Source of the DNA: Streptomyces dengpaensis
GTDB lineage: Bacteria > Actinomycetota > Actinomycetes > Streptomycetales > Streptomycetaceae
Assembly (NCBI RefSeq): GCF_002946835.1
Contig: NZ_CP026652.1
Coordinates: forward strand, 5,394,001-5,458,000
DNA: 64,000 bases
Reading direction: 5' to 3'
Both the position numbers and the translations under genes were made by a program. Shown here piece by piece: positions 1 to 64,000 of this stretch (positions within the stretch are counted from its first letter, which is position 1; every line of letters begins with the position of its first letter). The notes under the pieces are model-generated. The model had not been told where the DNA came from and made no database searches. It worked only from the letters and a program-made list of their open reading frames with translations.

Positions 1-2
1 TG

Positions 3-80
3 CTCGCGGACTCCGTGCCGGAGAGGGTGGGGCGTCGGGTGGTGGATGCGGCTCGGGAGGTTGCGGATGCGTTGCGCTGA
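3..80 (+). CDS. C-terminal end of an unidentified protein (partial)
   Basis: The window opens inside a reading frame that stays open from base 3 to a TGA at 78-80. It encodes about 25 residues ending AREVADALR, a charged, helix-like tail with typical high-GC third positions. Too little is visible to name a family. The stop is followed at once by a tandem repeat block, so this is the real gene end and not a chance frame. Function unknown; the call rests only on codon pattern and position. Confidence 0.45.
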   Translation, partial: LADSVPERVGRRVVDAAREVADALR

Positions 81-180
81 CGCGGCTGAACCGGGTCCCT
101 GCGGGGGCGTCGGCTGAACCGGGTCCCGGCGTGGGGGCTGGCGTCGGCTGAACCGGGTCCCGGCGTGGGGGCTGGCGTCG
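81..180. repeat. 34-bp tandem repeat directly after a stop codon
   Basis: Two full 34-bp units (107-140 and 141-174), with a shorter copy before (81-106) and a fragment after. The shared core is GGCTGAACCGGGTCCC. The block starts one base after the stop of the preceding gene. The rest of the gap to base 412 holds four looser copies of GCCCACAGCTACG (starting near 285, 306, 331 and 353) and no convincing gene. Confidence 0.8.
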
Positions 181-412
181 GGGTGGGTTTGCTTGCCGGC
201 GCTTGCAGGGTGCCGCTGTGCCCACCCTCCCCCACTCTCGGCTTCGCTCGAGCGGGGGACCCCCATCGCCCCAGCGGCACGATTGCCCACAGCTACGGGC
301 CGCTGTGCCCACAGCTACGCACGCACGCATGCCCGCAGCTACGCGCCGCTGTGCCCACAGCTACGTGTACCTGCACGGTCGTCGAGGCTGGCCGTGACGT
401 TAGATTGATCCC

Positions 413-1201
413 GTGCTCTCTCGTCTCACGCGCCCCAAGGCCGTCGCCGTCTGCGCTGTTCCCGTTGTGGCTCTGCTGGCCACGGCGGTGTTCGCGCCGT
501 TGCCGTTCTCCGTGGCGCAGCCCGGCATGACGGCGAACGTTCTCGGTGAGAACAAGGGTGACCAGGTGATCACGATCACCGGAGCGCCCACGCGGGAGAC
601 CAGCGGACAGCTGCGGATGACGACGATCGAGGCCACCGGCCCGGACGCGCGAGTCTCCTTCGGCGATGTGCTCAGCGCCTGGTTCGCCAAGGACCAGGCC
701 GTGCTGCCGCGCGACTCGGTCTACCCGAGCGGGGACACCCTCAAGGAGATCGAGCAGCACAACGAAGCGCAGATGAAGGAGTCCCAGGACACGGCCACCG
801 AGGCGGCGCTCTCGTACCTCGACGAGAAGGACGGCGTGAAGGTGACCCTGAACCTCGCCGACGTCGGCGGGCCCAGCGCCGGGCTGCTCTTCTCGCTCGG
901 CATCGTCGACGAGCTGGACGGCGACGGCAGCGGCGGTGACCTCACGGGGGGCCGCACCATCGCCGGTACGGGGACGATCGACGCCGACGGCAACGTCGGT
1001 GCGGTCGGGGGTGTCGCCCTCAAGACCCAGGCCGCCCGTCGCGACGGCGCGACGGTCTTCCTGGTCCCGAAGGCGGAGTGCTCCGACGCGAAGTCGGAAC
1101 TCCCCCAGGGGCTGCGGCTGATTCCGGTGACCAGCCTGAAGGGGGCCGTGGACGCCCTGGTGTCCCTGGAGAAGGGGAAGGGTTCGGTTCCGAGCTGCTG
1201 A
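413..1201 (+). CDS. Membrane-anchored Lon-type serine protease (YlbL-like, PDZ-less)
   Basis: 262 residues from a GTG start. One N-terminal membrane segment (about residues 10-31) is followed by the linker typical of YlbL/Lon-like secreted proteases and a C-terminal Lon S16 domain. The catalytic Ser-Lys dyad is visible as Ser155 in GGPSAGL and Lys204 in GVALKTQAA, so the enzyme should be active on the outer face of the membrane. Family members of this layout are usually about 340-360 residues, with a PDZ domain between the DTATEAAL helix and the S16 domain. Here the helix runs straight into the protease domain, so the PDZ is missing. There is no Shine-Dalgarno sequence before the GTG, and a TAGATT hexamer at 401-406 would place transcription start close to the start codon, so a leaderless mRNA is possible. 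Two cysteines occur, one in the anchor and one at the end. Confidence 0.85.
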   Translation: MLSRLTRPKAVAVCAVPVVALLATAVFAPLPFSVAQPGMTANVLGENKGDQVITITGAPTRETSGQLRMTTIEATGPDARVSFGDVLSAWFAKDQAVLPRDSVYPSGDTLKEIEQHNEAQMKESQDTATEAALSYLDEKDGVKVTLNLADVGGPSAGLLFSLGIVDELDGDGSGGDLTGGRTIAGTGTIDADGNVGAVGGVALKTQAARRDGATVFLVPKAECSDAKSELPQGLRLIPVTSLKGAVDALVSLEKGKGSVPSC

Positions 1202-1386
1202 GCCGGCCGGTGGAGTCGCCTCGGCAACTCGGTGGTGTTCAGTCGCCGATGTCCAGAGGGTGCTGCCAGCGGAGGCCGGGGAAGAGACCGCGTCATGATG
1301 CGCCAGGGTGAATCACTGATGCATGGACTTGACCCCTGCGCTTATTGCCCTACCGCCCCACGCCCTACGCCGTAGAGCCCCACGCC

Positions 1387-2361
1387 CTACCCCTCCTTGA
1401 CCAACCCCTCCGCCACCATCCAGTCCAGCGCCACCTGATGCGGATCCTGCCCCTGCACATCCACCTTCGCGTTCAGCTCCTGCGCCACCGTGTTGTTCAG
1501 CTTCTTCGTCACGGGGTTGATGACCTCGGCGATCGCCGGATACTTCTTCAGGGCCTCGGAGTTGACCGCGGGCGCCGCGTTGTAGTTGGGGAAGAACTTC
1601 TTGTTGTCGGCCATCAGCTCCAGGTTCATCGACTTGATGCGGCCGTCGGTGGTGAACACCTCCCCGTACGTGCAACTGCCCTTCGCCACCTGGGTGTAGA
1701 TGATCCCGGTGTCCATCTGCGTGATGTTCTTCGCGGGCAGACTCATGCCGTACGCCTTCTCCATGCCCGGCAGTCCGTCCGCCCGGTTGGCGAACTCGTT
1801 CTCCACGCACAGCGTGACCGCGCCCGGGTCCGACTTCGACAGCGCCGCCACGTCGGAGAGCGTCTTCGTGCCGTACTTCTTGTAGTTGGCCTGGTTCATG
1901 GCGAGGGCGTACGTGTTGTTGAGGGTGGATGGCGGCAGCCAGGTCAGGCCGTTCTTCAGGTCGGCGTCGTGCACCGCCTGCCACTGCTTCTGCGGGTCGG
2001 GAATGGGCGTGCTGTTGCCGAGGTACGTGATCCAGGCCGTGCCCGTGTACTCGTAGTTGGCGTCGGCTTGCCCGCTCTTGACGGCCTCGCGCGTGCCGAT
2101 CGACCCCTGGATGCCGGTGCGGTCGAGCACATGCGCACCGGCCGCCTGGAACGCGATGCCCATGATCGCGCCGAGGATCAGCTGCTCGGTGAACTCCTTG
2201 GACGTCACGGTGAGATTGGCGCCCTTGAGCGGCAGACCCTGCCCGATCAAGCCGGGCTTGACGTCGTCCACCATGGGGGAGCCGCTGGTCAACCCGCAGC
2301 CGGACCCCACGACGAGCACTCCGGCCAGCATCAGACACGTACGCCTGCCGGCCGCCCTCAC
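1387..2361 (-). CDS. OpuC-type glycine betaine/choline-binding lipoprotein
   Basis: Substrate-binding component of an osmoprotectant ABC importer, last gene of a four-gene leftward operon. A lipoprotein signal ending in LVVGSGC gives membrane anchoring through the cysteine. The mature part has the OpuAC/ProX-like fold signature: LTVTSKEFTEQLILGAIMG at the start, then a YEYTGTAWITYL segment, both usual for betaine/choline binders. Length is about 324 residues from the GTG at 2361. An ATG at 2394 is the alternative, but its extra residues are encoded by low-complexity repeat DNA, and neither start has a clear ribosome-binding site. Substrate specificity (glycine betaine, choline, carnitine or proline betaine) cannot be read from the sequence. 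Confidence 0.88.
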   Translation of the reverse strand: MRAAGRRTCLMLAGVLVVGSGCGLTSGSPMVDDVKPGLIGQGLPLKGANLTVTSKEFTEQLILGAIMGIAFQAAGAHVLDRTGIQGSIGTREAVKSGQADANYEYTGTAWITYLGNSTPIPDPQKQWQAVHDADLKNGLTWLPPSTLNNTYALAMNQANYKKYGTKTLSDVAALSKSDPGAVTLCVENEFANRADGLPGMEKAYGMSLPAKNITQMDTGIIYTQVAKGSCTYGEVFTTDGRIKSMNLELMADNKKFFPNYNAAPAVNSEALKKYPAIAEVINPVTKKLNNTVAQELNAKVDVQGQDPHQVALDWMVAEGLVKEG

Positions 2362-2480
2362 ACCCGTACCCGTACGCCTGCCGACCGTCCCCATCCCCGG
2401 ACCCGGACCCGTACCCGTAAGCCTGCCGACCGTCCCCGTCCCCGTCCCCGTCCTCGGACCCGCACCCGTACCCGTACCCC
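2362..2480. repeat. Low-complexity ACCCGT/GTCCCC repeat between permease and binding-protein genes
   Basis: The gap between the permease stop and the lipoprotein start is built from short repeats of ACCCGTACCCGTA and CCGTCCCCGTCCCC type. The frame stays open through it and would encode a Gly-Thr repeat, so automatic start calls may extend the lipoprotein upstream by mistake. The other three genes of this operon are overlapping or within 21 bp of a neighbour, so this spacer is the exception. Confidence 0.7.
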
Positions 2481-3419
2481 TCACGACTCCACCTCCAACC
2501 CCCGTGGCCTCATCAGCAGTTCCGCCAGCGACGCGAGCCAGTCCACCAGCAGCGCCAGCGTCACCGTGAGGACCGAGCCGAGGACCAGGACGGGCATGCG
2601 CTGGGTGGTGATGCCGGTGGTGATGAGGACGCCGAGACCGCCTCCGCCGCCGAAGGTGGCGAGGGTCGCCGTGCCCACGTTCAGGACGAGGGCCGTCCGC
2701 ACACCCGCGAGGATCAGCGGGACGGCCAGCGGGAGTTCGACGCGTCCGAGAATCGCGAGGGGGGACATGCCGATGCCCCGTGCCGCCTCCAGGAGCGTGG
2801 GGTCGTTGGCCTTCAGGCCCGCGATCGTGTTGGCGAGGACCGGCAGGATGGCGTAGATGGTGATGCCGATCAGGGCCGACTTCTGGCCGGTGCCGAGCCA
2901 GATGACCAGGAGCGCGAGGAGGCCGATCGCGGGGGTGGCCTGCCCCATGTTGGCGATGGTCATCGCGACGGGGGTCAGCTTCCGGAACGCCTTGCGGGTG
3001 AGCAGGATGCCCAGCGGGATGGCGATGATCAGCACGAAGAAGGTCGAGATCACGGTCAGTTGGATGTGCTGCCACAGGGCCTTGGACACCCGTCCGCCCG
3101 ACAGCGCGTTCTCGGAGATCACGTCGAGGTCCGCCTGCTGGAACCACAGCCAGGTGGCCAGCAGAACGGCCACCAGCACGGCGGGCAGGAAGGTCAGCTT
3201 CTGCCAGCCGATCCGGGGCTTGAGCGCGACGGCGGCCGGCGGGACCTCGTCCTCGGCCTCGCCCAGGGCCCCGGCCTCGCCCGGGCCCGCGGCCTTCCCC
3301 TCACCGGAGCCCACGCTCTCACCGACACCCACGCCCTCACCGGCGCCGTTGTCCCGGAAGGCGAGACCTTTGACCTCGTGCTCGCCCTCGGGCCGCTGAT
3401 CCTGAGGCGGTGTGCTCAC
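2481..3419 (-). CDS. OpuC-type ABC transporter permease (long N-terminal extension)
   Basis: Inner-membrane permease of the osmoprotectant importer, 312 residues, GTG start overlapping the stop of the ATPase gene by 4 bp (translational coupling). The C-terminal 220 residues are a BPD_transp_1 domain with five or six membrane segments and the ATPase-contacting loop EAARGIGMSPLAILGRVELP. The first 65 residues are an unusual hydrophilic Gly/Glu-rich extension absent from its sister permease (4749-5396); it is low complexity and probably cytoplasmic. Function of the extension is unknown. Confidence 0.88.
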   Translation of the reverse strand: MSTPPQDQRPEGEHEVKGLAFRDNGAGEGVGVGESVGSGEGKAAGPGEAGALGEAEDEVPPAAVALKPRIGWQKLTFLPAVLVAVLLATWLWFQQADLDVISENALSGGRVSKALWQHIQLTVISTFFVLIIAIPLGILLTRKAFRKLTPVAMTIANMGQATPAIGLLALLVIWLGTGQKSALIGITIYAILPVLANTIAGLKANDPTLLEAARGIGMSPLAILGRVELPLAVPLILAGVRTALVLNVGTATLATFGGGGGLGVLITTGITTQRMPVLVLGSVLTVTLALLVDWLASLAELLMRPRGLEVES

Positions 3420-4756
3420 GCCTTCTTCTCCCCTCCGTCGCCTTCCTGCTCGAAGTGGGTCTGCTGGGCCCGCGTCTCCTCCAGCTCATGCTGGTGCTCC
3501 ATCGCCTCCAGCCGGTCGAGCTCCAGGAGTTCGTGCACGGAGTTCAACAGCGTCTCCATGTCGACGACCCCGATGTACTCGCCGCGCCGCCCGGTGACCG
3601 CGACCCGGCCCGTGGCGTCCGTGAGGACCGCCTCCAGCGCGTCCCGCAAGGTCGCGTCCCTGGTCACCGTGTCGTGGACCAGCGTGCCCGCCCGGGCCAG
3701 TGAGCCCCTGGCCCGCATGAGGTCGCCGCGGCGCAGCCACTTGTAGGGGCGGCCGCGCCTGTCGAGCAGCAGGATCTCGTTCGTACCGCTGGTGCGGAGC
3801 TTGTTGAAGATCTGCTGAAGCGGGTCGTCCAAGGTCACCGTCGGATAGTCGGTGACCTCCACATCCCGTACGCGGCTGAGGTTGAGCCGCTTCAGGGCGG
3901 CGCCCGCGCCCACGAACCCCGACACGAAGTCGTCGGCCGGGTTGGTGAGGATCGCCTCCGGCGTGTCGAACTGCGCGATGTGCGAGCGCTCGCGCAGGAC
4001 CGCGATCCGGTCGCCGAGCTTGATCGCCTCGTCGAAGTCGTGGGTGACGAAGACGATCGTCTTGTGCAGTTCGTGCTGGAGCCGGATCAGCTCGTCCTGG
4101 AGGTGGTCCCGGGTGATCGGGTCCACCGCGCCGAAGGGTTCGTCCATGAGCAGGACGGGCGGGTCGGCCGCCAACGCCCTTGCCACGCCCACGCGTTGCT
4201 GCTGGCCGCCGGAGAGCTGGCGCGGATAGCGGCCGTGGAACTCGCCCGGATCGAGCCCGACGAGATCGAGCATCTCCTCGACCCGCGATGTGATCCTCGA
4301 CTTGGACCAGCCGAGCATCTTCGGTACGAGGGCGATGTTCTGGCCGACCGTCATGTGCGGGAAGAGCCCGGACGACTGGATCGCGTACCCGACATGACGG
4401 CGCAGCTTCACCGGGTCCATGTCGGTGACGTCCTCGCCGCCGATGCGGATGCGGCCGCCCGTCGGCTCGATCAACCGGTTGATCATCTTCAGGGTCGTGG
4501 ACTTCCCGCACCCGGACGGGCCCACGAAGGCGACCAGTTCTCCCGCGTTGATCTCCATGTTGACGCTGTCCACGGCGGGCTCCTTGCTGCCCGGATAGCG
4601 CTTGGTGAGGTTCTCCAGCTGGATCGTGGCACCCGTCGTGCCGGAAGCCGTCGTGCCGGAAGCCGACGTGCCGGACGCCGTCGTACCGGACGTCGCGCCA
4701 CCCGTCGTACGGGGCGCGCCGGCACCGGCGCTTCCGGTGGTACCCGCCTCAGACAC
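3416..4756 (-). CDS. OpuC-type ABC transporter ATP-binding protein with CBS domains
   Basis: ATPase subunit, 446 residues, GTG start. After a 40-residue Thr/Ser/Gly repeat tail (SGTTASGT repeats) come Walker A GPSGCGKST (79-87), ABC signature LSGGQQQRVG (181-190) and Walker B VLLMDEP (201-207). The C-terminal 150 residues hold a CBS pair (segments around DPLQQIFNKL and DATLRDALEAVL). In OpuA-type transporters the CBS module senses ionic strength and gates transport, so osmotic control may be built into this subunit. The gene overlaps the upstream permease gene by 8 bp and the downstream one by 4 bp, which marks a tightly coupled operon. Confidence 0.92.
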   Translation of the reverse strand: MSEAGTTGSAGAGAPRTTGGATSGTTASGTSASGTTASGTTGATIQLENLTKRYPGSKEPAVDSVNMEINAGELVAFVGPSGCGKSTTLKMINRLIEPTGGRIRIGGEDVTDMDPVKLRRHVGYAIQSSGLFPHMTVGQNIALVPKMLGWSKSRITSRVEEMLDLVGLDPGEFHGRYPRQLSGGQQQRVGVARALAADPPVLLMDEPFGAVDPITRDHLQDELIRLQHELHKTIVFVTHDFDEAIKLGDRIAVLRERSHIAQFDTPEAILTNPADDFVSGFVGAGAALKRLNLSRVRDVEVTDYPTVTLDDPLQQIFNKLRTSGTNEILLLDRRGRPYKWLRRGDLMRARGSLARAGTLVHDTVTRDATLRDALEAVLTDATGRVAVTGRRGEYIGVVDMETLLNSVHELLELDRLEAMEHQHELEETRAQQTHFEQEGDGGEKKA

Positions 4757-5396
4757 GAATCCCCCTCGGAATCGTCAACCGCCCGAGGGCGACGTACACG
4801 GCGTCGAACAGCAGCGCCAGGACGATGATCCCGAGCGTGCCCGCGAGTACCTGGTTGAGCGCGTTCTTGCTGCCCAGGGAGGCGATGCCGCGGAAGATCT
4901 CGTTGCCGAGGCCGGGTCCGGAGGCGTACGCCGCGATCGCCGCGATGCCCATCAGCATCTGGGTGGAGATCCGGATGCCGGTGAGGATCGGCGGCCAGGC
5001 CAGCGGCAGCTCGACGCGCACGAGGCACGCGAGGCGGGACATCCCGATACCGCGCGCCGCGTCGACCAGCGAGGGATCGACCCCGCGCAGACCCACGATC
5101 GCGTTGCGCACGATCGGCAGCAGCCCGTACAGCGTCAGCGCGGTCACCGTCGGCGGTACGCCCAGGCCCACGATCGGGATCAGCAGACCGATCATGGCGA
5201 GCGAGGGGATGGTCAGGATGGTGGAGGTGGTGACCGTGGCGAGGTTGCCGGCCCACTCGCTGCGGTAGGTGACGGCACCGATCAGGACGCCGATGGCCGT
5301 CGCGACGACCATGCACTGGAAGACCGCGCTGGCGTGCTGGTAGGCCTCCGCGAGCAGCTGCTGGTGGCGGCCGCTCAGGTACTCCCAGAAGTTCAC
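4749..5396 (-). CDS. OpuC-type ABC transporter permease
   Basis: 215-residue permease, first gene of the transporter part of the operon, GTG start 21 bp after the stop of the Lrp-type regulator gene. It has five to six hydrophobic segments and the conserved cytoplasmic loop DAARGIGMSRLACLVRVELP. Together with the second permease (2481-3419) it would form the membrane heterodimer. The tiny gap to the regulator suggests that regulator and transporter are at least partly cotranscribed. Confidence 0.9.
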   Translation of the reverse strand: MNFWEYLSGRHQQLLAEAYQHASAVFQCMVVATAIGVLIGAVTYRSEWAGNLATVTTSTILTIPSLAMIGLLIPIVGLGVPPTVTALTLYGLLPIVRNAIVGLRGVDPSLVDAARGIGMSRLACLVRVELPLAWPPILTGIRISTQMLMGIAAIAAYASGPGLGNEIFRGIASLGSKNALNQVLAGTLGIIVLALLFDAVYVALGRLTIPRGIRV

Positions 5397-5417
5397 GCCA
5401 CCTCACCCCGGTCATCG

Positions 5418-5888
5418 TCAGTGCTCGGTCGCCGCCTGCTCCACCAACGGGATGATCCGCAGCGGAACGGGATTCTCCATGACGATCGCCGTGGAGGCCC
5501 GGACGATTCCATCAAAACCGACAACCCGGTCGATCACCCGTTGGAGATCGGCGTTCGAGCGGGCCACCAGCCGGCACAGCATGTCCCCGGTGCCGGTCGT
5601 GGTGAGCAGCTCAAGGACCTCGGGCACGCTCGCCAAGTGGCCCCGTACGTCCGGGCCTTGCCCCTGCCGGATCTGCAGGGTGGCGAAGGCGGTGACGGGA
5701 TAGCCGAGCGCCGCGGGATCCACCTGCGGCCCGAACCCCCGGATGACTCCGTTCGACTGAAGCCGGTCCAGTCGGGCCTGCACCGTGCCGCGCGCGACCC
5801 CGAGCCGCCGGGACATCTCCAGGACGCCGATGCGGGGTTCCTCGGCGAGCAGGACAATGAGTCTGCCGTCCAGATGATCGATCGCCAT
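5418..5888 (-). CDS. Lrp/AsnC family transcriptional regulator
   Basis: 156 residues: N-terminal winged helix-turn-helix (DHLDGRLIVLLAEEPRIGVLEMSRRLGVARGTVQARL region) and C-terminal RAM/AsnC ligand-binding domain with GTGDMLCRLVARSNADL. The ATG at 5888 has a strong GGGAGGA site. The gene is divergent from hppD across 121 bp, and genes in this arrangement commonly control the divergent aromatic-amino-acid catabolic gene in response to an amino acid such as tyrosine or phenylalanine; that is inference. It also reads toward the osmoprotectant operon, 21 bp away. An imperfect palindrome at 5943-5959 is a candidate operator. Confidence 0.9.
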   Translation of the reverse strand: MAIDHLDGRLIVLLAEEPRIGVLEMSRRLGVARGTVQARLDRLQSNGVIRGFGPQVDPAALGYPVTAFATLQIRQGQGPDVRGHLASVPEVLELLTTTGTGDMLCRLVARSNADLQRVIDRVVGFDGIVRASTAIVMENPVPLRIIPLVEQAATEH

Positions 5889-5942
5889 GGGTCCTCCCAG
5901 ATGGTCATCCTGTACAGAACGCCCGCCAGTACGCGCGCCCCG

Positions 5943-7155
<1,213 letters not shown>

Positions 7156-7174
7156 GCGGCCGAGTCGCCTGTCC

Positions 7175-7209
7175 GGTCCCGGGGGCCACGGGGGGACGCC
7201 CCCAGGACC
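7175..7209. terminator. Hairpin terminator between convergent hppD and TPR genes
   Basis: Arms GGTCCCGGGGGC (7175-7186) and GCCCCCAGGACC (7198-7209) pair with one mismatch around an 11-base loop. It sits between the hppD stop and the stop of the convergent TPR gene, so it can serve both strands. There is no long T-run, as is common in Streptomyces. Confidence 0.7.
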
Positions 7210-7217
7210 GGCGGCGG

Positions 7218-8768
7218 TCAGCGTGGCGCCGAGCTCCTCGGGGCCGGTGCCGGCGCGGGCGTCACGGGCGTCACCACCGGCGCGGGCGTCGTGGGCGTCA
7301 CCACCGGCGCGGGCGTCGTGGGCGGCGCGGGCGGGGCCTCCTCGGGTGGCTCGCCCAGGACCGACAGCGCCTCGTGGGCCGCGGGGGCGAGCAAGGGCGA
7401 GAAGTACGGGTTGATCCGGAGCGCCTCGGTCAGGTGACGGCGGGCCGGTCCGGTGAGCCCCAGGTCGCGTTCGATCTGGCCCCGGTGGTAGACGTACAGC
7501 GCACTGCGCACGGTGCCCCCGTGCTCCTTGTCCATGGTCTTCATGGCGAACGTGATCGCTTCCTCGTTGTTCCCGGCCCTGTGCAGCGCCCAGCCCAGCG
7601 CGTCCGCGACGGGAATGCCGGGATGCCGCTTCCACTCGGCGCGCAGCCGCTCCACCGCCACCAACGGGTCACCGTGGTCCGCCTCGAGGAGCCCGAGGAT
7701 CAGCTCGTCGTCCACACCCCTGGCGTTCTCCTGCCGCACCCGCTCCCGCAGCAGGTCGTACTGCGCACGCGCCTCCCCGTCGAGCCCCAGTCGCTGGTAC
7801 AGCTCGCCCAACTCCAGCGCGTACCGCGGCGCGGGCCGCTTGGCGAGCGCCGTCCGGTACGCGCGCAGCGCCTCCGACGTGCGCCCGAGCGCCGCCAGCG
7901 CGCGCCCCTGCCCGGCGCGGGCGCCGTGCTCGTCGGGGTCGGCGCGCAGCGCGGCCTCGAAGTAGCGCAGCGACCGCCGTGCGTCCCCGCGCTCCCACGC
8001 CAGGTCACCGGCCTGCTGCAGAAAGACCGCCTGCTCAGTGGGCGTCGCCGCGCCCACCACCGCGTCCGCGATCGAGGCCGCCGCGTCCTCGCGCCAGCCG
8101 AGGTTCCAGTAGACGCGCGAGGCGCGTGCCTTCACCGCAGGGCCAGAGCGCAGCTTCTGCAGCTTCTCGAGGGCCTTGCGGGTGGCCTTGTAGTCCCCGA
8201 GGCCGGTGTAGGCGTCGATCAGCAGCGGATACGTCGTCCACCGCTCCGGCGCCTCCTTCAGCGCCGTCTCGCCCCATTTCTTCGCCGTCCGGAAGTCGCC
8301 CCGCGCGTTGGCCAGCGCCGCCAGGCCGTCGAGCGCCGCCGCGTTCCCCATGGGGTTGCTCCTCAGCGAATTGAGCAGCGCCTTCTCGGCCTTCGGGTAG
8401 TACGCGGGCGTCGCGGTCCGCCGCGCCCGCTCCACATACGCGCTGCCGAGCACCGCCCACGCCTGCTCGTCGCGCGGATGGGCCCGCAGATGGGCCTTGC
8501 GGTCCGCGATGAGCGCCGCCAGATCGCGCAGCGCGACGGGCGCCCCGGCAGCCACCGCCGTCTTCGCCCGGGCCGGCGAACCCGGCGCGGGCGCCGGCGG
8601 CACGGCCTCCCGCGTCGGCAGCAGCACCAGCACACCGCCGAGGACGATCCCGCCCACGACCACGCCGATCAGCGCGCGCTGGGCGACGGGGGAGAGCCGC
8701 GGCCGCCGCCCGGAGGGCTCCTGGGGCTGCAGCCCGGTCAGGACCGGCTGTCGCTCTTCTGTCTGCAT
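7218..8768 (-). CDS. Tetratricopeptide-repeat membrane protein
   Basis: 516 residues from the ATG at 8768. The N-terminal 40 residues are cytoplasmic, followed by one membrane segment (ALIGVVVGGIVLGGVLVLL). The rest is a series of TPR-type helical hairpins (AWAVLGSAYVERARR, GLAALANARGDFRTAKKW, AGDLAWERGDARRSLRYFE and others), then a Pro/Thr/Val repeat tail (TPTTPAPVVTP). TPR arrays act as protein-interaction scaffolds; here the array would be extracytoplasmic if the orientation is N-in. No enzyme motif is visible. It is divergent from the FAD-linked oxidase gene with 97 bp between the starts. Confidence 0.8.
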   Translation of the reverse strand: MQTEERQPVLTGLQPQEPSGRRPRLSPVAQRALIGVVVGGIVLGGVLVLLPTREAVPPAPAPGSPARAKTAVAAGAPVALRDLAALIADRKAHLRAHPRDEQAWAVLGSAYVERARRTATPAYYPKAEKALLNSLRSNPMGNAAALDGLAALANARGDFRTAKKWGETALKEAPERWTTYPLLIDAYTGLGDYKATRKALEKLQKLRSGPAVKARASRVYWNLGWREDAAASIADAVVGAATPTEQAVFLQQAGDLAWERGDARRSLRYFEAALRADPDEHGARAGQGRALAALGRTSEALRAYRTALAKRPAPRYALELGELYQRLGLDGEARAQYDLLRERVRQENARGVDDELILGLLEADHGDPLVAVERLRAEWKRHPGIPVADALGWALHRAGNNEEAITFAMKTMDKEHGGTVRSALYVYHRGQIERDLGLTGPARRHLTEALRINPYFSPLLAPAAHEALSVLGEPPEEAPPAPPTTPAPVVTPTTPAPVVTPVTPAPAPAPRSSAPR

Positions 8769-8865
8769 CCGCTCACTGTGCTGCAGTACTACGACCACAT
8801 CCCGGCATCCCAAGCCGCATGCAGACGGGGTTCACACCGATGGCCCCGGGTGCGAACCTGTGATC

Positions 8866-10275
8866 ATGAGCCGTATCGAAGCGCCGCGCGATGAAGACGC
8901 GGCAGTCACCGGCAACCTCGTCGACCGTCTGCTGAGCGGTCTGCCCACCGAAGCCGTCGTCGTCGACCCCGACGTCACGGTCTCCTACGCCAACGACATG
9001 GCCAGTTTCTGTCCGTCCGGCACCCCGGCGGTGGTCGTGCTCCCGCGCACCGTCGAGCAGGTCCAGCACGTCATGCGCACCGCGACCGAGCTGCGCGTGC
9101 CGGTCGTCCCGCAGGGCGCCCGCACCGGCCTGTCGGGCGCCGCCAACGCCTCCGACGGCTGCATCGTGCTGTCCCTGACGAAGATGGACCGGATCCTGGA
9201 GATCAACCCGGTCGACCGCATCGCCGTCGTCGAACCGGGCGTCATCAACGCCACGCTCTCCCGCGCCGTGGGCGAACACGGCCTGTACTACCCGCCGGAC
9301 CCCTCCAGCTGGGAGATGTGCACGATCGGCGGCAACATCGGCACGGCCTCCGGCGGCCTGTGCTGCGTGAAGTACGGGGTCACGGCCGAGTACGTCCTCG
9401 GCCTCGACGTCGTCCTCGCCGACGGCCGCCTCATGTCCACCGGGCGCCGGACCGCCAAGGGAGTCGCCGGGTACGACCTCACCCGCCTGTTCGTGGGATC
9501 GGAGGGCTCGCTCGGCATCGTCGTACGGGCGATCCTGGCCCTGAAGCCGCAGCCGCCCCAGCAGCTGGTGCTGGCCGCCGAGTTCGCGTCGGTGCGCGCC
9601 GCCTGCGACGCCGTGTGCCGGATCATGGAGGGCGGGCACGTACCGTCCCTCCTGGAACTCATGGACCGTACGACGGTCAAGGCCGTCAACGACATGGCCC
9701 ACATGGGCCTCCCGGAGACCACCGAGGCCCTGCTCCTCGCCGCGTTCGACACGCACGACCCGGCCGCCGACCTCGCGGCGGTCGGCGCGCTGTGCGAGGC
9801 CGCGGGCGCCACCCAGGTCGTCCCGGCGGAGGACACGGCCGAGTCCGAACTCCTCCTCCAGGCGCGGCGGTTGTCGCTCACCGCGCTCGAAGCGGTCAAG
9901 GGCACGACGATGATCGACGACGTGTGCGTGCCGCGCTCCCGGCTCGGCGACATGCTCGAAGGGATCGAGCGCGTCGCCGAGAAGTACGCCCTGACCATCG
10001 GGGTCTGCGCGCACGCGGGCGACGGCAACACACACCCCACCGTCTGCTTCGACGCGTCCGACCCCGACGAGTCCCGGCGCGCCCGCGAGTCCTTCGACGA
10101 GATCATGGCCCTCGGCCTCGAACTCGGCGGCACGATCACCGGCGAGCACGGCGTGGGCGTCCTGAAGAAGGAGTGGCTGGCGCGCGAGATCGGCCCGGTG
10201 GGAGTGGAGATGCAGCGGGCGATCAAGACGACGTTCGACCCGCTGGGCATCCTGAACCCGGGCAAGCTCTTCTGA
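8866..10275 (+). CDS. GlcD-family FAD-linked oxidase (glycolate/D-lactate dehydrogenase type)
   Basis: 469 residues. The N-terminal FAD_binding_4 (PCMH-type) domain contains VVLPRTVEQVQHVM, the pyrophosphate-binding PQGARTGLSGAA and YPPDPSS, then GGNIGTASGG. The C-terminal FAD-oxidase C domain ends with HAGDGNTHPT, GEHGVG and the usual LNPGKLF terminus, so the protein is complete. Members oxidise 2-hydroxy acids such as glycolate or D-lactate; the precise substrate is not readable. Starts further upstream are open but would run into the promoter region of the divergent TPR gene; the ATG of MSRIEAP is preferred. Confidence 0.92.
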   Translation: MSRIEAPRDEDAAVTGNLVDRLLSGLPTEAVVVDPDVTVSYANDMASFCPSGTPAVVVLPRTVEQVQHVMRTATELRVPVVPQGARTGLSGAANASDGCIVLSLTKMDRILEINPVDRIAVVEPGVINATLSRAVGEHGLYYPPDPSSWEMCTIGGNIGTASGGLCCVKYGVTAEYVLGLDVVLADGRLMSTGRRTAKGVAGYDLTRLFVGSEGSLGIVVRAILALKPQPPQQLVLAAEFASVRAACDAVCRIMEGGHVPSLLELMDRTTVKAVNDMAHMGLPETTEALLLAAFDTHDPAADLAAVGALCEAAGATQVVPAEDTAESELLLQARRLSLTALEAVKGTTMIDDVCVPRSRLGDMLEGIERVAEKYALTIGVCAHAGDGNTHPTVCFDASDPDESRRARESFDEIMALGLELGGTITGEHGVGVLKKEWLAREIGPVGVEMQRAIKTTFDPLGILNPGKLF

Positions 10276-10300
10276 CACACCTGGCAGAGCGCTGCGGAGA

Positions 10301-10774
10301 TCACTCACCGCCCTTCGACTCGTCCGACGGCCACGGGTCGCGCAGCCACAGGTCGTCGGCCGGGAGCGGAGTGAGCAGCTCGGCGAGGCCGTCGTCGATG
10401 CCGAGCTGCTCGACCTCAGAGCCCGGCGAGACCGCCCGCAGGGTGCGCTCCAGCCAGGCGGACACCTGTGCGGCAGGCGCTTCGAGCAGGGCGTCTCCGT
10501 CGGGCGATGTCAGCGCCATCAGGACGACGGTGCGGCCGGCGACGTTCGTCGGCCACACCCGCACGTCGCCGTGCCCGCACGGCCGGAACACCCCCTCGAC
10601 GAGCAGTTCGCGGGCGAAGGTCCAGTGGACGGGATGCTCGGAGCTGATGTGGAAGGTGATGTGGACGGCGTACGGATCGTCGGTGCGGTAACTGAGCCGC
10701 GCCGGGACGGGGATGCTGCGCTCGGGCGACAGGACGAGCTTGACCTCGAGTTCGCGTTCCACCATGGAGTGCAT
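10301..10774 (-). CDS. ssgG: SsgA-like protein (SALP), probably SsgG
   Basis: 157 residues with the SsgA/SsgB family pattern: REL-type start, VPARLSYRTDDPYAVHITFH, then WTFARELLVEGVFRPCGHGDVRVWP. SALPs occur only in sporulating actinomycetes and control septum placement and spore-wall processing; SsgB recruits FtsZ, and SsgG is reported to affect septum localisation. The assignment to SsgG rests on gene order from memory (near hppD, FAD oxidase and RDD genes), not on diagnostic residues. The ATG at 10774 has a GGAAG site 9 bp upstream; an internal ATG three codons later is less well placed. It is convergent with the FAD oxidase and divergent from the RDD gene. Confidence 0.8.
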   Translation of the reverse strand: MHSMVERELEVKLVLSPERSIPVPARLSYRTDDPYAVHITFHISSEHPVHWTFARELLVEGVFRPCGHGDVRVWPTNVAGRTVVLMALTSPDGDALLEAPAAQVSAWLERTLRAVSPGSEVEQLGIDDGLAELLTPLPADDLWLRDPWPSDESKGGE

Positions 10775-11011
10775 GTCGGTGCGCTTCCTTTCGTCGTACG
10801 GGGACCCTGTGGGCGGGCCCGTACGAGTGGAGAGCGCGTTGGCCGAGCAGCATTACGCGGGTTCGGAGAATTTTTTCGGGTGATCGGCCGAAAGAGATGC
10901 CTGGACCAAGCTCGTAAGGGGGGTGGTGCGGCCGGAGGCGCCCAGGGTTGTGCGCGGTCTGATAGATGTGGAACCCCTAAAAAGCCCCCGAGCAGATACG
11001 GGACGACGGAC

Positions 11012-12514
11012 ATGAGCGCCCCAACCCCGGCCCCCGGTGACGACAGGCCCCGCGAAGGGTATTACCCGGACCCGTCCATTCCTGGATATGTCCGGTACTG
11101 GAACGGTGCCGCCTGGGTACCGGGTACGAGCCGTCCGGCGCCGTCCGACGGCGAACCGCTCGCGCCCCCGCCCGGCGCACGCCCCGCGCGTGTGCCCGCA
11201 CCGGCGCCCGCTCCCGCCGAGGAAACGGGTCCCCACTTCTTCGACGAGGACCCGCAGCCCCCGGTGTCGCCCGCCGATGCCCAGCACGGCAGCCGGCCCG
11301 AGCCCGCCACCGCGTGGGGCGCCGACCGCTCCCAGCAGTCCGGCTTCGGCGGCGAACAGGACCGCCGGGTGTCCTGGGGCGCCCCGCCGGGTGCCGACCC
11401 GCGCATTCCCCGCGCCTCCCAGCCTGCCGACCCGATCGTCCAGCCCGATGGCGCGGCCTCCCGCACGGACGGCACGGCGACCATCCCGCCCGCGGACTCC
11501 GGCAGCGGCCAGCAGCCCCCGGTGTCGGGCGGCACCGTGGTGTTCCGCCGTCCCACGGGTCCGGTGCGGCCCGCGGGGGCGGACAACGCGGGTGGCGCCG
11601 CCGGAGCCGGTGGCCCGGACACACCCGCTCCCAGCGCCCAGGACCCCGCCCCCTCCGACGGCACCATGGCCTTCCGTGCGCGCTCCCCGCGCACGGAGCA
11701 GCAGAGCGGAAGCACGGGCGCATCCGGCGCGCCGGGTATCCCCGGTTCCCCTGGTGCTACCGGTACTCCTGGCGTGCCCGGCGCTCCCGCCGCCGGGCAC
11801 GCGGCCCAGGCCGCCGCCGCGCAGGCCCCCGGCGCCGGCACCCCGTCCTTCCCTCAGCAGCAGCCCGCCGACCCCACCCCCATGTCCACGGGCCCCGGCG
11901 GCGGACAGCCCTCCTGGGCCCAGCAGGTGCACCGGCTCGCGGGGGCGTCCGACGAGGGGCAGCCGGTGGCGCCATGGAAGCCGCCGGTCGACGACGTGTT
12001 CCAGGCGGCCGCGCGGCGGCAGGCGGCGGCGCGCCCCGCGGGCCTGGGCAAGCGGCTGGCCGCACGGCTCGTGGACACCGTCGTGCTCGCCGGGGTCACC
12101 GCCGTGGCCGCCGTACCGCTGGGCACCAAGGCGATCGACCATATCAACGCGAAGATCGACGCGGCCAAGCTGTCCGGCGAGAAGGTCACGGTCTGGCTGA
12201 TCGACGGCACGACCGCCACCTGCTTCGGCATCATCCTCGCGGTCCTGCTCGTGTTCGGCGTCCTCTACGACGCGCTGCCCACCGCCAAGTGGGGCCGCAC
12301 CCTCGGCAAGAAGCTGTGCGGCATCGAAGTGCGCGACATCGAGGGCCACGAGCCGCCGGCCTTTGGTCTGGCGCTGGGCCGCTGGCTCGTCTACAGCGTT
12401 CCCGGCCTGCTCGGCGTCGGTGTCGTCGGCGTGCTGTGGTGCCTGTTCGACAAGCCGTGGCGCCAGTGCTGGCACGACAAGGCCGCCCACACCTTCGTAG
12501 CGTCCTCGGCCTAG
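11012..12514 (+). CDS. RDD-family membrane protein with DUF2510-like N-terminus
   Basis: 500 residues. It begins with a short DUF2510-type motif (EGYYPDPSIPGYVRYWNG), then about 300 residues of Pro/Gly/Ala-rich disordered sequence, and ends in an RDD domain (GLGKRLAARLVDTVVLAGV, LGKKLCGIEVRDIEG and KAAHTFVASS) with three or so membrane segments. RDD proteins are poorly characterised; some act in ion transport or stress adaptation. It is followed after 136 bp by a second, shorter RDD gene, so the two are probably paralogues expressed together. Confidence 0.85.
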   Translation: MSAPTPAPGDDRPREGYYPDPSIPGYVRYWNGAAWVPGTSRPAPSDGEPLAPPPGARPARVPAPAPAPAEETGPHFFDEDPQPPVSPADAQHGSRPEPATAWGADRSQQSGFGGEQDRRVSWGAPPGADPRIPRASQPADPIVQPDGAASRTDGTATIPPADSGSGQQPPVSGGTVVFRRPTGPVRPAGADNAGGAAGAGGPDTPAPSAQDPAPSDGTMAFRARSPRTEQQSGSTGASGAPGIPGSPGATGTPGVPGAPAAGHAAQAAAAQAPGAGTPSFPQQQPADPTPMSTGPGGGQPSWAQQVHRLAGASDEGQPVAPWKPPVDDVFQAAARRQAAARPAGLGKRLAARLVDTVVLAGVTAVAAVPLGTKAIDHINAKIDAAKLSGEKVTVWLIDGTTATCFGIILAVLLVFGVLYDALPTAKWGRTLGKKLCGIEVRDIEGHEPPAFGLALGRWLVYSVPGLLGVGVVGVLWCLFDKPWRQCWHDKAAHTFVASSA

Positions 12515-12600
12515 CGAAGACACGAGCGAAGACACGAGCGAAGACTCGGGCGCAGACAGAGCGAAGACAGGGCGAAGGCAGAGCGGACCGGGTCCCCCGG
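12515..12600. repeat. Short GAAGACACGAGC-type direct repeats
   Basis: About five imperfect copies of GCGAAGACACGA/GCGCAGACAGA follow immediately after the RDD gene stop. No gene is seen in this 136-bp spacer; it may simply be a decayed repeat tract. Confidence 0.55.
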
Positions 12601-12650
12601 ACGGCCGCTCGCCGGATGCGGAGCCGGGGGGTTCGCGGTCGACTCGGGCC

Positions 12651-13358
12651 ATGAGCAGCGAACCGCCGCCCCCCGACTCCGGCCGGCCCCCGGACGAAGA
12701 CCCGTTCAAGAAGCAGCCGCCACCTGCCGAGGGCGGCGGTTCCCCGTACGACAGTGGCCCGCCGCCTCCGAGCGGCGGCTCGCCGTACGGCGGCCAGCCC
12801 CCGCCGAACGGCGGTGAGCAGCCGCCCCCCTCCGGAGGAGGTGGCGGTCCCTACGGCCCCGGCGGCCCCTACGGCGGCGATCCGCTCGCCGGTATGCCGC
12901 CGCTCGCCGACAGCGGCAAGCGGGTGCTGGCGAGGATCCTCGACATGATCCTGGTGGGCATCGTGGTGTGGCTGCTGTCGTGGGCGTTCGGCTTCCGCCA
13001 GTACTACACGACGGACGCGGAGAGGATGGACTTCGCCGACTCCTTCGGCATCGAAGTGGTCGCCGCCGTCCTCTACATCGCGTACGACACCATCTTGATG
13101 AGCAGGTCGGGACAGACGCTCGGCAAGAAGCTGTTCAATCTGCGGGTGGCCAATCTCGAAAACGGCTCCACGCCCTCGGTGCAGACGATGCTGGTCCGCG
13201 CGGCGGTCCTGTGGCTGCCGTTCGCGTTCTGCTGCGCGTGTATCTGGACCGCGATCTCGGGCGGTTGGAGCTTCTTCGACAAGCCCTACAAACAGGGGCT
13301 GCACGACAAGGCGGCCAAGACGGTGGTGGTCAGCACCAGTTCAGTCAGCACCGGTTGA
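12651..13358 (+). CDS. RDD-family membrane protein (second copy)
   Basis: 235 residues, ATG start. A Pro/Gly-rich head of about 85 residues (PPPSGGSPYGG-type repeats) leads into an RDD domain: SGKRVLARILDMILVG with the R-x-x-D of the family, LGKKLFNLRV, and a C-terminal FFDKPYKQGLHDKAAKTVVV. Two to three membrane helices. Same layout as the upstream RDD protein but with a shorter linker and no DUF2510-like motif. The DKAAKTVVV tail parallels DKAAHTFVAS of the first copy, which supports a duplication. Confidence 0.85.
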   Translation: MSSEPPPPDSGRPPDEDPFKKQPPPAEGGGSPYDSGPPPPSGGSPYGGQPPPNGGEQPPPSGGGGGPYGPGGPYGGDPLAGMPPLADSGKRVLARILDMILVGIVVWLLSWAFGFRQYYTTDAERMDFADSFGIEVVAAVLYIAYDTILMSRSGQTLGKKLFNLRVANLENGSTPSVQTMLVRAAVLWLPFAFCCACIWTAISGGWSFFDKPYKQGLHDKAAKTVVVSTSSVSTG

Positions 13359-13431
13359 GACGGCTGCCGCAGCCGGTGCGGCGGGGCGGCAGCAGTCGGC
13401 GGGTCCGTGGAAACACGGGCCCGCCGTGGTG

Positions 13432-13522
13432 CTTCAGAAAGCCGTTGTGCTCGAAGCCGTTGTGCAGAAAACCGTTGTGCACGAAGCCGTTGTTCAGGAT
13501 GCCGTCGTTCAGGAAGCCGTCG
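13432..13522. repeat. 15-bp tandem repeat after a small membrane-protein gene
   Basis: About six 15-bp units of the form (T/C)(T/A)C(A/G)GAAGCCGTTGT. The array crosses the stop codon of the minus-strand small membrane protein (13509) by a few bases. Because 15 is a multiple of three it encodes pentapeptide-like repeats on both strands (NGFLH/NGFEH-type on minus, VVQEA/VVHEA-type on plus). Confidence 0.75.
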
Positions 13523-13805
13523 GCTCGCGTACGGGCTCGGAGGCCACCGCGGCGACGGAGACCGGTACGGGTGCTGCGGCGGCGGGCGGCTCCGGTGTCC
13601 TGGGCATAGCGGCCGCCGTCGGAGCCGGTGTCGGCTGTGGCAGCGGCACCGTCATGGCGACGAGCAGCCCGAGAGCGAGTGCCGAGAGGGTGATCAGCGC
13701 GATCCCCAGGCCCGAACTCGTCTGAGACAGCAGCAGCATGGCGAGGGTGGAGAAGATCACGGTGCAGGAACCGTAGGCGAGCTGTGCGGCGGTCGGACGA
13801 GGCAT
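13509..13805 (-). CDS. Small two-helix membrane protein
   Basis: 98 residues from the ATG at 13805: two hydrophobic helices (YGSCTVIFSTLAMLLL and IALITLSALALGLLVAM), then a Pro/Ala/Val-rich tail. No recognised family. A plus-strand frame of similar length overlaps it antisense (13426-13725) but has no membrane segments or family signature and consists of repeat-coded VVxEA units, so the minus strand is preferred. Convergent with the second RDD gene. Confidence 0.6.
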   Translation of the reverse strand: MPRPTAAQLAYGSCTVIFSTLAMLLLSQTSSGLGIALITLSALALGLLVAMTVPLPQPTPAPTAAAMPRTPEPPAAAAPVPVSVAAVASEPVREPTAS

Positions 13806-14239
13806 GGCAATCGTGTCCTTGGGGGTACTCCCCCCGTGCCTCTCGATGGGGGAGGGTGCGGATAAGAATCGGGGGTGAGACAACGGTGTCGGCTTGGCTT
13901 TCCGCCGACTCCCGGCGTTCCGCCAATCGACTCTATTCGCCTGCATGCCCGAGGGGAACGACCGGTAAGCGTGACCTTACCCACGGTGCCGGAGCACAGG
14001 GGGCGCACGGAGTCACTGCGTCCACCAAGTGGACATGCGAGCGCGCCCGTTGAGGGATATGCGCGGTGTCCTTGCGGTGAACGGCCGCCCCGTGTAGTGC
14101 ACTTGCCAGGTTCAAGTCAAGGTCTGTCTTTTCCCCGGTAACTCCGGTCAAATGTCGTCACTTGAATCGCGTATACGCGCGCGGACATCCATGACCAAGG
14201 ACTCCCATCCGCGTGAGCGCACGCGGGGGAGGACATCAA
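13806..14239. other. Long intergenic region upstream of the M6 protease
   Basis: No gene is visible in these 434 bp. The half next to the protease start is less GC-rich than its surroundings and should hold the protease promoter. A GGGGGAGGA ribosome-binding site at 14225-14233 sets the protease start. Confidence 0.5.
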
Positions 14240-16594
14240 GTGACCAGCAGACCATGGACGTTCAGAGCGACCGCGGTGGGCGTCGCTCTCGCGGCGGCCA
14301 CCGCCACGCTCTCGACGTTCGCCGTGGCGAGTGCCGATGACGCACCGTCGTCGGCGGCCGTGGAGCGCCACGATCCGCACCCGGCCGGGGACCATGTCGA
14401 TCACGACCTCGACGGCCCGCTCAGCAAGACCCAGGCCGCGCAGCGGCAGGAAGCCCTGAACCAGGTCATATCCGGTGACGCGCAGGTCAAGAAGCGCGAC
14501 GGCTCGCAGGTCGTGCAGCTCGAGAGCACGAAGGGCCACAGCAAGTACGTGGAGCTGGGCCGCGAGAAGACCGACAAGATCTTCACGATCCTGGTCGAGT
14601 TCGGCGACCAGATCGACAGCAAGTACGGCGGCACGGCTGGCCCGCTGCACAACCGGATAGCCCAGCCGGACCGCAGCCAGGACAACAGTACGGCCTGGCA
14701 GGCGGATTACAACCAGAAGCACTTCCAGGACCTGTACTTCGGCACCGGCAAGAACGTCGAGTCGATGAAGAAGTTCTACGAGAAGCAGTCCTCGGGCCGC
14801 TACTCGGTCGACGGCGGGGTCGCCGACTGGGTCAAGGTCCCTTACAACGAGGCCCGTTACGGCAACAACGCATGCGGTCAGACCAACTGCCCGAGCGTGT
14901 GGAACGTCGTCAGCGACGGCGTCACCGCGTGGGTCGCCCAGCAGAAGGCGGCCGGGAAGACGGACGCGGCCATCAAGGCGGAGCTGGCCGAGTTCGACCT
15001 GTGGGACCGCTACGACTTCGACGGCGACGGCGACTTCAACGAGGCCGACGGCTACATCGACCACTTCCAGGTCGTGCACGCCGGCGAGGACGAGTCGGCC
15101 GGCGGCGGCGTACAGGGCGAGGACGCGATCTGGGCCCACCGCTGGTACGCGTTCGGCACCGACGCGGGCTCCACGGGCCCGGCGGACAACAAGCTCGGCG
15201 GCGCCCAGATCGGCGACACCGGCATCTGGGTCGGCGACTACACCATCCAGCCGGAGAACGGCGGACTCGGCGTCTTCGCCCACGAGTACGGCCACGACCT
15301 CGGCCTGCCGGACCACTACGACACCGCCGGCGGCGAGAACTCCACCGGCTTCTGGACGCTGATGTCCTCCGGCTCCTGGCTCGGCACCGGCAAGGACTCC
15401 ATAGGCGATCTGCCCGGCGACTTCACCGCCTGGGACAAGCTCCAGCTCGGCTGGCTCAACTACGACTCGGCGAAGGCCGCGACGGAGTCGCAGCACAAGC
15501 TGGGTGTCGCCGAGTACAACACCAGGAACAAGCAGGCCCTCGTGGTCTCGCTGCCGGACAAGGCGGTCACCACCGAGGTCGTCACCCCGGCGCAGGGTTC
15601 CACCCAGTGGTGGAGCGGCAGCGGCGACAACCTCAAGAACACGCTGACCCGTTCCGTGGACCTCACGGGCAAGTCGTCGGCGACGCTGACCCTCGACGGC
15701 TGGTACGACATCGAGGCGGGCTACGACTACCTCTACACCGAGGTCTCGACCGACAACGGCGCCAACTGGACGCCGGCCGACGGCACGGTGGACGGCGCCG
15801 CCATCCCGCGCGACGGCGGCGACAAGCCCGCCCTCACCGGCACGGTCGACGGCTACAAGAAGCTGTCGTTCCCGCTCGACGCCTACGCGGGCAAGAAGAT
15901 CGGCCTCCGTTTCCGCTACGCCACCGACGGCGGCGTGGCCCAGAAGGGCTTCGCGGCCGACCAGATCGCGGTGACCGCGGACGGTTCGGCGGTGTTCTCC
16001 GACGACGCCGAGAGCGCGGACGCGGCGTGGACGGCCACCGGCTTCTCCCGCATCGGCGCGTCCTTCACCAAGGACTACGCGCAGTACTACCTCGCGGAGA
16101 ACCGCCAGTACGTGTCCTACGACAAGACGCTGAAGACCGGCCCGTACAACTTCGGCTTCGCGACGACCCGTCCGGACTGGGTGGAGCACTACCCGTACCA
16201 GAACGGCCTGTTGATCTGGAAGTGGGACACCTCCCAGGCGGACAACAACACCAGCGCCCACCCCGGCGCCGGTCTCGTCCTCCCGGTCGACTCGCACCCG
16301 GCGCCGCTGAAGTGGTCCGACGGCAGGCTGATGCGTAACCGCATCCAGGCGTACGACTCGCCGTTCAGCCTCTACCGCACGGACGGCATGACGCTGCACA
16401 ACGCGGATGTCGCGACCAGGATCCCGTCGTCGAAGGGCGTGCCGGTCTTCAACGACCACACCAGCACCTACTACGACGAGAGCAACCCGCGGGCCGGTGT
16501 CAAGATCACTGACACCAACACCAAGATCAAGATCGTGCACGAGGCCATCGATGGCTCGACGATCTCGCTCCAGGTTGGCCCCGCGGTGAAGTAG
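14240..16594 (+). CDS. Secreted M6-family (immune inhibitor A-like) zinc metalloprotease
   Basis: 784 residues. The GTG at 14240 follows GGGGGAGGA by six bases and gives a clean Sec signal peptide cleaved near AVASA (about residue 32). A propeptide region is followed by the M6 catalytic domain with HEYGHDLGLPD: His348, Glu349 and His352 as zinc ligands and base, and Asp358 as third ligand position. A DFDGDGDFNEADGY stretch near 259-272 resembles a calcium-binding loop. The C-terminal half holds beta-sandwich modules (WYDIEAGYDYLYTEVS, GLRFRYATDGG) typical of InhA-type enzymes. The protein is exported and probably degrades extracellular protein during growth on polymers or development. A strong terminator follows at 16621. 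Confidence 0.93.
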   Translation: MTSRPWTFRATAVGVALAAATATLSTFAVASADDAPSSAAVERHDPHPAGDHVDHDLDGPLSKTQAAQRQEALNQVISGDAQVKKRDGSQVVQLESTKGHSKYVELGREKTDKIFTILVEFGDQIDSKYGGTAGPLHNRIAQPDRSQDNSTAWQADYNQKHFQDLYFGTGKNVESMKKFYEKQSSGRYSVDGGVADWVKVPYNEARYGNNACGQTNCPSVWNVVSDGVTAWVAQQKAAGKTDAAIKAELAEFDLWDRYDFDGDGDFNEADGYIDHFQVVHAGEDESAGGGVQGEDAIWAHRWYAFGTDAGSTGPADNKLGGAQIGDTGIWVGDYTIQPENGGLGVFAHEYGHDLGLPDHYDTAGGENSTGFWTLMSSGSWLGTGKDSIGDLPGDFTAWDKLQLGWLNYDSAKAATESQHKLGVAEYNTRNKQALVVSLPDKAVTTEVVTPAQGSTQWWSGSGDNLKNTLTRSVDLTGKSSATLTLDGWYDIEAGYDYLYTEVSTDNGANWTPADGTVDGAAIPRDGGDKPALTGTVDGYKKLSFPLDAYAGKKIGLRFRYATDGGVAQKGFAADQIAVTADGSAVFSDDAESADAAWTATGFSRIGASFTKDYAQYYLAENRQYVSYDKTLKTGPYNFGFATTRPDWVEHYPYQNGLLIWKWDTSQADNNTSAHPGAGLVLPVDSHPAPLKWSDGRLMRNRIQAYDSPFSLYRTDGMTLHNADVATRIPSSKGVPVFNDHTSTYYDESNPRAGVKITDTNTKIKIVHEAIDGSTISLQVGPAVK

Positions 16595-16620
16595 TCGACA
16601 TTTCCGCAGGTCAGACACGT

Positions 16621-16654
16621 ATCGGCGGCAACCCTCTGGCGGGTTGCCGCCGAT
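16621..16654 (+). terminator. Perfect 14-bp hairpin terminator after the M6 protease
   Basis: ATCGGCGGCAACCC (16621-16634) pairs perfectly with GGGTTGCCGCCGAT (16641-16654) across a TCTGGC loop, followed by CGTGTTT. It lies 27 bp after the protease stop. Confidence 0.9.
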
Positions 16655-16684
16655 CGTGTTTAGGTGCGTCCTGTGGTTCTCTTA

Positions 16685-16714
16685 TTGACACCGGTGCGCA
16701 CGGGGGTGTGAATT
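16685..16714 (+). promoter_or_regulatory. Candidate promoter giving a leaderless transcript
   Basis: TTGACA at 16685-16690 is a perfect -35 box, followed after 18 bp by TGAATT (16709-16714) as a weaker -10. Transcription would start at about 16718-16721, on the ATG of the next gene, which has no Shine-Dalgarno sequence. This suggests leaderless translation. Confidence 0.5.
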
Positions 16715-16717
16715 TTC

Positions 16718-17056
16718 ATGGCCGCAGGAGGTTTCTGCAAGCTGCCCGACGGCAGCGTGGTGGTGGCGCTGAACCTGCCCAGCCCGTCGCCGGGCCCGGG
16801 CGGCGGCTGCGTACGCGTCCTGGTCCTGGCGCGGAACCGGGCCCGCGCCCTGACTCGCCTGCGCAACCTGGGCCTGCGCGCGGTCTACCTCCGCGGCAAC
16901 GCGGCGCCCCCCACCCCCGACGAGATCACCGCGGTCCTGCACCACCCCGACGGCCTCATATGGCGTACGGCCCCTGACAACGGTGTCGCGGAGCTCTCCC
17001 AGGAGCTGTGGCACCCGATCAGGGCGCTCCTGAGACGCCCGGCGGCCCAGCCGTAA
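16718..17056 (+). CDS. Conserved hypothetical protein, 112 aa
   Basis: 112 residues, no known domain recognised. Features: VVVALNLPS and VLVLARNRARALTRLRNLGLRAVYLRGN suggest an alpha/beta core; a WHPIRALLRRP tail ends the protein. No signal peptide or membrane segment. It begins right behind a consensus -35 box and has no ribosome-binding site, pointing to a leaderless message. Convergent with pncA. Function unknown. Confidence 0.65.
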   Translation: MAAGGFCKLPDGSVVVALNLPSPSPGPGGGCVRVLVLARNRARALTRLRNLGLRAVYLRGNAAPPTPDEITAVLHHPDGLIWRTAPDNGVAELSQELWHPIRALLRRPAAQP

Positions 17057-17091
17057 CGCTGCACAGCCCAGCCGTAACGCGCCTTCAGGCC

Positions 17092-17676
17092 CTAGACGAC
17101 AGGCTTGCCCGTGAGCTCCACGCCCGCCGCCCGCAGCTCCTCCAGGGCCCGCTCCGTCGTCTCCTCGGCCACTCCCGCCGTCAGGTCGAGGAGGACGTGG
17201 GTGCGGAACCCCTCGCGCGCCGCGTCCAGTGCGGTGGCGCGCACGCAGTGGTCCGTGGCGATGCCGACCACGTCCACCTCGTCGATGTGGCGGGCCCGCA
17301 GCCAGTCGGCCAGCGAGACACCGTTCTCGTCAGCGCCCTCGAAGCCGCTGTACGCCGCCGCGTACGCGCCCTTGTCGAAGACGGCGTCGACCGCGCCGGA
17401 GGCGACGGCCGGGGCGAAGTTCGGATGGAAGCCCACACCCTCCGTACCGGCCACGCAGTGCGCGGGCCAGGAGTGGACGTAGTCGGGGTTGTCCGCGAAG
17501 TGGCCCCCGGGAGCGATGTGCAGGTCCCGGGTGGCGACGACATGGCGGTAACCGGCGGGTGCCTGCCCGATCAGCTCCGTGATCGCGGCGGCCACATCGG
17601 CACCCCCGGCCACCGCGAGGCTGCCCCCCTCGCAGAAATCGTTCTGCACGTCTACGACGATCAAGGCGCGGCGCAT
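17092..17676 (-). CDS. pncA: Nicotinamidase
   Basis: Hydrolyses nicotinamide to nicotinate and ammonia in NAD salvage; isochorismatase-fold cytoplasmic enzyme. The 194-residue protein shows the catalytic triad Asp9 (VVDVQNDF), Lys102 (FDKGAY) and Cys144 (TDHC), and the metal site Asp51, His53 and His59 (TRDLHIAPGGH). The start at MRRALIVVD fits family length; the frame is open further upstream but that sequence is spacer. The next step enzyme, pncB, lies 226 bp upstream on the same strand, so the two form a nicotinamide-to-nicotinate mononucleotide module. Confidence 0.95.
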   Translation of the reverse strand: MRRALIVVDVQNDFCEGGSLAVAGGADVAAAITELIGQAPAGYRHVVATRDLHIAPGGHFADNPDYVHSWPAHCVAGTEGVGFHPNFAPAVASGAVDAVFDKGAYAAAYSGFEGADENGVSLADWLRARHIDEVDVVGIATDHCVRATALDAAREGFRTHVLLDLTAGVAEETTERALEELRAAGVELTGKPVV

Positions 17677-17902
17677 GGTCGGTGTCCTTCGGCTATGGAT
17701 TCCGGTGGGGGGTGCGGGCCCGGCCGGTGAACTACCGAGCCTAGAGACTTCAAGTGCGGTGCGGGAGGGGGCATCTGGCTGCGACGGGAAACGCGCATGC
17801 ACGCTGCCGTTGCATTCCCGCTCACCGTGCGTTCATGCCTCGTCGTCCACGGCTCGGGCGCAGGGGACGTATGAGACGCGGGAGACGTATGGCCCGGGCG
17901 TA

Positions 17903-19234
17903 TCAGACGTACTCCGTAGGAATCACCGGCTCCCCGCGCGAGAGCTGGGTGGCCGACAGCGGCAGGTTGGCACGGGCCGCCGCGTGCCGGTCGCGTACGA
18001 CGTCGAGGGGCTCGCGGGCGACGACCTGGCCGCCCTTGACGAGCTCGGCCAGGAGCTGCCGGTCGGCCAGCCCACCGGGGACGGGACCGGTGCCGATCAC
18101 CTCGGCCTCGGCGACCCCGTGCTCGTCGAGGCGCCGCGCGGCCCACTTGCGCCCGCCGATGGACGTCTTGCCCCCGGTGGACTTCTTGGCCACGGGCACC
18201 AGCGGAGCCTTCGGGTCCGCCGACTCGGCGCGGGCGACCAGCTTGTAGACCATGGAGCAGGTGGGATGGCCGGATCCCGTCACCAGCTGGGTGCCGACGC
18301 CGTACGAGTCCACGGGCGCCGCCGCCAGGGAGGCGATCGCGTACTCGTCCAGGTCCGAGGTCACGATGATCTTCGTCTTGGTCGCGCCCAGCTCGTCCAG
18401 CTGCTGCCGCACCCGGTGCGCGACGAGCAGCAGGTCACCGGAGTCGATGCGGACCGCGCCGAGGTCGGCCCCGGCGACCTCGACGGCCGTCCGGACCGCC
18501 TCGGCGACGTCGTACGTGTCCACGAGCAGCGTCGTGCCCCGGCCGAGCGAGGTCACCTGGGCCTGGAAGGCGTCCCGCTCGCGGTCGTGCAGCAGGGTGA
18601 AGGCGTGCGCGGACGTACCCACGGTCGGAATCCCGTAGCGGAAACCGGCGGCCAGGTCGGAGGTGGTCGCGAACCCGCCGACGTACGCGGCCCGCGCGGC
18701 GGCGACCGCGGACAGCTCGTGTGTGCGCCGGGCACCCATCTCGACCAGCGGCCGGTTGCCCGCGGCGGAGGACATCCGGGAGGCGGCGGCCGCGATCGCC
18801 GAGTCGTGGTTGAGGATCGACAGGATCACGGTCTCCAGCAGCACGCACTGCGCGAAGGACCCCTCGACCCGCACGATCGGCGAGCCCGGGAAGTACACCT
18901 CGCCCTCGGGGTAGCCCCAGATGTCGCCCGTGAACCGGTACGAGGCGAGCCACTCCAGGGTCGGCTCGTCGACGACCCGGCGCTCGCGCAGAAAGCCGAG
19001 TACGTCCGCGTCGAAGCGGAAGTTCTCGACGGCGTCCAGTACCCGCCCGGTGCCGGCCACGACGCCGTACCGCCGCCCCTCCGGCAGCCGGCGGGTGAAG
19101 ACCTCGAAGACCGAGCGCCGGTCGGCGGTGCCTGCCGCGAGGGCGGCCTGCAGCATCGTCAACTCGTAGTGATCAGTGAAGAGCGCCGTCGAGGGAACGT
19201 CCACCGGCAGCCCAAGGTCGTCCGCTGTGTTCAT
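17903..19234 (-). CDS. pncB: Nicotinate phosphoribosyltransferase
   Basis: Makes nicotinate mononucleotide from nicotinate and PRPP with ATP hydrolysis. About 443 residues from the ATG at 19234 (an upstream ATG at 19255 adds seven residues). Family signatures: TDHYELTMLQAAL near the start, VFEVFTRRLPEGRRYGVVAG, the RIDSGDL and VTSDLDEYAI substrate-binding segments, and VDSYGVGTQLVTG. Together with pncA downstream it completes salvage from nicotinamide. The start region is divergent from clpS, with about 110 bp between. Confidence 0.94.
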   Translation of the reverse strand: MNTADDLGLPVDVPSTALFTDHYELTMLQAALAAGTADRRSVFEVFTRRLPEGRRYGVVAGTGRVLDAVENFRFDADVLGFLRERRVVDEPTLEWLASYRFTGDIWGYPEGEVYFPGSPIVRVEGSFAQCVLLETVILSILNHDSAIAAAASRMSSAAGNRPLVEMGARRTHELSAVAAARAAYVGGFATTSDLAAGFRYGIPTVGTSAHAFTLLHDRERDAFQAQVTSLGRGTTLLVDTYDVAEAVRTAVEVAGADLGAVRIDSGDLLLVAHRVRQQLDELGATKTKIIVTSDLDEYAIASLAAAPVDSYGVGTQLVTGSGHPTCSMVYKLVARAESADPKAPLVPVAKKSTGGKTSIGGRKWAARRLDEHGVAEAEVIGTGPVPGGLADRQLLAELVKGGQVVAREPLDVVRDRHAAARANLPLSATQLSRGEPVIPTEYV

Positions 19235-19345
19235 GTCGACTGATCGTACTCCCATCTCGTCACTCTGACGATTTATGGAGGTGGGCGCCGGGACTCGGTG
19301 AATCGGCGGGGCCCGTTTGTGCGGGTGCCCCCCTCTGGTGGCAGC

Positions 19346-19663
19346 ATGGGCGGTGTGACGGCTCCCGCACCCCTAGAGATCGAAAAGACCGAGTCGGCGG
19401 AGGAGGCCTCCGCCGTACCCGAGCCCGACGTCCCCTGGGTGACGATCGTCCACAACGACCCGGTCAACCTCATGAGCTACGTGACGTATGTCTTCCAGAC
19501 GTACTTCGGCTACACCAAGGACAAGGCCACCAAGCTCATGCTCGACGTCCATCACAAGGGCCGGGCGGTCGTCTCCAGCGGGACGCGCGAGGAGATGGAA
19601 CGCGACGTACAGGCCATGCACGGCTACGGTCTGTGGGCCACCCTTCAGCAGGACCGGAAATAG
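19346..19663 (+). CDS. clpS: ATP-dependent Clp protease adaptor ClpS
   Basis: About 105 residues; delivers N-end-rule substrates to ClpAP or ClpCP. The diagnostic core is [20 protein letters not shown] followed by [13 protein letters not shown] and a C-terminal [13 protein letters not shown]; the N-terminal 25 residues are the expected flexible tail. The ATG at 19346 and a GTG nine bases later are both possible starts. The DUF2017 gene follows after 50 bp, the standard actinobacterial pair. The last 17 bases of clpS are repeated in the spacer (19686-19702) with one mismatch. Confidence 0.94.
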
Positions 19664-19713
19664 CTCGCACAGCCCGCACATCGACGCAGGACCGGAAGTA
19701 GCGAACTCACTCC

Positions 19714-20319
19714 ATGCCAGGACACTTCGAACCGCTCCCCGGCGGCGGCGCGGCCGTCGCGCTCGACGAGGTCGAGATCTCCATCATCCGCTCCCTCGCC
19801 GTCCAGCTCCTGGAGCTCATCGGTCCCGGCCCCGCCGAGAACGCGCCCGCGGACCCGCTCGCCGAGCTGTTCGCGGAGGGCCCCAGCGAGCCGCCCGCCG
19901 ACCCTGTGCTGCAACGTCTGTTCCCCGACGCGTACAGCGCCCCCGCCGGCGAGGTGACCACCGCCGAGGAGGCCGAGGAGCAGCGGGCGCACTCCGCGGA
20001 GTTCCGCCGCTTCACCGAGAACGACCTGCGCGCGGGCAAGCGCGAGAACGCCCTCGCGGTCATCCGCTCGCTCGATGCCCTGACGCTCGGCGGTGACGGC
20101 GGCGCCGTCCTCAAGCTGACCGCGGAACAGTCGGAGCAGTGGCTGCGCGCCCTCAACGACCTGCGCCTGGCGATCGGCTCCCGGCTCGACGTCGTCGACG
20201 AGCAGGACACCGACCTCCTCTACCGGCTCCCGGACGAGGATCCGCGCAAGCCGATGGTGATGGCGTATCTGTGGCTGGGCGGGCTCCAGGAGACGCTGGT
20301 CGAGACGCTGATGCCGTAG
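19714..20319 (+). CDS. DUF2017 protein, ClpS operon partner
   Basis: 201 residues, cytoplasmic, mostly helical and acidic. It matches the DUF2017 pattern as I recall it (FEPLPGGGAAVALDEVEISIIRSL start, FRRFTENDLRAGKRENA middle, PDEDPRKPMVMAYLWLGGLQETLV end). Biochemical role unknown; its constant place after clpS suggests a link to regulated proteolysis. The stop is followed by a degenerate repeat tract. Confidence 0.88.
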   Translation: MPGHFEPLPGGGAAVALDEVEISIIRSLAVQLLELIGPGPAENAPADPLAELFAEGPSEPPADPVLQRLFPDAYSAPAGEVTTAEEAEEQRAHSAEFRRFTENDLRAGKRENALAVIRSLDALTLGGDGGAVLKLTAEQSEQWLRALNDLRLAIGSRLDVVDEQDTDLLYRLPDEDPRKPMVMAYLWLGGLQETLVETLMP

Positions 20320-20855
20320 TCCGTACGCCGATGACGTGTTCGTACGTCTTCGCTCCGGCTTCGCATGGCTTCGTACGTCTTCGCGCATCTTCGTATGTCT
20401 TCTTCGTGGGCCTTCGTGCGTCTTCGTGCGCGGAGTCAGCATCCGTGCGTCGGTGAGGCCTTCGTGCGTCGAGTCTCACATCCGTGCGTCGATGCCGTAT
20501 CCGTACAGCGGGTCGTCATCCGCGCGTCGATGCGGTGATGGATCACGTTCGCTTAGCGGACGCTCAATTCCGGATAACGATCGCATCACCGATCTGGCCC
20601 GCTATGCACCCCCGATTACTTTTTGTCCGCTTCTTCCTGTGGCATGCCTTACATCAGCCCAAGCCGATCAACATTGCGGCCGTGATAGATCTTCACGACC
20701 GCCCGACAGGACACCACCCACGTCCGGTCGGGTGCGCCACCGACCGGCAGACCGCCGGGGCAGGGCAGAAAGCTCCACCTATCCGGGGGGATCGGAACCC
20801 GATCCGAAGCCATGGAACTACTGGCTCGGATCGGCTGGAGAAAGGCGCACCACAC
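20320..20855. other. Intergenic region with CTTCGT repeats and the permease leader
   Basis: 536 bp without a convincing gene. Bases 20337-20480 are a decayed repeat of CTTCGTACGTCTTCG and CCGTGCGTCG units. The right half (about 20560-20700) is less GC-rich than its surroundings, contains AATTCCGGATAACGATC, and should hold the permease promoter; the remaining 150 bases are a long 5' leader with no riboswitch I can recognise. Confidence 0.55.
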
Positions 20856-22316
20856 ATGACCTCGTCGCAGGTCGGTAAGCACGACCAGAACCGTGCCGGC
20901 AGTGAGGCCGTGGTCGGCGACGCCCCCGAAGAGGGGTACGAGCGCGGGCTCGGCAGCCGCCAGGTTCAGATGATCGCCATCGGCGGCGCCATCGGCGTCG
21001 GCCTCTTCCTGGGAGCCGGGGCGAACATCGCCAAGGCCGGACCCAGCCTCATTTTCATGTACGCCATCGCGGGCGTGATCATCTTCTTCATCATGCGGGC
21101 GCTCGGCGAGCTCCTGCTCTACCGCCCCGTCTCGGGCTCCTTCGCGGAGTACTCCCGCGAGTTCCTCGGCCCGTTCTTCGGCTACTTCACCGGCTGGACG
21201 TACTGGCTGATGTGGGTGGTGACCGGCATGGCCGAGCTGACGGCCGCCGCGATCTACGTCAATTACTGGTTCCCGTCGATCCCGCAATGGGTCACGGCCC
21301 TGGTCTTCCTGATCGTTCTGTTCGCGGCCAACCTGATCTCGGTCAAGCTGTTCGGTGAGATCGAGTTCTGGTTCTCGATGGTCAAGGTGACGGCGCTGAT
21401 CGGCATGATCGTGGTCGGTCTCGGCGTGCTCACCTTCGGCTTCAGCTCCGCCGGTGACACCGCCGCCGTGTCCAACCTCTGGGCTTTCGACGGCTTCTTC
21501 CCCAAGGGCATCGGCTCCTCGCTGATGACCCTGCAGGGCGTCATGTTCGCCTACCTCGCCGTCGAGCTCGTCGGCGTCACCGCGGGCGAGTCCGAGAACC
21601 CCGAGAAGACGCTCCCCAAGGCGATCAACACCCTGCCCTGGCGCATCGCGCTCTTCTACGTCGGTGCCCTCACGGTCATCCTCTGCGTCGTGAAGTGGAC
21701 GGAGTTCGCACCAGGCGTCAGCCCGTTCGTCGCGGCCTTCGCGAAAATCGGCATCCCGGCGGGTGCGGCCATCGTCAACTTCGTCGTGCTGACCGCGGCC
21801 CTGTCGTCCTGTAACTCCGGCATGTACTCCACGGGCCGTATGCTCCGTACCCTCGCGGACAACGGCGAGGCCCCGAAGGTCTTCAGCAAGCTGTCGAAGA
21901 CCAAGACCCCTGCCTTCGGCATCACCGTCTCCGTGCTCTTCATGGGCATCGGCGTGATCCTGAACTACATCGTCCCGGAGAAGGCCTTCGGCTACGTCGT
22001 CTCCGTCGCCACCGCGGCCGGCATCTGGACCTGGCTGATGATCCTGGTCAGCCACGTCCTCTACCGCCGCGCGGTCGACGCGGGTCGGCTGCCCGCTTCC
22101 TCGTTCCCCGCGCCGGGCGGCTCGAAGTGCAGCTACGTGGCCATCGCGTTCCTGCTCTTCGTCACCGGCCTCATCGCATACGACGCCGACTCTCGTATCT
22201 GCCTGTATGTGATGGCCGGATGGGCGGTCCTGCTCGGCATCGGCTGGGCCGTGCTGAAGTCGCGCAACCCGGAGATCACCGAGCGCCGCGAGCCGGAGTT
22301 CGAGAAGGTCGGCTGA
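20856..22316 (+). CDS. Amino-acid permease (APC superfamily, AAT family)
   Basis: 486 residues with about 12 membrane segments. Family signatures: GLGSRQVQMIAIGGAIGVGLF at the first helix, GELLLYRPVSGSFAEYSREF, and the SENPEKTLPKAINTLPWRI loop. This group imports amino acids such as asparagine, GABA, aromatic or branched-chain residues with protons; the substrate is not resolvable here. The ATG has a GGAGAAAGG site. A strong hairpin terminator follows at about 22410. Confidence 0.92.
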   Translation: MTSSQVGKHDQNRAGSEAVVGDAPEEGYERGLGSRQVQMIAIGGAIGVGLFLGAGANIAKAGPSLIFMYAIAGVIIFFIMRALGELLLYRPVSGSFAEYSREFLGPFFGYFTGWTYWLMWVVTGMAELTAAAIYVNYWFPSIPQWVTALVFLIVLFAANLISVKLFGEIEFWFSMVKVTALIGMIVVGLGVLTFGFSSAGDTAAVSNLWAFDGFFPKGIGSSLMTLQGVMFAYLAVELVGVTAGESENPEKTLPKAINTLPWRIALFYVGALTVILCVVKWTEFAPGVSPFVAAFAKIGIPAGAAIVNFVVLTAALSSCNSGMYSTGRMLRTLADNGEAPKVFSKLSKTKTPAFGITVSVLFMGIGVILNYIVPEKAFGYVVSVATAAGIWTWLMILVSHVLYRRAVDAGRLPASSFPAPGGSKCSYVAIAFLLFVTGLIAYDADSRICLYVMAGWAVLLGIGWAVLKSRNPEITERREPEFEKVG

Positions 22317-22404
22317 ACCAGTTGGCCAAGGCCGGCCGAACCACTCGGTGAACGCCGGCCGGGCCACTCGGCACAGGCCGGCTGGGCCTCCTAGCTCAGC
22401 ATGT

Positions 22405-22441
22405 GGGCTGTCCCGTACCACCCCTCGGTACGGGACGGCCC
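22405..22441 (+). terminator. Hairpin terminator after the amino-acid permease
   Basis: GTCCCGTACC (22410-22419) and GGTACGGGAC (22427-22436) pair perfectly around a seven-base loop, and flanking GGC/GCC extends the stem past one mismatch. Just before it (22317-22388) are three copies of a GCCGGCC-CCACTCGG repeat. Confidence 0.75.
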
Positions 22442-22515
22442 GCCCGTCGCCCACCACCGCCCTACCTGACGCGCTGCGCGCGGCCCCTTTTGATTTCCTG
22501 CTTATCCTGACCACC

Positions 22516-22938
22516 ATGCTGACCATCACCCAGGCCCTGTTCGACCAGATCGTCGCCCACGCGCGTCAGGACCACCCCGACGAGGCGTGCGGCGTGGTCG
22601 CCGGCCCGGTGGGCGAAGGCCGCCCCGAGCGCTTCATCCCGATGCTGAACGCCGCCCGCTCGCCCACGTTCTACGAGTTCGACTCCGGCGACCTGCTGAA
22701 GCTGTACCGGGAGATGGACGACCGCGACGAGGAACCGGTCGTCATCTACCACTCCCACACGGCGACCGAGGCGTACCCCTCCCGCACGGACATCTCCTAC
22801 GCGAACGAGCCCGGCGCGCACTACGTCCTGGTCTCGACGGCGGACGGGGACGGCGCGGGCCCCTTCCAGTTCCGCTCGTACCGGATCGTGGAGGGTGAGG
22901 TGACGGAGGAGGAGATCAAGGTCGTAGAGGCGTACTGA
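22516..22938 (+). CDS. mec: JAMM metalloprotease of the CysO system (Mec-like)
   Basis: 140-residue MPN/JAMM protease. The zinc motif is complete: Glu23, then His79-Ser-His81 followed by Ser89 and Asp92 (HSHTATEAYPSRTD). In Mycobacterium tuberculosis the homologue releases cysteine from the sulfur-carrier protein CysO after CysM has built it there. Here cysO and cysM follow downstream, with a Cys-ending leader peptide in between. The ATG lies about 80 bp past the terminator of the permease, so it starts its own unit. Confidence 0.9.
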   Translation: MLTITQALFDQIVAHARQDHPDEACGVVAGPVGEGRPERFIPMLNAARSPTFYEFDSGDLLKLYREMDDRDEEPVVIYHSHTATEAYPSRTDISYANEPGAHYVLVSTADGDGAGPFQFRSYRIVEGEVTEEEIKVVEAY

Positions 22939-23017
22939 TCTCGAACTCCGGTCGAAAACGGTCCGAACTGTGAGATCACACTCCGGGGCCCCAGCAGGGA
23001 ATCGATACGATGAGCCC

Positions 23018-23119
23018 ATGGTTTCCCACGACGTGAGCGACAAGACGCCGGGCATGCTGCTCGTGGCGCGGCTGCACGTCGACCTGTGCAGGCTGCAGAG
23101 CGCCATCTGTACGTGCTGA
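23018..23119 (+). CDS. Cysteine-ending leader peptide upstream of cysO
   Basis: A 33-residue reading frame, ATG to TGA, containing ARLHVDLCRLQSAICTC at its end. Streptomyces genomes carry many tiny leader peptides of the form R-x-HVDL-x-R-x-x-SA-x-C in front of sulfur and cysteine genes, and mycobacteria use cysteine-coding short frames as attenuators. Three cysteines fall in the last 16 codons, two of them (Cys-Thr-Cys) just before the stop, so ribosome stalling under cysteine starvation could control cysO/cysM downstream. The 112 bp to cysO are GC-rich and can fold. Too short for most gene finders. Confidence 0.72.
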   Translation: MVSHDVSDKTPGMLLVARLHVDLCRLQSAICTC

Positions 23120-23231
23120 TCCTGCCGCCGTACGGCCGTGGGCCGCGGCGCCGACGTTGGCGTACCCCTTGCTTTTCCGCGCTGCCGCGCGCTGTCCGAC
23201 CTGACTTTCCTCCCGACAGGAGCCCTGAGCC

Positions 23232-23510
23232 ATGGCCATCGAGGTCCGCATCCCCACGATCCTTCGCACCTACACCGACGGTCAGAAGGCCGTCGAGGGA
23301 GCCGGGGAGACCCTCGCCGAGCTGTTCGCCGACCTCGACACCCGCCATACGGGCATCCAGGCTCGCATCGTCGACGAAGGCCAGCTGCGCCGCTTCGTCA
23401 ACGTCTACCTGAACGACGAGGACGTCCGCTTCCTCGACGGCATCAACACCAAGCTGACCGACGGCGACAACGTCACGATCCTGCCGGCCGTCGCCGGCGG
23501 CATGGCCTGA
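23232..23510 (+). CDS. cysO: Sulfur-carrier protein CysO (ThiS/MoaD family)
   Basis: 92-residue ubiquitin-fold sulfur carrier for cysteine synthesis. It has the RRFVNVYLNDEDVRFLDG strand pattern and ends NVTILPAVAGGMA. The active form must end in Gly-Gly, which is adenylated and thiocarboxylated; here two residues (Met-Ala) follow, so processing is needed first, plausibly by the JAMM protease encoded upstream. The start has an AGGAG site. cysM begins 17 bp downstream, so the two are cotranscribed. Confidence 0.93.
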   Translation: MAIEVRIPTILRTYTDGQKAVEGAGETLAELFADLDTRHTGIQARIVDEGQLRRFVNVYLNDEDVRFLDGINTKLTDGDNVTILPAVAGGMA

Positions 23511-23521
23511 TAGGCCGCTGA

Positions 23522-24478
<957 letters not shown>

Positions 24479-24484
24479 CCTGAG

Positions 24485-24551
24485 CCCGTCCGGCGTTTGA
24501 GGACGAGCGCGTTCAGCGCGACAGCGGGGGTCTGGGGGCGACAGCCCCCAG
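24485..24551. repeat. Streptomyces intergenic repeat plus hairpin after cysM
   Basis: CGTCCGGCGTTTGAGGACGA is a sequence I recognise as recurring between genes in many Streptomyces genomes. It is followed by a hairpin, CTGGGGGC (24532-24539) with GCCCCCAG (24544-24551), placed as a terminator for cysM and the convergent PemK-like gene. Confidence 0.7.
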
Positions 24552-24617
24552 GGACGATGGGGAGGGTAGGGGCGGAGGGGGCCAAAGAACGCTCCGCCCC
24601 AGCCTCGCTCCCCGGCC

Positions 24618-25082
24618 TCAGCCCGCCAGATGCCGCACCTGATCCCACAACACCGGATCCACCACCCCCACCCTCCGGCGGAAGTCCCACACAGCAACCT
24701 CCCGCAGCTCATCCGTCTCAAGGAAGCTGGCCCGCCCATGGGCATCCCCCACGGCTCCCGGCGGCAACGGAATCACCCCGGCCCGCTCATCGTGGTACTT
24801 GCTGGTGATCTTCGCGACGGTGGCAAGATTCCCCCGCACGGCCAGCACCAGACAGGGCCGTTCCTTGGCCCCCGGCCGCCCCCCGGCCTCGTAGGGAACG
24901 TTCGCCCACCAGATCTCCGCGGCCCGCGGCCGAGGCGCCCCCCGCCGCCGCACCCCCACCCGCCCTGGTGGACGCAGTCGCCCGCCCGGCCGGCGCCCCA
25001 GGCGCCCCCAGCCGTCCACCAGCACGGCGACCAACGCGAGCAGCACCACCGCCGCCAGCGCGAGCCACCAGGACGTGTCCAT
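24618..25082 (-). CDS. Membrane-anchored PemK/MazF-like protein
   Basis: 154 residues from the ATG at 25082. The N-terminal helix (WWLALAAVVLLALVAVLV) is a membrane anchor. After a basic linker, the C-terminal 90 residues have a PemK/MazF-type fold: AEIWWANVPYEAGGRPGAKERPCLVLAV, then VAKITSKYH and ELREVAVWDFRRRVGVVDPVLWDQVR. Classic MazF toxins are soluble mRNA endonucleases paired with an antitoxin; here there is an anchor and no small antitoxin gene on either side. It could be a domesticated RNase-fold protein. Convergent with cysM. Confidence 0.75.
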   Translation of the reverse strand: MDTSWWLALAAVVLLALVAVLVDGWGRLGRRPGGRLRPPGRVGVRRRGAPRPRAAEIWWANVPYEAGGRPGAKERPCLVLAVRGNLATVAKITSKYHDERAGVIPLPPGAVGDAHGRASFLETDELREVAVWDFRRRVGVVDPVLWDQVRHLAG

Positions 25083-25341
25083 ACCGACGACGTTACCGGC
25101 GCGCTTTCGCAGCCGCCCCCCACCCACCTCCGCCCGGACGGCCCGGCCCACCCCACGTCCATCCGAACCGGTGACACCACAGGTGAGTTCGCCCACAACA
25201 GCCGCTGGTGGAGGAGCGACCCGCCCTTTCGCGCCTTACGCTCGACGGACCGCACGACCCCCGTACCCGTACCTGCATCCGAGTATCTGCACCCCGCATC
25301 TACTCTCTGCACTTCCTGCCAGCGCGGAGGTTCCAGCTCTT

Positions 25342-26094
25342 ATGAAGCTCACCGTCGTCGGCTGCTCGGGGTCGTTCCCGTCCGCGGAATCGGCCTGCTC
25401 GAGCTACCTCGTAGAGGCCGACGGCTTCCGGCTGCTCCTCGACATGGGCAACGGCGCCCTGGGCGAGTTGCAGCGCCACTGCGGTCTCTACGACCTCGAC
25501 GCGATCTTCCTCAGCCATCTGCACGCCGACCACTGCATCGACATGCTCGCCTATTTCGTGGCGCGCTACTACCGGCACGAAGGCGGCCGCTGCGACCCGA
25601 TCCCGGTCTACGGCCCCGAAGGCACCGAACAGCGCCTGACCACGGCCTACGCCGACACCCCTTCCGCCTCCTCGATGAGCGAGGTCTTCGACTTTCACAC
25701 GGTCAAGCCGGGCACGTTCGAGATCGGCGCGTTCACCGTGCACACGGAGCGGGTGAGTCACCCCGTGGAGGCGTACGGCATCCGCGTGGAGCACGGCGGA
25801 AAGTCGCTCACGTACTCCGGAGACACGGGCGTGACCACGGCCCTGGACGAACTCGCCCGCGACACGGACCTGTTCCTGTGCGAGGCCGCGTTCACCCACG
25901 GCAAGGAGGACATCCCGAACCTCCACCTCAACGGCCGCGAGGCAGGCGAGTCCGCCGCCCGCGCCGGCGCCCGCCGCCTGCTGCTCACCCACATCCCCCC
26001 GTGGACGGACCCCCAGATCAACCTGGCGGACGCCCGCGCGGTGTACACGGGGCCCGCGGAGCTGGCGGTGCCGCGGAGGTCGTACGAGGTCTAG
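25342..26094 (+). CDS. Metallo-beta-lactamase-fold hydrolase
   Basis: 250 residues. The motif HLHADH (59-64) plus later SHP, SGDTG and LLTHIPPWTDP give the full two-metal site of the RNase Z/phosphodiesterase-like branch (PhnP/ElaC-like). No signal peptide, so cytoplasmic. Substrate unknown: cyclic nucleotide, phosphodiester or tRNA 3' end are the family options, but RNase Z exosite sequences are not evident. The ATG has a GGAGG site. Convergent with nagE, with a shared terminator. Confidence 0.88.
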   Translation: MKLTVVGCSGSFPSAESACSSYLVEADGFRLLLDMGNGALGELQRHCGLYDLDAIFLSHLHADHCIDMLAYFVARYYRHEGGRCDPIPVYGPEGTEQRLTTAYADTPSASSMSEVFDFHTVKPGTFEIGAFTVHTERVSHPVEAYGIRVEHGGKSLTYSGDTGVTTALDELARDTDLFLCEAAFTHGKEDIPNLHLNGREAGESAARAGARRLLLTHIPPWTDPQINLADARAVYTGPAELAVPRRSYEV

Positions 26095-26128
26095 AACCCG
26101 TACGACGTCCACAGCCCGTACATGAAGA

Positions 26129-26156
26129 GAGGGCCCCCGGATCTCCGGGGGCCCTC
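26129..26156. terminator. Bidirectional terminator between hydrolase and nagE
   Basis: GAGGGCCCCCGG (26129-26140) pairs perfectly with CCGGGGGCCCTC (26145-26156) around ATCT. It is located between two convergent stop codons. Confidence 0.9.
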
Positions 26157-26172
26157 ACTGACGTACGCGGGC

Positions 26173-27438
<1,266 letters not shown>

Positions 27439-27537
27439 AACTTCCTCCAGTAGGCAAGGCGCCGCCCGGGGACAGGGAAGGTGGGACGGCGGCGTCTCCG
27501 ATGGACCGCGACGGCGCGCCCCGACCCGGGGCAGTCC

Positions 27538-27570
27538 GCAGGTCTACACCACTCAGTGGTGTAGACCTGT
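27538..27570. promoter_or_regulatory. Twin DasR (dre) operator for nagE
   Basis: A near-perfect inverted repeat, AGGTCTACACCACT (27540-27553), one base, AGTGGTGTAGACCT (27555-27568). Each arm is itself a DasR element: AGTGGTGTAGACCTGT on plus, and AGTGGTGTAGACCTGC on minus, close to the known consensus AGTGGTCTAGACCACT. Two dre sites head to head would allow cooperative binding at the nagE promoter. Confidence 0.82.
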
Positions 27571-27757
27571 TCTAGCACGGTGAAGGCTGGATAAGGAACC
27601 CGCGCAATTGTACGGGCATGGCCATAGCCGGAAAAAGTGGCTGGAAGTGGTTGAGGTCGTGACGAAGAACCCTTGGTCGTGACGAACGGGCTCGGGCCGG
27701 GGTGGTCCGAGGGCTCCCGATGCCCAGGGCTCACACCGGTTTGGCGACTCCCCGGCT

Positions 27758-27773
27758 ACTGGTATAGACCAGT
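27758..27773. promoter_or_regulatory. DasR (dre) operator for nagF
   Basis: ACTGGTATAGACCAGT matches the dre consensus apart from one central base. It lies 120 bp before the nagF start, on the nagF side of the divergent promoter region. The region from 27439 to 27892 otherwise holds no gene. Confidence 0.85.
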
Positions 27774-27892
27774 CCCGACCGGTCGGTCGCCCGTCGTGAA
27801 CACCGTCAATCGGTAGGTACGAGGTGACCGCTCGCGAAGCTGGGCCAACTGTGGGTTACTGCGACAAAGCGGTTCGGATCAGGGAGTAGGAC

Positions 27893-28126
27893 ATGGCCAC
27901 CAAGGCTGAGAAGATCGTCGCCGGGCTCGGCGGCATCGACAACATCGAAGAGATCGAGGGCTGCATCACCCGCCTGCGCACCGAGGTCAACGACCCCTCA
28001 CTGGTCGACGAAGCCGCCCTGAAGGCCGCCGGCGCCCACGGAGTCGTGAAGATGGGCACCGCGATCCAGGTCGTCATCGGCACGGACGCGGACCCGATCG
28101 CCGGGGAGATCGAAGACATGATGTGA
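27893..28126 (+). CDS. nagF: N-acetylglucosamine PTS EIIB component
   Basis: 77-residue EIIB domain as a stand-alone protein. Cys24 in IEEIEGCITRLR is the phosphorylated cysteine, followed by the usual DEAALKAAGAHGVVKMG and IQVVIG segments. It accepts phosphate from EIIA and passes it to N-acetylglucosamine bound by NagE. The gene is divergent from nagE with a DasR operator of its own. The ATG is preceded by GGGAGTAGGAC. Confidence 0.93.
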   Translation: MATKAEKIVAGLGGIDNIEEIEGCITRLRTEVNDPSLVDEAALKAAGAHGVVKMGTAIQVVIGTDADPIAGEIEDMM

Positions 28127-28138
28127 GTCACAGGGCTT

Positions 28139-28226
28139 CCCGGGCCTCGGGCTTTCCCCAGCCTTCGGGGACTCCCCGGCCTTCGGGCGCTCCCCGATCC
28201 TCGGACGTTCGCCGCCCCTCGGGCCC
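28139..28226. repeat. CCTTCGGG/CTCCCC direct repeats after nagF
   Basis: Five or six decayed copies of CCTCGGGCTTTCCCC/CCTTCGGGGACTCCCC. They can form several small CCGAAGG hairpins, so the tract might act as a terminator between nagF and rph. Confidence 0.5.
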
Positions 28227-28300
28227 CGTGTCTCACCGCTGAGGGGCTGCTTCCGTTACCGGCGACAGGGCCCAGGCCGTATGCGGCTAGGCTCGTCGCC

Positions 28301-29047
28301 ATGTCTCGCATCGACGGCCGCACCCCCGAACAGCTGCGCCCCATCACCATCCAGCGTGGCTGGAGCAAGCACGCCGAGGGCTCCGTCCTCATCTCCTTCG
28401 GCGACACCAAGGTCTTCTGCACCGCCTCCGTCACCGAAGGCGTCCCGCGCTGGCGCAAGGGCAGCGGCGAGGGCTGGGTCACTGCCGAGTACTCCATGCT
28501 GCCGCGCGCCACCAACACCCGTGGCGACCGCGAATCCGTACGCGGCAAGATCGGCGGCCGTACGCACGAGATCAGCCGCCTCATCGGCCGCTCCCTGCGC
28601 GCGGTCATCGACTACAAGGCGCTCGGCGAGAACACCATCGTCCTCGACTGCGACGTCCTCCAGGCCGACGGCGGCACGCGCACGGCGGCCATCACCGGCG
28701 CGTACGTCGCCCTCGCCGACGCCGTCACCTGGGCCCAGGGCAAGAAGCTGGTCAAGCCCGGCCGCAAACCGCTGACCGGCACGGTCTCGGCGGTCTCTGT
28801 GGGCATCGTCGGCGGAGTCCCCCTCCTCGACCTCTGCTACGAGGAGGACGTGAAGGCCGACACCGACATGAACGTCGTCTGCACCGGCGACGGCCGCTTC
28901 GTCGAGGTGCAGGGCACGGCCGAGGCGGAGCCCTTCGACCGCAAGGAACTGAACGCGCTCCTCGACCTCGCCGTCGCGGGCTGCGACGAACTGACGGAGA
29001 TCCAGCGCGCGGCCCTTGAGGCGTCCGCCGAGGCAACCGCGCGGTAA
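28301..29047 (+). CDS. rph: Ribonuclease PH
   Basis: 248-residue phosphorolytic 3'-5' exoribonuclease for tRNA 3'-end trimming. Full-length family features: [13 protein letters not shown] start, [52 protein letters not shown], and [17 protein letters not shown] with the catalytic Asp region. Cytoplasmic hexamer. The rdgB gene follows on the same strand after a lipoprotein gene, a common rph-rdgB association, but here a 500-bp repeat tract intervenes. Confidence 0.97.
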
Positions 29048-29155
29048 CTCTTCGCGTTCTCAGAGGTACGGGCGTACGGTCCAGCCGTGCGCCCCGTCGA
29101 CCACGTCACGGGGTCGCCACATGATGATCAAGCCCCATTCGGGAGGGACCGTTCC

Positions 29156-29554
29156 ATGGCCGCGCGCCACCGTAACCGCCGCCGCACCGCCGCGATAGCC
29201 GTCGCCGTCGCACTCATCGCCCTGCCCGCCGCCGTCGGCTGCGACGCGGTCAACAAGGCCCTGGACTGCGTCCAGACCGCCGACTCGATCGCCGACAGCG
29301 TCGCCGACCTCCAGCAGGCGGTCGAGAACGCGGCGAACGATCCGACGCAGACCGACGACGCCCTCAACTCGATCGAGCAGAACCTCGACAAGATCGGCGA
29401 CAAGACGGACAACGCCGACGTCAACAAGGCGGTCGACGACCTCAACGAGGCCGTCTCCAACGTCCGTACGGCCATCAAGAACGGCGACGAGACCCCCGAC
29501 ATCAGCCCGGTCACGGACGCGGCCGGGGAGCTGACGAAGGTGTGCACGTCGTAA
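29156..29554 (+). CDS. Small helical lipoprotein
   Basis: 132 residues. Basic N-terminus, hydrophobic segment and lipobox LPAAVGC give a lipoprotein signal. The mature part is acidic and helical, with coiled-coil-like repeats (SIADSVADLQQAVENAAND, VNKAVDDLNEAVSNVRTAI). Two further cysteines (ALDCV and KVCTS) may form a disulfide. The ATG at 29156 follows a GGGAGGGACC site. Function unknown; upstream ATGs near 29121 lack a ribosome-binding site. Confidence 0.75.
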   Translation: MAARHRNRRRTAAIAVAVALIALPAAVGCDAVNKALDCVQTADSIADSVADLQQAVENAANDPTQTDDALNSIEQNLDKIGDKTDNADVNKAVDDLNEAVSNVRTAIKNGDETPDISPVTDAAGELTKVCTS

Positions 29555-29566
29555 AGGGCACGTCGG

Positions 29567-29700
29567 GGCTGAGGCGACAGGGGCACCTCGAGGGCTGAGG
29601 CGATAGAGGTGCCTCGGGGCTGAGGCCATAGAGGCACCTCGGGGCCTGAGGCGGCAGAGGCGCCCCGAGGGCTGAGCCGACAGAGGTGCCTCGGCGCCAA
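29567..29700. repeat. Five-copy 25-bp repeat with palindromic core
   Basis: Five imperfect units of GGGCTGAGGCGATAGAGG type. The ends alternate GAGGTGCCTC and GAGGCACCTC, which are reverse complements, so neighbouring copies can pair. The array lies between the lipoprotein gene and a second, unrelated array. Confidence 0.8.
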
Positions 29701-29713
29701 CGGCGATGAATGA

Positions 29714-30060
29714 ACGTCGGGGCGGCGGCGATACAGGCACGCTGGACAGCAGCGGTAAAGGGCCGCCGGGGCAGTGGCGGTACAGGCACGCCGACGTCGG
29801 GGCAGCGGCGATCCAGGCACGTCGGGCAGCGGCGGCAAAGGGACGTCGGGGCGGCGGCGATCCAGGCACGTCGGGCAGCGGCGGCAAAGGGACGTCGGGG
29901 TAGCGGCGATCCAGGCACGTCGGGCAGTGGCGGCAAAGGGACGTCGGGGTAGCGGCGATCCAGGCACGTCGGGCAGTGGCGGCAAAGGGACGTCGGGGTA
30001 GCGGCGATCCAGGCACGTCGGGCAGTGGCGGCAAAGGGACGCCGGGCCAGTGGCGATACT
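29714..30060. repeat. 49-bp tandem array running into the rdgB start
   Basis: Five well-conserved 49-bp units begin at 29794, 29843, 29892, 29941 and 29990; one diverged full unit (29714-29762) and one 31-bp partial unit precede them. Units start ACGTCGGGG and contain GGCGATCCAGGCACGTCGGG. A final partial copy (from 30039, ACGCCGGGCCAGTGGCGAT) reaches the rdgB start. The three right-hand units are identical, which suggests recent expansion. Unit length is not a multiple of three, and no gene is coded. Confidence 0.93.
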
Positions 30061-30067
30061 GGACGGC

Positions 30068-30670
30068 ATGACCCGCCTGATCCTCGCCACCCGCAACGCC
30101 GGAAAGATCAACGAGCTGAAGGCGATCCTCGCCGACGCAGGTCTCACCCACGACCTCGTCGGCGCGGACGCCTACCCCGACATCCCCGACGTCAAGGAAA
30201 CCGGCGTCACCTTCGCCGAGAACGCCCTCCTCAAGGCCCACGCCCTGGCCCAGGCCACGGGCCTGCCCGCCGTCGCCGACGACTCCGGCCTCTGCGTGGA
30301 CGTCCTGAACGGCGCCCCCGGCATCTTCTCCGCCCGCTGGGCAGGCAAGCACGGCGACGACAAGGCCAACCTGGATCTCCTCCTCGCCCAACTCGCCGAC
30401 ATCGACGAGGCTCACCGGGGTGCCCACTTCGCCTGCGCGGCCGCCCTCGCCCTGCCGGACGGCACGGAGCGGGTGGTGGAGGGCCGGCTCCGGGGCGTCC
30501 TGCGCCACACTCCGTCCGGCACGAACGGCTTCGGCTACGACCCGATCCTCCAGCCGGAGGGAGAGACCCGCACCTGCGCGGAACTGGCCCCCGAGGAGAA
30601 GAACGCGATCAGCCACCGGGGGAAGGCGTTTCGGGCGCTCGTCCCTGTGGTGAGGGATCTTCTCGGCTGA
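30068..30670 (+). CDS. rdgB: dITP/XTP pyrophosphatase (RdgB/HAM1)
   Basis: 200-residue house-cleaning enzyme that hydrolyses ITP, dITP and XTP to the monophosphate, keeping deaminated purines out of nucleic acid. Signatures: LILATRNAGKINELKAIL start, ADDSGLCVDVLNGAPGIFSARWAG, and FGYDPI with SHRGKAF at the end. An in-frame GTG at 30050 would add six residues. The region before the ATG is derived from the tandem array and has no good ribosome-binding site, which could affect expression. A strong terminator follows at 30697. Confidence 0.96.
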   Translation: MTRLILATRNAGKINELKAILADAGLTHDLVGADAYPDIPDVKETGVTFAENALLKAHALAQATGLPAVADDSGLCVDVLNGAPGIFSARWAGKHGDDKANLDLLLAQLADIDEAHRGAHFACAAALALPDGTERVVEGRLRGVLRHTPSGTNGFGYDPILQPEGETRTCAELAPEEKNAISHRGKAFRALVPVVRDLLG

Positions 30671-30696
30671 GCCCGTTGCCTCGGGAATCCGTAGAT

Positions 30697-30735
30697 GCGA
30701 AGGCCCGGTCCGTGATGGCCGGACCGGGCCTTCGC
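30697..30735. terminator. Bidirectional terminator between rdgB and tRNA-Leu
   Basis: GCGAAGGCCCGGTCC (30697-30711) pairs perfectly with GGACCGGGCCTTCGC (30721-30735) around a nine-base loop. It serves rdgB on plus and the tRNA on minus. Confidence 0.92.
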
Positions 30736-30744
30736 TCGCAGCTG

Positions 30745-30829
30745 TGCGGTCGGTGGGACTCGAACCCACACGGGATTTCTCCCACGGGCACCTAAAACCC
30801 GCGCGTATCGCCTATTTCGCCACGACCGC
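30745..30829 (-). tRNA. tRNA-Leu (anticodon UAG)
   Basis: 85-nt class II tRNA. Acceptor GCGGTCG pairs with CGACCGC; the anticodon stem CGGGT/GCCCG carries loop TTTAGGT with anticodon TAG; a long variable arm follows; the T arm reads GGGTTCGAGTCCC; discriminator is A73. CCA is not encoded. It decodes CUA/CUN leucine codons and is not the bldA tRNA, which reads UUA. Confidence 0.96.
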
Positions 30830-30925
30830 CCAAAACGGATACTTCGCCTGCTTGTGTCGCTCAGTGCCGTTCAGTGTACGGGGGGTTTCGTGTCCCTTGC
30901 GGGCCGCCCGCCCAACCGCGCCTGC

Positions 30926-31393
30926 CTAGATATCGAGGTCCTTGATGATCTTGGCTACGTGGCCCGTCGCCCGCACGTTGTACAGCGCTCGTTCGACCTT
31001 GCCCTCCTCGTCCACGATCACCGTGGAGCGGATGACGCCGACGTAGGTCTTGCCGTAGTTCTTCTTCTCGCCGTAGGCGCCGTACGCCTCGATGACCTTG
31101 TTGTCCGGGTCGCCGACCAGGGTGACCTTCAGGGACTCCTTCTCGCGGAACTTGGCGAGCTTCTCGGGCTTGTCGGGGGAGACGCCGATGACGTCGTAGC
31201 CGGCGTCCGCGAGCAGGTCGAGGTTGTCCGTGAAGTCGCAGGCCTGCTTGGTGCAGCCGGGGGTCAGGGCGGCCGGGTAGAAGTAGACGATGACCTTGCG
31301 GCCCTTGTGGTCGGCGAGGGAGATCTCGTTGCCGTCGGCGTCGGGCAGGGTGAAGGCGGGGGCGGTGTCGCCGGGCTGCAGTCGCTCGCTCAT
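30926..31393 (-). CDS. bcp: Thioredoxin-dependent thiol peroxidase (BCP-type peroxiredoxin)
   Basis: 155-residue cytoplasmic peroxidase. Peroxidatic Cys47 and resolving Cys52 sit in AALTPGCTKQACDF, the atypical two-cysteine BCP arrangement; GDTAPAFTLPDADG opens the fold. Reduces hydrogen peroxide and organic peroxides using thioredoxin. The ATG at 31393 lies 21 bp after a weak purine tract. Upstream on the opposite strand is the DUF3618 gene. Confidence 0.94.
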   Translation of the reverse strand: MSERLQPGDTAPAFTLPDADGNEISLADHKGRKVIVYFYPAALTPGCTKQACDFTDNLDLLADAGYDVIGVSPDKPEKLAKFREKESLKVTLVGDPDNKVIEAYGAYGEKKNYGKTYVGVIRSTVIVDEEGKVERALYNVRATGHVAKIIKDLDI

Positions 31394-31552
31394 CGGATCG
31401 GTACCTCACGTGGCCGGGGATGGGATGGGGGTGGGGGTGCGAAGGGATAGGGCTATGGATGAGCGTAATGGGGGTGCCGAGGGGTGCGGTGCGGTCCGAG
31501 CTGACAGACTGTCGGTGGCACAGAGTCAGAACACGACCACGGAGGCAGCGCG

Positions 31553-31891
31553 GTGTCGGATAGGTCGAGAACGTCGGATACCAGGTCGCCGGCGCAGATC
31601 GAGGCGGACATCAAGCGCCGCCGCGAAACCCTCGCCGAGACGCTCGACGAGATCGGCGTGCGCGTGCACCCGAAGACCGTCGTCGGAGATGCCAAGGCCA
31701 AGGTCGTCTCCAACATCGACCACACGCTGGGGCGGGCGTATGTCGGCGTCAACCGTGTCGTCAGCGACGTGAAGGGCCAGCTCGTCACCGAGGAGGGCAC
31801 GCCGCGGCTCGAGCGCATCGTGCCGGTGGCGCTGGTCGTGGCAGGGGTCGTCGGGCTGTTCGTCGTGGGCTCACGGCGACGCAAGGGCTGA
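31553..31891 (+). CDS. DUF3618 membrane protein
   Basis: 112 residues, GTG start with a GGAGG site. N-terminal RSPAQIEADIKRRRETLAETLDEI is the DUF3618 signature; a single membrane helix (IVPVALVVAGVVGLFVVGS) near the C-terminus ends in RRRKG. This domain is common in actinobacterial membrane proteins next to DUF1469 proteins, but no partner is present here. Function unknown. Confidence 0.88.
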   Translation: MSDRSRTSDTRSPAQIEADIKRRRETLAETLDEIGVRVHPKTVVGDAKAKVVSNIDHTLGRAYVGVNRVVSDVKGQLVTEEGTPRLERIVPVALVVAGVVGLFVVGSRRRKG

Positions 31892-31934
31892 CCCGGCCGC
31901 GTACGCGAGCGGCTGAGGCAGGTAGGTTCGGGAC

Positions 31935-32294
31935 GTGAGCGCGAATCGGGACAAGCACAGCACCCCCCACCACGACAAGTTGCCCATCCGCATGCTGCAC
32001 GACCGCGTGCTGGTGCGGCAGGACGCCGCCGAGGGCGAGCGGCGGTCCGGCGGCGGCATCCTGATCCCCGCGACGGCGGCCGTCGGCCGGCGCCTCGCCT
32101 GGGCCGAGGTCGTCGCGGTCGGTCAGAACGTGCGGACGGTGGAGCCGGGCGACCGCGTCCTGTACGACCCCGAGGACCGCGCCGAGGTCGAGGTGCGCGG
32201 GATCGCGTACGTGCTGATGCGCGAGCGGGATCTGCACGCGGTGGCCGCGGACCGGTTCGAGGGGTCCGAGGACTCGACCGGTCTGTATCTGTAG
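31935..32294 (+). CDS. GroES-like (Cpn10 fold) protein
   Basis: 119 residues, GTG start. The core IRMLHDRVLVRQDAAEGERRSGGGILIPATA, VVAVGQNVRTVEPGDRVLYDPEDRAEVEV and the final YVLMRERDLHAV follow the Cpn10 beta-barrel and mobile-loop pattern. It carries an extended head and tail and has no groEL beside it, so it is probably a paralogue rather than the main GroES. Followed by a strong terminator. Confidence 0.85.
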   Translation: MSANRDKHSTPHHDKLPIRMLHDRVLVRQDAAEGERRSGGGILIPATAAVGRRLAWAEVVAVGQNVRTVEPGDRVLYDPEDRAEVEVRGIAYVLMRERDLHAVAADRFEGSEDSTGLYL

Positions 32295-32325
32295 CAGCCG
32301 TACGTACCTGTAAATCGCAGGCCAG

Positions 32326-32358
32326 AGGGGCTGGTGACCATCGTCACCGGCCCCTTTT
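32326..32358 (+). terminator. Hairpin with T-run after the GroES-like gene
   Basis: AGGGGCTGGTGAC (32326-32338) and GTCACCGGCCCCT (32343-32355) pair with one wobble around CATC, followed by TTT. A canonical rho-independent terminator that insulates the downstream riboswitch. Confidence 0.9.
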
Positions 32359-32384
32359 GCCGTCCTTTTGCTACCTTTGAAGGA

Positions 32385-32438
32385 CCCCGACGAGACGCGC
32401 CGTACCGGGACGTAAGAGCACGTACGAAAAGACGACGC
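32385..32438 (+). promoter_or_regulatory. Guanidine-III riboswitch (ykkC-III)
   Basis: The leader of sugE contains CCCCGACGAG, then GCGCCGTAC, CGGG and AAAAGACGACGC in that order, matching the guanidine-III pseudoknot aptamer as I remember it from Thermobifida. P1 forms from CCCG and CGGG; P2 from GCGCCGT and ACGACGC with one internal C-A mismatch. The linker is longer than usual and can form ACGT-ACGT pairing. Guanidine binding should switch on the exporter gene, whose start lies 35 bp after the aptamer, so control of translation start is likely. Confidence 0.78.
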
Positions 32439-32473
32439 ACCCCGGTCCATCCCGTCTCTCGGAGGTGCCTCTC

Positions 32474-32794
32474 ATGGCCTGGGTTCTGTTGGTCGTCGCC
32501 GGTCTGCTCGAAGTCGGCTGGTCGGTCGGGATGAAGTACACGGACGGATTCACTCGGCTGGTGCCGAGCGTCCTCACGGGTGCGGGCATCGTCGCGAGCA
32601 TGGTTCTTCTGTCGTACGCCGCCAAGTCGCTCCCGATCGGTACCGCCTACGGCGTCTGGGTCGGCATCGGTGCGGCCGGTGCGGCGGTGCTCGGCATGGT
32701 CGTGCTCGGTGAGCCGGCGACCGCCGCCCGGATCTTCTTCGTGTGTCTGCTGCTGGTGGCCGTGGTGGGGCTGAAGGTCACCTCCGGCCACTGA
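32474..32794 (+). CDS. sugE: Guanidinium exporter of the SMR family (SugE/Gdx)
   Basis: 106 residues, four membrane helices. Starts MAWVLLVVAGLLEVGWSVGMKYTDGF, with the essential proton/substrate glutamate Glu13 in the GLLEVGW motif that distinguishes Gdx exporters from the EmrE drug pumps. Functions as a dual-topology dimer exchanging guanidinium for protons. The ATG at 32474 follows GGAGG by 8 bp. A guanidine riboswitch upstream supports the substrate. Confidence 0.93.
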   Translation: MAWVLLVVAGLLEVGWSVGMKYTDGFTRLVPSVLTGAGIVASMVLLSYAAKSLPIGTAYGVWVGIGAAGAAVLGMVVLGEPATAARIFFVCLLLVAVVGLKVTSGH

Positions 32795-35272
32795 TCAGCC
32801 GTCCGTCCCCTCGGTCGTCCCCGTCGTCCCGCCGTCCGTCCCGCCGCCCGGGCGGCCGCCCGTCCAGCCGCCCGTCGGGTCGCCTGTCGTATCGCCCCCG
32901 GTCGTGGTGCCCTCGGTGGTGCCGCCGTCCGCCGTGGTGCCGCCTGTGGTGGTGCCGTCGGTGGTGCCGCCGTCTGTCGTGCTCCCGTCCCGGCCTTCGG
33001 TCTGGCCCAGGGTCTGACCCTGGTCCTGGCCTTCGGTCTGGCCCTGCGTCTGGCCCTCGTCCTGGCCTTCGGTCTGGCCCTGCGTCTGGCCCTCGATGTC
33101 CTCGCCGGGTGTCGTGGCGCCCCCGATGTCCTCGCCGTCCGTGGGCGGGACGGTGTCGTCGACGGTCGGGGGTTCCGGTTCCTCTTCCTCGGCGCCCGAC
33201 TGGAGTTGGAGGTCGAAGTACGCCGGGGTGGTGCCCTTGAGGGCGGCCTTCGTGAACTGGGCCCAGATCTGGGCGGGGTAGCCGCCGCCGTTGATGCGGG
33301 ACTCGCCGAGGGCGCCGTACAGGGACTTGTGGGCGCCCGTGTCGGGGTCCTGGCCCATGACGGCGACGACGGTGGCGAGGTCGGGGGTGTAGCCCGCGAA
33401 CCAGGCGGCCGTGTCCTCCTCGGCGGTGCCGGTCTTGCCCGCGGCGGGCCGGTCGGCGGCCAGCGCGGCCGTGCCGGTGCCGCCCTCGACGACGCTCTGC
33501 AGGATGGCGGTCGTGGTGTCCGCGGCCTCGCGGGACACCGCCTGCTCGGTCTCCTGGGACGGCAGCGTCACCTCCGTCGTGCTCTTCTTGGTGATCTCCT
33601 CGACGAGGGTGTACGTGCCGTGCTTGCCGTGATTCGCGAGCGTGGCGTACGCCTCCGCCATGTCGAGGACGCTGGCAGTGGCCGGGCCGAGCGCGATGGA
33701 GGGGGAGGCGGTCAGGTCGGGGGTGTCGGCGGGGATGCCGAGGTCCCGCGCCGTCTGCTGGACCTTGTCGCCGCCGACGTCGACGGCCATCTGCGCGTAC
33801 ACCGCGTTGACGGAGCGGTCGGTGGCGGTGCGCACGGTGATGTCGGCGTACGAGACCTCGTCCTCGTTCTCGGGCGCGTAGTAGCCGCCGTTCCAGCCTT
33901 GCACGGGGCGCTTGTTGGTGCCGTCGTAGATCGTGTTCGGGGTGATGGTGCGGCCGTCCTGGGTCTGCGAGCCGTTCTCCACGGCCGAGGCGAAGACGAA
34001 CGGCTTGAAGGTGGAGCCGACCTGGTAGTCGCGGCGGGTCGCGTTGTTGACGTACTGCTTGGTGTAGTCGATGCCGCCGTACATCGCGACGACCTTGCCG
34101 TTGGACGGGTCGATGGCGACGCCGCCCGCGCGGACGTAGTTGTCGACCTTGCGGTTCTTCTTGTCGAGCTTGTCCATCACCTGGTCATTGACGGCCTCGA
34201 TGAACGCGTCCTGCCGGGGCTTCTGGAGCGTGGTGGTGATGCGGTAGCCGCCCGTGGCGAGGGTGTCCTCGTCGATGATCTCGTTCGACGTCAGATAGTC
34301 CTTGACGGCCTGCACCAGGTAGCCGCGCTGGCCCGACATCCCGGCCGAGCCCTTGGCCTGCTTCGGCGTCGGGAACGTGACGCTGTTCCGCTCCGGCTGG
34401 GTCAGCCACTCCTTCTTGACCATGCCGTCGAGGACGTAGTTCCAGCGGGCGGTGGCCGCCGACTTGTTCTCGGGGTGCGCGATCACGTCGTACTCGCTGG
34501 GCGCGTTGAGAAGCGCGGCGAGGTAGGCGCCCTGGCCGGCCGTCAGATCCTGGGCGTCGACGCCGAAGTAGGCCTGGGCGGCGGCCTGGATGCCGTACGC
34601 GTTGCGGCCGTAGTAGCTGGTGTTGAGGTAGCCCTCGAGGATGTCGTCCTTGCTCTTCTCCCGGTCGAGCTTGATGGAGATGAAGAACTCCTTCACCTTC
34701 CGCGTGACGGTCTGCTCCTGGGCCAGGTAGTAGTTCTTCACGTACTGCTGGGTGATCGTCGAGCCGGACTGCCTGCCCTTGCCGGTGACCGTGTTCCAGG
34801 CGGCGCGGATCATCGCCTGCGGGTCGACCGCCGACTCCGTGTAGAAGTCGCGGTCTTCGGCGGCGAGCGTGGCGTGCTGGGCGTCCTTGGAGATCTGGGC
34901 GAGCGTCACGATCTCCCGGTTGATCTCGCCGTCACGGGCGAGCTGGCTGCCGTCCGCGTACAGGTAGACATTGCTCTGCTTGGTCGCGGCGGCGTTGGCG
35001 GGCGGGATCTGCACCAGGTAGTAGCCGAGCGCGAAGAGGCCGATCAGGAGCAGCACCACACCGAGGAACGAGCCGAGCACCATCCGCCAGGTCGGGATGA
35101 ACCGGCGCCCCCCGGTGCGCTGCCGCTTCTGCTTCGCGCCGGGACTGCCCGGTGCTCCCTGCGGTCCCGTCGCCGGTGCTCCCTGCGGTCCCGGCCCTGG
35201 TGCCGGTCCGGTTACCGGGTTCCTGGCTGCCCAGCCCTGGCTGTTCTGCTGCGGCTGCGGCTCGTCGCTCAT
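32795..35272 (-). CDS. Class A penicillin-binding protein (bifunctional transglycosylase/transpeptidase)
   Basis: 825 residues from the ATG at 35272, which has an AGGAG site. Short Pro/Gln/Gly-rich cytoplasmic tail, membrane anchor (MVLGSFLGVVLLLIGLFALGYYL), GT51 transglycosylase domain with catalytic Glu in EDRDFYTE (139-146), then transpeptidase motifs Ser420-TFK, SVN (487-489) and KTG (613-615). The last 150 residues are a disordered extracellular tail with repeats of EGQTQGQTEGQ and GGTTDGTTT type. It polymerises and cross-links peptidoglycan. The tail probably spans the thick wall. Its stop codon directly abuts the convergent sugE stop. Confidence 0.95.
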   Translation of the reverse strand: MSDEPQPQQNSQGWAARNPVTGPAPGPGPQGAPATGPQGAPGSPGAKQKRQRTGGRRFIPTWRMVLGSFLGVVLLLIGLFALGYYLVQIPPANAAATKQSNVYLYADGSQLARDGEINREIVTLAQISKDAQHATLAAEDRDFYTESAVDPQAMIRAAWNTVTGKGRQSGSTITQQYVKNYYLAQEQTVTRKVKEFFISIKLDREKSKDDILEGYLNTSYYGRNAYGIQAAAQAYFGVDAQDLTAGQGAYLAALLNAPSEYDVIAHPENKSAATARWNYVLDGMVKKEWLTQPERNSVTFPTPKQAKGSAGMSGQRGYLVQAVKDYLTSNEIIDEDTLATGGYRITTTLQKPRQDAFIEAVNDQVMDKLDKKNRKVDNYVRAGGVAIDPSNGKVVAMYGGIDYTKQYVNNATRRDYQVGSTFKPFVFASAVENGSQTQDGRTITPNTIYDGTNKRPVQGWNGGYYAPENEDEVSYADITVRTATDRSVNAVYAQMAVDVGGDKVQQTARDLGIPADTPDLTASPSIALGPATASVLDMAEAYATLANHGKHGTYTLVEEITKKSTTEVTLPSQETEQAVSREAADTTTAILQSVVEGGTGTAALAADRPAAGKTGTAEEDTAAWFAGYTPDLATVVAVMGQDPDTGAHKSLYGALGESRINGGGYPAQIWAQFTKAALKGTTPAYFDLQLQSGAEEEEPEPPTVDDTVPPTDGEDIGGATTPGEDIEGQTQGQTEGQDEGQTQGQTEGQDQGQTLGQTEGRDGSTTDGGTTDGTTTGGTTADGGTTEGTTTGGDTTGDPTGGWTGGRPGGGTDGGTTGTTEGTDG

Positions 35273-35474
35273 GTTGTTGCCGGACTCCTGTTTCGCCTGC
35301 TGCGTTCCCGTGCGCCGTCGTACGCCTTGTGCGCCCCCTTGTTGAAGACTCTCGCACCAAGCGTTCCGTTCCCTGAGCCCGGCACGCGTCGCGCCCGGAA
35401 AATGCCTGGCGGGCCGCGTCAACCCGGGGCTAGGATCCTGCGCTTTGGCTCAACGAGGCGGAGAGGGACGTGTT

Positions 35475-36275
35475 GTGGGCACAGCGCGGTTGTACGCGGC
35501 CGTCGCGGTCGGCGGGTTCCGGCGCTACGCCACCTATCGGACCGCCACCGCGGCAGGCGTGTTCACCAACACCGTCTTCGGGCTGATCCTGGCGTACATC
35601 TTCATCGCCCTGTGGGACGAAAAACCGCATCTCGGCGGCTACGACCAGGCGCAGGCGCTCACCTATGTGTGGCTCGGCCAGGCGCTGCTCATGACGGTGG
35701 CGGTGCTGGGCGGCGGCTTCGAGGAGGAGCTGATCGAGAGAATCCGTACGGGTGACATCGCGATCGACCTGTACCGGCCCGCCGACCTCCAGCTGTGGTG
35801 GCTGGCCCAGGACGCGGGCCGGGCGCTGTTCCACCTCCTGGGGCGCGGGGTGGTCCCGCTCGCCTTCGGCGCGCTCGTCTTCGATCTGGCGCTGCCCGCC
35901 GACCTGTTGACCTGGCTCGCGTTCCTGGTCGCGATCCTCCTCGGGGTGGTCGTCAGCTTCGCGATCCGCTTCCTGGTGGCGCTGTCCGCGTTCTGGCTTC
36001 TCGACGGGGCGGGCGCGGCGCAGCTGGCCGGGATCGCGGGATTCTTCTGCTCGGGCCTGCTGCTGCCGCTGAACGTCTTCCCGGGGGCGCTCGGCGAGGT
36101 CGTACGCGCCCTGCCCTGGTCGTCGCTGATCCAGGCGCCCGTGGACGTGCTGCTCGGGACCGCCGACCCGCTGAGCACGTACGCCTTCCAGGCGGCCTGG
36201 GCCGTGGGGCTGCTCGCGGCCGGGCGGCTGATGCAGTCGGTGGCTACACGGAGGGTGGTGGTGCAGGGTGGGTAG
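35475..36275 (+). CDS. ABC-2 type transporter permease (DUF990-like)
   Basis: 266 residues from a GTG with GAGAGGG upstream. Six membrane segments; RLYAAVAVGGFRRYATYRTATAAGVFTN is the family start. Belongs to a two-permease ABC exporter group found with daunorubicin-resistance-type ATPases (COG4587). First gene of a three-gene operon; its last bases overlap the next gene by 8 bp. Transport substrate unknown. Confidence 0.87.
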   Translation: MGTARLYAAVAVGGFRRYATYRTATAAGVFTNTVFGLILAYIFIALWDEKPHLGGYDQAQALTYVWLGQALLMTVAVLGGGFEEELIERIRTGDIAIDLYRPADLQLWWLAQDAGRALFHLLGRGVVPLAFGALVFDLALPADLLTWLAFLVAILLGVVVSFAIRFLVALSAFWLLDGAGAAQLAGIAGFFCSGLLLPLNVFPGALGEVVRALPWSSLIQAPVDVLLGTADPLSTYAFQAAWAVGLLAAGRLMQSVATRRVVVQGG

Positions 36276-37161
36276 CTCACGGAGCCCCGTCGATACGGTG
36301 GATGAGCGGGCGCGGGTGGCCTCCTGGCCCGAGGGCAAGCAGGGAGCGTACGCCCGCGTACGCGACGGCGTGCGCGCCTACCGCATGATCGCCGCCATGT
36401 GGATCCGCTCCACGACGGCCTACCGTGCCTCCTTCGCGATGACCACCTTCGGCAGCTTCGCGGCGACCGCGCTCGACTTCGTCGCGATCCTGCTGATGTT
36501 CTCGCAGGTCGACACGCTCGGCGGCTACAGCCTGCCCGAGGTCGCCTTCCTGTACGGCGCCGCGGGCACCGCCTTCGGGCTCGCCGACCTCGCGCTCGGC
36601 TCGATGGAGCGGCTCGGGCGCCGGGTGCGCGACGGCACGCTCGACACGCTCCTGGTGCGCCCCGCGCCGGTCCTCGCCCAGGTCGCCGCGGACCGCTTCG
36701 CGCTGCGCCGCCTGGGCCGGATCACCCAGGGGGTGCTGGTCCTCGGGTACGCCGTCGCCGTACTGGACCTCTCCTGGACCCCGCTGAAGCTGCTGATGAT
36801 CCCGCTGATGCTGCTCAGCGGCGGCGCGATCTTCGGGGCCGTGTTCGTGGCGGGCGCGGCCTTCCAGTTCGTCGCGCAGGACGCCTCCGAGGTGCAGAAC
36901 TCCTTTACGTACGGCGGCGGTACGCTCCTGCAGTACCCGCCGACCGTCTTCGCCAAGGACCTGCTGCGCGGGGTGACGTTCGTCTTCCCGATCGCCTTCG
37001 TCAACTGGCTGCCCGCGCTGTACGTGCTGGGTCGGCCCTATCCGCTCGACCTGCCGACGTGGGTCGCCTTCGCACCGCCGCTGGTGGCGGCGGGCTGCTG
37101 CACGCTGGCGGGTCTCGCCTGGCGTGCGGGGCTTCGGTCGTATCGCAGTACGGGGAGTTAG
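36268..37161 (+). CDS. ABC-2 type transporter permease (second subunit)
   Basis: 297 residues, GTG start overlapping the upstream stop. About 45 hydrophilic residues lead into six membrane helices with FVFPIAFVNWLPALYVLG near the end, the COG3694 type. Pairs with the preceding permease as the membrane core of an exporter. The ATPase gene follows after five bases. Confidence 0.87.
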   Translation: MGSSRSPVDTVDERARVASWPEGKQGAYARVRDGVRAYRMIAAMWIRSTTAYRASFAMTTFGSFAATALDFVAILLMFSQVDTLGGYSLPEVAFLYGAAGTAFGLADLALGSMERLGRRVRDGTLDTLLVRPAPVLAQVAADRFALRRLGRITQGVLVLGYAVAVLDLSWTPLKLLMIPLMLLSGGAIFGAVFVAGAAFQFVAQDASEVQNSFTYGGGTLLQYPPTVFAKDLLRGVTFVFPIAFVNWLPALYVLGRPYPLDLPTWVAFAPPLVAAGCCTLAGLAWRAGLRSYRSTGS

Positions 37162-37166
37162 CCGAC

Positions 37167-38153
37167 GTGGACACGGACCGTGACGTCATGGACAGTCATT
37201 TCATCGAGCTCGACGGCGTCGAGAAGGTCTTCGACGTGCGCAAGAAGACCGGTTTCCTGCGCCGTGAGCGGCGGCAGGTGCGGGCGGTGGACTCCATCTC
37301 CTTCACCGTGCCGCGCGGCGAGATGGTCGGCTACATCGGCCCTAACGGTGCCGGGAAGTCGACCACGATCAAGATACTGACCGGCATCCTCACGCCCAGC
37401 GGCGGCCGGCTGCGCGTCGCGGGCATCGACCCGTCCCGCGAACGCACCCGGCTCGCACAGCGCATCGGGGTGGTGTTCGGGCAGCGTACGACCCTGTGGT
37501 GGGACCTCCCGCTGATCGACTCCTACCGGCTGATGCACCGCATGTACCGGATCCCGGACGGGCGTTACCGCGAGAACCTCGACCGCTGTGTCGAACTTCT
37601 CGAACTCGATGACCTGTTGGACGTCCCCGTGCGCCAGCTCTCCCTGGGGCAGCGGATGCGCGGCGACATCGCGGCCGCGCTGCTGCACGACCCCGAGGTG
37701 CTCTATCTCGACGAGCCGACGATCGGGCTCGACGTGATCAGCAAGGCGCGGGTCCGTGAATTCCTGAAGGACCTGAACGCCGAGCGCGGTACGACGGTGC
37801 TGCTCACCACGCACGATCTGAAGGACATCGAGCACCTGTGCAAGCGGGTGATGGTCATCGACCACGGGCGGCTGGTGTACGACGGTCCGCTGACCGGGCT
37901 GCACGAGGTGGGGGAGAGCGAGCGGACCCTGGTCGTGGACCTGGAGCGGGAGCTACCGCCGATCGAGGTGGAGTCGGCGCGGGTGGTGCGGGTGGAGGGG
38001 CCGCGGCAGTGGCTGGCCTTCCCCGCGGACCGGTCGGCGGCTCCGCTCGTGGCGCGGATCGCGGCGCAGTACCCGCTGCTGGACCTCTCGGTGCGGGAGC
38101 CGGACATCGAGGCCGTCATCGCCGCGATGTACGCCGAGAAAGCGGTGTCGTAG
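37167..38153 (+). CDS. ABC transporter ATP-binding protein
   Basis: 328 residues from the GTG at 37167, preferred over the ATG at 37188 because GGGGAG lies ten bases upstream. Walker A GPNGAGKST, signature LSLGQRMRGD, Walker B VLYLDEPTIGLD, and H-loop TTHDLKD. The LSLGQRMR signature is the COG4586 form that goes with the two upstream permeases. Exporter of unknown substrate; operon of three genes with start/stop overlaps or gaps of five bases. Confidence 0.92.
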   Translation: MDTDRDVMDSHFIELDGVEKVFDVRKKTGFLRRERRQVRAVDSISFTVPRGEMVGYIGPNGAGKSTTIKILTGILTPSGGRLRVAGIDPSRERTRLAQRIGVVFGQRTTLWWDLPLIDSYRLMHRMYRIPDGRYRENLDRCVELLELDDLLDVPVRQLSLGQRMRGDIAAALLHDPEVLYLDEPTIGLDVISKARVREFLKDLNAERGTTVLLTTHDLKDIEHLCKRVMVIDHGRLVYDGPLTGLHEVGESERTLVVDLERELPPIEVESARVVRVEGPRQWLAFPADRSAAPLVARIAAQYPLLDLSVREPDIEAVIAAMYAEKAVS

Positions 38154-38206
38154 CCAAGTGGCGGGCCGCATAGCCCGGGCGGCGGGGACCTCGTAGGCTG
38201 CTGTAC

Positions 38207-39073
38207 ATGACCGACGAACTCCCGGAGCTGCGCGCCTCCGACGCCGATCGTGAACGAGTCGCCGAACAGTTGAGAGACGCCCTCGCGGAGGGCCGCCTCG
38301 ACATGGAGGAGTTCGAGGAGCGGTTGGAGGCGACGTACAAGGCACGCACGTACGGCGAGCTGACGCCCGTCACCCGCGATCTGCCGGGCGCGGCGGCGGT
38401 GGCTCCTGTCTCCATGGTCAAGCAGCCTGCGGAGAGCGGGAGTTGGGCGTCGCGCATCGTCGGCGGCGAGGGGTCGTCCTCGTGGGGTGTCGCGATCATG
38501 GCCGGGTTCCAGCGCAAGGGGCGCTGGACGGTGCCGAAGCGGTTCAACTCCTTCGCGTTCTGGGGCGGCGGCGAGATCGACCTGCGCGAGGCGAACTTCG
38601 CGGACCGCGAGGTCGTCATCAACTGCGTCGCCATCATGGGCGGCATGAACATCGTCGTTCCGCCCGGCGTCGAGGTCGTCGTCCGCGGCTTCGGCATCAT
38701 GGGCGGCTTCGACCAGCGCGAGGACGGGCAGCCCGGGGAGCCAGGCGCCCCCCGCGTGATCGTCACGGGCTTCGCCTTCTGGGGCGGCGTCGGCGTCGAA
38801 CGCAAACTGACCCGCGCCCAGCGCCTCCGCATCAAGGAGGAGCGCCGCCAGGAGAAGCTCGAACGGAAGGCGGCGCGAGGGGAGTTGGAGGGCTCGCGGG
38901 GCGACGACGTCGACGGCCGTGACCACTTGCCCGACGTCCACGAGATGATCCGCGACCACCACGACATGATCCGCGAGCGCCACGAGGAGCGCCGGGAACG
39001 GCACGAGGAGCGGCGCGAGCGGCAGAGGGAGCGCCGGGAGGAGCGGCACAGGCGCCGCGACGGCGACTACTGA
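38207..39073 (+). CDS. DUF1707 protein with LiaF-like domain and charged coiled-coil tail
   Basis: 288 residues. N-terminal DUF1707 (LRASDADRERVAEQLRDALAEGRLDMEEFEERLEATYKARTYGEL), middle repeated FAFWGGGEIDL, VAIMGGMNIVVP and GIMGGF motifs as in LiaF C-terminal domains, then a strongly charged tail (RERHEERRERHEERRER) predicted as a single alpha helix or coiled coil. No membrane segment. DUF1707 proteins may bind nucleic acid or act in envelope stress, but evidence is thin. A 25-bp tandem array begins on its stop codon. Confidence 0.85.
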   Translation: MTDELPELRASDADRERVAEQLRDALAEGRLDMEEFEERLEATYKARTYGELTPVTRDLPGAAAVAPVSMVKQPAESGSWASRIVGGEGSSSWGVAIMAGFQRKGRWTVPKRFNSFAFWGGGEIDLREANFADREVVINCVAIMGGMNIVVPPGVEVVVRGFGIMGGFDQREDGQPGEPGAPRVIVTGFAFWGGVGVERKLTRAQRLRIKEERRQEKLERKAARGELEGSRGDDVDGRDHLPDVHEMIRDHHDMIRERHEERRERHEERRERQRERREERHRRRDGDY

Positions 39074-39194
39074 CTTGCCGCGGTGGGGCTCGCCGTGACT
39101 TCTCGCGGCGGCGCACACAGTGACCTTCCGCGGCGCCGCCCACGGTGACCTTCCGCGGCGGCGCCCACGGTGACCTCCCGCGGCGGCGCCCATC
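39070..39194. repeat. 25-bp tandem array overlapping the DUF1707 stop codon
   Basis: Five units of exactly 25 bp start at 39070, 39095, 39120, 39145 and 39170. Core GTGACCTTCCGCGGCGGCGC. The first, most diverged unit includes the TGA stop. Each unit carries a CCGCGG palindrome. Confidence 0.9.
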
Positions 39195-39220
39195 GCGACT
39201 CCCGCCTTTCCGGCCGGCTG

Positions 39221-40606
39221 TTACAGCTCGGCCGGAGCCGCCCCCTTCAGATCCTCGAGGTCGAAGACCTCGGCCATCCGCTTGTACCCCTTGTCACTGG
39301 GGTGCAGATGATCCCCCGAGTCGTAGTCCGACCGGAAACGGCGCGGGTTGTACGGATCCCGAAGCGCCGCATCGAAGTCGACCACGGCGTCGAACACCTT
39401 CCCGTCCCGGATCTCCGCGTTGATGGCCTGCCGTACGGCCTCCCGGGCACCGGTGTACCCCCGGTGTCCCTGAAACGGCATCAGGGTCGCTCCCACGACG
39501 CGCAGTCCACGGGCGTGCGCCTGTTGCACCAGCTTCCGCAGCCCATTGGTGATCGTCGAGGGGGCGACCTGGTTCGGGTTGCGCAGGATGTCGTTGACGC
39601 CGAGGTCGAGGACGACGGCCTTGACGTTCGTACGGCCGAGGACGTCACGGCCGAAGCGCGACAGCCCGCTCGGGTTCTCGGCGGGCCGGCCCAGACCGGC
39701 TGCCAGGATCTGATTCCCGCTGATCCCCTGGTTGACGACGCTGTAGCGCGGCACGTCGTCCGACCCGGCCGCGGCGCGCAGCCGCTCCGAAAGGACGTCG
39801 GTCCAACGGTGGTTGGCCCCGATCGTGGACGTGATCCCGTCGGTGAGCGAGTCGCCGATGACGACGACGGTGCCCACCGATTCGTCGCTCAGCACGTCGA
39901 GCGCGGTCAGATAGCGCCAGTGCTCGGTCTGCGTGGTGTACGCCAGGCCGCTCACGTCCTCCGTGAGGTCGCCCTCGGCGACGTACGAGATCTGGCGCGC
40001 GCGGGGGTGGATGGTGACCGGGCCGGACGGTGTGGGCGAGTACGTGGTCACGAGGACGTCCGAGCCGTACGGGATCCGCACGCGTACGGCGTCGCTCATC
40101 ACCTGCTCTCCGGCCGGGATGATGACCGAGGTGTTGCCGCCGAAGGTGAGGCGGCGCATGGTGTCGGCCGCGGCGGCGGGGTTGTTCACGGTCACGGCGA
40201 CGGCGATCGACGCGTGCGTGATGCTCAGCGGCTGCTGCCCGTAGAGGTTGGACAGCGTGACGCGGGCCTGCGTTCCGCTCGCTCTCGCGTGCACGACGTT
40301 GCGCACGGAGCGGCCGGCCATGCCGTTCGTCTCGGTGTTCGGCTCGCCTCCGTAGGGGGAGGCCGACCAGGCGCCGACCCAGGTGCCGGTGGAGGCGGGG
40401 GCGGCCGAGTTGTGCGGTGTGCGGCCGCCGGCGAGATGGTTCTGGTCTCTGCCGCCCTGGTCGGCCGAGACGCCGACGTATATGGCGGTGGACAGGGCCA
40501 CGATCACGGCGATGATCGCGGCCAGCATGGCGCCGTGCCTTGCGGGGGCTGCGGACATTGGCTGCTCCGCAGCGGGCCCCGCACCCCCGGCGTGACGCAT
40601 GGTCAT
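39221..40606 (-). CDS. SGNH/GDSL hydrolase, secreted or membrane-anchored
   Basis: 461 residues from the ATG at 40606, with GAGGAG upstream. One N-terminal hydrophobic segment (MLAAIIAVIVALSTAIYVGV) acts as anchor or signal. The SGNH blocks are complete: GDSLTDG (nucleophile Ser), GISGNQ, GVNDIL and DHLHPSDKGY (Asp-His). A beta-rich domain (GTWVGAWSASPYGGE) precedes it. Likely an extracellular esterase or lipase; the substrate is unknown. Confidence 0.9.
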   Translation of the reverse strand: MTMRHAGGAGPAAEQPMSAAPARHGAMLAAIIAVIVALSTAIYVGVSADQGGRDQNHLAGGRTPHNSAAPASTGTWVGAWSASPYGGEPNTETNGMAGRSVRNVVHARASGTQARVTLSNLYGQQPLSITHASIAVAVTVNNPAAAADTMRRLTFGGNTSVIIPAGEQVMSDAVRVRIPYGSDVLVTTYSPTPSGPVTIHPRARQISYVAEGDLTEDVSGLAYTTQTEHWRYLTALDVLSDESVGTVVVIGDSLTDGITSTIGANHRWTDVLSERLRAAAGSDDVPRYSVVNQGISGNQILAAGLGRPAENPSGLSRFGRDVLGRTNVKAVVLDLGVNDILRNPNQVAPSTITNGLRKLVQQAHARGLRVVGATLMPFQGHRGYTGAREAVRQAINAEIRDGKVFDAVVDFDAALRDPYNPRRFRSDYDSGDHLHPSDKGYKRMAEVFDLEDLKGAAPAEL

Positions 40607-40826
40607 GCGGTGCGTGTCTCCTCGAGCGATGGGAGCCCGAGGCTCCGATGTGATGACCCCATGATGCGTCATGGGTTGGAGGAGCAGTGACAGCACCCCT
40701 AACGGGTCCTCGTGGCCTATTCCCCGTCCGAACAGACGCCGGGAACTCCTGATCCGTTCCAGGAGTCGGTCAGGAAGGGACAATGTGTACGGAGCGCACA
40801 GCGGGGTCACCGAACGGGTGGAGTGG

Positions 40827-42194
40827 ATGGAACGCACGAAGTGGGATGAAACAAGCGACGTAGAGCGGGATACCCGGCAGGGCGCCGCCGCGAACCTCGC
40901 GGCGACCGCCCCCGGTCCGCACAGCCGGGCGATGACGGCCTTCAGCCCCGCCGACGAGGAGAAGCGCCGCGGTGTCCGCCGTATGAAGGCGACGGCGACC
41001 GGTCTGCTGCTCTTCGTCGCACTGGTGTATGTCCTCGCCAAGTGGGGGGCCCACGAGGGCGCCGGCCCTTGGGCGGGCTATGTCGCCGCGGCCGCCGAGG
41101 CGGGCATGGTCGGCGCGTTGGCCGACTGGTTCGCGGTCACGGCCCTCTTCCGCCGCCCGCTCGGCCTGCCCATCCCGCACACCGCGATCATCCCCACCAA
41201 GAAGGACCAGCTGGGCATCTCGCTGGGCGAGTTCGTCGGGGAGAACTTCCTCTCCGAGGAGGTCGTACGACAGCGGCTGCGCGCCGTCGGCATCGGCAGC
41301 CGGCTGGGCGCCTGGCTCGCCGAACCGGAGCACGCGGACCGCGTGACGGCCGAGCTGGCCGCCGCCCTGCGGGGCGCCCTGACGGTGCTGCGCGACTCCG
41401 ACGTGCAGGCGGTGGTCGGGGAGGCGATCACGCGTCGCGCGGACGCCCAGGAGATCGCGCCCGGCATAGGCAAGATGCTGGAGAAGATCGTCGCGGACGG
41501 CGGCCACAAGCGGGTCGTCGACCTGATCGTCGCGCGTGCGCACGACTGGCTCGTGCTGCACGACGACGAGATCTTGGACGCGGTGCAGGGCGGCGCCCCC
41601 GGCTGGACCCCCCGCTACGTCGACAGGAAGGTCGGCGAGCGCGTGTACAAGGAGCTGCTCCGCTTCGTCACCGAGATGCGCGACGCCCCCTCCCACCCGG
41701 CCCGCGGCGCCCTCGACCGCTTCCTCACCGACTTCGCGGGCGACCTCCAGTCCGACACCGACACACGCGCCCGCGTCGAGCGGCTGAAGGTCGATGTCCT
41801 CGGCCGCGGCGAGGTCCAGGAGCTGATCGCCTCCGCCTGGACGGCCGTACGGTCGATGATCGTGGCGGCCGCCGAGGACGAGCGCAGCGAGCTGCGGCTG
41901 CGCGTACGGGCCTCGCTGCTGTCCCTGGGGGCCCGGATGGCGCAGGACCCCAAGCTCCAGGCCAAGGTCGACAGCTGGGTCGAGGGCGCGGCGGTGTACG
42001 TCGTGACGACGTACCGCAAGGAGATCACCTCCCTCATCACGGACACCGTCGCGGGCTGGGACGCCGAGCACACGACCCGGAAGATCGAGGCGCACATCGG
42101 CCGCGACCTGCAGTTCATCCGGATCAACGGCACGGTGGTGGGCTCGCTGGCCGGACTGCTGATCTACGTCGTGTCGCGGGCGTTCGGCGCGTAG
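40827..42194 (+). CDS. DUF445 membrane protein
   Basis: 455 residues from the ATG at 40827. Two membrane helices at the start (ATGLLLFVALVYVLAKW and the GPWAGYVAAAAEAGMVGALADWFAVTALF segment) and one at the end (VVGSLAGLLIYVVSRAF); the long middle is helical. It matches the YjiN/DUF445 family, whose function is unknown. Complete by length. Confidence 0.87.
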   Translation: MERTKWDETSDVERDTRQGAAANLAATAPGPHSRAMTAFSPADEEKRRGVRRMKATATGLLLFVALVYVLAKWGAHEGAGPWAGYVAAAAEAGMVGALADWFAVTALFRRPLGLPIPHTAIIPTKKDQLGISLGEFVGENFLSEEVVRQRLRAVGIGSRLGAWLAEPEHADRVTAELAAALRGALTVLRDSDVQAVVGEAITRRADAQEIAPGIGKMLEKIVADGGHKRVVDLIVARAHDWLVLHDDEILDAVQGGAPGWTPRYVDRKVGERVYKELLRFVTEMRDAPSHPARGALDRFLTDFAGDLQSDTDTRARVERLKVDVLGRGEVQELIASAWTAVRSMIVAAAEDERSELRLRVRASLLSLGARMAQDPKLQAKVDSWVEGAAVYVVTTYRKEITSLITDTVAGWDAEHTTRKIEAHIGRDLQFIRINGTVVGSLAGLLIYVVSRAFGA

Positions 42195-42223
42195 CCGCCC
42201 CCGGCGGCGGGAGGCCGGGGCCT

Positions 42224-42319
42224 GGTTGCTCCGGGTGGGGGAACGCTGGGCGGCCGGCTGCTCCTGGTGGGGGAACGCCGGAAGGCTGGTTGCTCCCGGT
42301 GGGGGAACGCTGAGGGCCT
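42224..42319. repeat. Three-copy 32-bp tandem repeat before the MFS gene
   Basis: Units start at 42224, 42256 and 42288 with shared GGTTGCTCCCGGTGGGGGAA. They fill the spacer between the DUF445 stop and the MFS transporter leader. Confidence 0.85.
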
Positions 42320-42377
42320 GCCCTCTCCCTGCGGGGAAACCCGGGCAGGGTCCGGTTCGCTCAAGGGAGACGTGTCC

Positions 42378-43889
42378 ATGGCCGCAGCAGCCTCGCCGGA
42401 GTCCGTACCCGCCGCCACCGGAACCGTCACGACGGACGTACCCGCCCGTCTGGACCGGCTGCCGTGGTCCCGCTGGCACTGGATGATCGTGATCGGCCTG
42501 GGAACCGTCTGGATCCTGGACGGTCTGGAGGTCACCACGGTCGGCAATATCGCCGGCCGGCTCTCCGAGGAGGGCAGCGGACTGCCGATCTCCTCGGCCC
42601 AGGTCACCGGTACCGCGGCGGCGCTCTATGTGGCGGGTGCCTGTGCGGGTGCCCTCTTCTTCGGCTGGCTGACCGACCGCTACGGCCGCAAAAGACTCTT
42701 CATGGTGACCCTCGCCGTCTACCTCTCGGCGACGGCGCTGACCGCGCTGTCCTTCGACACCTGGTGGTTCTTCACCTTCCGGTTCCTCACCGGCTTCGGC
42801 ATCGGCGGTGAGTACGCGGCCATCAACTCGGCGATCGACGAGCTCATCCCCGCCCAGTACCGCGGCCGGGTCGACCTGATCATCAACGGCAGTTACTGGC
42901 TGGGCGCGGTCGGCGGCGCGCTGCTGTCGATCGTCATGCTGAACACGGACATCTTCCCCAAGGACCTCGGCTGGCGGCTCACCTTCGCCCTCGGAGTGCT
43001 CCTCGGACTGGTGATCCTGCTGGTCAGGCGCCAAGTGCCGGAGAGCCCGCGATGGCAGTTCATTCATGGGCGGGGTGAGGAGGCGGAAGGCCTCGTCGCG
43101 TCCGTCGAGCGGGAGATCGAGCAGGAGAAGGGCGAGCCCCTGCCGCCCCCGGCGGGCGAGATCACCATCCAGCAGCGCAAGAGCATCGGCTTCGGGCTCA
43201 TCGCCAGGACCGTCTTCGGGCGCTATCCGAAACGGGCCGTGCTCGGCCTCGCCCTCTTCATCGGCCAGGCCTTCCTCTACAACGCGATCACCTTCGGCTT
43301 CGGCGCCATCCTCACCACGTTCTTCGACGTGCCCACCGACGGCACCGGTTACTACTTCGCCGTCATCGCCGCCGGCAACTTCCTCGGCCCCCTGCTGCTC
43401 GGCAAGCTCTTCGACACGGTCGGCCGCCGGGTGATGATCTCCTCGACCTATCTGATCTCGGGTGTGCTGCTCTTCGGCACCGCGTGGCTCTTCGACCGGG
43501 GTTCGCTGAGCGCGGTGACGATGACGGCCTGCTGGTGCGTCGTGCTGTTCTTCGCGTCGGCGGGCGCCTCCAGCGCGTACCTGACCGTCTCGGAGGTCTT
43601 CCCGATGGAGACCCGGGCGATGGCCATCGCCTTCTTCTACGCGCTCGGAACCGCCGCCGGCGGCATCAGCGGGCCGCTGATCTTCGCCGACCTCACCTCG
43701 TCCGGTGTGGTCGGCGACACGGTGCTCGCCTTCCAGATCGGCGCGGGCCTGATGTGCGCGGCGGGCCTGGTCGCCGTGTTCCTCGCGGTGAACGCCGAGC
43801 GACGGTCCCTGGAGGACATCGCGACGCCACTGTCGGTGGCGCCGGGCGGGGCGGCCGCGTCGTCGGCGTCGTCCTCGTCGGCGGGGTGA
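42378..43889 (+). CDS. MFS transporter (sugar-porter type)
   Basis: 503 residues, ATG with GGGAG upstream. Twelve membrane segments in two halves; signature LTDRYGRKRLFMVTL between helices 2 and 3 and FRFLTGFGIGGEYAAINSAIDELIPAQYRGR between 4 and 5, as in aromatic-acid and sugar porters. Residues near GIGGEYAA resemble the ShiA/PcaK-like group. Substrate unknown. The tail is Ala/Ser-rich. Confidence 0.88.
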   Translation: MAAAASPESVPAATGTVTTDVPARLDRLPWSRWHWMIVIGLGTVWILDGLEVTTVGNIAGRLSEEGSGLPISSAQVTGTAAALYVAGACAGALFFGWLTDRYGRKRLFMVTLAVYLSATALTALSFDTWWFFTFRFLTGFGIGGEYAAINSAIDELIPAQYRGRVDLIINGSYWLGAVGGALLSIVMLNTDIFPKDLGWRLTFALGVLLGLVILLVRRQVPESPRWQFIHGRGEEAEGLVASVEREIEQEKGEPLPPPAGEITIQQRKSIGFGLIARTVFGRYPKRAVLGLALFIGQAFLYNAITFGFGAILTTFFDVPTDGTGYYFAVIAAGNFLGPLLLGKLFDTVGRRVMISSTYLISGVLLFGTAWLFDRGSLSAVTMTACWCVVLFFASAGASSAYLTVSEVFPMETRAMAIAFFYALGTAAGGISGPLIFADLTSSGVVGDTVLAFQIGAGLMCAAGLVAVFLAVNAERRSLEDIATPLSVAPGGAAASSASSSSAG

Positions 43890-44163
43890 CGGCGGGGGCG
43901 GCTGGGGCGGTTGGGGATTGCTGGGGATTGCTGGGGATGGGGAGCGGCTGGGACTGCGGGCGGCTGGGGGGCGGCGCCCGGCGGCGCTTCGGGCACGGCT
44001 GTGTACCGGGCTGTGTACGTGGCTGAGTACGCGGAGCTGAGTATGTGGACCTGAGTACGCGTACTCTGTCGGTCCGCCGCCCGGGCGGGAACCCTCGTAC
44101 GCATGACCGAGAAGCTGCTCCGCCCCTTGCGAACGCGCTTGGCCGGAACGCTGGCTGACCCGC
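43890..44163. other. Intergenic G-rich tract with TTGCTGGGGA and GTAC repeats
   Basis: No gene. Bases 43900-43960 are (C)TGGGG(A/C)-type repeats able to form G-quadruplexes on the plus strand; 43999-44067 contain repeated CTGAGTACGCG and GTGTAC. An ATG at 44103 opens a frame with no downstream homology. Confidence 0.5.
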
Positions 44164-44574
44164 GTGCTCGGCGCCGCCCTCTCCGCGACGGCGTACCTCC
44201 TCTGTCTCCCCTGGGACCTGCGCAACCGCCCCGAGACAGAGGACTCGACCCTTGAGACGACCCCGCTGACCGGCGTCGGCGTCGTCCTCCTCGCCGTCGC
44301 GCTGCTGCTCCTGGCCGCCTACTTCGGCCACCGGGACGCGCTGGCCTGGCCGTTGCTGCTGGTGGCGGCACCGCCGGCGGCGTTGCTGTACGTATCCCTG
44401 CGCACACACCCCGGGCCACCGGACGGGTTCGCGGACGCGTGGCCCTTGGCGTGGGCATTCTTCACGCTGCTGGCGGCGGCCGGGGTGCTCGTCGTGACAG
44501 CCGTGGTACGGCAGTTCAGGGCGGACTGGGCGGACTGGGCGGACGAGGACCTCATGCCGGCCCACCGCTGGTGA
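44164..44574 (+). CDS. Small membrane protein, unknown function
   Basis: 136 residues, GTG start. Hydrophobic segments VLGAALSATAYLLCLP, VGVVLLAVALLLLAAYFG, WPLLLVAAPPAALLYVSL and WAFFTLLAAAGVLVVTAVV give four membrane helices; acidic C-terminus (ADWADWADEDLMPAHRW). The start is uncertain because no Shine-Dalgarno sequence is visible and a stop lies 57 bp upstream in frame. Convergent with the next gene. Confidence 0.65.
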   Translation: MLGAALSATAYLLCLPWDLRNRPETEDSTLETTPLTGVGVVLLAVALLLLAAYFGHRDALAWPLLLVAAPPAALLYVSLRTHPGPPDGFADAWPLAWAFFTLLAAAGVLVVTAVVRQFRADWADWADEDLMPAHRW

Positions 44575-44616
44575 CGTGCGGGGTAGGGGCGGGAGGGGGC
44601 CGCCGCCCCTGGGGGC

Positions 44617-45126
44617 TCACTGACCGTAGAAGTACCGCGAACCCTTCTCGATGAAGTACGAGGCGTAGACGCGCCCGAGGGCCGGCTTGCCGCGGTACAT
44701 CCCCACGTAGTTGCGCGCGCTGTCGACCACGACCGGCCGGGTCATGCAGGCGAACTTGATGCGCTGCTGCTCCTCGGCCCACCGTACGGCGGCCGGATCG
44801 GCCCGGTCGCTGACCAGCACGGGAAAGGCGCCGACTCCGTTCTGCATGCCGACGGGGAGGCCGCCCTTGGTGTCCTTGGCGTACTTCATGACCTGGTCGG
44901 TGAAGGCCGAGATGGTGGGGACGGTTATCTCCGGGACCGCCGCGGCCACCGTGAACAGGTGCAGCCTGGTCGCCATCCAGCGCATCCGGAAGTCGGCCCG
45001 CCGCCCCACCAGGACGGGCACCCCGGCCCAGTCCTCCCATCGCGTGGCACATCCGTCGGCCGTCAACTGGCGCTCCACGAAGGCCAGGTAGTTCCCCGGC
45101 GCGGACTGCTGTTGCTGTGCGTACAT
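44617..45126 (-). CDS. Conserved hypothetical protein, 169 aa
   Basis: 169 residues from the ATG of MYAQQQQS. Globular, mixed alpha/beta, no signal or membrane segment. Noted elements: FVERQLTADGCATRWEDWAG, RADFRMRWMATRLHLFTV, RIKFACMTRPVVVDSARNYVGMYRGKPALGRVYASYFIEKGSRYFYGQ. Not recognised as a named family. It lies 65 bp downstream of the DUF2269 gene on the same strand. Confidence 0.65.
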   Translation of the reverse strand: MYAQQQQSAPGNYLAFVERQLTADGCATRWEDWAGVPVLVGRRADFRMRWMATRLHLFTVAAAVPEITVPTISAFTDQVMKYAKDTKGGLPVGMQNGVGAFPVLVSDRADPAAVRWAEEQQRIKFACMTRPVVVDSARNYVGMYRGKPALGRVYASYFIEKGSRYFYGQ

Positions 45127-45191
45127 GGGCTGGATCCTAAGCCCCGCATTCGGGAGGAGCCCTGTTCCGGGAGGAGCCCCGTCCCGGGACG

Positions 45192-45641
45192 CTAGGCCCC
45201 AGTGGTGGAGCCCGGGCGAACGATCATGAGGATGGTGACGGTGGCCCAGAGGAGGTTGAAGATCCCGGTGAACATGGCGAGTTGAACGGTGGCCGCGTGG
45301 TCTCCCGTCCCCTCCAGGATCGCGCTCTGCCGGGGCAGCACGAGCGCGGCGAGGACCACGGCCGCGAGCGCGGTCAGCGCGATCGAGACGATCAGCCAGG
45401 TGTCTCCGAGCACACCCATGGTGCTCGCCGTGGCGAACCCGAAGACGGGGACGACGACACCGATCGTGGCGTACACCCGGCAGATGCGGTGCAGCAGCCG
45501 GGTGGTCGCGAGGGCGTCCGCATCGTCCGCTGCGGCGAGGACCTTGCGCGCGGTGGGCGGGAACATGCTCGCGGCGACCGTGACCGGCCCGATGGCGACG
45601 ATCGCGGCGATGACGTGGACGGCGAGGAGGAACTTGGTCAC
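45192..45641 (-). CDS. DUF2269-like membrane protein
   Basis: 149 residues from the GTG at 45641 (VTKFLLAVHVIAAIVAIGPV). Four membrane helices; the first helix with its HVIAAIVAIGP pattern is typical of DUF2269. Start uncertain because the frame stays open upstream through a 12-bp repeat, and no good ribosome-binding site is visible. Divergent from the GlxA-type regulator, which may control it. Function unknown. Confidence 0.7.
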   Translation of the reverse strand: MTKFLLAVHVIAAIVAIGPVTVAASMFPPTARKVLAAADDADALATTRLLHRICRVYATIGVVVPVFGFATASTMGVLGDTWLIVSIALTALAAVVLAALVLPRQSAILEGTGDHAATVQLAMFTGIFNLLWATVTILMIVRPGSTTGA

Positions 45642-45705
45642 GGGGTGACGGTAGGGGGAGCCGCGGATCTTGCAGAAGTGGCGGTTTTGCCAGGGGGCAA
45701 CGGAT

Positions 45706-45753
45706 TCTCGCCACTGGTCTCGCCACTGGTCTCGCCACGGTTCTCGCTGCTGG
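45706..45753. repeat. Four-copy 12-bp repeat in a divergent promoter region
   Basis: TCTCGCCACTGG repeated at 45706 and 45718, with diverged copies at 45730 and 45742. It lies between the DUF2269 gene and the AraC-type regulator, so it could carry regulator-binding half-sites. Confidence 0.6.
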
Positions 45754-45862
45754 TCTCTTTGGGCGGGTGGCCATATGGCGTCACCGGGATGTCTTGGAGG
45801 CACCGGGACTTGGAAGCGGCTGACGGGCTGACCGTAACCCGTCGCACCCCTACCCTCTAGCC

Positions 45863-46858
45863 ATGCACACCGTGGCCGTACTGGCGCTCGACCAGGTCAT
45901 CCCGTTCGACCTCTCCGCCCCGATCGACACCTTCGGCTGGGCCCGGCTGCCGGACGGCCGGGCGGCGTACCGGATCCGGGTCTGTTCGGCCTCGGCGGAC
46001 GAGGAGGTGAACGCGGGCCCGTTCGCGCTGCGCGCCCCGTACGGCCTGGAGGCGCTGGCCGGGGCCGACACGATCATCCTGCCCGGCGTCGCCGATCCGA
46101 CCGTCCCGCTCCCGCCGGGCGTCGCGGAGGCGGTGCGCGCGGCGGCCGCGAACGGCACCCGGATCGCCTCGATCTGCGTCGGCGCCTTCGTCTTCGCCGC
46201 CACCGGCCTGCTGGACGGGCTGCGCGCGACCACCCACTGGATCGCGGCCCAGGACCTGGCGGCCATGTACCCGGCCGTGACCGTCGACCCGAACGTCCTC
46301 TACGTCGACAACGGCCAGTTCCTGACGTCGGCGGGCGCGGCGGCGGCCATGGACATGTGCCTGCACATGATCCGCAAGGACCATGGTTCGGCGGTGGCCG
46401 CGCATACCGCGCGGATGTCCGTCATGCCCCTCGAACGAGAGGGCGGCCAGGCCCAGTTCATCGTCCACGACCAGCCACCGGTACCGGCCGGGACCACCAT
46501 GGAGCCCCTCCTCGCCTGGCTGGAGGAGAACGCGGCCGACGACCTGACCCTGGAGGACATCGCCACCCACGCCGGCATGAGCACCCGTACGCTCAACCGC
46601 CGCTTCCGCGAACAGACCGGCACGACGCCCCTCCAGTGGCTGCACCGGGCGCGGGTGCGGCGCGCCCAATACCTCCTGGAGACCACCACGTATCCGGTCG
46701 AACGCATCGCGACCCAGGCGGGCTTCGGCTCACCGACGGCGTTCCGGGAGCGGTTCAAGCGGGTGGTGGGGACGAGTCCGTATGCGTATCGGCGGGCGTT
46801 TCAGGGTTCCGGAGGGGAATCGGCGGCGGCTTCGGGTCCGGCCGCGGCAGCCTCGTAG
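45863..46858 (+). CDS. GlxA-type AraC family regulator with DJ-1/PfpI domain
   Basis: 331 residues. N-terminal DJ-1/PfpI-like domain (HTVAVLALDQVIPFDLSAPIDTFGWAR, ASICVGAFVFAATGLLDG with the nucleophile-elbow cysteine in ICVGAF) and C-terminal AraC HTH (DDLTLEDIATHAGMSTRTLNRRFREQTGTTPLQWL and ERIATQAGFGSPTAFRERFKRVVGTSPYAYRR). Members sense small metabolites and activate neighbouring genes. Its 3' end overlaps the truncated MarR gene convergently by 58 bp. Confidence 0.93.
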   Translation: MHTVAVLALDQVIPFDLSAPIDTFGWARLPDGRAAYRIRVCSASADEEVNAGPFALRAPYGLEALAGADTIILPGVADPTVPLPPGVAEAVRAAAANGTRIASICVGAFVFAATGLLDGLRATTHWIAAQDLAAMYPAVTVDPNVLYVDNGQFLTSAGAAAAMDMCLHMIRKDHGSAVAAHTARMSVMPLEREGGQAQFIVHDQPPVPAGTTMEPLLAWLEENAADDLTLEDIATHAGMSTRTLNRRFREQTGTTPLQWLHRARVRRAQYLLETTTYPVERIATQAGFGSPTAFRERFKRVVGTSPYAYRRAFQGSGGESAAASGPAAAAS

Positions 46859-47130
46859 GCGCGCAGGGTGTCGATGACCAGCTGCCGCTGATCGGGGGTC
46901 AGCGGTTCCAGCGCACGGCGCCAGGAGGTGGCTCCGCGCGACAACCACGCTGAGATGGACGGCCGTTTGGCATCGGTGATGCTCACGATGCGGCGCCGCC
47001 GGTCGGTCGGATCCTCCCGCCGTTCCAGGATTCCCTTCCCGCTCAGCTCGCCGACCATGAGGCTGACGGTCGTGGGCGCGACCTCCAGGCGGGCGGCCAG
47101 GGGCCGGTTGGCGACGTGATCATAGGTCAA
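46801..47130 (-). CDS. MarR-family regulator, 5'-truncated
   Basis: 109 residues from a TTG at 47130. The winged helix (LAARLEVAPTTVSLMVGELSGKGILERREDPTDRRRRIVSIT) and C-terminal helices are intact, but the N-terminal dimerisation helix expected in a protein of about 145 residues is missing. The frame continues upstream as WQGLTAPRILTYDHVAN to a stop at about 47187, where unrelated or transposase-related sequence begins. Probably damaged by an IS event; possibly a pseudogene. Confidence 0.65.
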   Translation of the reverse strand: MTYDHVANRPLAARLEVAPTTVSLMVGELSGKGILERREDPTDRRRRIVSITDAKRPSISAWLSRGATSWRRALEPLTPDQRQLVIDTLRAYEAAAAGPEAAADSPPEP

Positions 47131-47314
47131 GATTCGGGGCGCCGTAAGGCCCTGCCAGCCGAGCGAGGAGGAGTCAACAACGGGCGGTCACAGGTGAGTT
47201 GCTGCGCTCGGCGAGGCGGAACGCGCTCTTCAGCGGCTGGTGGATGCGGTGGCCGAGGTGCTGGCCGAGCCGCCTTCCGCAGTCGCCGAGCCGGCGCAGA
47301 GCGCGCTGGCGCGG

Positions 47315-47755
47315 TCACTGGTGCCGCGACGGGCCGCGCAGCTTCTCGGCCGCCCAGCCGACCAGGCTGCCGGCATAGCCGCCGTCCGCCCACACCAGGC
47401 GGATGGAGAAAATCATCGCGCGCAGCCGCTCAGGCAGGGGCACGGCGGCGTCCGGGTCCTGCACGCTCGCCGCGGTCACCGCGACGGCCAGGACCAAGCC
47501 GAGGCAGTCCACCACCAGGTGCCGCTTGCGTCCGCCCACCTTCGTCCCGCCGTCCCGGCCGGACGTCGAACGCGGGATGTTCGCCGCTGCCCGCACCGAC
47601 TGCGAGTCCACGATCGCGGCCGTCGGGTCCACCGCGCGGCCCGCCTTCTCCCGGACGCGGTCGCACAGCCGGTCGTGAAGCTCGGCGAGCAGCCCCGTCA
47701 CCTGCCAGCGGCGGGCAAAGGCATGCACCCGCCGTATCGGCGCCCGCTGCCGCTG
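47315..47755 (-). pseudogene. IS5-family transposase remnant
   Basis: A minus-strand frame encodes the middle of a DDE transposase: VDSQSVRAAANIPRSTSGRDGG, GGRKRHLVVDCLGLVLAVAVTAASVQD and IRLVWADGGYAG, including two of the catalytic Asp blocks. The first hundred residues and the C-terminal Glu region (the usual WVVERTF block) are absent, and the frame ends early at EKLRGPSRHQ. No terminal inverted repeats could be identified. It sits between the truncated MarR gene and an intact small gene. Confidence 0.85.
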
Positions 47756-47762
47756 CCGCCCC

Positions 47763-48065
47763 TCAGCCCCGGCGGTCGGCCACCGCCCAGGAGGCGAGCG
47801 CGACGGCTCCCGCGACGCCGAACACGGCGGGCCAGGCGCCCACCTTCTTGGCCAGCGGGTGGGACCCGGCGAAGGCGGCGACGTACGCGGCGGACAGGAC
47901 CCCGGCGGCCTTTCCTCCGGCCCGCTGCTTCCACTGCTGCGCGGCCGCGGCCCCGGCGGCGGCGAGTACGACGCCGCCCAGCTGCCGCTTCTTGGTCCAG
48001 CGGGCCACGCCGTACCCACCGATGAGCCCACTGGCGGCCACCGCCGCGGACGGAACCTTCGCCAT
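47763..48065 (-). CDS. Small hydrophobic protein, unknown function
   Basis: 100 residues, ATG with a GGGAGG site. Alternating Ala/Gly-rich hydrophobic stretches (AAVAASGLIGGYGVARW, LGGVVLAAAGAAAAQQW, AGVLSAAYVAAFAGSHPLAKKVG, AVFGVAGAVALASWAVADR) suggest three or four membrane helices. Codon use is normal, so it is probably real and resident. The transposase remnant starts at its stop codon. Confidence 0.7.
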   Translation of the reverse strand: MAKVPSAAVAASGLIGGYGVARWTKKRQLGGVVLAAAGAAAAQQWKQRAGGKAAGVLSAAYVAAFAGSHPLAKKVGAWPAVFGVAGAVALASWAVADRRG

Positions 48066-48273
48066 CACTGCCTCCCGCTGCTGCGTCTGTTCTGTTGGTG
48101 AGTGTGTCGAATGATCCGAGGCTAACGCGGGGCAGGGCAGGGCCGATCACCGCCCGCCGCGAATCAAATGTGGCGGTGTGGAGTCGAGTGGGCCAAGTCG
48201 AGCGGCGTGGTGCAGCTGTCGTGCCAGCATGAGTCGCCGTGATCAAGACGCAGAGGGTTGCCGAGGAGCCAGC

Positions 48274-48819
48274 GTGAGCCACAAGGTCGGACGGGCGATA
48301 CCCCTGGCGGCTCTGGCGCTGCTGACCGGGTGCGCGGGATTTGTGGGGGACACCCATATCTGCACCCTGAGGGACGCACCCTCAGGGTTCCGGGTCGAGG
48401 TCGACCCGGAACTGGCGAACAGGGTGGCCGACGCGACCCTCACGGCCTGCTGGGACGGCATATGCCGGCAGCGCACGCTCCAGCTTCGGGAGACCTGGTC
48501 GGAAGAACCGCCAGAACCGCTGACCCCGGGGAACCCGGTGATGACCACGGAATCCCCGACTGCCACAGAAAACCCGGCAGTCAGCCCCCCTCAAACCCCC
48601 GAGCCCTTTATCTGGCCTGGCTTCGCGGTGGTAGATGACCTCCCAGGAAAGCCCATACACGTCACGCTGGTGTTCACGAACCAGCAGGGCGCCACCGTGC
48701 TCGACCGCCCCATCAGTGTCACGCCGCAACTCATCTATCCCAACGGCCGCAACTGCTCGCCGGGCGGCCACCAGGCACACCTGACGGTCACGGGAGACGG
48801 TTCACTGATCCCGCGCTGA
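48274..48819 (+). CDS. Putative lipoprotein
   Basis: 181 residues from the GTG at 48274, placed seven bases after GAGGAG. Signal VGRAIPLAALALLTGC has a lipobox at LLTGC. The mature protein has two paired-cysteine segments (THICTLRDAP, TACWDGICRQ) and a beta-rich C-terminal half (IHVTLVFTNQQGATVLDR, VTPQLIYPNGRNCSPGGHQAHLTV), with a Pro/Thr linker. Not recognised beyond that; likely surface-exposed. Confidence 0.75.
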   Translation: MSHKVGRAIPLAALALLTGCAGFVGDTHICTLRDAPSGFRVEVDPELANRVADATLTACWDGICRQRTLQLRETWSEEPPEPLTPGNPVMTTESPTATENPAVSPPQTPEPFIWPGFAVVDDLPGKPIHVTLVFTNQQGATVLDRPISVTPQLIYPNGRNCSPGGHQAHLTVTGDGSLIPR

Positions 48820-49070
48820 CCTGCGCTCCACAACGGATGTGGGCCGGCGAGGCGTTGGGGCCTTGGGGCCGCCCGCGACTCCGGGGCCGGTCATCGGATG
48901 GCCCCAGCGGTCAGGGCGCTTCACTAGCAAGGGTGCCGACGGACGGCTTCACGCACCCCGGTCAACAAGTCCTCGCACCCCGTCCGTTCGCCGCAAACGC
49001 CTCGCTCGAGCAGCCTGGGTGGCGGCCTGGGGGGCGGACTGGAAGACGTCATGGCCCGCACACGCAGAGA
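48820..49070. other. Stretch without a recognisable gene
   Basis: No coding frame here shows a start signal, domain or consistent codon pattern. Several frames are open only because of GC content. The right edge leads into the terminator and tRNA described next. Confidence 0.4.
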
Positions 49071-49100
49071 ACCCCGCCCCTGGCAGACCAGGGACGGGGT
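49071..49100 (-). terminator. Terminator hairpin for the tRNA-Gly-like gene
   Basis: On the minus strand ACCCCGTCCCTGG pairs with CCAGGGGCGGGGT, 13 bp with one wobble, four-base loop. It begins eight bases after the 3' end of the tRNA-like gene and is followed by TCTCT. Confidence 0.8.
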
Positions 49101-49108
49101 CCTTTCAG

Positions 49109-49178
49109 AGCGCCGGGCAGGCCTTGCACCTGCATTTCCCCGCAGGAAGCGGGGCGTCTTTCCTTGGACCACCAACGC
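49109..49178 (-). tRNA. Atypical tRNA-Gly-like gene (anticodon UCC)
   Basis: A complete 70-nt cloverleaf can be drawn by hand on the minus strand. Acceptor GCGTTGG pairs with CCGGCGC (two G-T wobbles); D arm GTC-CAAGGAAA-GAC keeps A14 and G18G19; anticodon stem CCCCG/CGGGG with loop CTTCCTG gives anticodon TCC; T stem GCAGG/CCTGC with loop TGCAAGG. Discriminator T73, G1-C72, C2-G71, G3-C70, C35 and C36 are the glycine identity elements. Odd features: G instead of T at position 55 (GTGC for GTTC), a pyrimidine at 37, a four-base variable loop, and no encoded CCA. A terminator follows. It is either a specialised tRNA-Gly or a decayed one; the intact stems favour the first. Confidence 0.72.
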
Positions 49179-49402
49179 ATCGCGTGTCACCCGCACTTGG
49201 GTGCCGCGCTCAAGATCGACTGTACCGCACCGAAGGCTTCGCACACAAGATCACGGGCGGCCCATGCGCCGCGACTCAGCCCAGGACGCCCGCCGTTCGC
49301 GAACGCCCTCGACGGTGGCCCAACCCCCCTGCCGCGACACCACCTTCGTCCGAGCGGATTGCGGCGCCGGTCGTGTCGGCGCCGCACCCCTGGGAGGCCT
49401 TG

Positions 49403-49507
49403 TCAGTCGAAGAGTCCTTCCACAACCTCTTCTAGGACCTCGCCGCCGACCTCTTCGGCCGTCTCCTCCGCGATCTCCTCGATGATCTCCCCGAAGATGT
49501 CGTCCAT
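49403..49507 (-). CDS. 34-residue acidic small protein
   Basis: ATG to TGA frame with a GAAGGGAA site nine bases upstream. The product starts MDDIFGEIIEEIAEETAEEV and ends LEEVVEGLFD: 15 acidic residues, no basic residue, no Cys, and regular spacing of I/V/L with E, so an amphipathic helix interrupted by GG. No family recognised. It is upstream of the tRNA-like gene on the same strand (225 bp between), so the two could share a transcript. Could be a small regulatory or scaffold peptide; function unknown. Confidence 0.55.
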   Translation of the reverse strand: MDDIFGEIIEEIAEETAEEVGGEVLEEVVEGLFD

Positions 49508-49771
49508 ATGCCGATTCCCTTCTCGTCGTCCTGGCGGACCCACGGCACGCGTGCGGTGGCAGCGGGCTCTTGATCGCCCGTTCAACGTGTTGTCCTGGAG
49601 GGGAGTTCCCAGAGCGCCTCGGCAACTCGCCGGTGTCCGGAGCGCGTTCGCGCCGCTCTGGCATCACGCGGGGCTGCTCCCGGCTATCAGCGGCACTCGG
49701 TCGGCCCCTGTCTGGTCGGATGACGCCCGCTGGTGGGAAGATGACCAGCATGACGATCACCAGAAAGGCCT

Positions 49772-50134
49772 ATGCCGCGTAAACGGCCCGGCCGCGTCCG
49801 TGCCGAGCTTCCGCGCCGGCCTCGGACGCACGACGACATCACGACCATCCACGGTCTGTCCGCAGCAGCACTTGCTGAAGTTCGACGGATCGAGCATCAG
49901 AAGCAGCGCCTGTGGCCCGGCTCGATCGGGGAAGCCATGGTGCGCTGGAGAAGCTTCGTCCACCAGCCGAATCGACGCCTGTGGGACTACGACAGCGGCG
50001 GCTGCACAGAGTGGGCCTGTTGCGGCGACCCATGGCAGGCCCGCGAGTATCTCGAAACAGTGATGCTGGCGATGTCCCGACGGCGAGCGCGCGAACTCCG
50101 CAGCCTCGTCGAGGCTCTCGACAGGTGCTACTGA
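49772..50134 (+). CDS. Conserved hypothetical protein, 120 aa
   Basis: 120 residues, ATG with AAAGG upstream. Basic head (PRKRPGRVRAELPRRPRTHDD), then helix-rich middle and WDYDSGGCTEWACCGDPWQAREYLETVMLAMSRRRARELRSLVEALD. Resembles small unannotated proteins common in Streptomyces accessory regions. A 13-codon frame (49741-49782) overlaps its start by 11 bases and could couple translation. Function unknown. Confidence 0.65.
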   Translation: MPRKRPGRVRAELPRRPRTHDDITTIHGLSAAALAEVRRIEHQKQRLWPGSIGEAMVRWRSFVHQPNRRLWDYDSGGCTEWACCGDPWQAREYLETVMLAMSRRRARELRSLVEALDRCY

Positions 50135-50231
50135 GATGACCTCGGCCAGCACCTCTACGAGATCCGGGGAGAGCCGCCGCGGCCATCTCGCGGGTCTCGT
50201 TGCCGACGGCGGTCTCCTCCAGAATGTCCGC

Positions 50232-50924
50232 ATGACAGTTCAAGAAGTAGCCAGAGCCCTACCTGCCATTGAGTCTCTGAAGAGTCTTTGCCGCTCGCTG
50301 GCCATGGCGGAGGCGATCCTGAACCCCGACGGCGAGCGCTACTTCTCGTTCAACTCCACCTGGTCGGAGACCGAGGAACTGGCCTCGATGCGCAACGGCT
50401 CCGGCGACGAGTACGACATAGTCTTCGCCCCCACCGGCGCGTACATCCGCGGCTTCGACCACGAGTCCCCCCTAACCCCGTACCGCCACCACGACGTCCC
50501 GGAACCGTGGCCGGGCGTCCTGGACTCGGTACCAAAGATCTTCCAGCACTACGTCCAGGAACCGGCGTTCGTGGACGAGCAGGGAACTCCCGTGGTGACG
50601 GTATGCCTGTGGCGAGAGCTGGAGGACGACACCTGGAAGGCGGGGGAGATCGCCTTCCCCGAAGGACACGAGGACCCCGACGGCTCGAACTACCTCTTCG
50701 AGCTCCTGCTGTCCCCGACCCCCGAGGCCTACCACTCCTTCGCAGAGGACTACTACGAGAGGACGATCGACATCGAGGCCGTACGCGACCTGTACGCCCT
50801 ACGCCCTCTCGACGCTTCGCTGATCACGAGGCTCAACGCGTCGGCGTCGATCAAGGACGCCATCGAAGCGGCCGAGGAAATCGGCTACCCGATGGCCGAC
50901 GGTCGACTGCCACACACAGCCTGA
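50232..50924 (+). CDS. Conserved hypothetical protein, 230 aa
   Basis: 230 residues from the ATG at 50232. Pattern FSFNSTWSETEELASMRNGSGDEYDIVFAPTGAYIRGFDHESPLTPY followed by WPGVLDSVP and TPVVTVCLWRELEDDTWKAGEIAFPE. I recognise it as a recurrent Streptomyces protein type whose genes tend to lie in accessory DNA; the acidic, Trp-rich character is reminiscent of SMI1/immunity proteins, but that is only an impression. Cytoplasmic. Function unknown. Confidence 0.68.
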   Translation: MTVQEVARALPAIESLKSLCRSLAMAEAILNPDGERYFSFNSTWSETEELASMRNGSGDEYDIVFAPTGAYIRGFDHESPLTPYRHHDVPEPWPGVLDSVPKIFQHYVQEPAFVDEQGTPVVTVCLWRELEDDTWKAGEIAFPEGHEDPDGSNYLFELLLSPTPEAYHSFAEDYYERTIDIEAVRDLYALRPLDASLITRLNASASIKDAIEAAEEIGYPMADGRLPHTA

Positions 50925-51422
50925 GTACCTGAGCACGAGCACTGCACCCAGGTGTGAATCAGGGCCCTCCCCGCCCTGTCCTGCGACGCTGCAAGGTCGA
51001 GACCTGCACCTCCGACGCACTCCAGTCCTGGCCCGGCTGACCCCCGCCTGACCACCGACCCTGCCCCCAAGGTCCGCATGACGGCCGCCGAACTGGCAGG
51101 CAATTCGCTCACTCCGAGCCCACGGCCGTCACAGCCCTCCAACGCACACCTCAAAGACCCGAGCCCCGCCGTCCGCAAGGTCACGAGCAGGTACGCCCCG
51201 GGAGTCACGGCCTACCGCAGGACGACGCCGCGCAAGGCACCCGATAGCCTCCTGCCCGCCTTCGACACGACGGCGGGCGAACGGGGAGCTCCCCCTCCAC
51301 CCGTGGCCCCGCCCCAGCCTGAGCAATGGTCAATACCTGCGGATCGGTGGCTGCCTGCGCAGCGTCCCGCCTCTGGAAGAAAAGCAGGTGCGTGCAGTCT
51401 CTGGCCGTGTCAGGCTCCGGCG
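50925..51422. other. Stretch without a recognisable gene
   Basis: Nearly 500 bp. Frames are open on both strands, but none shows a start signal plus domain. The plus frame continues into the methyltransferase from 51078, but that added sequence is Pro/Ser-rich and unlike any methyltransferase, so it is probably non-coding. Confidence 0.4.
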
Positions 51423-52160
51423 GTGAACCGTGAAGAGATCTCTCGGCTTGCCCATGCGGATCATCCGATTGCGGCCCCGCTCGACGACGACTCGGTGCGC
51501 CGACTACTGGAACGTGCCATCCCACGCGGCGACGAGCGCGTACTCGACCTCGGCTGTGGCGGCGGAGAGTGGCTCCTGCGTGCCCTGACCATGCATCCGC
51601 AGTTGCGGGCCGAGGGCGTCGATATCTCTGAGAGCTCGTTGGCGCATGCTCGTAAGGCCGGGCGCATCCTCGGCGTTCACGAGCGCCTCGTCCTCCACCA
51701 CGAGGACGCCGCAGGCTTCGCCGCCTCCCACGCGTTCGACCTGGTGTTCAGCGTCGGGGCCACGCACGCCTTCGGTGGCCTGCTGGCCACCCTGACGGCG
51801 GCACGCAAGCACCTGGCTCCCGGGGGACGCGTCCTGATCGGTGACGGATTCTGGGCGAGCGAGCCCTCCCCCGAGGCCGTTGAGATGTTCGGGGACGTCA
51901 TCGACCTGCCGACCACTATGGACCGCGTCATTGCTGATGGGTGGACACCCGTTTACGGGCACATCAGCACACGCCAGGAGCTTGACGACTACGAGTGGGC
52001 CTGGACGGGGTCGCTGGCCGCATGGGCTTTGGACCACCCCGCCGATCCGGACAGTTCCCATGCGCTCGGCGTAGCCACTACCCACCGCAACGAATGGCTG
52101 CGCGTCTACCGGGACGTCTTGGGGTTCGTCTGCCTGATCGTGCGCCCAACGTCCGACTGA
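51423..52160 (+). CDS. SAM-dependent methyltransferase
   Basis: 245 residues from a GTG. Class I Rossmann fold: motif I VLDLGCGGGEWLLRAL, motif II acidic EGVDIS, then DLVFSVGATHAFGG and LAPGGRVLIGDGFW. The C-terminal EWAWTGSLAAWALDHP is a lid-type insert. Similar small-molecule methyltransferases methylate metabolites of unknown kind; the acceptor is not known. A truncated IS256-type remnant follows directly, so the gene sits at an insertion boundary. Confidence 0.85.
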   Translation: MNREEISRLAHADHPIAAPLDDDSVRRLLERAIPRGDERVLDLGCGGGEWLLRALTMHPQLRAEGVDISESSLAHARKAGRILGVHERLVLHHEDAAGFAASHAFDLVFSVGATHAFGGLLATLTAARKHLAPGGRVLIGDGFWASEPSPEAVEMFGDVIDLPTTMDRVIADGWTPVYGHISTRQELDDYEWAWTGSLAAWALDHPADPDSSHALGVATTHRNEWLRVYRDVLGFVCLIVRPTSD

Positions 52161-52219
52161 ACTGGTCTCGACTGGCCCACCGCCCAGGCGGTCCGTTTCG
52201 ACCTGGACACGTCGCCGAC

Positions 52220-52395
52220 ATGCTCGGCCCACACTTCCCCATGGTCAAGCAGATGCTGATCGAGGCCAAGGACGACCTGACCGCCTTCGCCGGCTTCCCG
52301 GACCGACACTGGAAGAAGATCCAGCCCACCAACCCGCTGGAACGGATCAACCGCGAGATCAAGCGCCCGCACCGACATCTCTGGGGACAGCATGG
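52220..52395 (+). pseudogene. IS256-family (mutator) transposase remnant
   Basis: Plus-strand fragment encoding MVKQMLIEAKDDLTAFAGFP, RHWKKIQPTNPLERINREIK and RPHRHLWGQ. This is the conserved region around the last catalytic block of IS256-like transposases (W-x-x-I-x-x-NP-x-ER-x-N-x-EIKR). Everything before and after it is missing or frameshifted. To 52530 nothing else is recognisable. Confidence 0.8.
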
Positions 52396-52530
52396 ACCAG
52401 ATCTACGCCTAGCAGCACCCCGAGCCGAGGCACCTGCTCCAGCTCCTGCCGCAGTACCTCCAGGGCCTGCTCGGCGCCGAGCCCTTTCGCCCGCTGGGCG
52501 GCTACGTGGTCACAACCGCGATCACACCGC

Positions 52531-52827
52531 TCACTGGTCCTGGTTCTCCTGCTTCAGACGTGCCGTGAGGTCAATGCCTTCCTGCACTGCGATGTCGAAG
52601 CCGGGGTCCTGGTAGAGGCGGATCCTGCCGCGGTAGTCGACGATCACCGCAGCCACCGCGTTCAGGTCTGTCGCCGACGATGTCTCCAGCGCCCGCTGAA
52701 GATCCGCTTCGAAGGACTCCCGGTCGCCGGGGAAACCGTGCCCGGAACGTAGGGCAGCTCGAATATCGCCGATGGTCCTCAGCGGCAATGACGCATGAAC
52801 CGGTGTTTCCGAGTGTTGAGCGCTCAC
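52531..52827 (-). CDS. Hypothetical protein, 98 aa
   Basis: 98 residues from a GTG with GAGGAG nine bases upstream. A globular-looking acidic protein: IRAALRSGHGFPGDRESFEADLQRALETSSATDLNAVAAVIVDYRGRIRLYQDPGFDIAVQEGIDL. The DFEADLQRAL...VI-DYRGRIRLYQDP pattern recalls small proteins that accompany DUF397/XRE genes in Streptomyces. No assigned function. Confidence 0.65.
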   Translation of the reverse strand: MSAQHSETPVHASLPLRTIGDIRAALRSGHGFPGDRESFEADLQRALETSSATDLNAVAAVIVDYRGRIRLYQDPGFDIAVQEGIDLTARLKQENQDQ

Positions 52828-52867
52828 GATCGTGCTCCTCGATGTCCTGTGTTCTACGGGGTGTGCC

Positions 52868-53092
52868 CTACAAGTGGTCATCCTGCGCGTGCCTGCTCCA
52901 GGACGGCTGGTTCTTGAAAGCCCGCACGAAGGAGCGCCAGGCCTCGCCGCCGCCCACAGTGATCACGGCCTCTTTCGCGCTCTTAGGGACGCGCACGAGA
53001 GCCCTGCATTCGTCCAGCGCACACTTCACGCATCGCTGATCAGGCGGCGAATGGCAACCACACCCCTCACTCCCGATAGACGGGCGGCGCAT
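52868..53092 (-). CDS. Possible DUF397-like small protein
   Basis: Up to 75 residues. ECRALVRVPKSAKEAVITVGGGEAWRSFVRAFKNQ has the final strand and W-x-x-F-x-x-x-F helix of DUF397 proteins, but the front half does not fit the family. The ATG at 53092 lies inside the HNH gene 3' end; a shorter start at 53029 (GTG) is possible. Real but with uncertain start, or a relic. Confidence 0.4.
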   Translation of the reverse strand: MRRPSIGSEGCGCHSPPDQRCVKCALDECRALVRVPKSAKEAVITVGGGEAWRSFVRAFKNQPSWSRHAQDDHL

Positions 53093-54422
53093 TGCTGTAC
53101 GTGTGCCCCGTCGGGCTGGTCCAACGGGCAATCCCCGTACGCGGATCCCGCGCCACCTTCCATCCCGGATGGTGTGTCTTCAGCCGATGATGGCGCCGAC
53201 ACAACGGCTGCAGATTCTCCGGAACCGTCAGCCCGCCCGCCTCGGGACGCTCGTGATCAAACGGTCGTACGTGATCGACATCGCAACGATGGGCAGGCAT
53301 ACGGCAACTGGGAAACGCGCAGTACTGATCGCGGGCAATCACCTGCCGCTCGGCATCGGCCGTCGGCCTGTAGGTCGTCGGATCGGCCTTCACGAGCAGC
53401 CCGCTGCCAGGATCCGTGATGAGCCGCCGCCAGATGGTCCCCGGCGCAAACGCGATCTCACGGGCCTGCCCCGCAGTGATCGGCCCGTACCCCTTCAGGT
53501 CAGCGGGCCCGTCATCGGCGCCGACCAGAACATCGAGGGGCACGGTGACCTGTACGACGGCGGAAGCCCGCCCACGCGCCGGAACGCCACAATCCGCCAC
53601 CGCACCAGCCCGATTGACGACAAGGTCGTACAACGCATCGGCACGCTTCTGCGCCAGGGTCCGCCCGTCGTTGTCGAAGGTGGCCGCGTGCGCATCGACG
53701 GCCTGCTCCATCTGCGCAGCCTGCTGAGCAGGCAACACGGCGCCGAACAGAGCCATCCCGTCGTCTTGTGGATAGCAGACCGTCTCCCGATCCTGCTTCC
53801 GCCGCCGATGACGCTCCTCAGCTCCGTCCGGATCGGCCTTGTGGATCTGCCTACGCAGCGCGGCCCGTGTCTGTCCCACAGCCAGTGCCGGCATCTTCGT
53901 GAGCATGACGGCCTCAACCTGCCCGGCCGTCGCCGGCTCAAGGACCGCACACAACTCCGTCATCGCCTGTGCCTGCAGATAGGAGATGTCCCCGCTCTTG
54001 AGCAGCGCCAGAGTCGCCGGATACCGCGAGCACAACTGCTGGGCCACAACGAGCCTCCGCGAACCGGTGTCACTGGCCAGCCGCAACGCACAAGCGACTT
54101 CATCACTCGTGGAGTCCCACTCCCGCAACTGCCGAGTATCGAAGTCCTCACCAACAGAAGCAGCATCCGACCCGGACTCCACATACTCCCCAATGGCCGC
54201 CAACAACTCGACCTGCAGCCCCTGCAGCCAAGCGATGTGCCGCTCGAACGCGCCCAGGGCATCAATCCGCCCTCGCGCCGAAAGCCCCTCACCAGCCAAC
54301 TCGACCAGCAGCCCCACGGTCTCCACCGAAGGCGCGCACTCCCGCAATTCGGCGACCCACTCATCCGTCACCCCGGACGGCACATCAACCTCGGACTCCA
54401 CCGCAACAGCCATCGCGCTCAC
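53067..54422 (-). CDS. DUF222/HNH endonuclease-domain protein
   Basis: 451 residues. N-terminal two thirds is the helical DUF222 (13E12-type repeat) domain; the C-terminus carries the HNH block CAFPSCRMPAHRCDVDHVRPFDHERPEAGG followed by NLQPLCRRHHRLKTHHPGW, with two cysteine pairs able to bind zinc. Such genes are repeated and mobile-looking in actinobacterial genomes, and some lie in defence or prophage regions; no partner methylase is seen here. Start is GTG 54422 or ATG 54413, both weakly supported. Confidence 0.9.
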   Translation of the reverse strand: MSAMAVAVESEVDVPSGVTDEWVAELRECAPSVETVGLLVELAGEGLSARGRIDALGAFERHIAWLQGLQVELLAAIGEYVESGSDAASVGEDFDTRQLREWDSTSDEVACALRLASDTGSRRLVVAQQLCSRYPATLALLKSGDISYLQAQAMTELCAVLEPATAGQVEAVMLTKMPALAVGQTRAALRRQIHKADPDGAEERHRRRKQDRETVCYPQDDGMALFGAVLPAQQAAQMEQAVDAHAATFDNDGRTLAQKRADALYDLVVNRAGAVADCGVPARGRASAVVQVTVPLDVLVGADDGPADLKGYGPITAGQAREIAFAPGTIWRRLITDPGSGLLVKADPTTYRPTADAERQVIARDQYCAFPSCRMPAHRCDVDHVRPFDHERPEAGGLTVPENLQPLCRRHHRLKTHHPGWKVARDPRTGIARWTSPTGHTYSNAPPVYRE

Positions 54423-54987
54423 CCCCGTCCCCCATGAGAGCGCCGAACCTCACCCATCACTCAGCGGTCCGACTCCCCCATTATCGCTCACGGAGAGTGA
54501 TACGCCCAGCTCAATGCCGCATTTCAACCATCCGAATGATCTATCCCGGAACGGGGAACTCCACCCCAACCGTCTCCCTCCGGAGGCTGGCCAACCCCGG
54601 ACCGTCAGCCGCCAAGCCCCGGCCACGCAACCGACAGGTGACCGCGCCTACCCACGAGCCGACTGCCGCCAAGCCAACCCGGCGTGCGCGGACAGCCGAG
54701 CGCGTCTCCGATGCCGCAAACCCCCGACACCCGGCAGCGTCGAGAAGCACCCATCCCGCTTCCCCCGCCGCCCCCCTTCGGGCCGCCCGGCCAAGAGCAC
54801 CCCGCGGTGGAGGGGTGAGAGTCAAGAGTGAAGCGAAGCGGAATCGGCGCAGCCGACGCCCGAAGGGCGCTCTTGACGCTCACTCCGGAACCGCCACACT
54901 GGGGGAATCCGGGCGGCCTTGGGTACCCGGTAAGCGAAGTCCAGCCGCTACCCGCTTCTACGGCGCGACAGCTTCGCTGCCGCGTAG
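54423..54987. other. Long non-coding stretch with a three-way-junction inverted repeat
   Basis: 565 bp with no gene I can support. At 54815-54883 a structured element is present: outer arms GTGAGAGTCAAGAG (54815-54828) and CTCTTGACGCTCAC (54870-54883) pair with one mismatch, enclosing two small hairpins, CGGC-GCA-GCCG and CGCCC-GAA-GGGCG. This folds as a three-way junction in RNA or single-stranded DNA. I have the impression that similar sequences recur between Streptomyces genes. Confidence 0.6.
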
Positions 54988-55482
54988 TCACAACTCCGCG
55001 GACTGAACGAGCCGCCGTCGGCCGGCCTCAACCAAGGCGGCCACAGCTTCTGGTGTGCACAGATCGCCGGGATACCGCGGCGCCACCACCCAGTACGTGC
55101 CGGGTGGCTTACGGCGGTCAAGACGCGGAACCCCTAGGTAGATGCCCTGCCCAAGGCAGGGCGCGATCTCGTCGTGGCCCCAGATGAGACAGGAACTCCA
55201 CTGGATCAGGGCGTAGTACGTCACACCGACGACTCGACGGTCAAAGACGACGGGGCCACCGAGTAACTCGTCGAGAACCGCAGCCACTTTGACCAAGTCG
55301 TCAGAATCCACCGCAGCGTGGACGACATCCACGGTCATCCGGACCGCGGCGAACCGCTTCCCGAGAGGCAGCAACGCGACGCCGTACGAGGCCCATTCCG
55401 CCCATACCTGAGACGGCACGGGGTGCTCCCTTGTGAGCCACTCTGCAACTGCCTTCTCCGGTGCTTGCTGCGCTGCGTCCAT
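54988..55482 (-). CDS. Conserved hypothetical protein, 164 aa
   Basis: 164 residues from the ATG at 55482, eight bases after GAGAGG. Begins MDAAQQAPEKAVAEWLTREHPVP; the middle has WAEWASYGVALLPLGKRFAAVRMTVDVVHAAV and YYALIQWSSCLIW; the end PPGTYWVVAPRYPGDLCTPEAVAALVEAGRR. The KRFAAVR and TYWVVAP pieces resemble the N-terminal fold of bifunctional primase/polymerase-like small proteins often placed beside XRE regulators in Streptomyces, but catalytic residues cannot be assigned. Divergent from the XRE gene. Confidence 0.7.
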   Translation of the reverse strand: MDAAQQAPEKAVAEWLTREHPVPSQVWAEWASYGVALLPLGKRFAAVRMTVDVVHAAVDSDDLVKVAAVLDELLGGPVVFDRRVVGVTYYALIQWSSCLIWGHDEIAPCLGQGIYLGVPRLDRRKPPGTYWVVAPRYPGDLCTPEAVAALVEAGRRRLVQSAEL

Positions 55483-55562
55483 GGCGTACACCTCTCGTCA
55501 TCAGTGGTCGGCTGGTGAGGGTTAGCTTGCACGCATCCCTCATCCCATTCGAGGACTTCAAA

Positions 55563-55595
55563 GGGCCTTCAATGGGACATTGGAAGGGCTTTTTT
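55563..55595 (+). terminator. Terminator-like hairpin in the XRE 5' region
   Basis: GGGCCTTCAAT and ATTGGAAGGGC pair with one bulge around GGGAC, followed by six T on the plus strand. No plus-strand gene ends nearby, so it may be an attenuator in the leader of the XRE gene, which starts 80 bp downstream. Confidence 0.65.
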
Positions 55596-55675
55596 GGCGC
55601 CTATGGGCGACGAGGGGCTGTACATCGGACTTAGTGTGGGCAGGCAGCGCAGTCTCTTCGAGGAGGTGCCTATTC

Positions 55676-56953
55676 ATGTCCCGTCCCACAGGCAACGTCC
55701 GATTGAAGGCAGCTCGCGTGGCCGCGGGCTTCAATTCCCAACAGGACTTGGCCGATGCCCTGTCCAAAGCCGCCAAACAGATCGGCATTCGCGGGTTGTC
55801 GATCGGCGTACGTCAGGTCCGGCGCTGGGAGTCGGACAGTCCTCCGTGGCCGCAACCGGACTGCCAGCGCGTACTGGCCCACTTGCTGGGCCAGAGCCTG
55901 GAGTCGCTCGGCTTTACCCCTCCTTGGGGGTCCGATGGCACGCAGCCCGACAGCATCCGCCGCGCCCTCGTGGCAGGCGGTGCGGCTGCCGTCGGGCTCG
56001 CGGCCGTACCTGGTCATGCTGTCGCTATGGCGCAGCAACCAGCCACCGTGGGGTCGGACTTCGAGGCTGTGACGCGGTCGCACCGTCGGCTCTACTGGTC
56101 CGTCGCTCCCGCCAAGCTCCATCCTGCCGTACTCGCCCACGCGACACTGGGATGCGCACTGCTACCGGAGACGACGGGTTCCACTCGTCGGACAGTCGCC
56201 ACCGCGCTTGCCGAGTCGTACCTCCTAGCCGGGCGAATCGACTTCTTCGACCGCCGTGAACCGAGCAACGCGAGCGACACACTTCTGTTGGCTCTCCAAG
56301 CTGCGGGCGAAGCCGACGACCCGCTGCTCGGCTCGGCGATCATCGCTCACATGGCGTTCCTCCCGGGCTGGGCGGGCGACCACGAAGCGGCGCTGGAGCG
56401 AGTGACCGCGGCACGCACGTATGCCCGCCGCGCACCCGCCTCCGCCGAGTTCATTGCCTGGCTCGACGCCGTCGAAGCGGAGTGTGAGACGCGGTGCGGC
56501 AACACTCGTACCGCGCTGCACCTGATCGGACACGCCGAGGATGTCCTCGCCACCGGTAACGAGCATCCCTCGCCTGTGTGGATGGACTGGTTCTCCCCGG
56601 CCCGATTGGCGGCGTTCAAGGGCAACACGCAGCTGATCGCCGGACACCTTCCTCAAGCACGCGCCACCTTGCTGGGCGTACTCGACGACATGCCGACGAC
56701 GGAGGACAAACAGCGCAGCGTCGTGCTCGGCGACCTGGCCGCTGTCGAGGCCGCTTCCGGGAACCCGAAGCAAGCGTGTGAGTACGCGGGGAGGGCGCTC
56801 GATCAACTGGCCCTTACGTGGTACGCCACGGGCATGGACCGTGTCCGCGAGGTGCGACGTGCCCTCGCGCCGCACCAGCACGAGCGCTGCGTACGAGATC
56901 TCGACGACCGACTCTATGGGTGGTCGACGACCGTCAGCGCCCTGAGCCGTTGA
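55676..56953 (+). CDS. XRE-family regulator with TPR-like C-terminal domain
   Basis: 425 residues, ATG with GAGGAGG. N-terminal HTH (GNVRLKAARVAAGFNSQQDLADAL, VRQVRRWESDSPPWPQPDCQRVLAHLLG) and a long helical C-terminus with repeats such as LLALQAAGEADDPLLGSAIIAHMAFL and ARATLLGVLDDMPTTEDKQRSVVLGDLAAVE. Such proteins act as intracellular switches, often reading a peptide or stress signal. Its 3' end overlaps the HAD gene by 20 bp. It is divergent from the 164-aa hypothetical gene. Confidence 0.88.
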   Translation: MSRPTGNVRLKAARVAAGFNSQQDLADALSKAAKQIGIRGLSIGVRQVRRWESDSPPWPQPDCQRVLAHLLGQSLESLGFTPPWGSDGTQPDSIRRALVAGGAAAVGLAAVPGHAVAMAQQPATVGSDFEAVTRSHRRLYWSVAPAKLHPAVLAHATLGCALLPETTGSTRRTVATALAESYLLAGRIDFFDRREPSNASDTLLLALQAAGEADDPLLGSAIIAHMAFLPGWAGDHEAALERVTAARTYARRAPASAEFIAWLDAVEAECETRCGNTRTALHLIGHAEDVLATGNEHPSPVWMDWFSPARLAAFKGNTQLIAGHLPQARATLLGVLDDMPTTEDKQRSVVLGDLAAVEAASGNPKQACEYAGRALDQLALTWYATGMDRVREVRRALAPHQHERCVRDLDDRLYGWSTTVSALSR

Positions 56954-57596
56954 AGTCAATGATGAGCCCGGACAGTTCGAGGAGGCTGCCGACACGAAAG
57001 GTCGGCAGCTCCCGAGCCTCGGGGGAGCTCCACTGAATCGTGGCCCACGGACCGCGGCGTACGAGCGCGGTATGCATCCCGGCCTCGATGGCAGGTCGGA
57101 TGTCGTTGTCGCAGCGGTCCCCGACGTAGAGGATCTCGTCGCTCCTGAAGGGCACCGCGTCGGCGACGCGCTTGAAGAACTCCGGGTCGGGCTTACTGGC
57201 ACCCCAGTCGTCCGACGTGCCGATCAGATCGACGTCATCGGAGAAGAGCGACCGGAGGACGCGTCCAGCTCGCACTGTCTGATTTCCCGCGATTCCGAGC
57301 CACAGCCCATCGGCCCGCAGCTCGGTGAGAGCCGGCCGGACGTCCTCATATAGGTCGTCCTCTCCAAACGTCTCAGCCTGCCCGGCAGCAGCCCGCTTCT
57401 CGCGCTCCTCATAGAGATCGAAGCCCGGCCGGAACTCCTGAAACGTCTCGCGGTAGTCCCGGCCTTGGGCAATGACAGCGCCGAACATCGCGTGAAACGT
57501 CTGCCGAGGCACGCCCAGCCAGTCGGCCCAAGTCCCGTACTCACGGGTCTCGTCCACCAGACATTCACCGACGTCGAAGACCACTGCGCGAATCAT
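56934..57596 (-). CDS. HAD-superfamily hydrolase
   Basis: 220 residues from the ATG of MIRAVVFDVGE. Motif I is FDVGECLVDE, with the nucleophile Asp but Gly at the usual second Asp; motif II AGNQT, motif III Lys in WGASKPDPEFF, motif IV YVGDRCDNDIRPA. This pattern is seen in haloacid-dehalogenase-type and some phosphatase members. Substrate unknown. Convergent with the XRE gene, overlapping its end by 20 bp. Start could extend to 57623. Confidence 0.85.
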   Translation of the reverse strand: MIRAVVFDVGECLVDETREYGTWADWLGVPRQTFHAMFGAVIAQGRDYRETFQEFRPGFDLYEEREKRAAAGQAETFGEDDLYEDVRPALTELRADGLWLGIAGNQTVRAGRVLRSLFSDDVDLIGTSDDWGASKPDPEFFKRVADAVPFRSDEILYVGDRCDNDIRPAIEAGMHTALVRRGPWATIQWSSPEARELPTFRVGSLLELSGLIIDFNGSGR

Positions 57597-57754
57597 GGGA
57601 GTCAGGGTAACGAGCGTCACCACGGGCCGTCGCCGACATCACCGACCTCCTGCATTGACTCCGGGAACATGGTCGTGGCGCGGTCGAGGTGCTCGACCGA
57701 GCTCAGACGCACTTCGAGGCGGAGACCCGAGGTGCCCTACACGTACGGGCGAAC

Positions 57755-60700
57755 TCATCCTGCCGTGATGGCTGCCGAGTACGACCACACATCGGCGGGG
57801 AGTTCTTGCTCCAAGTCCCAGGTGATCGCCATCGGCTTGCTGCCGGTGTGCTTCACGTACTTCGCAGGGCCCAGGAATATCCAGGGCTCGGACTTGCCAA
57901 TGACGTTTCGCTTGTAGCGGCGCAGGAACAGCAGGATGTTGCTGCCTTGCTCTGCGTGCCGTTGGTAGCGAAGGCCGGTCGGGGAGTTTTCGGGAGTGTT
58001 GCTCTGCGACTCCCAGTGGAAGCGGGTGGGGCTGATGGCAAAGTCCTTGTAGCGGACGCTGGGGGAGAAATCCCTCTCGTTCTTCTCCAAGGTGATAAGG
58101 AGGGCGTCGGTCATGATCTCCTCGATCCAGCTCACTCCTTGGCTGAAGACCCCGGGCATCTGCCCACCCAGGTGCGCCACTCCGAGGGCAGAGAGCGCCT
58201 CGGAGCGGTTGTAGGCGCTGTGGATCTTCAGCGGGAGGTGGCCGAGCGGTCCGTCCAGAGGGATGGGGAAGTGGTCGGTCCGGTCGAGGACGTACGCCAG
58301 AACCTGCTGCAGTTCCTCTCGGACCATGCGTTGCGCGCGGAGTGATTCCAGGCCATCCCGGTAGCTGGAGAAGCCGCCCGCCTTGTCCCACAGGTTGAAG
58401 AAGAGCATGCGGGCGTATGCCTGCTCGGTCGGGGCCAGGGAATCGTAATCAGGGGCGTCGTCAGCCAGGAGCCGCAGATAAGCCTGGGCTCGCTCAGGAT
58501 CGTCCACATGCAGAAAGGCGTGGACGCGCTTGAGGAGCTCCGCTTCGCCCAACATCGGGGATTCCTTGATGACCCCTGCTTTGCGCAAGACCTTCGTCCA
58601 CGAGTTGTCGCCCTTGTAGAGCTCCTTGATGTCCCGCCTGCTCTCGTGCAGGTAAGCCGCGAGCTTGGGCGTCCTGTAGTCCCTGACCTCTTTCGCTATC
58701 GTGTTGATGGTGGCGCTGAGCTGCGTACGGATGTTGTCGAGGACGAGGTCCTTGGACTTGCCCTCCAGAATGATCTGGCAGCCGGAGGGAAGTTGCGGGA
58801 AGTCACGCTCGATGCTGTCGACCAGGCGATTGCGGGAGAGGTTGGTCAGCGCGCGGAACTGCTCCTCGAAGCGAAACTCCGCCCGGTGCGTACCGATGAA
58901 GTCGAGCACGGTCAGCACCGGCTTGTTAGGCGTACGACGCAGCCCGCGCCCCAACTGCTGGAGGAATACCGTCGCACTGTTCGTGGGGCGTAGGAGAATC
59001 AGCGTGTCTACGTCGGGGATGTCCAGGCCTTCGTTGAACAGGTCGACGGAGAAGATCACCTGGATCCTGCCGGCCTCGAGGTCATCCAACGTTCGTTCGC
59101 GCTCTGCAGGGCTCGATTCACTGTCGAGCGCTGCTGCCAGGAACCCTGCGTCTCGGAAGCGGTCGGCCATGAAGTGCGCGTGAGCTTTGGTCACGCAGAA
59201 GCCCAAGGCGCGCATGGCACCCGGGTTGGAGATCTTGTCCTTCACCTGCTTGATGACGATACGAGCCCGTGCGTGGCTGGCCGTGTAGAGATTGCCGAGT
59301 TGGTCCCGGTCGTAGGAGCCTGCACGCCATTTGAGCTGGGATAGATCCGTGCCGTCCGGGATTCCGAAGTAGTGGAAAGGGCACAGCAGGTCATTCTCAA
59401 GGGCTTCCCACAGCCGCATCTCGGCAGCGATGCGGCCCCCGAAGAACTCGTCCTGGACGTTGTACCCGTCCATCCTCTCCGGGGTAGCGGTGAGGCCGAG
59501 CAACTCGGAGGGTTTGAAGTGCCTGATGACTTGCCGATACGTATCTGCTGTGGCGTGGTGGAACTCGTCGATGACGATGACGTTGAAGTGGCCTGGATCG
59601 AGCTGTTCCAGCTGTTGCAGCTTGAGGGACTGGACGCTGGCAAAGACATGTGTCCAATCGCGAGGCTCCTCGCCGTTGTAGAGCAGTTCGCCGAAGGACG
59701 CGTCGTCGAGTACCTCGCGATAGGTCCGCAAGGACTGCTTCAGGATCTCCTTGCGGTGTGCCACGAAGAGCAGGCGAGGGAGCTCGCCGCCGCGCCGATC
59801 ACGCAGGCTGCGGTAATCCAGGGCCGCCATGACGGTCTTGCCGGTCCCGGTCGCTGCGACGAGGAGGTTCTCGTGATGGCCGCGTATCTCTCGCTCGACA
59901 CGGAGGCGCTCCAGCATGTCCCGCTGATGCGGGAAAGGATGCACTTCAAGCCCGGAGAGATTGATTTTGAGCTCATTGCTCGCTCCGTTGCCTCCCGCCT
60001 GGGCGAGTGCGTCGGCGAGGCGATCTCCGTCATCGTCGGGGTCGTACGGCTCGAAAGCCGCGTCGTCCCAGTACGAGTCAAACGTCGCCTCGAACTTTTC
60101 GAGCACCCTGGGGGTGGCGACGGCCGACAGCCGTACGTTCCACTCCAGACCGTCGAGGAGCGCAGCCTTCGACAGGTTGGAACTGCCCACGTAAGCCGTG
60201 TCGAAGCCGGTGTTGCGCCGGAACAACCAGGCCTTCGCATGCAGGCGCGTCGACCGGATCTCGTAGTTGACCTTGACCTCGGCGCCGAACTCGCGGACCA
60301 GGCGGTCCAAGGCATATCGATCGGTGGCGCCGATGTAGGTGGTCGTGATGACGCGGATCGGAACGCCGCGCTTCTTCGCCGCGCGTAGGGAGTCCTCAAG
60401 GACCCGTATGCCGTACCACTTCACGAACGCGCACAGCAGGTCGATGCGGTCTGCCGTGGCGAGCTCCGCCCTCAACTCCGCGCCCAGGCTGGGATCGTCC
60501 GGAGCGTTGGTGATCAACGCGGTTTCGGAGAGGGGCGTGAGGGGCCGAATCGCGTGGACGCCAGGCGCTTCCTGTTCGGCGAGCGCCAGCAGCTGCCGAG
60601 GGCCGTCTGCGATGGTGCCGACGACATCGTCGACATCCGGATCGGGGGCACTGGTGGCCAGCGACTGCATGATCTGGTTAGCGACGGCCACGCGCTTGTC

Positions 60701-60904
60701 GGGCGGCAGTTGACTCAACCGTCGCCCGACGGCCTCGCCGACGTGGCGTGCCAGCACGTGTGGTGAGGACTCCGCGCTGACCTCTGCGTCGATGGCTTTC
60801 CAGCCTGCGGCTTCGAGCTCCCCCATCCGATTGTGCAGGCCCTCGGTGATGAGCTGTTCGTAGACTCCCGCGACCGGCTGCGCCAAGTCCCCCGATTCCG
60901 CCAC
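57755..60904 (-). CDS. PLD-nuclease/DEAD helicase/DUF3427 protein, possible defence protein
   Basis: 1049 residues from a GTG preceded by GAAGGGGAG. A phospholipase-D domain (140-250) has HAKAW with His222 and Lys224 and SSNLSKAALL, a single HKD half of the type found in nucleases. A superfamily 2 helicase follows: Walker A ATGTGKT (351-357), DEFHH (446-450, a DEAD/H variant), then helicase C with the FNEGLDIP and QLGRGLRR motifs. The C-terminal third is DUF3427. Known relatives are widespread and many lie in defence islands as stand-alone genes. DNA or RNA unwinding plus cleavage is inferred; the activity is not known. Neighbours do not include a methylase. Confidence 0.92.
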   Translation of the reverse strand: MAESGDLAQPVAGVYEQLITEGLHNRMGELEAAGWKAIDAEVSAESSPHVLARHVGEAVGRRLSQLPPDKRVAVANQIMQSLATSAPDPDVDDVVGTIADGPRQLLALAEQEAPGVHAIRPLTPLSETALITNAPDDPSLGAELRAELATADRIDLLCAFVKWYGIRVLEDSLRAAKKRGVPIRVITTTYIGATDRYALDRLVREFGAEVKVNYEIRSTRLHAKAWLFRRNTGFDTAYVGSSNLSKAALLDGLEWNVRLSAVATPRVLEKFEATFDSYWDDAAFEPYDPDDDGDRLADALAQAGGNGASNELKINLSGLEVHPFPHQRDMLERLRVEREIRGHHENLLVAATGTGKTVMAALDYRSLRDRRGGELPRLLFVAHRKEILKQSLRTYREVLDDASFGELLYNGEEPRDWTHVFASVQSLKLQQLEQLDPGHFNVIVIDEFHHATADTYRQVIRHFKPSELLGLTATPERMDGYNVQDEFFGGRIAAEMRLWEALENDLLCPFHYFGIPDGTDLSQLKWRAGSYDRDQLGNLYTASHARARIVIKQVKDKISNPGAMRALGFCVTKAHAHFMADRFRDAGFLAAALDSESSPAERERTLDDLEAGRIQVIFSVDLFNEGLDIPDVDTLILLRPTNSATVFLQQLGRGLRRTPNKPVLTVLDFIGTHRAEFRFEEQFRALTNLSRNRLVDSIERDFPQLPSGCQIILEGKSKDLVLDNIRTQLSATINTIAKEVRDYRTPKLAAYLHESRRDIKELYKGDNSWTKVLRKAGVIKESPMLGEAELLKRVHAFLHVDDPERAQAYLRLLADDAPDYDSLAPTEQAYARMLFFNLWDKAGGFSSYRDGLESLRAQRMVREELQQVLAYVLDRTDHFPIPLDGPLGHLPLKIHSAYNRSEALSALGVAHLGGQMPGVFSQGVSWIEEIMTDALLITLEKNERDFSPSVRYKDFAISPTRFHWESQSNTPENSPTGLRYQRHAEQGSNILLFLRRYKRNVIGKSEPWIFLGPAKYVKHTGSKPMAITWDLEQELPADVWSYSAAITAG

Positions 60905-61046
60905 TGCCGCTCCCCTTCGATCCAGCGTGGGTTCTCCCCGCACGATTTCTCGTGCCTATAGGGATCAGTTCTAACAGCAGCCACTGACAATCGAAGGTCT
61001 TGTGCCGAAAGATGATCTTTTTCAGGCAGCCGCCCGCTCGCGGTGT

Positions 61047-62063
61047 TCAGGCCTCCGTACCGTGACACTCCCCATAAACCCGCCTCGCCCCACACCAACA
61101 AGCCGCCCCCCGCTGCGGCGGCCAGGTGACCGCCCGCCCCCGCGCCGCCAGCGTCGTCGCGTACTGCGGTAGCAAGGTGGCGTCGGCCGGGGACGATGCC
61201 TCCGAGGCGGCGAAGGCTTCGTAGGACGGGACCGTGCCTGTCACGATGCCGAGGTTTGGGGTGCCGGAGGCGGACAGTTCCCGGAGGGATGCCTCTATCG
61301 TCGACAGGTGGGTCTCGTGGGACGGGTACTCCGAGGACAGCGACGGGTACGCCGCTACCAGCTCCGTCAGTTCCTCTGCCGGCCAGTGCAGGACCGCCAC
61401 CGGAAACGGGCGGGAGAGCGCCTCCCTGTATGTGCCCAGCTCTGCTCGTAGGCGGGTGATTTCCGCCTGGAGTTCTGCCGGGTTGTCCGAGCCCAGGGAC
61501 CAGACCCTCTTCGGGTCGTGGAGTTCGTCCAGGGAGATGGGGGATGAGTGGAGGGTGTCCGCCAGGGTGTCCCAGGCGTCGTGGGGTGCGCCCAGCATGC
61601 GGCGGACCCGGTGGCGGCCGAAGAGGAGGGGGCGGGTGGCGTAGGGGGGCTCGGGTGCGTCCGTCAGGAGGAGGGTTGCGGCCTCGGTGAAGGTTTCCTG
61701 CGCCTGTTCCAGTTCGTCGTGGGACTCCAGGGCCTCCGCCACGATCACCCAGGGGGCCGGGTCGCGCGGGGATGCGCCCCGGATGCCTTCGATGATCGCC
61801 CCGGCCTCCGCCTCGTGGCCGTACTCCCAGAGGTTCGACGCCTTCAGGGCCCGTACCAGGTGGGGGTTCTCCAGGCTGTCGGGTGAGGACAGCAGGCGGT
61901 CGTAGAGGGTCGTCGCGGCGGGGCGGTCGCCGGACAGTTCCAGGTGGGCCGCGGCCTGCAGCAGCAGGGCCTCGGCGTCCTCGGGGTAGAGGCCGGCAGT
62001 CCGCTCCAGGCGTGCTGCTTCGGCGTTGTGGTCGACGTGCTCGGCAGGCGTGTCGGGGCGCAT
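61047..62063 (-). CDS. TPR protein with C-terminal SEC-C-like zinc motif
   Basis: 338 residues from the ATG at 62063. N-terminal TPR repeats (EAARLERTAGLYPEDAEALLLQAAAHLELSGD, WVIVAEALESHDELEQAQETFTEAATLLL), a middle helical region, and a final CWCGARRVYGECHG that matches the SEC-C zinc-binding pattern. SEC-C motifs occur at the end of SecA and in uncharacterised proteins as a binding module. No ribosome-binding site is seen, so the start is provisional. Cytoplasmic. Confidence 0.8.
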   Translation of the reverse strand: MRPDTPAEHVDHNAEAARLERTAGLYPEDAEALLLQAAAHLELSGDRPAATTLYDRLLSSPDSLENPHLVRALKASNLWEYGHEAEAGAIIEGIRGASPRDPAPWVIVAEALESHDELEQAQETFTEAATLLLTDAPEPPYATRPLLFGRHRVRRMLGAPHDAWDTLADTLHSSPISLDELHDPKRVWSLGSDNPAELQAEITRLRAELGTYREALSRPFPVAVLHWPAEELTELVAAYPSLSSEYPSHETHLSTIEASLRELSASGTPNLGIVTGTVPSYEAFAASEASSPADATLLPQYATTLAARGRAVTWPPQRGAACWCGARRVYGECHGTEA

Positions 62064-62225
62064 GGGGGACACCGTACTGCCGCCGGGGCGGTAAGGAGAG
62101 AGACCTGCAGGCCAGAGGGGTGAGGGGCGCCCAGTTCCAGTCCCCTCGGCTGCGTACGGGCGTGTACGGGGCTGGTGACCTGAAGCGGTGGCCCTTATCG
62201 TGCGCCCGGCGAAGGAGGCGTACGG

Positions 62226-63035
62226 ATGCGGGCTCCGGGGATCGTGCACCATGGCACTCGGCGGCGGCGGGCCGCGTACCGGCGTGCGGTGTGGAGCGGG
62301 GCCGAGGCGCTGGTCACCGTCGGGGTGGTGCTGCTGCTCCTCGTCGTGCACCAGTTGTGGTGGACCAACCGGCAGGCCCAGCACAACGCCGAGCGCAAGG
62401 TGCTGGCGCTGGAGCGTGAGTGGGGGAGTCCGTCGGTGGCGGAGGGGGTGAACGGCGAAGAGAGCGCTGGGAGTTCGGATGGCTCTGACGGGCGGGAGGC
62501 TTCGAGCCCCACCGGTCAGCGGCGGCAGGGCGAAACCACCGGCACTACCGACACCACCGGCACGCCGCGCGCCCGCCCCGACCTCTCCCAGGCCTACGCC
62601 ATCCTCACCATCCCCCGCCTCTCCCTCCGCGTCCCCGTCGCCGAGGGCATCAGCAAGCCGAGCGTCCTCAACAAGGGGTACGTCGGTCATTACCAGGGCA
62701 CCCAACAGCCGGGCCAGGCAGGGAACTTCGCGGTCGCCGGGCACCGGAACACCCACGGTGAACCCTTCCGGTACATCAACCGGCTCCGGCGCGGCGACAC
62801 GATCACGGTGGAGACCAAGGGCGCGGTCTACACGTACGCCGTCGACAAGACCCTTCCGCAGACCTCGGCGGGGGACGGTGGGGTCATCCGCAGCGTGCCG
62901 CGCAGCGGGGTGCGGCCGTCGTACGGGTACGGCGAGCCCGCGTACTACATCACGCTCACCACCTGCACCCCCGAGTACTCGTCCAAGTACCGGCTCGTGG
63001 TGTGGGGGAAGCTGCGGTCCATGCGGCCCCGCTAG
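62226..63035 (+). CDS. Class E sortase
   Basis: 269 residues. N-terminal basic segment and membrane helix (ALVTVGVVLLLLVVHQLWW), a disordered linker, then the sortase beta-barrel. Catalytic residues are His173 (AGHRNTHG), Cys247 (TLTTCTPE) and Arg256 (SSKYRLVVW). Class E enzymes recognise LAXTG and anchor proteins to the peptidoglycan glycine bridge. No obvious LAXTG substrate is encoded beside it, so it probably serves proteins made elsewhere. Confidence 0.93.
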   Translation: MRAPGIVHHGTRRRRAAYRRAVWSGAEALVTVGVVLLLLVVHQLWWTNRQAQHNAERKVLALEREWGSPSVAEGVNGEESAGSSDGSDGREASSPTGQRRQGETTGTTDTTGTPRARPDLSQAYAILTIPRLSLRVPVAEGISKPSVLNKGYVGHYQGTQQPGQAGNFAVAGHRNTHGEPFRYINRLRRGDTITVETKGAVYTYAVDKTLPQTSAGDGGVIRSVPRSGVRPSYGYGEPAYYITLTTCTPEYSSKYRLVVWGKLRSMRPR

Positions 63036-63070
63036 CGCTCGCCGCAAGGCCGCAAGTACCCGAGTGAAGA

Positions 63071-63658
63071 CTAGAGCTGGGGCCGCCTCGGCGCCGGTCC
63101 CCTTCCCCGGGCGTGCAGCAGCACCGTGAGTTCGTGCTGGGCGACCACATCGCCCGCTTCGGCGTGCGAGCGGTACAGCGCCTCCGCTTCCGCGTGGCGG
63201 CCGAGTGCCACCAGACACCAGCCGAGGTCCCGCCAGGCGAAGCGGTGGCCCAGCTCGATCGCGAGGCGGTACCAGTCCATGGCGGCTTCCAGGGCGCCGT
63301 CCCGCCGTCTCCAGTAGCCCAGTTGGCCGGCGGCCCGTGCGCTGCCCGAGCGTGCCATCCCGGCCACTAGGTCCTCGGCCTCGGCCACTCGTCCCGAGGC
63401 CCAGCGGCGCATCTCCTGTGCCAGCGTGACCAGCCAGTCGGGGTCCCGCCGTACCTCGGCCTCGCGGCGGAGCCAGTGCTCGGCCTCCGCCTCGTAGCCG
63501 GGGTCCGTGTACGCGAGGCCGCTCGCCGTCCAGGCGAGTTCGCGCACCGCCTCCGGATGCCCGGCCTCGGCCAGCGGTACGAGCCATCGCTTCGCTTCCT
63601 CGCGGCGGCCTTGACGCAACAGCTCGCTGCCGCGTTGGTACTGGGCGGTGGAGTCCAT
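63071..63658 (-). CDS. Sel1/TPR-like repeat protein
   Basis: 195 residues from the ATG at 63658, preceded by AAGGTGG. Repeats of the form RREEAKRWLVPLAEAGHPEAVRELAW, EAEDLVAGMARSGSARAAGQLGYW, AMDWYRLAIELGHRFAWRDLGWCLV and AEALYRSHAEAGDVVAQHEL are Sel1-like 35-residue helix pairs. Cytoplasmic adaptor; function unknown. A 15-bp tandem array lies 67 bp upstream of its start. Confidence 0.8.
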   Translation of the reverse strand: MDSTAQYQRGSELLRQGRREEAKRWLVPLAEAGHPEAVRELAWTASGLAYTDPGYEAEAEHWLRREAEVRRDPDWLVTLAQEMRRWASGRVAEAEDLVAGMARSGSARAAGQLGYWRRRDGALEAAMDWYRLAIELGHRFAWRDLGWCLVALGRHAEAEALYRSHAEAGDVVAQHELTVLLHARGRGPAPRRPQL

Positions 63659-63724
63659 GATCAGCCACCTTATGGGGCAGCCTGCCCACGCGACGTGGAG
63701 CGTGGTGGAGCTGGCCCTGCTCTG

Positions 63725-63799
63725 CCCCGGACCCGTGCACCCCGGACCCGTGCACCCCGGACCCGTGCACCCCGGACCCGTGCACCCCGGACCCGTGCA
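63725..63799. repeat. Five-copy 15-bp tandem array
   Basis: Five exact units of CCCCGGACCCGTGCA in an otherwise non-coding stretch (63659-63956). The frame encoded on minus would be GCTGP-type, collagen-like, but there is no start or gene around it. Confidence 0.95.
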
Positions 63800-63956
63800 G
63801 GCCTCCTGAACGAGGGCTACCGGTCCAGTCCGTGAACAGGGTCTTGCGGACTGGACGCCGCGCTTGGAGGATCGACCAGTCCTCCGATGGCTGCGCGCCG
63901 GCCGCACTCCGGCCGTATCCAGCGGTCGACCGCCCGCGATCGAGGGAGTTCTGATC

Positions 63957-64000
63957 ATGAAGCTGCTGCGAGTCGGTACGGCGGGGGCGGAGCGGCCCGC
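63957..64000 (+). CDS. Start of a fumarylacetoacetate hydrolase-family gene (partial)
   Basis: Opens with ATG after GAGGGAG and reads MKLLRVGTAGAERP to the window edge. Genes of this family (2-keto-4-pentenoate hydratase and acylpyruvase types) commonly start MKLLRVG-x-x-G. Only 14 residues are visible, so the family call is tentative. Confidence 0.55.
   Translation, partial: MKLLRVGTAGAERP

Follow-up and report, generated by a model that had tools for sequence, protein, structure and literature searches.

Glycine tRNAs that avoid translation are a known idea. The staphylococcal non-proteinogenic tRNA-Gly species, the glycine donors of FemX, FemA, and FemB, have a UCC anticodon and carry GUGC in the T arm. 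A study of these RNAs gives G49-U65 and G51-C63 as the strong EF-Tu pairs, in place of which three S. aureus tRNA-Gly have A49-U65 and A51-U63 (PMC4052509). A second precedent is the B. cereus pseudo-tRNA tRNA-Other, which is not used in translation, affects the cell wall and antibiotic resistance, adjoins a genomic island, forms part of larger regulatory RNAs, and is iron-responsive (PMC3399842). A dispersed, multi-copy, accessory family of tRNA-Gly, with glycine identity but a lost decoding-loop geometry, such as the one described here, was not recognized in our searches of open-access literature.

The DNA analyzed (the window) is a stretch of 64,000 nucleotides from Streptomyces dengpaensis (NZ_CP026652.1, positions 5,394,001–5,458,000). 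A sequence-only reading had placed in it a minus-strand, tRNA-Gly(UCC)-like cloverleaf at 49109–49178; ARAGORN, which calls tRNA-Gly(tcc) at 49108–49178 on the minus strand, and our own reading of the sequence bear this out, as do the family matches, covariation, and loop survey presented below. The 69-nt body occupies 49110–49178 and the discriminator U73 lies at 49109; CCA is not encoded at this copy, and TCTGA follows. The acceptor stem (GCGTTGG/CCGGCGC) pairs over all 7 bp, although the stems first described as intact include here two wobbles, U4-G69 and U5-G68. The D arm has a 3-bp stem and the loop CAAGGAAA, the anticodon arm is CCCCG-CTTCCTG-CGGGG, the variable region has 4 nt, and the T arm is GCAGG-TGCAAGG-CCTGC, such that the T loop TGCAAGG, the pyrimidine (U) at position 37, and the retained D-loop GG had all been read correctly. 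Programs differ over this RNA: it is called by ARAGORN, but the Rfam tRNA model RF00005 leaves it unmatched at the gathering score and also at E ≤ 10 in a search of 401 bases, and its 71 hits in the whole genome do not include it. The predicted fold (z −1.96, with 6 of 200 shuffles equally good) is by itself weak evidence; that the RNA stands beyond chance follows from comparison across genomes of the same genus, of which 162 of 295 are matched. A normal tRNA-Gly(UCC) is also encoded in the S. dengpaensis genome (L150), which makes the window RNA dispensable for decoding. The genome has a second copy (G000:C1:483973-484034, L129) whose 3′ half is intact and which has a terminator-like hairpin; it lacks the D arm and looks like a remnant.

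The count of 162 Streptomyces genomes comes from a blastn search of the region, with at most two candidates scored per genome, and denotes genomes with a match, the intactness of the copy having been inspected in part of them; many of the matches listed are 97–100% identical over the RNA. A covariance model built from 19 copies matched 163 of the 295 genomes, one of which (G167) proved to hold a core-type tRNA, leaving 162, with up to nine matches per genome and often identical scores for the copies within one genome. Outside the genus the model matched none of 15 genomes in a sample of the order, and in a sample of the class (n = 197) it matched 12 Streptomyces genomes strongly and five genomes of other families at 36–39 bits, which may be ordinary tRNAs. 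Plasmids carry the RNA at 136 places in 70 records (68 from Streptomyces and two from Streptantibioticus), and at least 120 stretches match among genome contigs, 79 of the 80 listed being from Streptomyces and one from Actinacidiphila. A phage collection gave no match, nor did viral contigs to one exact pattern of the RNA, and a phage origin was rejected on these grounds. Among the first 100 genomes, carriers were larger than non-carriers (9.2 versus 8.0 Mb; 51 versus 49 genomes; p about 1e-6), as expected of accessory DNA. The accessory setting suggested by the sequence-only reading is thus confirmed by larger host genomes, plasmids, and many unrelated sites.

The RNA is flanked by elements expected of a small transcription unit. 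On the minus strand, a −10-like box (TACAGT, 49219–49224), followed by CGATCTTG, lies upstream. TANNNT stands 38–66 nt ahead of the RNA in 209 of 214 copies, against 30 on average and at most 50 when the sequences were mononucleotide-shuffled 100 times, and together with RATC it is present in 119 of the 214 against a shuffled mean of 0.44. Downstream, the terminator first claimed at 49071–49100 was recovered as an intrinsic-terminator-like hairpin at about 49072–49099, which with its U-rich tail spans 49066–49099 on the minus strand. In 213 of the 214 copies the 55 nt downstream contain a hairpin of 6 bp or more, the downstream fold has z < −2 in 211 (median −5.7), and the terminators form 85 groups at 0.8 similarity; the 214 copies include relatives and are not independent. 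TCCA, with CCA encoded, occurs at 90 of 220 copies. Judged by its sequence, each family copy is a complete small gene with a promoter-like box and a terminator. A leader hairpin (CACCC-AAGTGC-GGGTG, 49188–49203, minus strand), picked out by eye and without a statistic, was dropped as a special feature, canonical tRNA-Gly genes of the S. dengpaensis genome (L150 and L151) also having upstream hairpins.

Covariation was assessed on 54 distinct sequences which, like the 214 copies, come from one search pattern. This pattern prescribes the 3′ acceptor end, U73, and most T-arm positions (A51 among them, and either U or G at 63), with GCG(T/C)(T/C)(G/T/C)G as its 5′ anchor; 220 copies were found, and six without a recognized 5′ end were dropped. 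Because the pattern prescribes these parts, acceptor and T stem pairing is partly built into the test; the D and anticodon arms were left free. Standard pairs make up 99.6% of the paired cells, and 89 cells are changed on both sides, versus a mean of 19.8 in shuffled alignments and 4–10 in slid structures. The anticodon stem contributes 57 of these 89, with both sides changed in all five of its pairs and 100% of its cells pairing, so that the compensated stem changes called for by the earlier reading are found in relatives. The number of further pair types (23, versus 20.8 in shuffles) was reached in 43 of 500 shuffles and is not clearly beyond them. The sequence of the window RNA is the commonest among the 214 copies, being that of 54 of them. 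That the RNA is a decayed tRNA, as the sequence-only reading had allowed, or a chance resemblance, would fit the unmatched Rfam model, the modest fold score, the S. dengpaensis copy lacking a D arm, and at least one other copy (L010) with a broken 3′ end. The RNA stays nearly identical across the genus while its flanks diverge; this, the covariation, and a promoter-like box and terminator at nearly all 214 copies speak against it, as does the prevalence of the sequence that the window RNA has. We consider it barely credible for the window RNA, and for the family it is rejected by conservation and covariation.

Three types can be told apart by the anticodon loop. Type A, to which the window RNA belongs, has the loop CTTCC(T/C)G. 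The loops of the other two are 6 nt long: C(A/T)(A/G/T)CCG in type B, best aligned without position 37, and (C/A)TCCAA in type C. The loop is 7 nt long in 34 of the 54 distinct sequences and 6 nt long in 20. CC at positions 35–36 is present in all 54 while its neighbors vary; UCC is present in 40, and the 14 sequences lacking it all have 6-nt loops. Position 37 is a pyrimidine in every one of the 34 seven-nucleotide loops, that of the window RNA included, and an additional C32-G38 pair is possible in 49 of the 54. The D-loop AAGG is invariant (54/54), with G18-G19 not replaced.

By eye, this invariant AAGG sits in a stretch, AAGGA(A), that resembles a Shine-Dalgarno sequence and is complementary to UUCC in the anticodon loop of type A; this complementarity is not kept in type B. 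Four type B copies from two related genomes (L096, L121, L123, and L124) have a palindrome roughly 130 nt upstream of the RNA, with a constant CGATCC center and two arms that vary together from one copy to the next; seen in one group only, it was dropped as a family feature, a motif search at 202 copies giving no other strong case.

The main bacterial glycine identity elements are C35, C36, the acceptor ends (G1-C72, C2-G71), and U73. The family shares with elongator tRNA-Gly a cloverleaf bearing these elements, and lacks the purine at 37 and the 7-nt glycine-anticodon loop that go with it in bacterial elongators. Acceptor ends and the 51-63 pair were judged on two alignments not selected by the pattern, of 19 rows and of 29 family rows: glycine acceptor ends of the form GCG.../...CGC are present in 19/19 and 29/29 rows, A51 in 19/19 and 29/29, U63 in 19/19 and 28/29, and the A51-U63 pair in 19/19 and 28/29, with G-C at 49-65 in those rows. 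The canonical UCC and CCC tRNA-Gly of S. dengpaensis, read manually, have G49-U65 and G51-C63. That glycine identity is retained although the decoding loop varies in length suggests that charging, and not decoding, is under selection, and, since the marks for glycine loading are kept and loop geometry is lost in some relatives, the RNA family probably serves as a glycine carrier for a process outside protein synthesis.

An extra elongator tRNA-Gly(UCC) on large genomes and plasmids, helping to read GGA or GGG, would be in keeping with type A, which retains U33, an intact cloverleaf, and a UCC that can sit in a 7-nt loop, and for which some decoding is possible. We regard this as very unlikely for the RNA given the uniform pyrimidine at 37, the possible C32-G38 pair, G55 in the T loop, the weak EF-Tu pair, the 6-nt loops (20/54, 14 of them without UCC), and the canonical UCC and CCC genes already present.

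In its A51-U63 pair, which replaces G51-C63, and in being extra to the canonical isoacceptors, the window RNA is like the staphylococcal tRNA-Gly species (PMC4052509). In contrast to them, it keeps the D-loop GG and has G-C rather than A-U at 49-65, and because of these two differences we do not place it in that family; the accessory family further differs in the shortened loop of types B and C and in being dispersed and accessory.

Dispersal raises the question of whether the RNA is a tRNA-derived element, comparable to eukaryotic SINEs, in which a unit of ~160–200 bp (promoter, leader, tRNA-like RNA, and terminator) multiplies into intergenic sites and any host function is secondary or absent. 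Copies at different sites have unrelated flanks, and in six sets of paralogous copies examined conservation drops outside the transcription unit; there are up to nine matches per genome, often with identical scores within a genome, and recurrent neighbors are unrelated. The nearest mechanically defined ORFs point towards the RNA (downstream in 151 of 198 cases, upstream in 132 of 198), as an element settling in intergenic sites might. However, neither a terminal repeat nor an associated enzyme was noticed, canonical tRNA genes likewise keep their sequence while flanks diverge, and flanks common to related genomes (the tsaD group; G333 and G360) point to stable inheritance. Selection on the RNA itself is indicated by covariation and by the constant CC, and we think such an element improbable.

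The preferred reading, a non-decoding glycine tRNA, calls for an enzyme that uses the glycine, and no gene for one was seen beside the RNA. When neighbors were clustered at 204 of 218 loci, only small groups formed and no gene was shared: the largest comprised 21 of the 204 loci, with tsaD as representative, and the recurrent representatives (TsaD, GroEL, malate dehydrogenase, lipase, GH3, and LytR-CpsA-Psr) are unrelated. A separate clustering of 21 contexts likewise gave only small groups, and the eight annotated plasmid contexts, out of 70 records, had nothing obvious in common. An operon partner was rejected on the strength of these three surveys. Near the window RNA, a DDE transposase-like ORF (47315–48031, minus strand) and a DUF222-HNH protein (53067–54422, minus strand) give the appearance of a disturbed accessory region. 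Elsewhere in the window, a guanidine-III riboswitch (32359–32441, plus strand) lies just upstream of an SMR (small multidrug resistance) transporter gene (32465–32794).

FemAB proteins were matched in all 295 genomes, which speaks for the preferred reading. Their match counts, which are domain matches with at most five candidates scored per genome, did not differ between genomes with and without the RNA (means 3.68 and 3.53 in 162 carriers and 133 non-carriers, with G167 excluded from carriers; p = 0.69), and FemAB dosage as a link to the RNA was rejected accordingly. The cell-wall role put forward by the sequence-only reading thus found no support in FemAB distribution. Such a role is possible, and we do not favor it over other glycine-consuming reactions because no partner gene was seen next to the RNA, FemAB counts do not differ, and the RNA differs from the staphylococcal case.

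A further point against it is that the host already has another tRNA that could do the cell-wall job. This second aberrant tRNA-Gly(UCC), here called the core aberrant tRNA, lies at G000:C1:4549680-4549751 (L142:201-272) on the minus strand, just upstream of tRNA-Gly(GCC), and is missed by ARAGORN in the S. dengpaensis genome. Its odd features were read in S. dengpaensis, L107, L132, and L133 only: like the window RNA, it has GUGC in the T arm, a UCC loop, and glycine acceptor ends, but it differs in its D loop, where GG is replaced by AG (by eye), in its degenerate T stem, in the purine at 37, and in its distribution, a gene 86–100% identical to it being present in all 84 Streptomyces genomes of the order sample. 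The core aberrant tRNA combines GUGC with an altered D-loop GG, as the staphylococcal cell-wall tRNAs do, whereas the window RNA is without the latter change, which tells further against the cell-wall claim made for it. On these sequence features the core aberrant tRNA is a strong candidate for a FemX donor, and a better one than the window RNA. Among four tRNA-Gly sequences of the S. dengpaensis genome that were compared, it is also the closest to the window RNA (score 19.5, 50 identities; others 1–4), and it is perhaps the ancestor of the accessory family. In S. coelicolor, the GlcNAc regulator DasR binds both the upstream region of glyS and a tRNA-Gly gene located upstream of SCO3679 (PMC4398421).

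We propose that the window RNA family consists of accessory, non-decoding glycine tRNAs whose glycine is used by a non-ribosomal transferase, a proposal that in our estimate has an even chance of being right. The gene, with its promoter-like box, leader, and terminator, would give a short transcript to be processed to a tRNA, which host glycyl-tRNA synthetase would charge through the C35-C36, G1-C72, C2-G71, G3-C70, and U73 elements present. The anticodon loop, unfit for decoding, would keep the RNA off the ribosome, and its T stem and T loop may weaken EF-Tu binding and elbow docking. Its glycine might then go to a non-ribosomal aminoacyl transferase whose gene lies at another place in the genome. 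The FemAB type is the likeliest, and the glycine would serve for a peptidoglycan bridge or for tRNA-dependent peptide modification; this partner step is the weakest one. The earlier proposal of a dedicated glycine donor accordingly survives as the best inference, with identity kept and decoding geometry lost, and with charging as a prediction from the identity elements.

A decoy or regulator offers another account of the family, in which a tRNA-like RNA binds GlyRS, a tRNA-targeting toxin, or another tRNA-binding protein without giving up glycine and thereby alters gene expression, the stress response, or mobile-element competition, charging not being required. The multi-copy and plasmid-borne state, the larger genomes, and the lack of any partner operon seen are consistent with this, and B. 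cereus tRNA-Other provides a precedent (PMC3399842). The family is like tRNA-Other in being a tRNA-like RNA outside translation, but it differs in its close promoter-like box and terminator and in being multi-copy. The toxSAS FaRel2 is also pertinent to such an account, since it picks tRNA-Gly by the acceptor stem; its determinants include G4-C69 and Pu5-Py68 (PMC11559606). A FaRel2 decoy in particular was rejected, as 19/19 and 29/29 rows have U at position 4 and a pyrimidine at position 5, which leaves the RNA without either of these determinants. Against a decoy in general, charging of the RNA would most simply explain why the loop CC, the acceptor ends, and U73 are retained together, and we judge a decoy or regulator to be rather unlikely, while ranking it first among the alternatives. 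In its broadest form, the glycine-donor reading would make the family a new class of dispersed Streptomyces glycine carriers, in which selection preserves the requirements for glycylation while the decoding loop is dismantled in separate lineages, and which supplies glycine in trans, at variable dosage (0–9 matches per genome, plasmids too), to a putative non-ribosomal transferase. This wider formulation is more tentative, and we put its chances somewhat below even.

If charged, the RNA would be a non-decoding glycine tRNA that is widespread in a major antibiotic-producing genus, with a match in about half of the sampled genomes, and that is readily overlooked, since the Rfam tRNA model leaves it unmatched. 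The core aberrant tRNA-Gly(UCC), for its part, makes testable which tRNA is the source of the glycine bridge in the Streptomyces cell wall. The window RNA offers a direct handle on how Streptomyces divides its glycyl-tRNA among translation and the other processes that draw on it, and may open the way to new tRNA-dependent enzymes.
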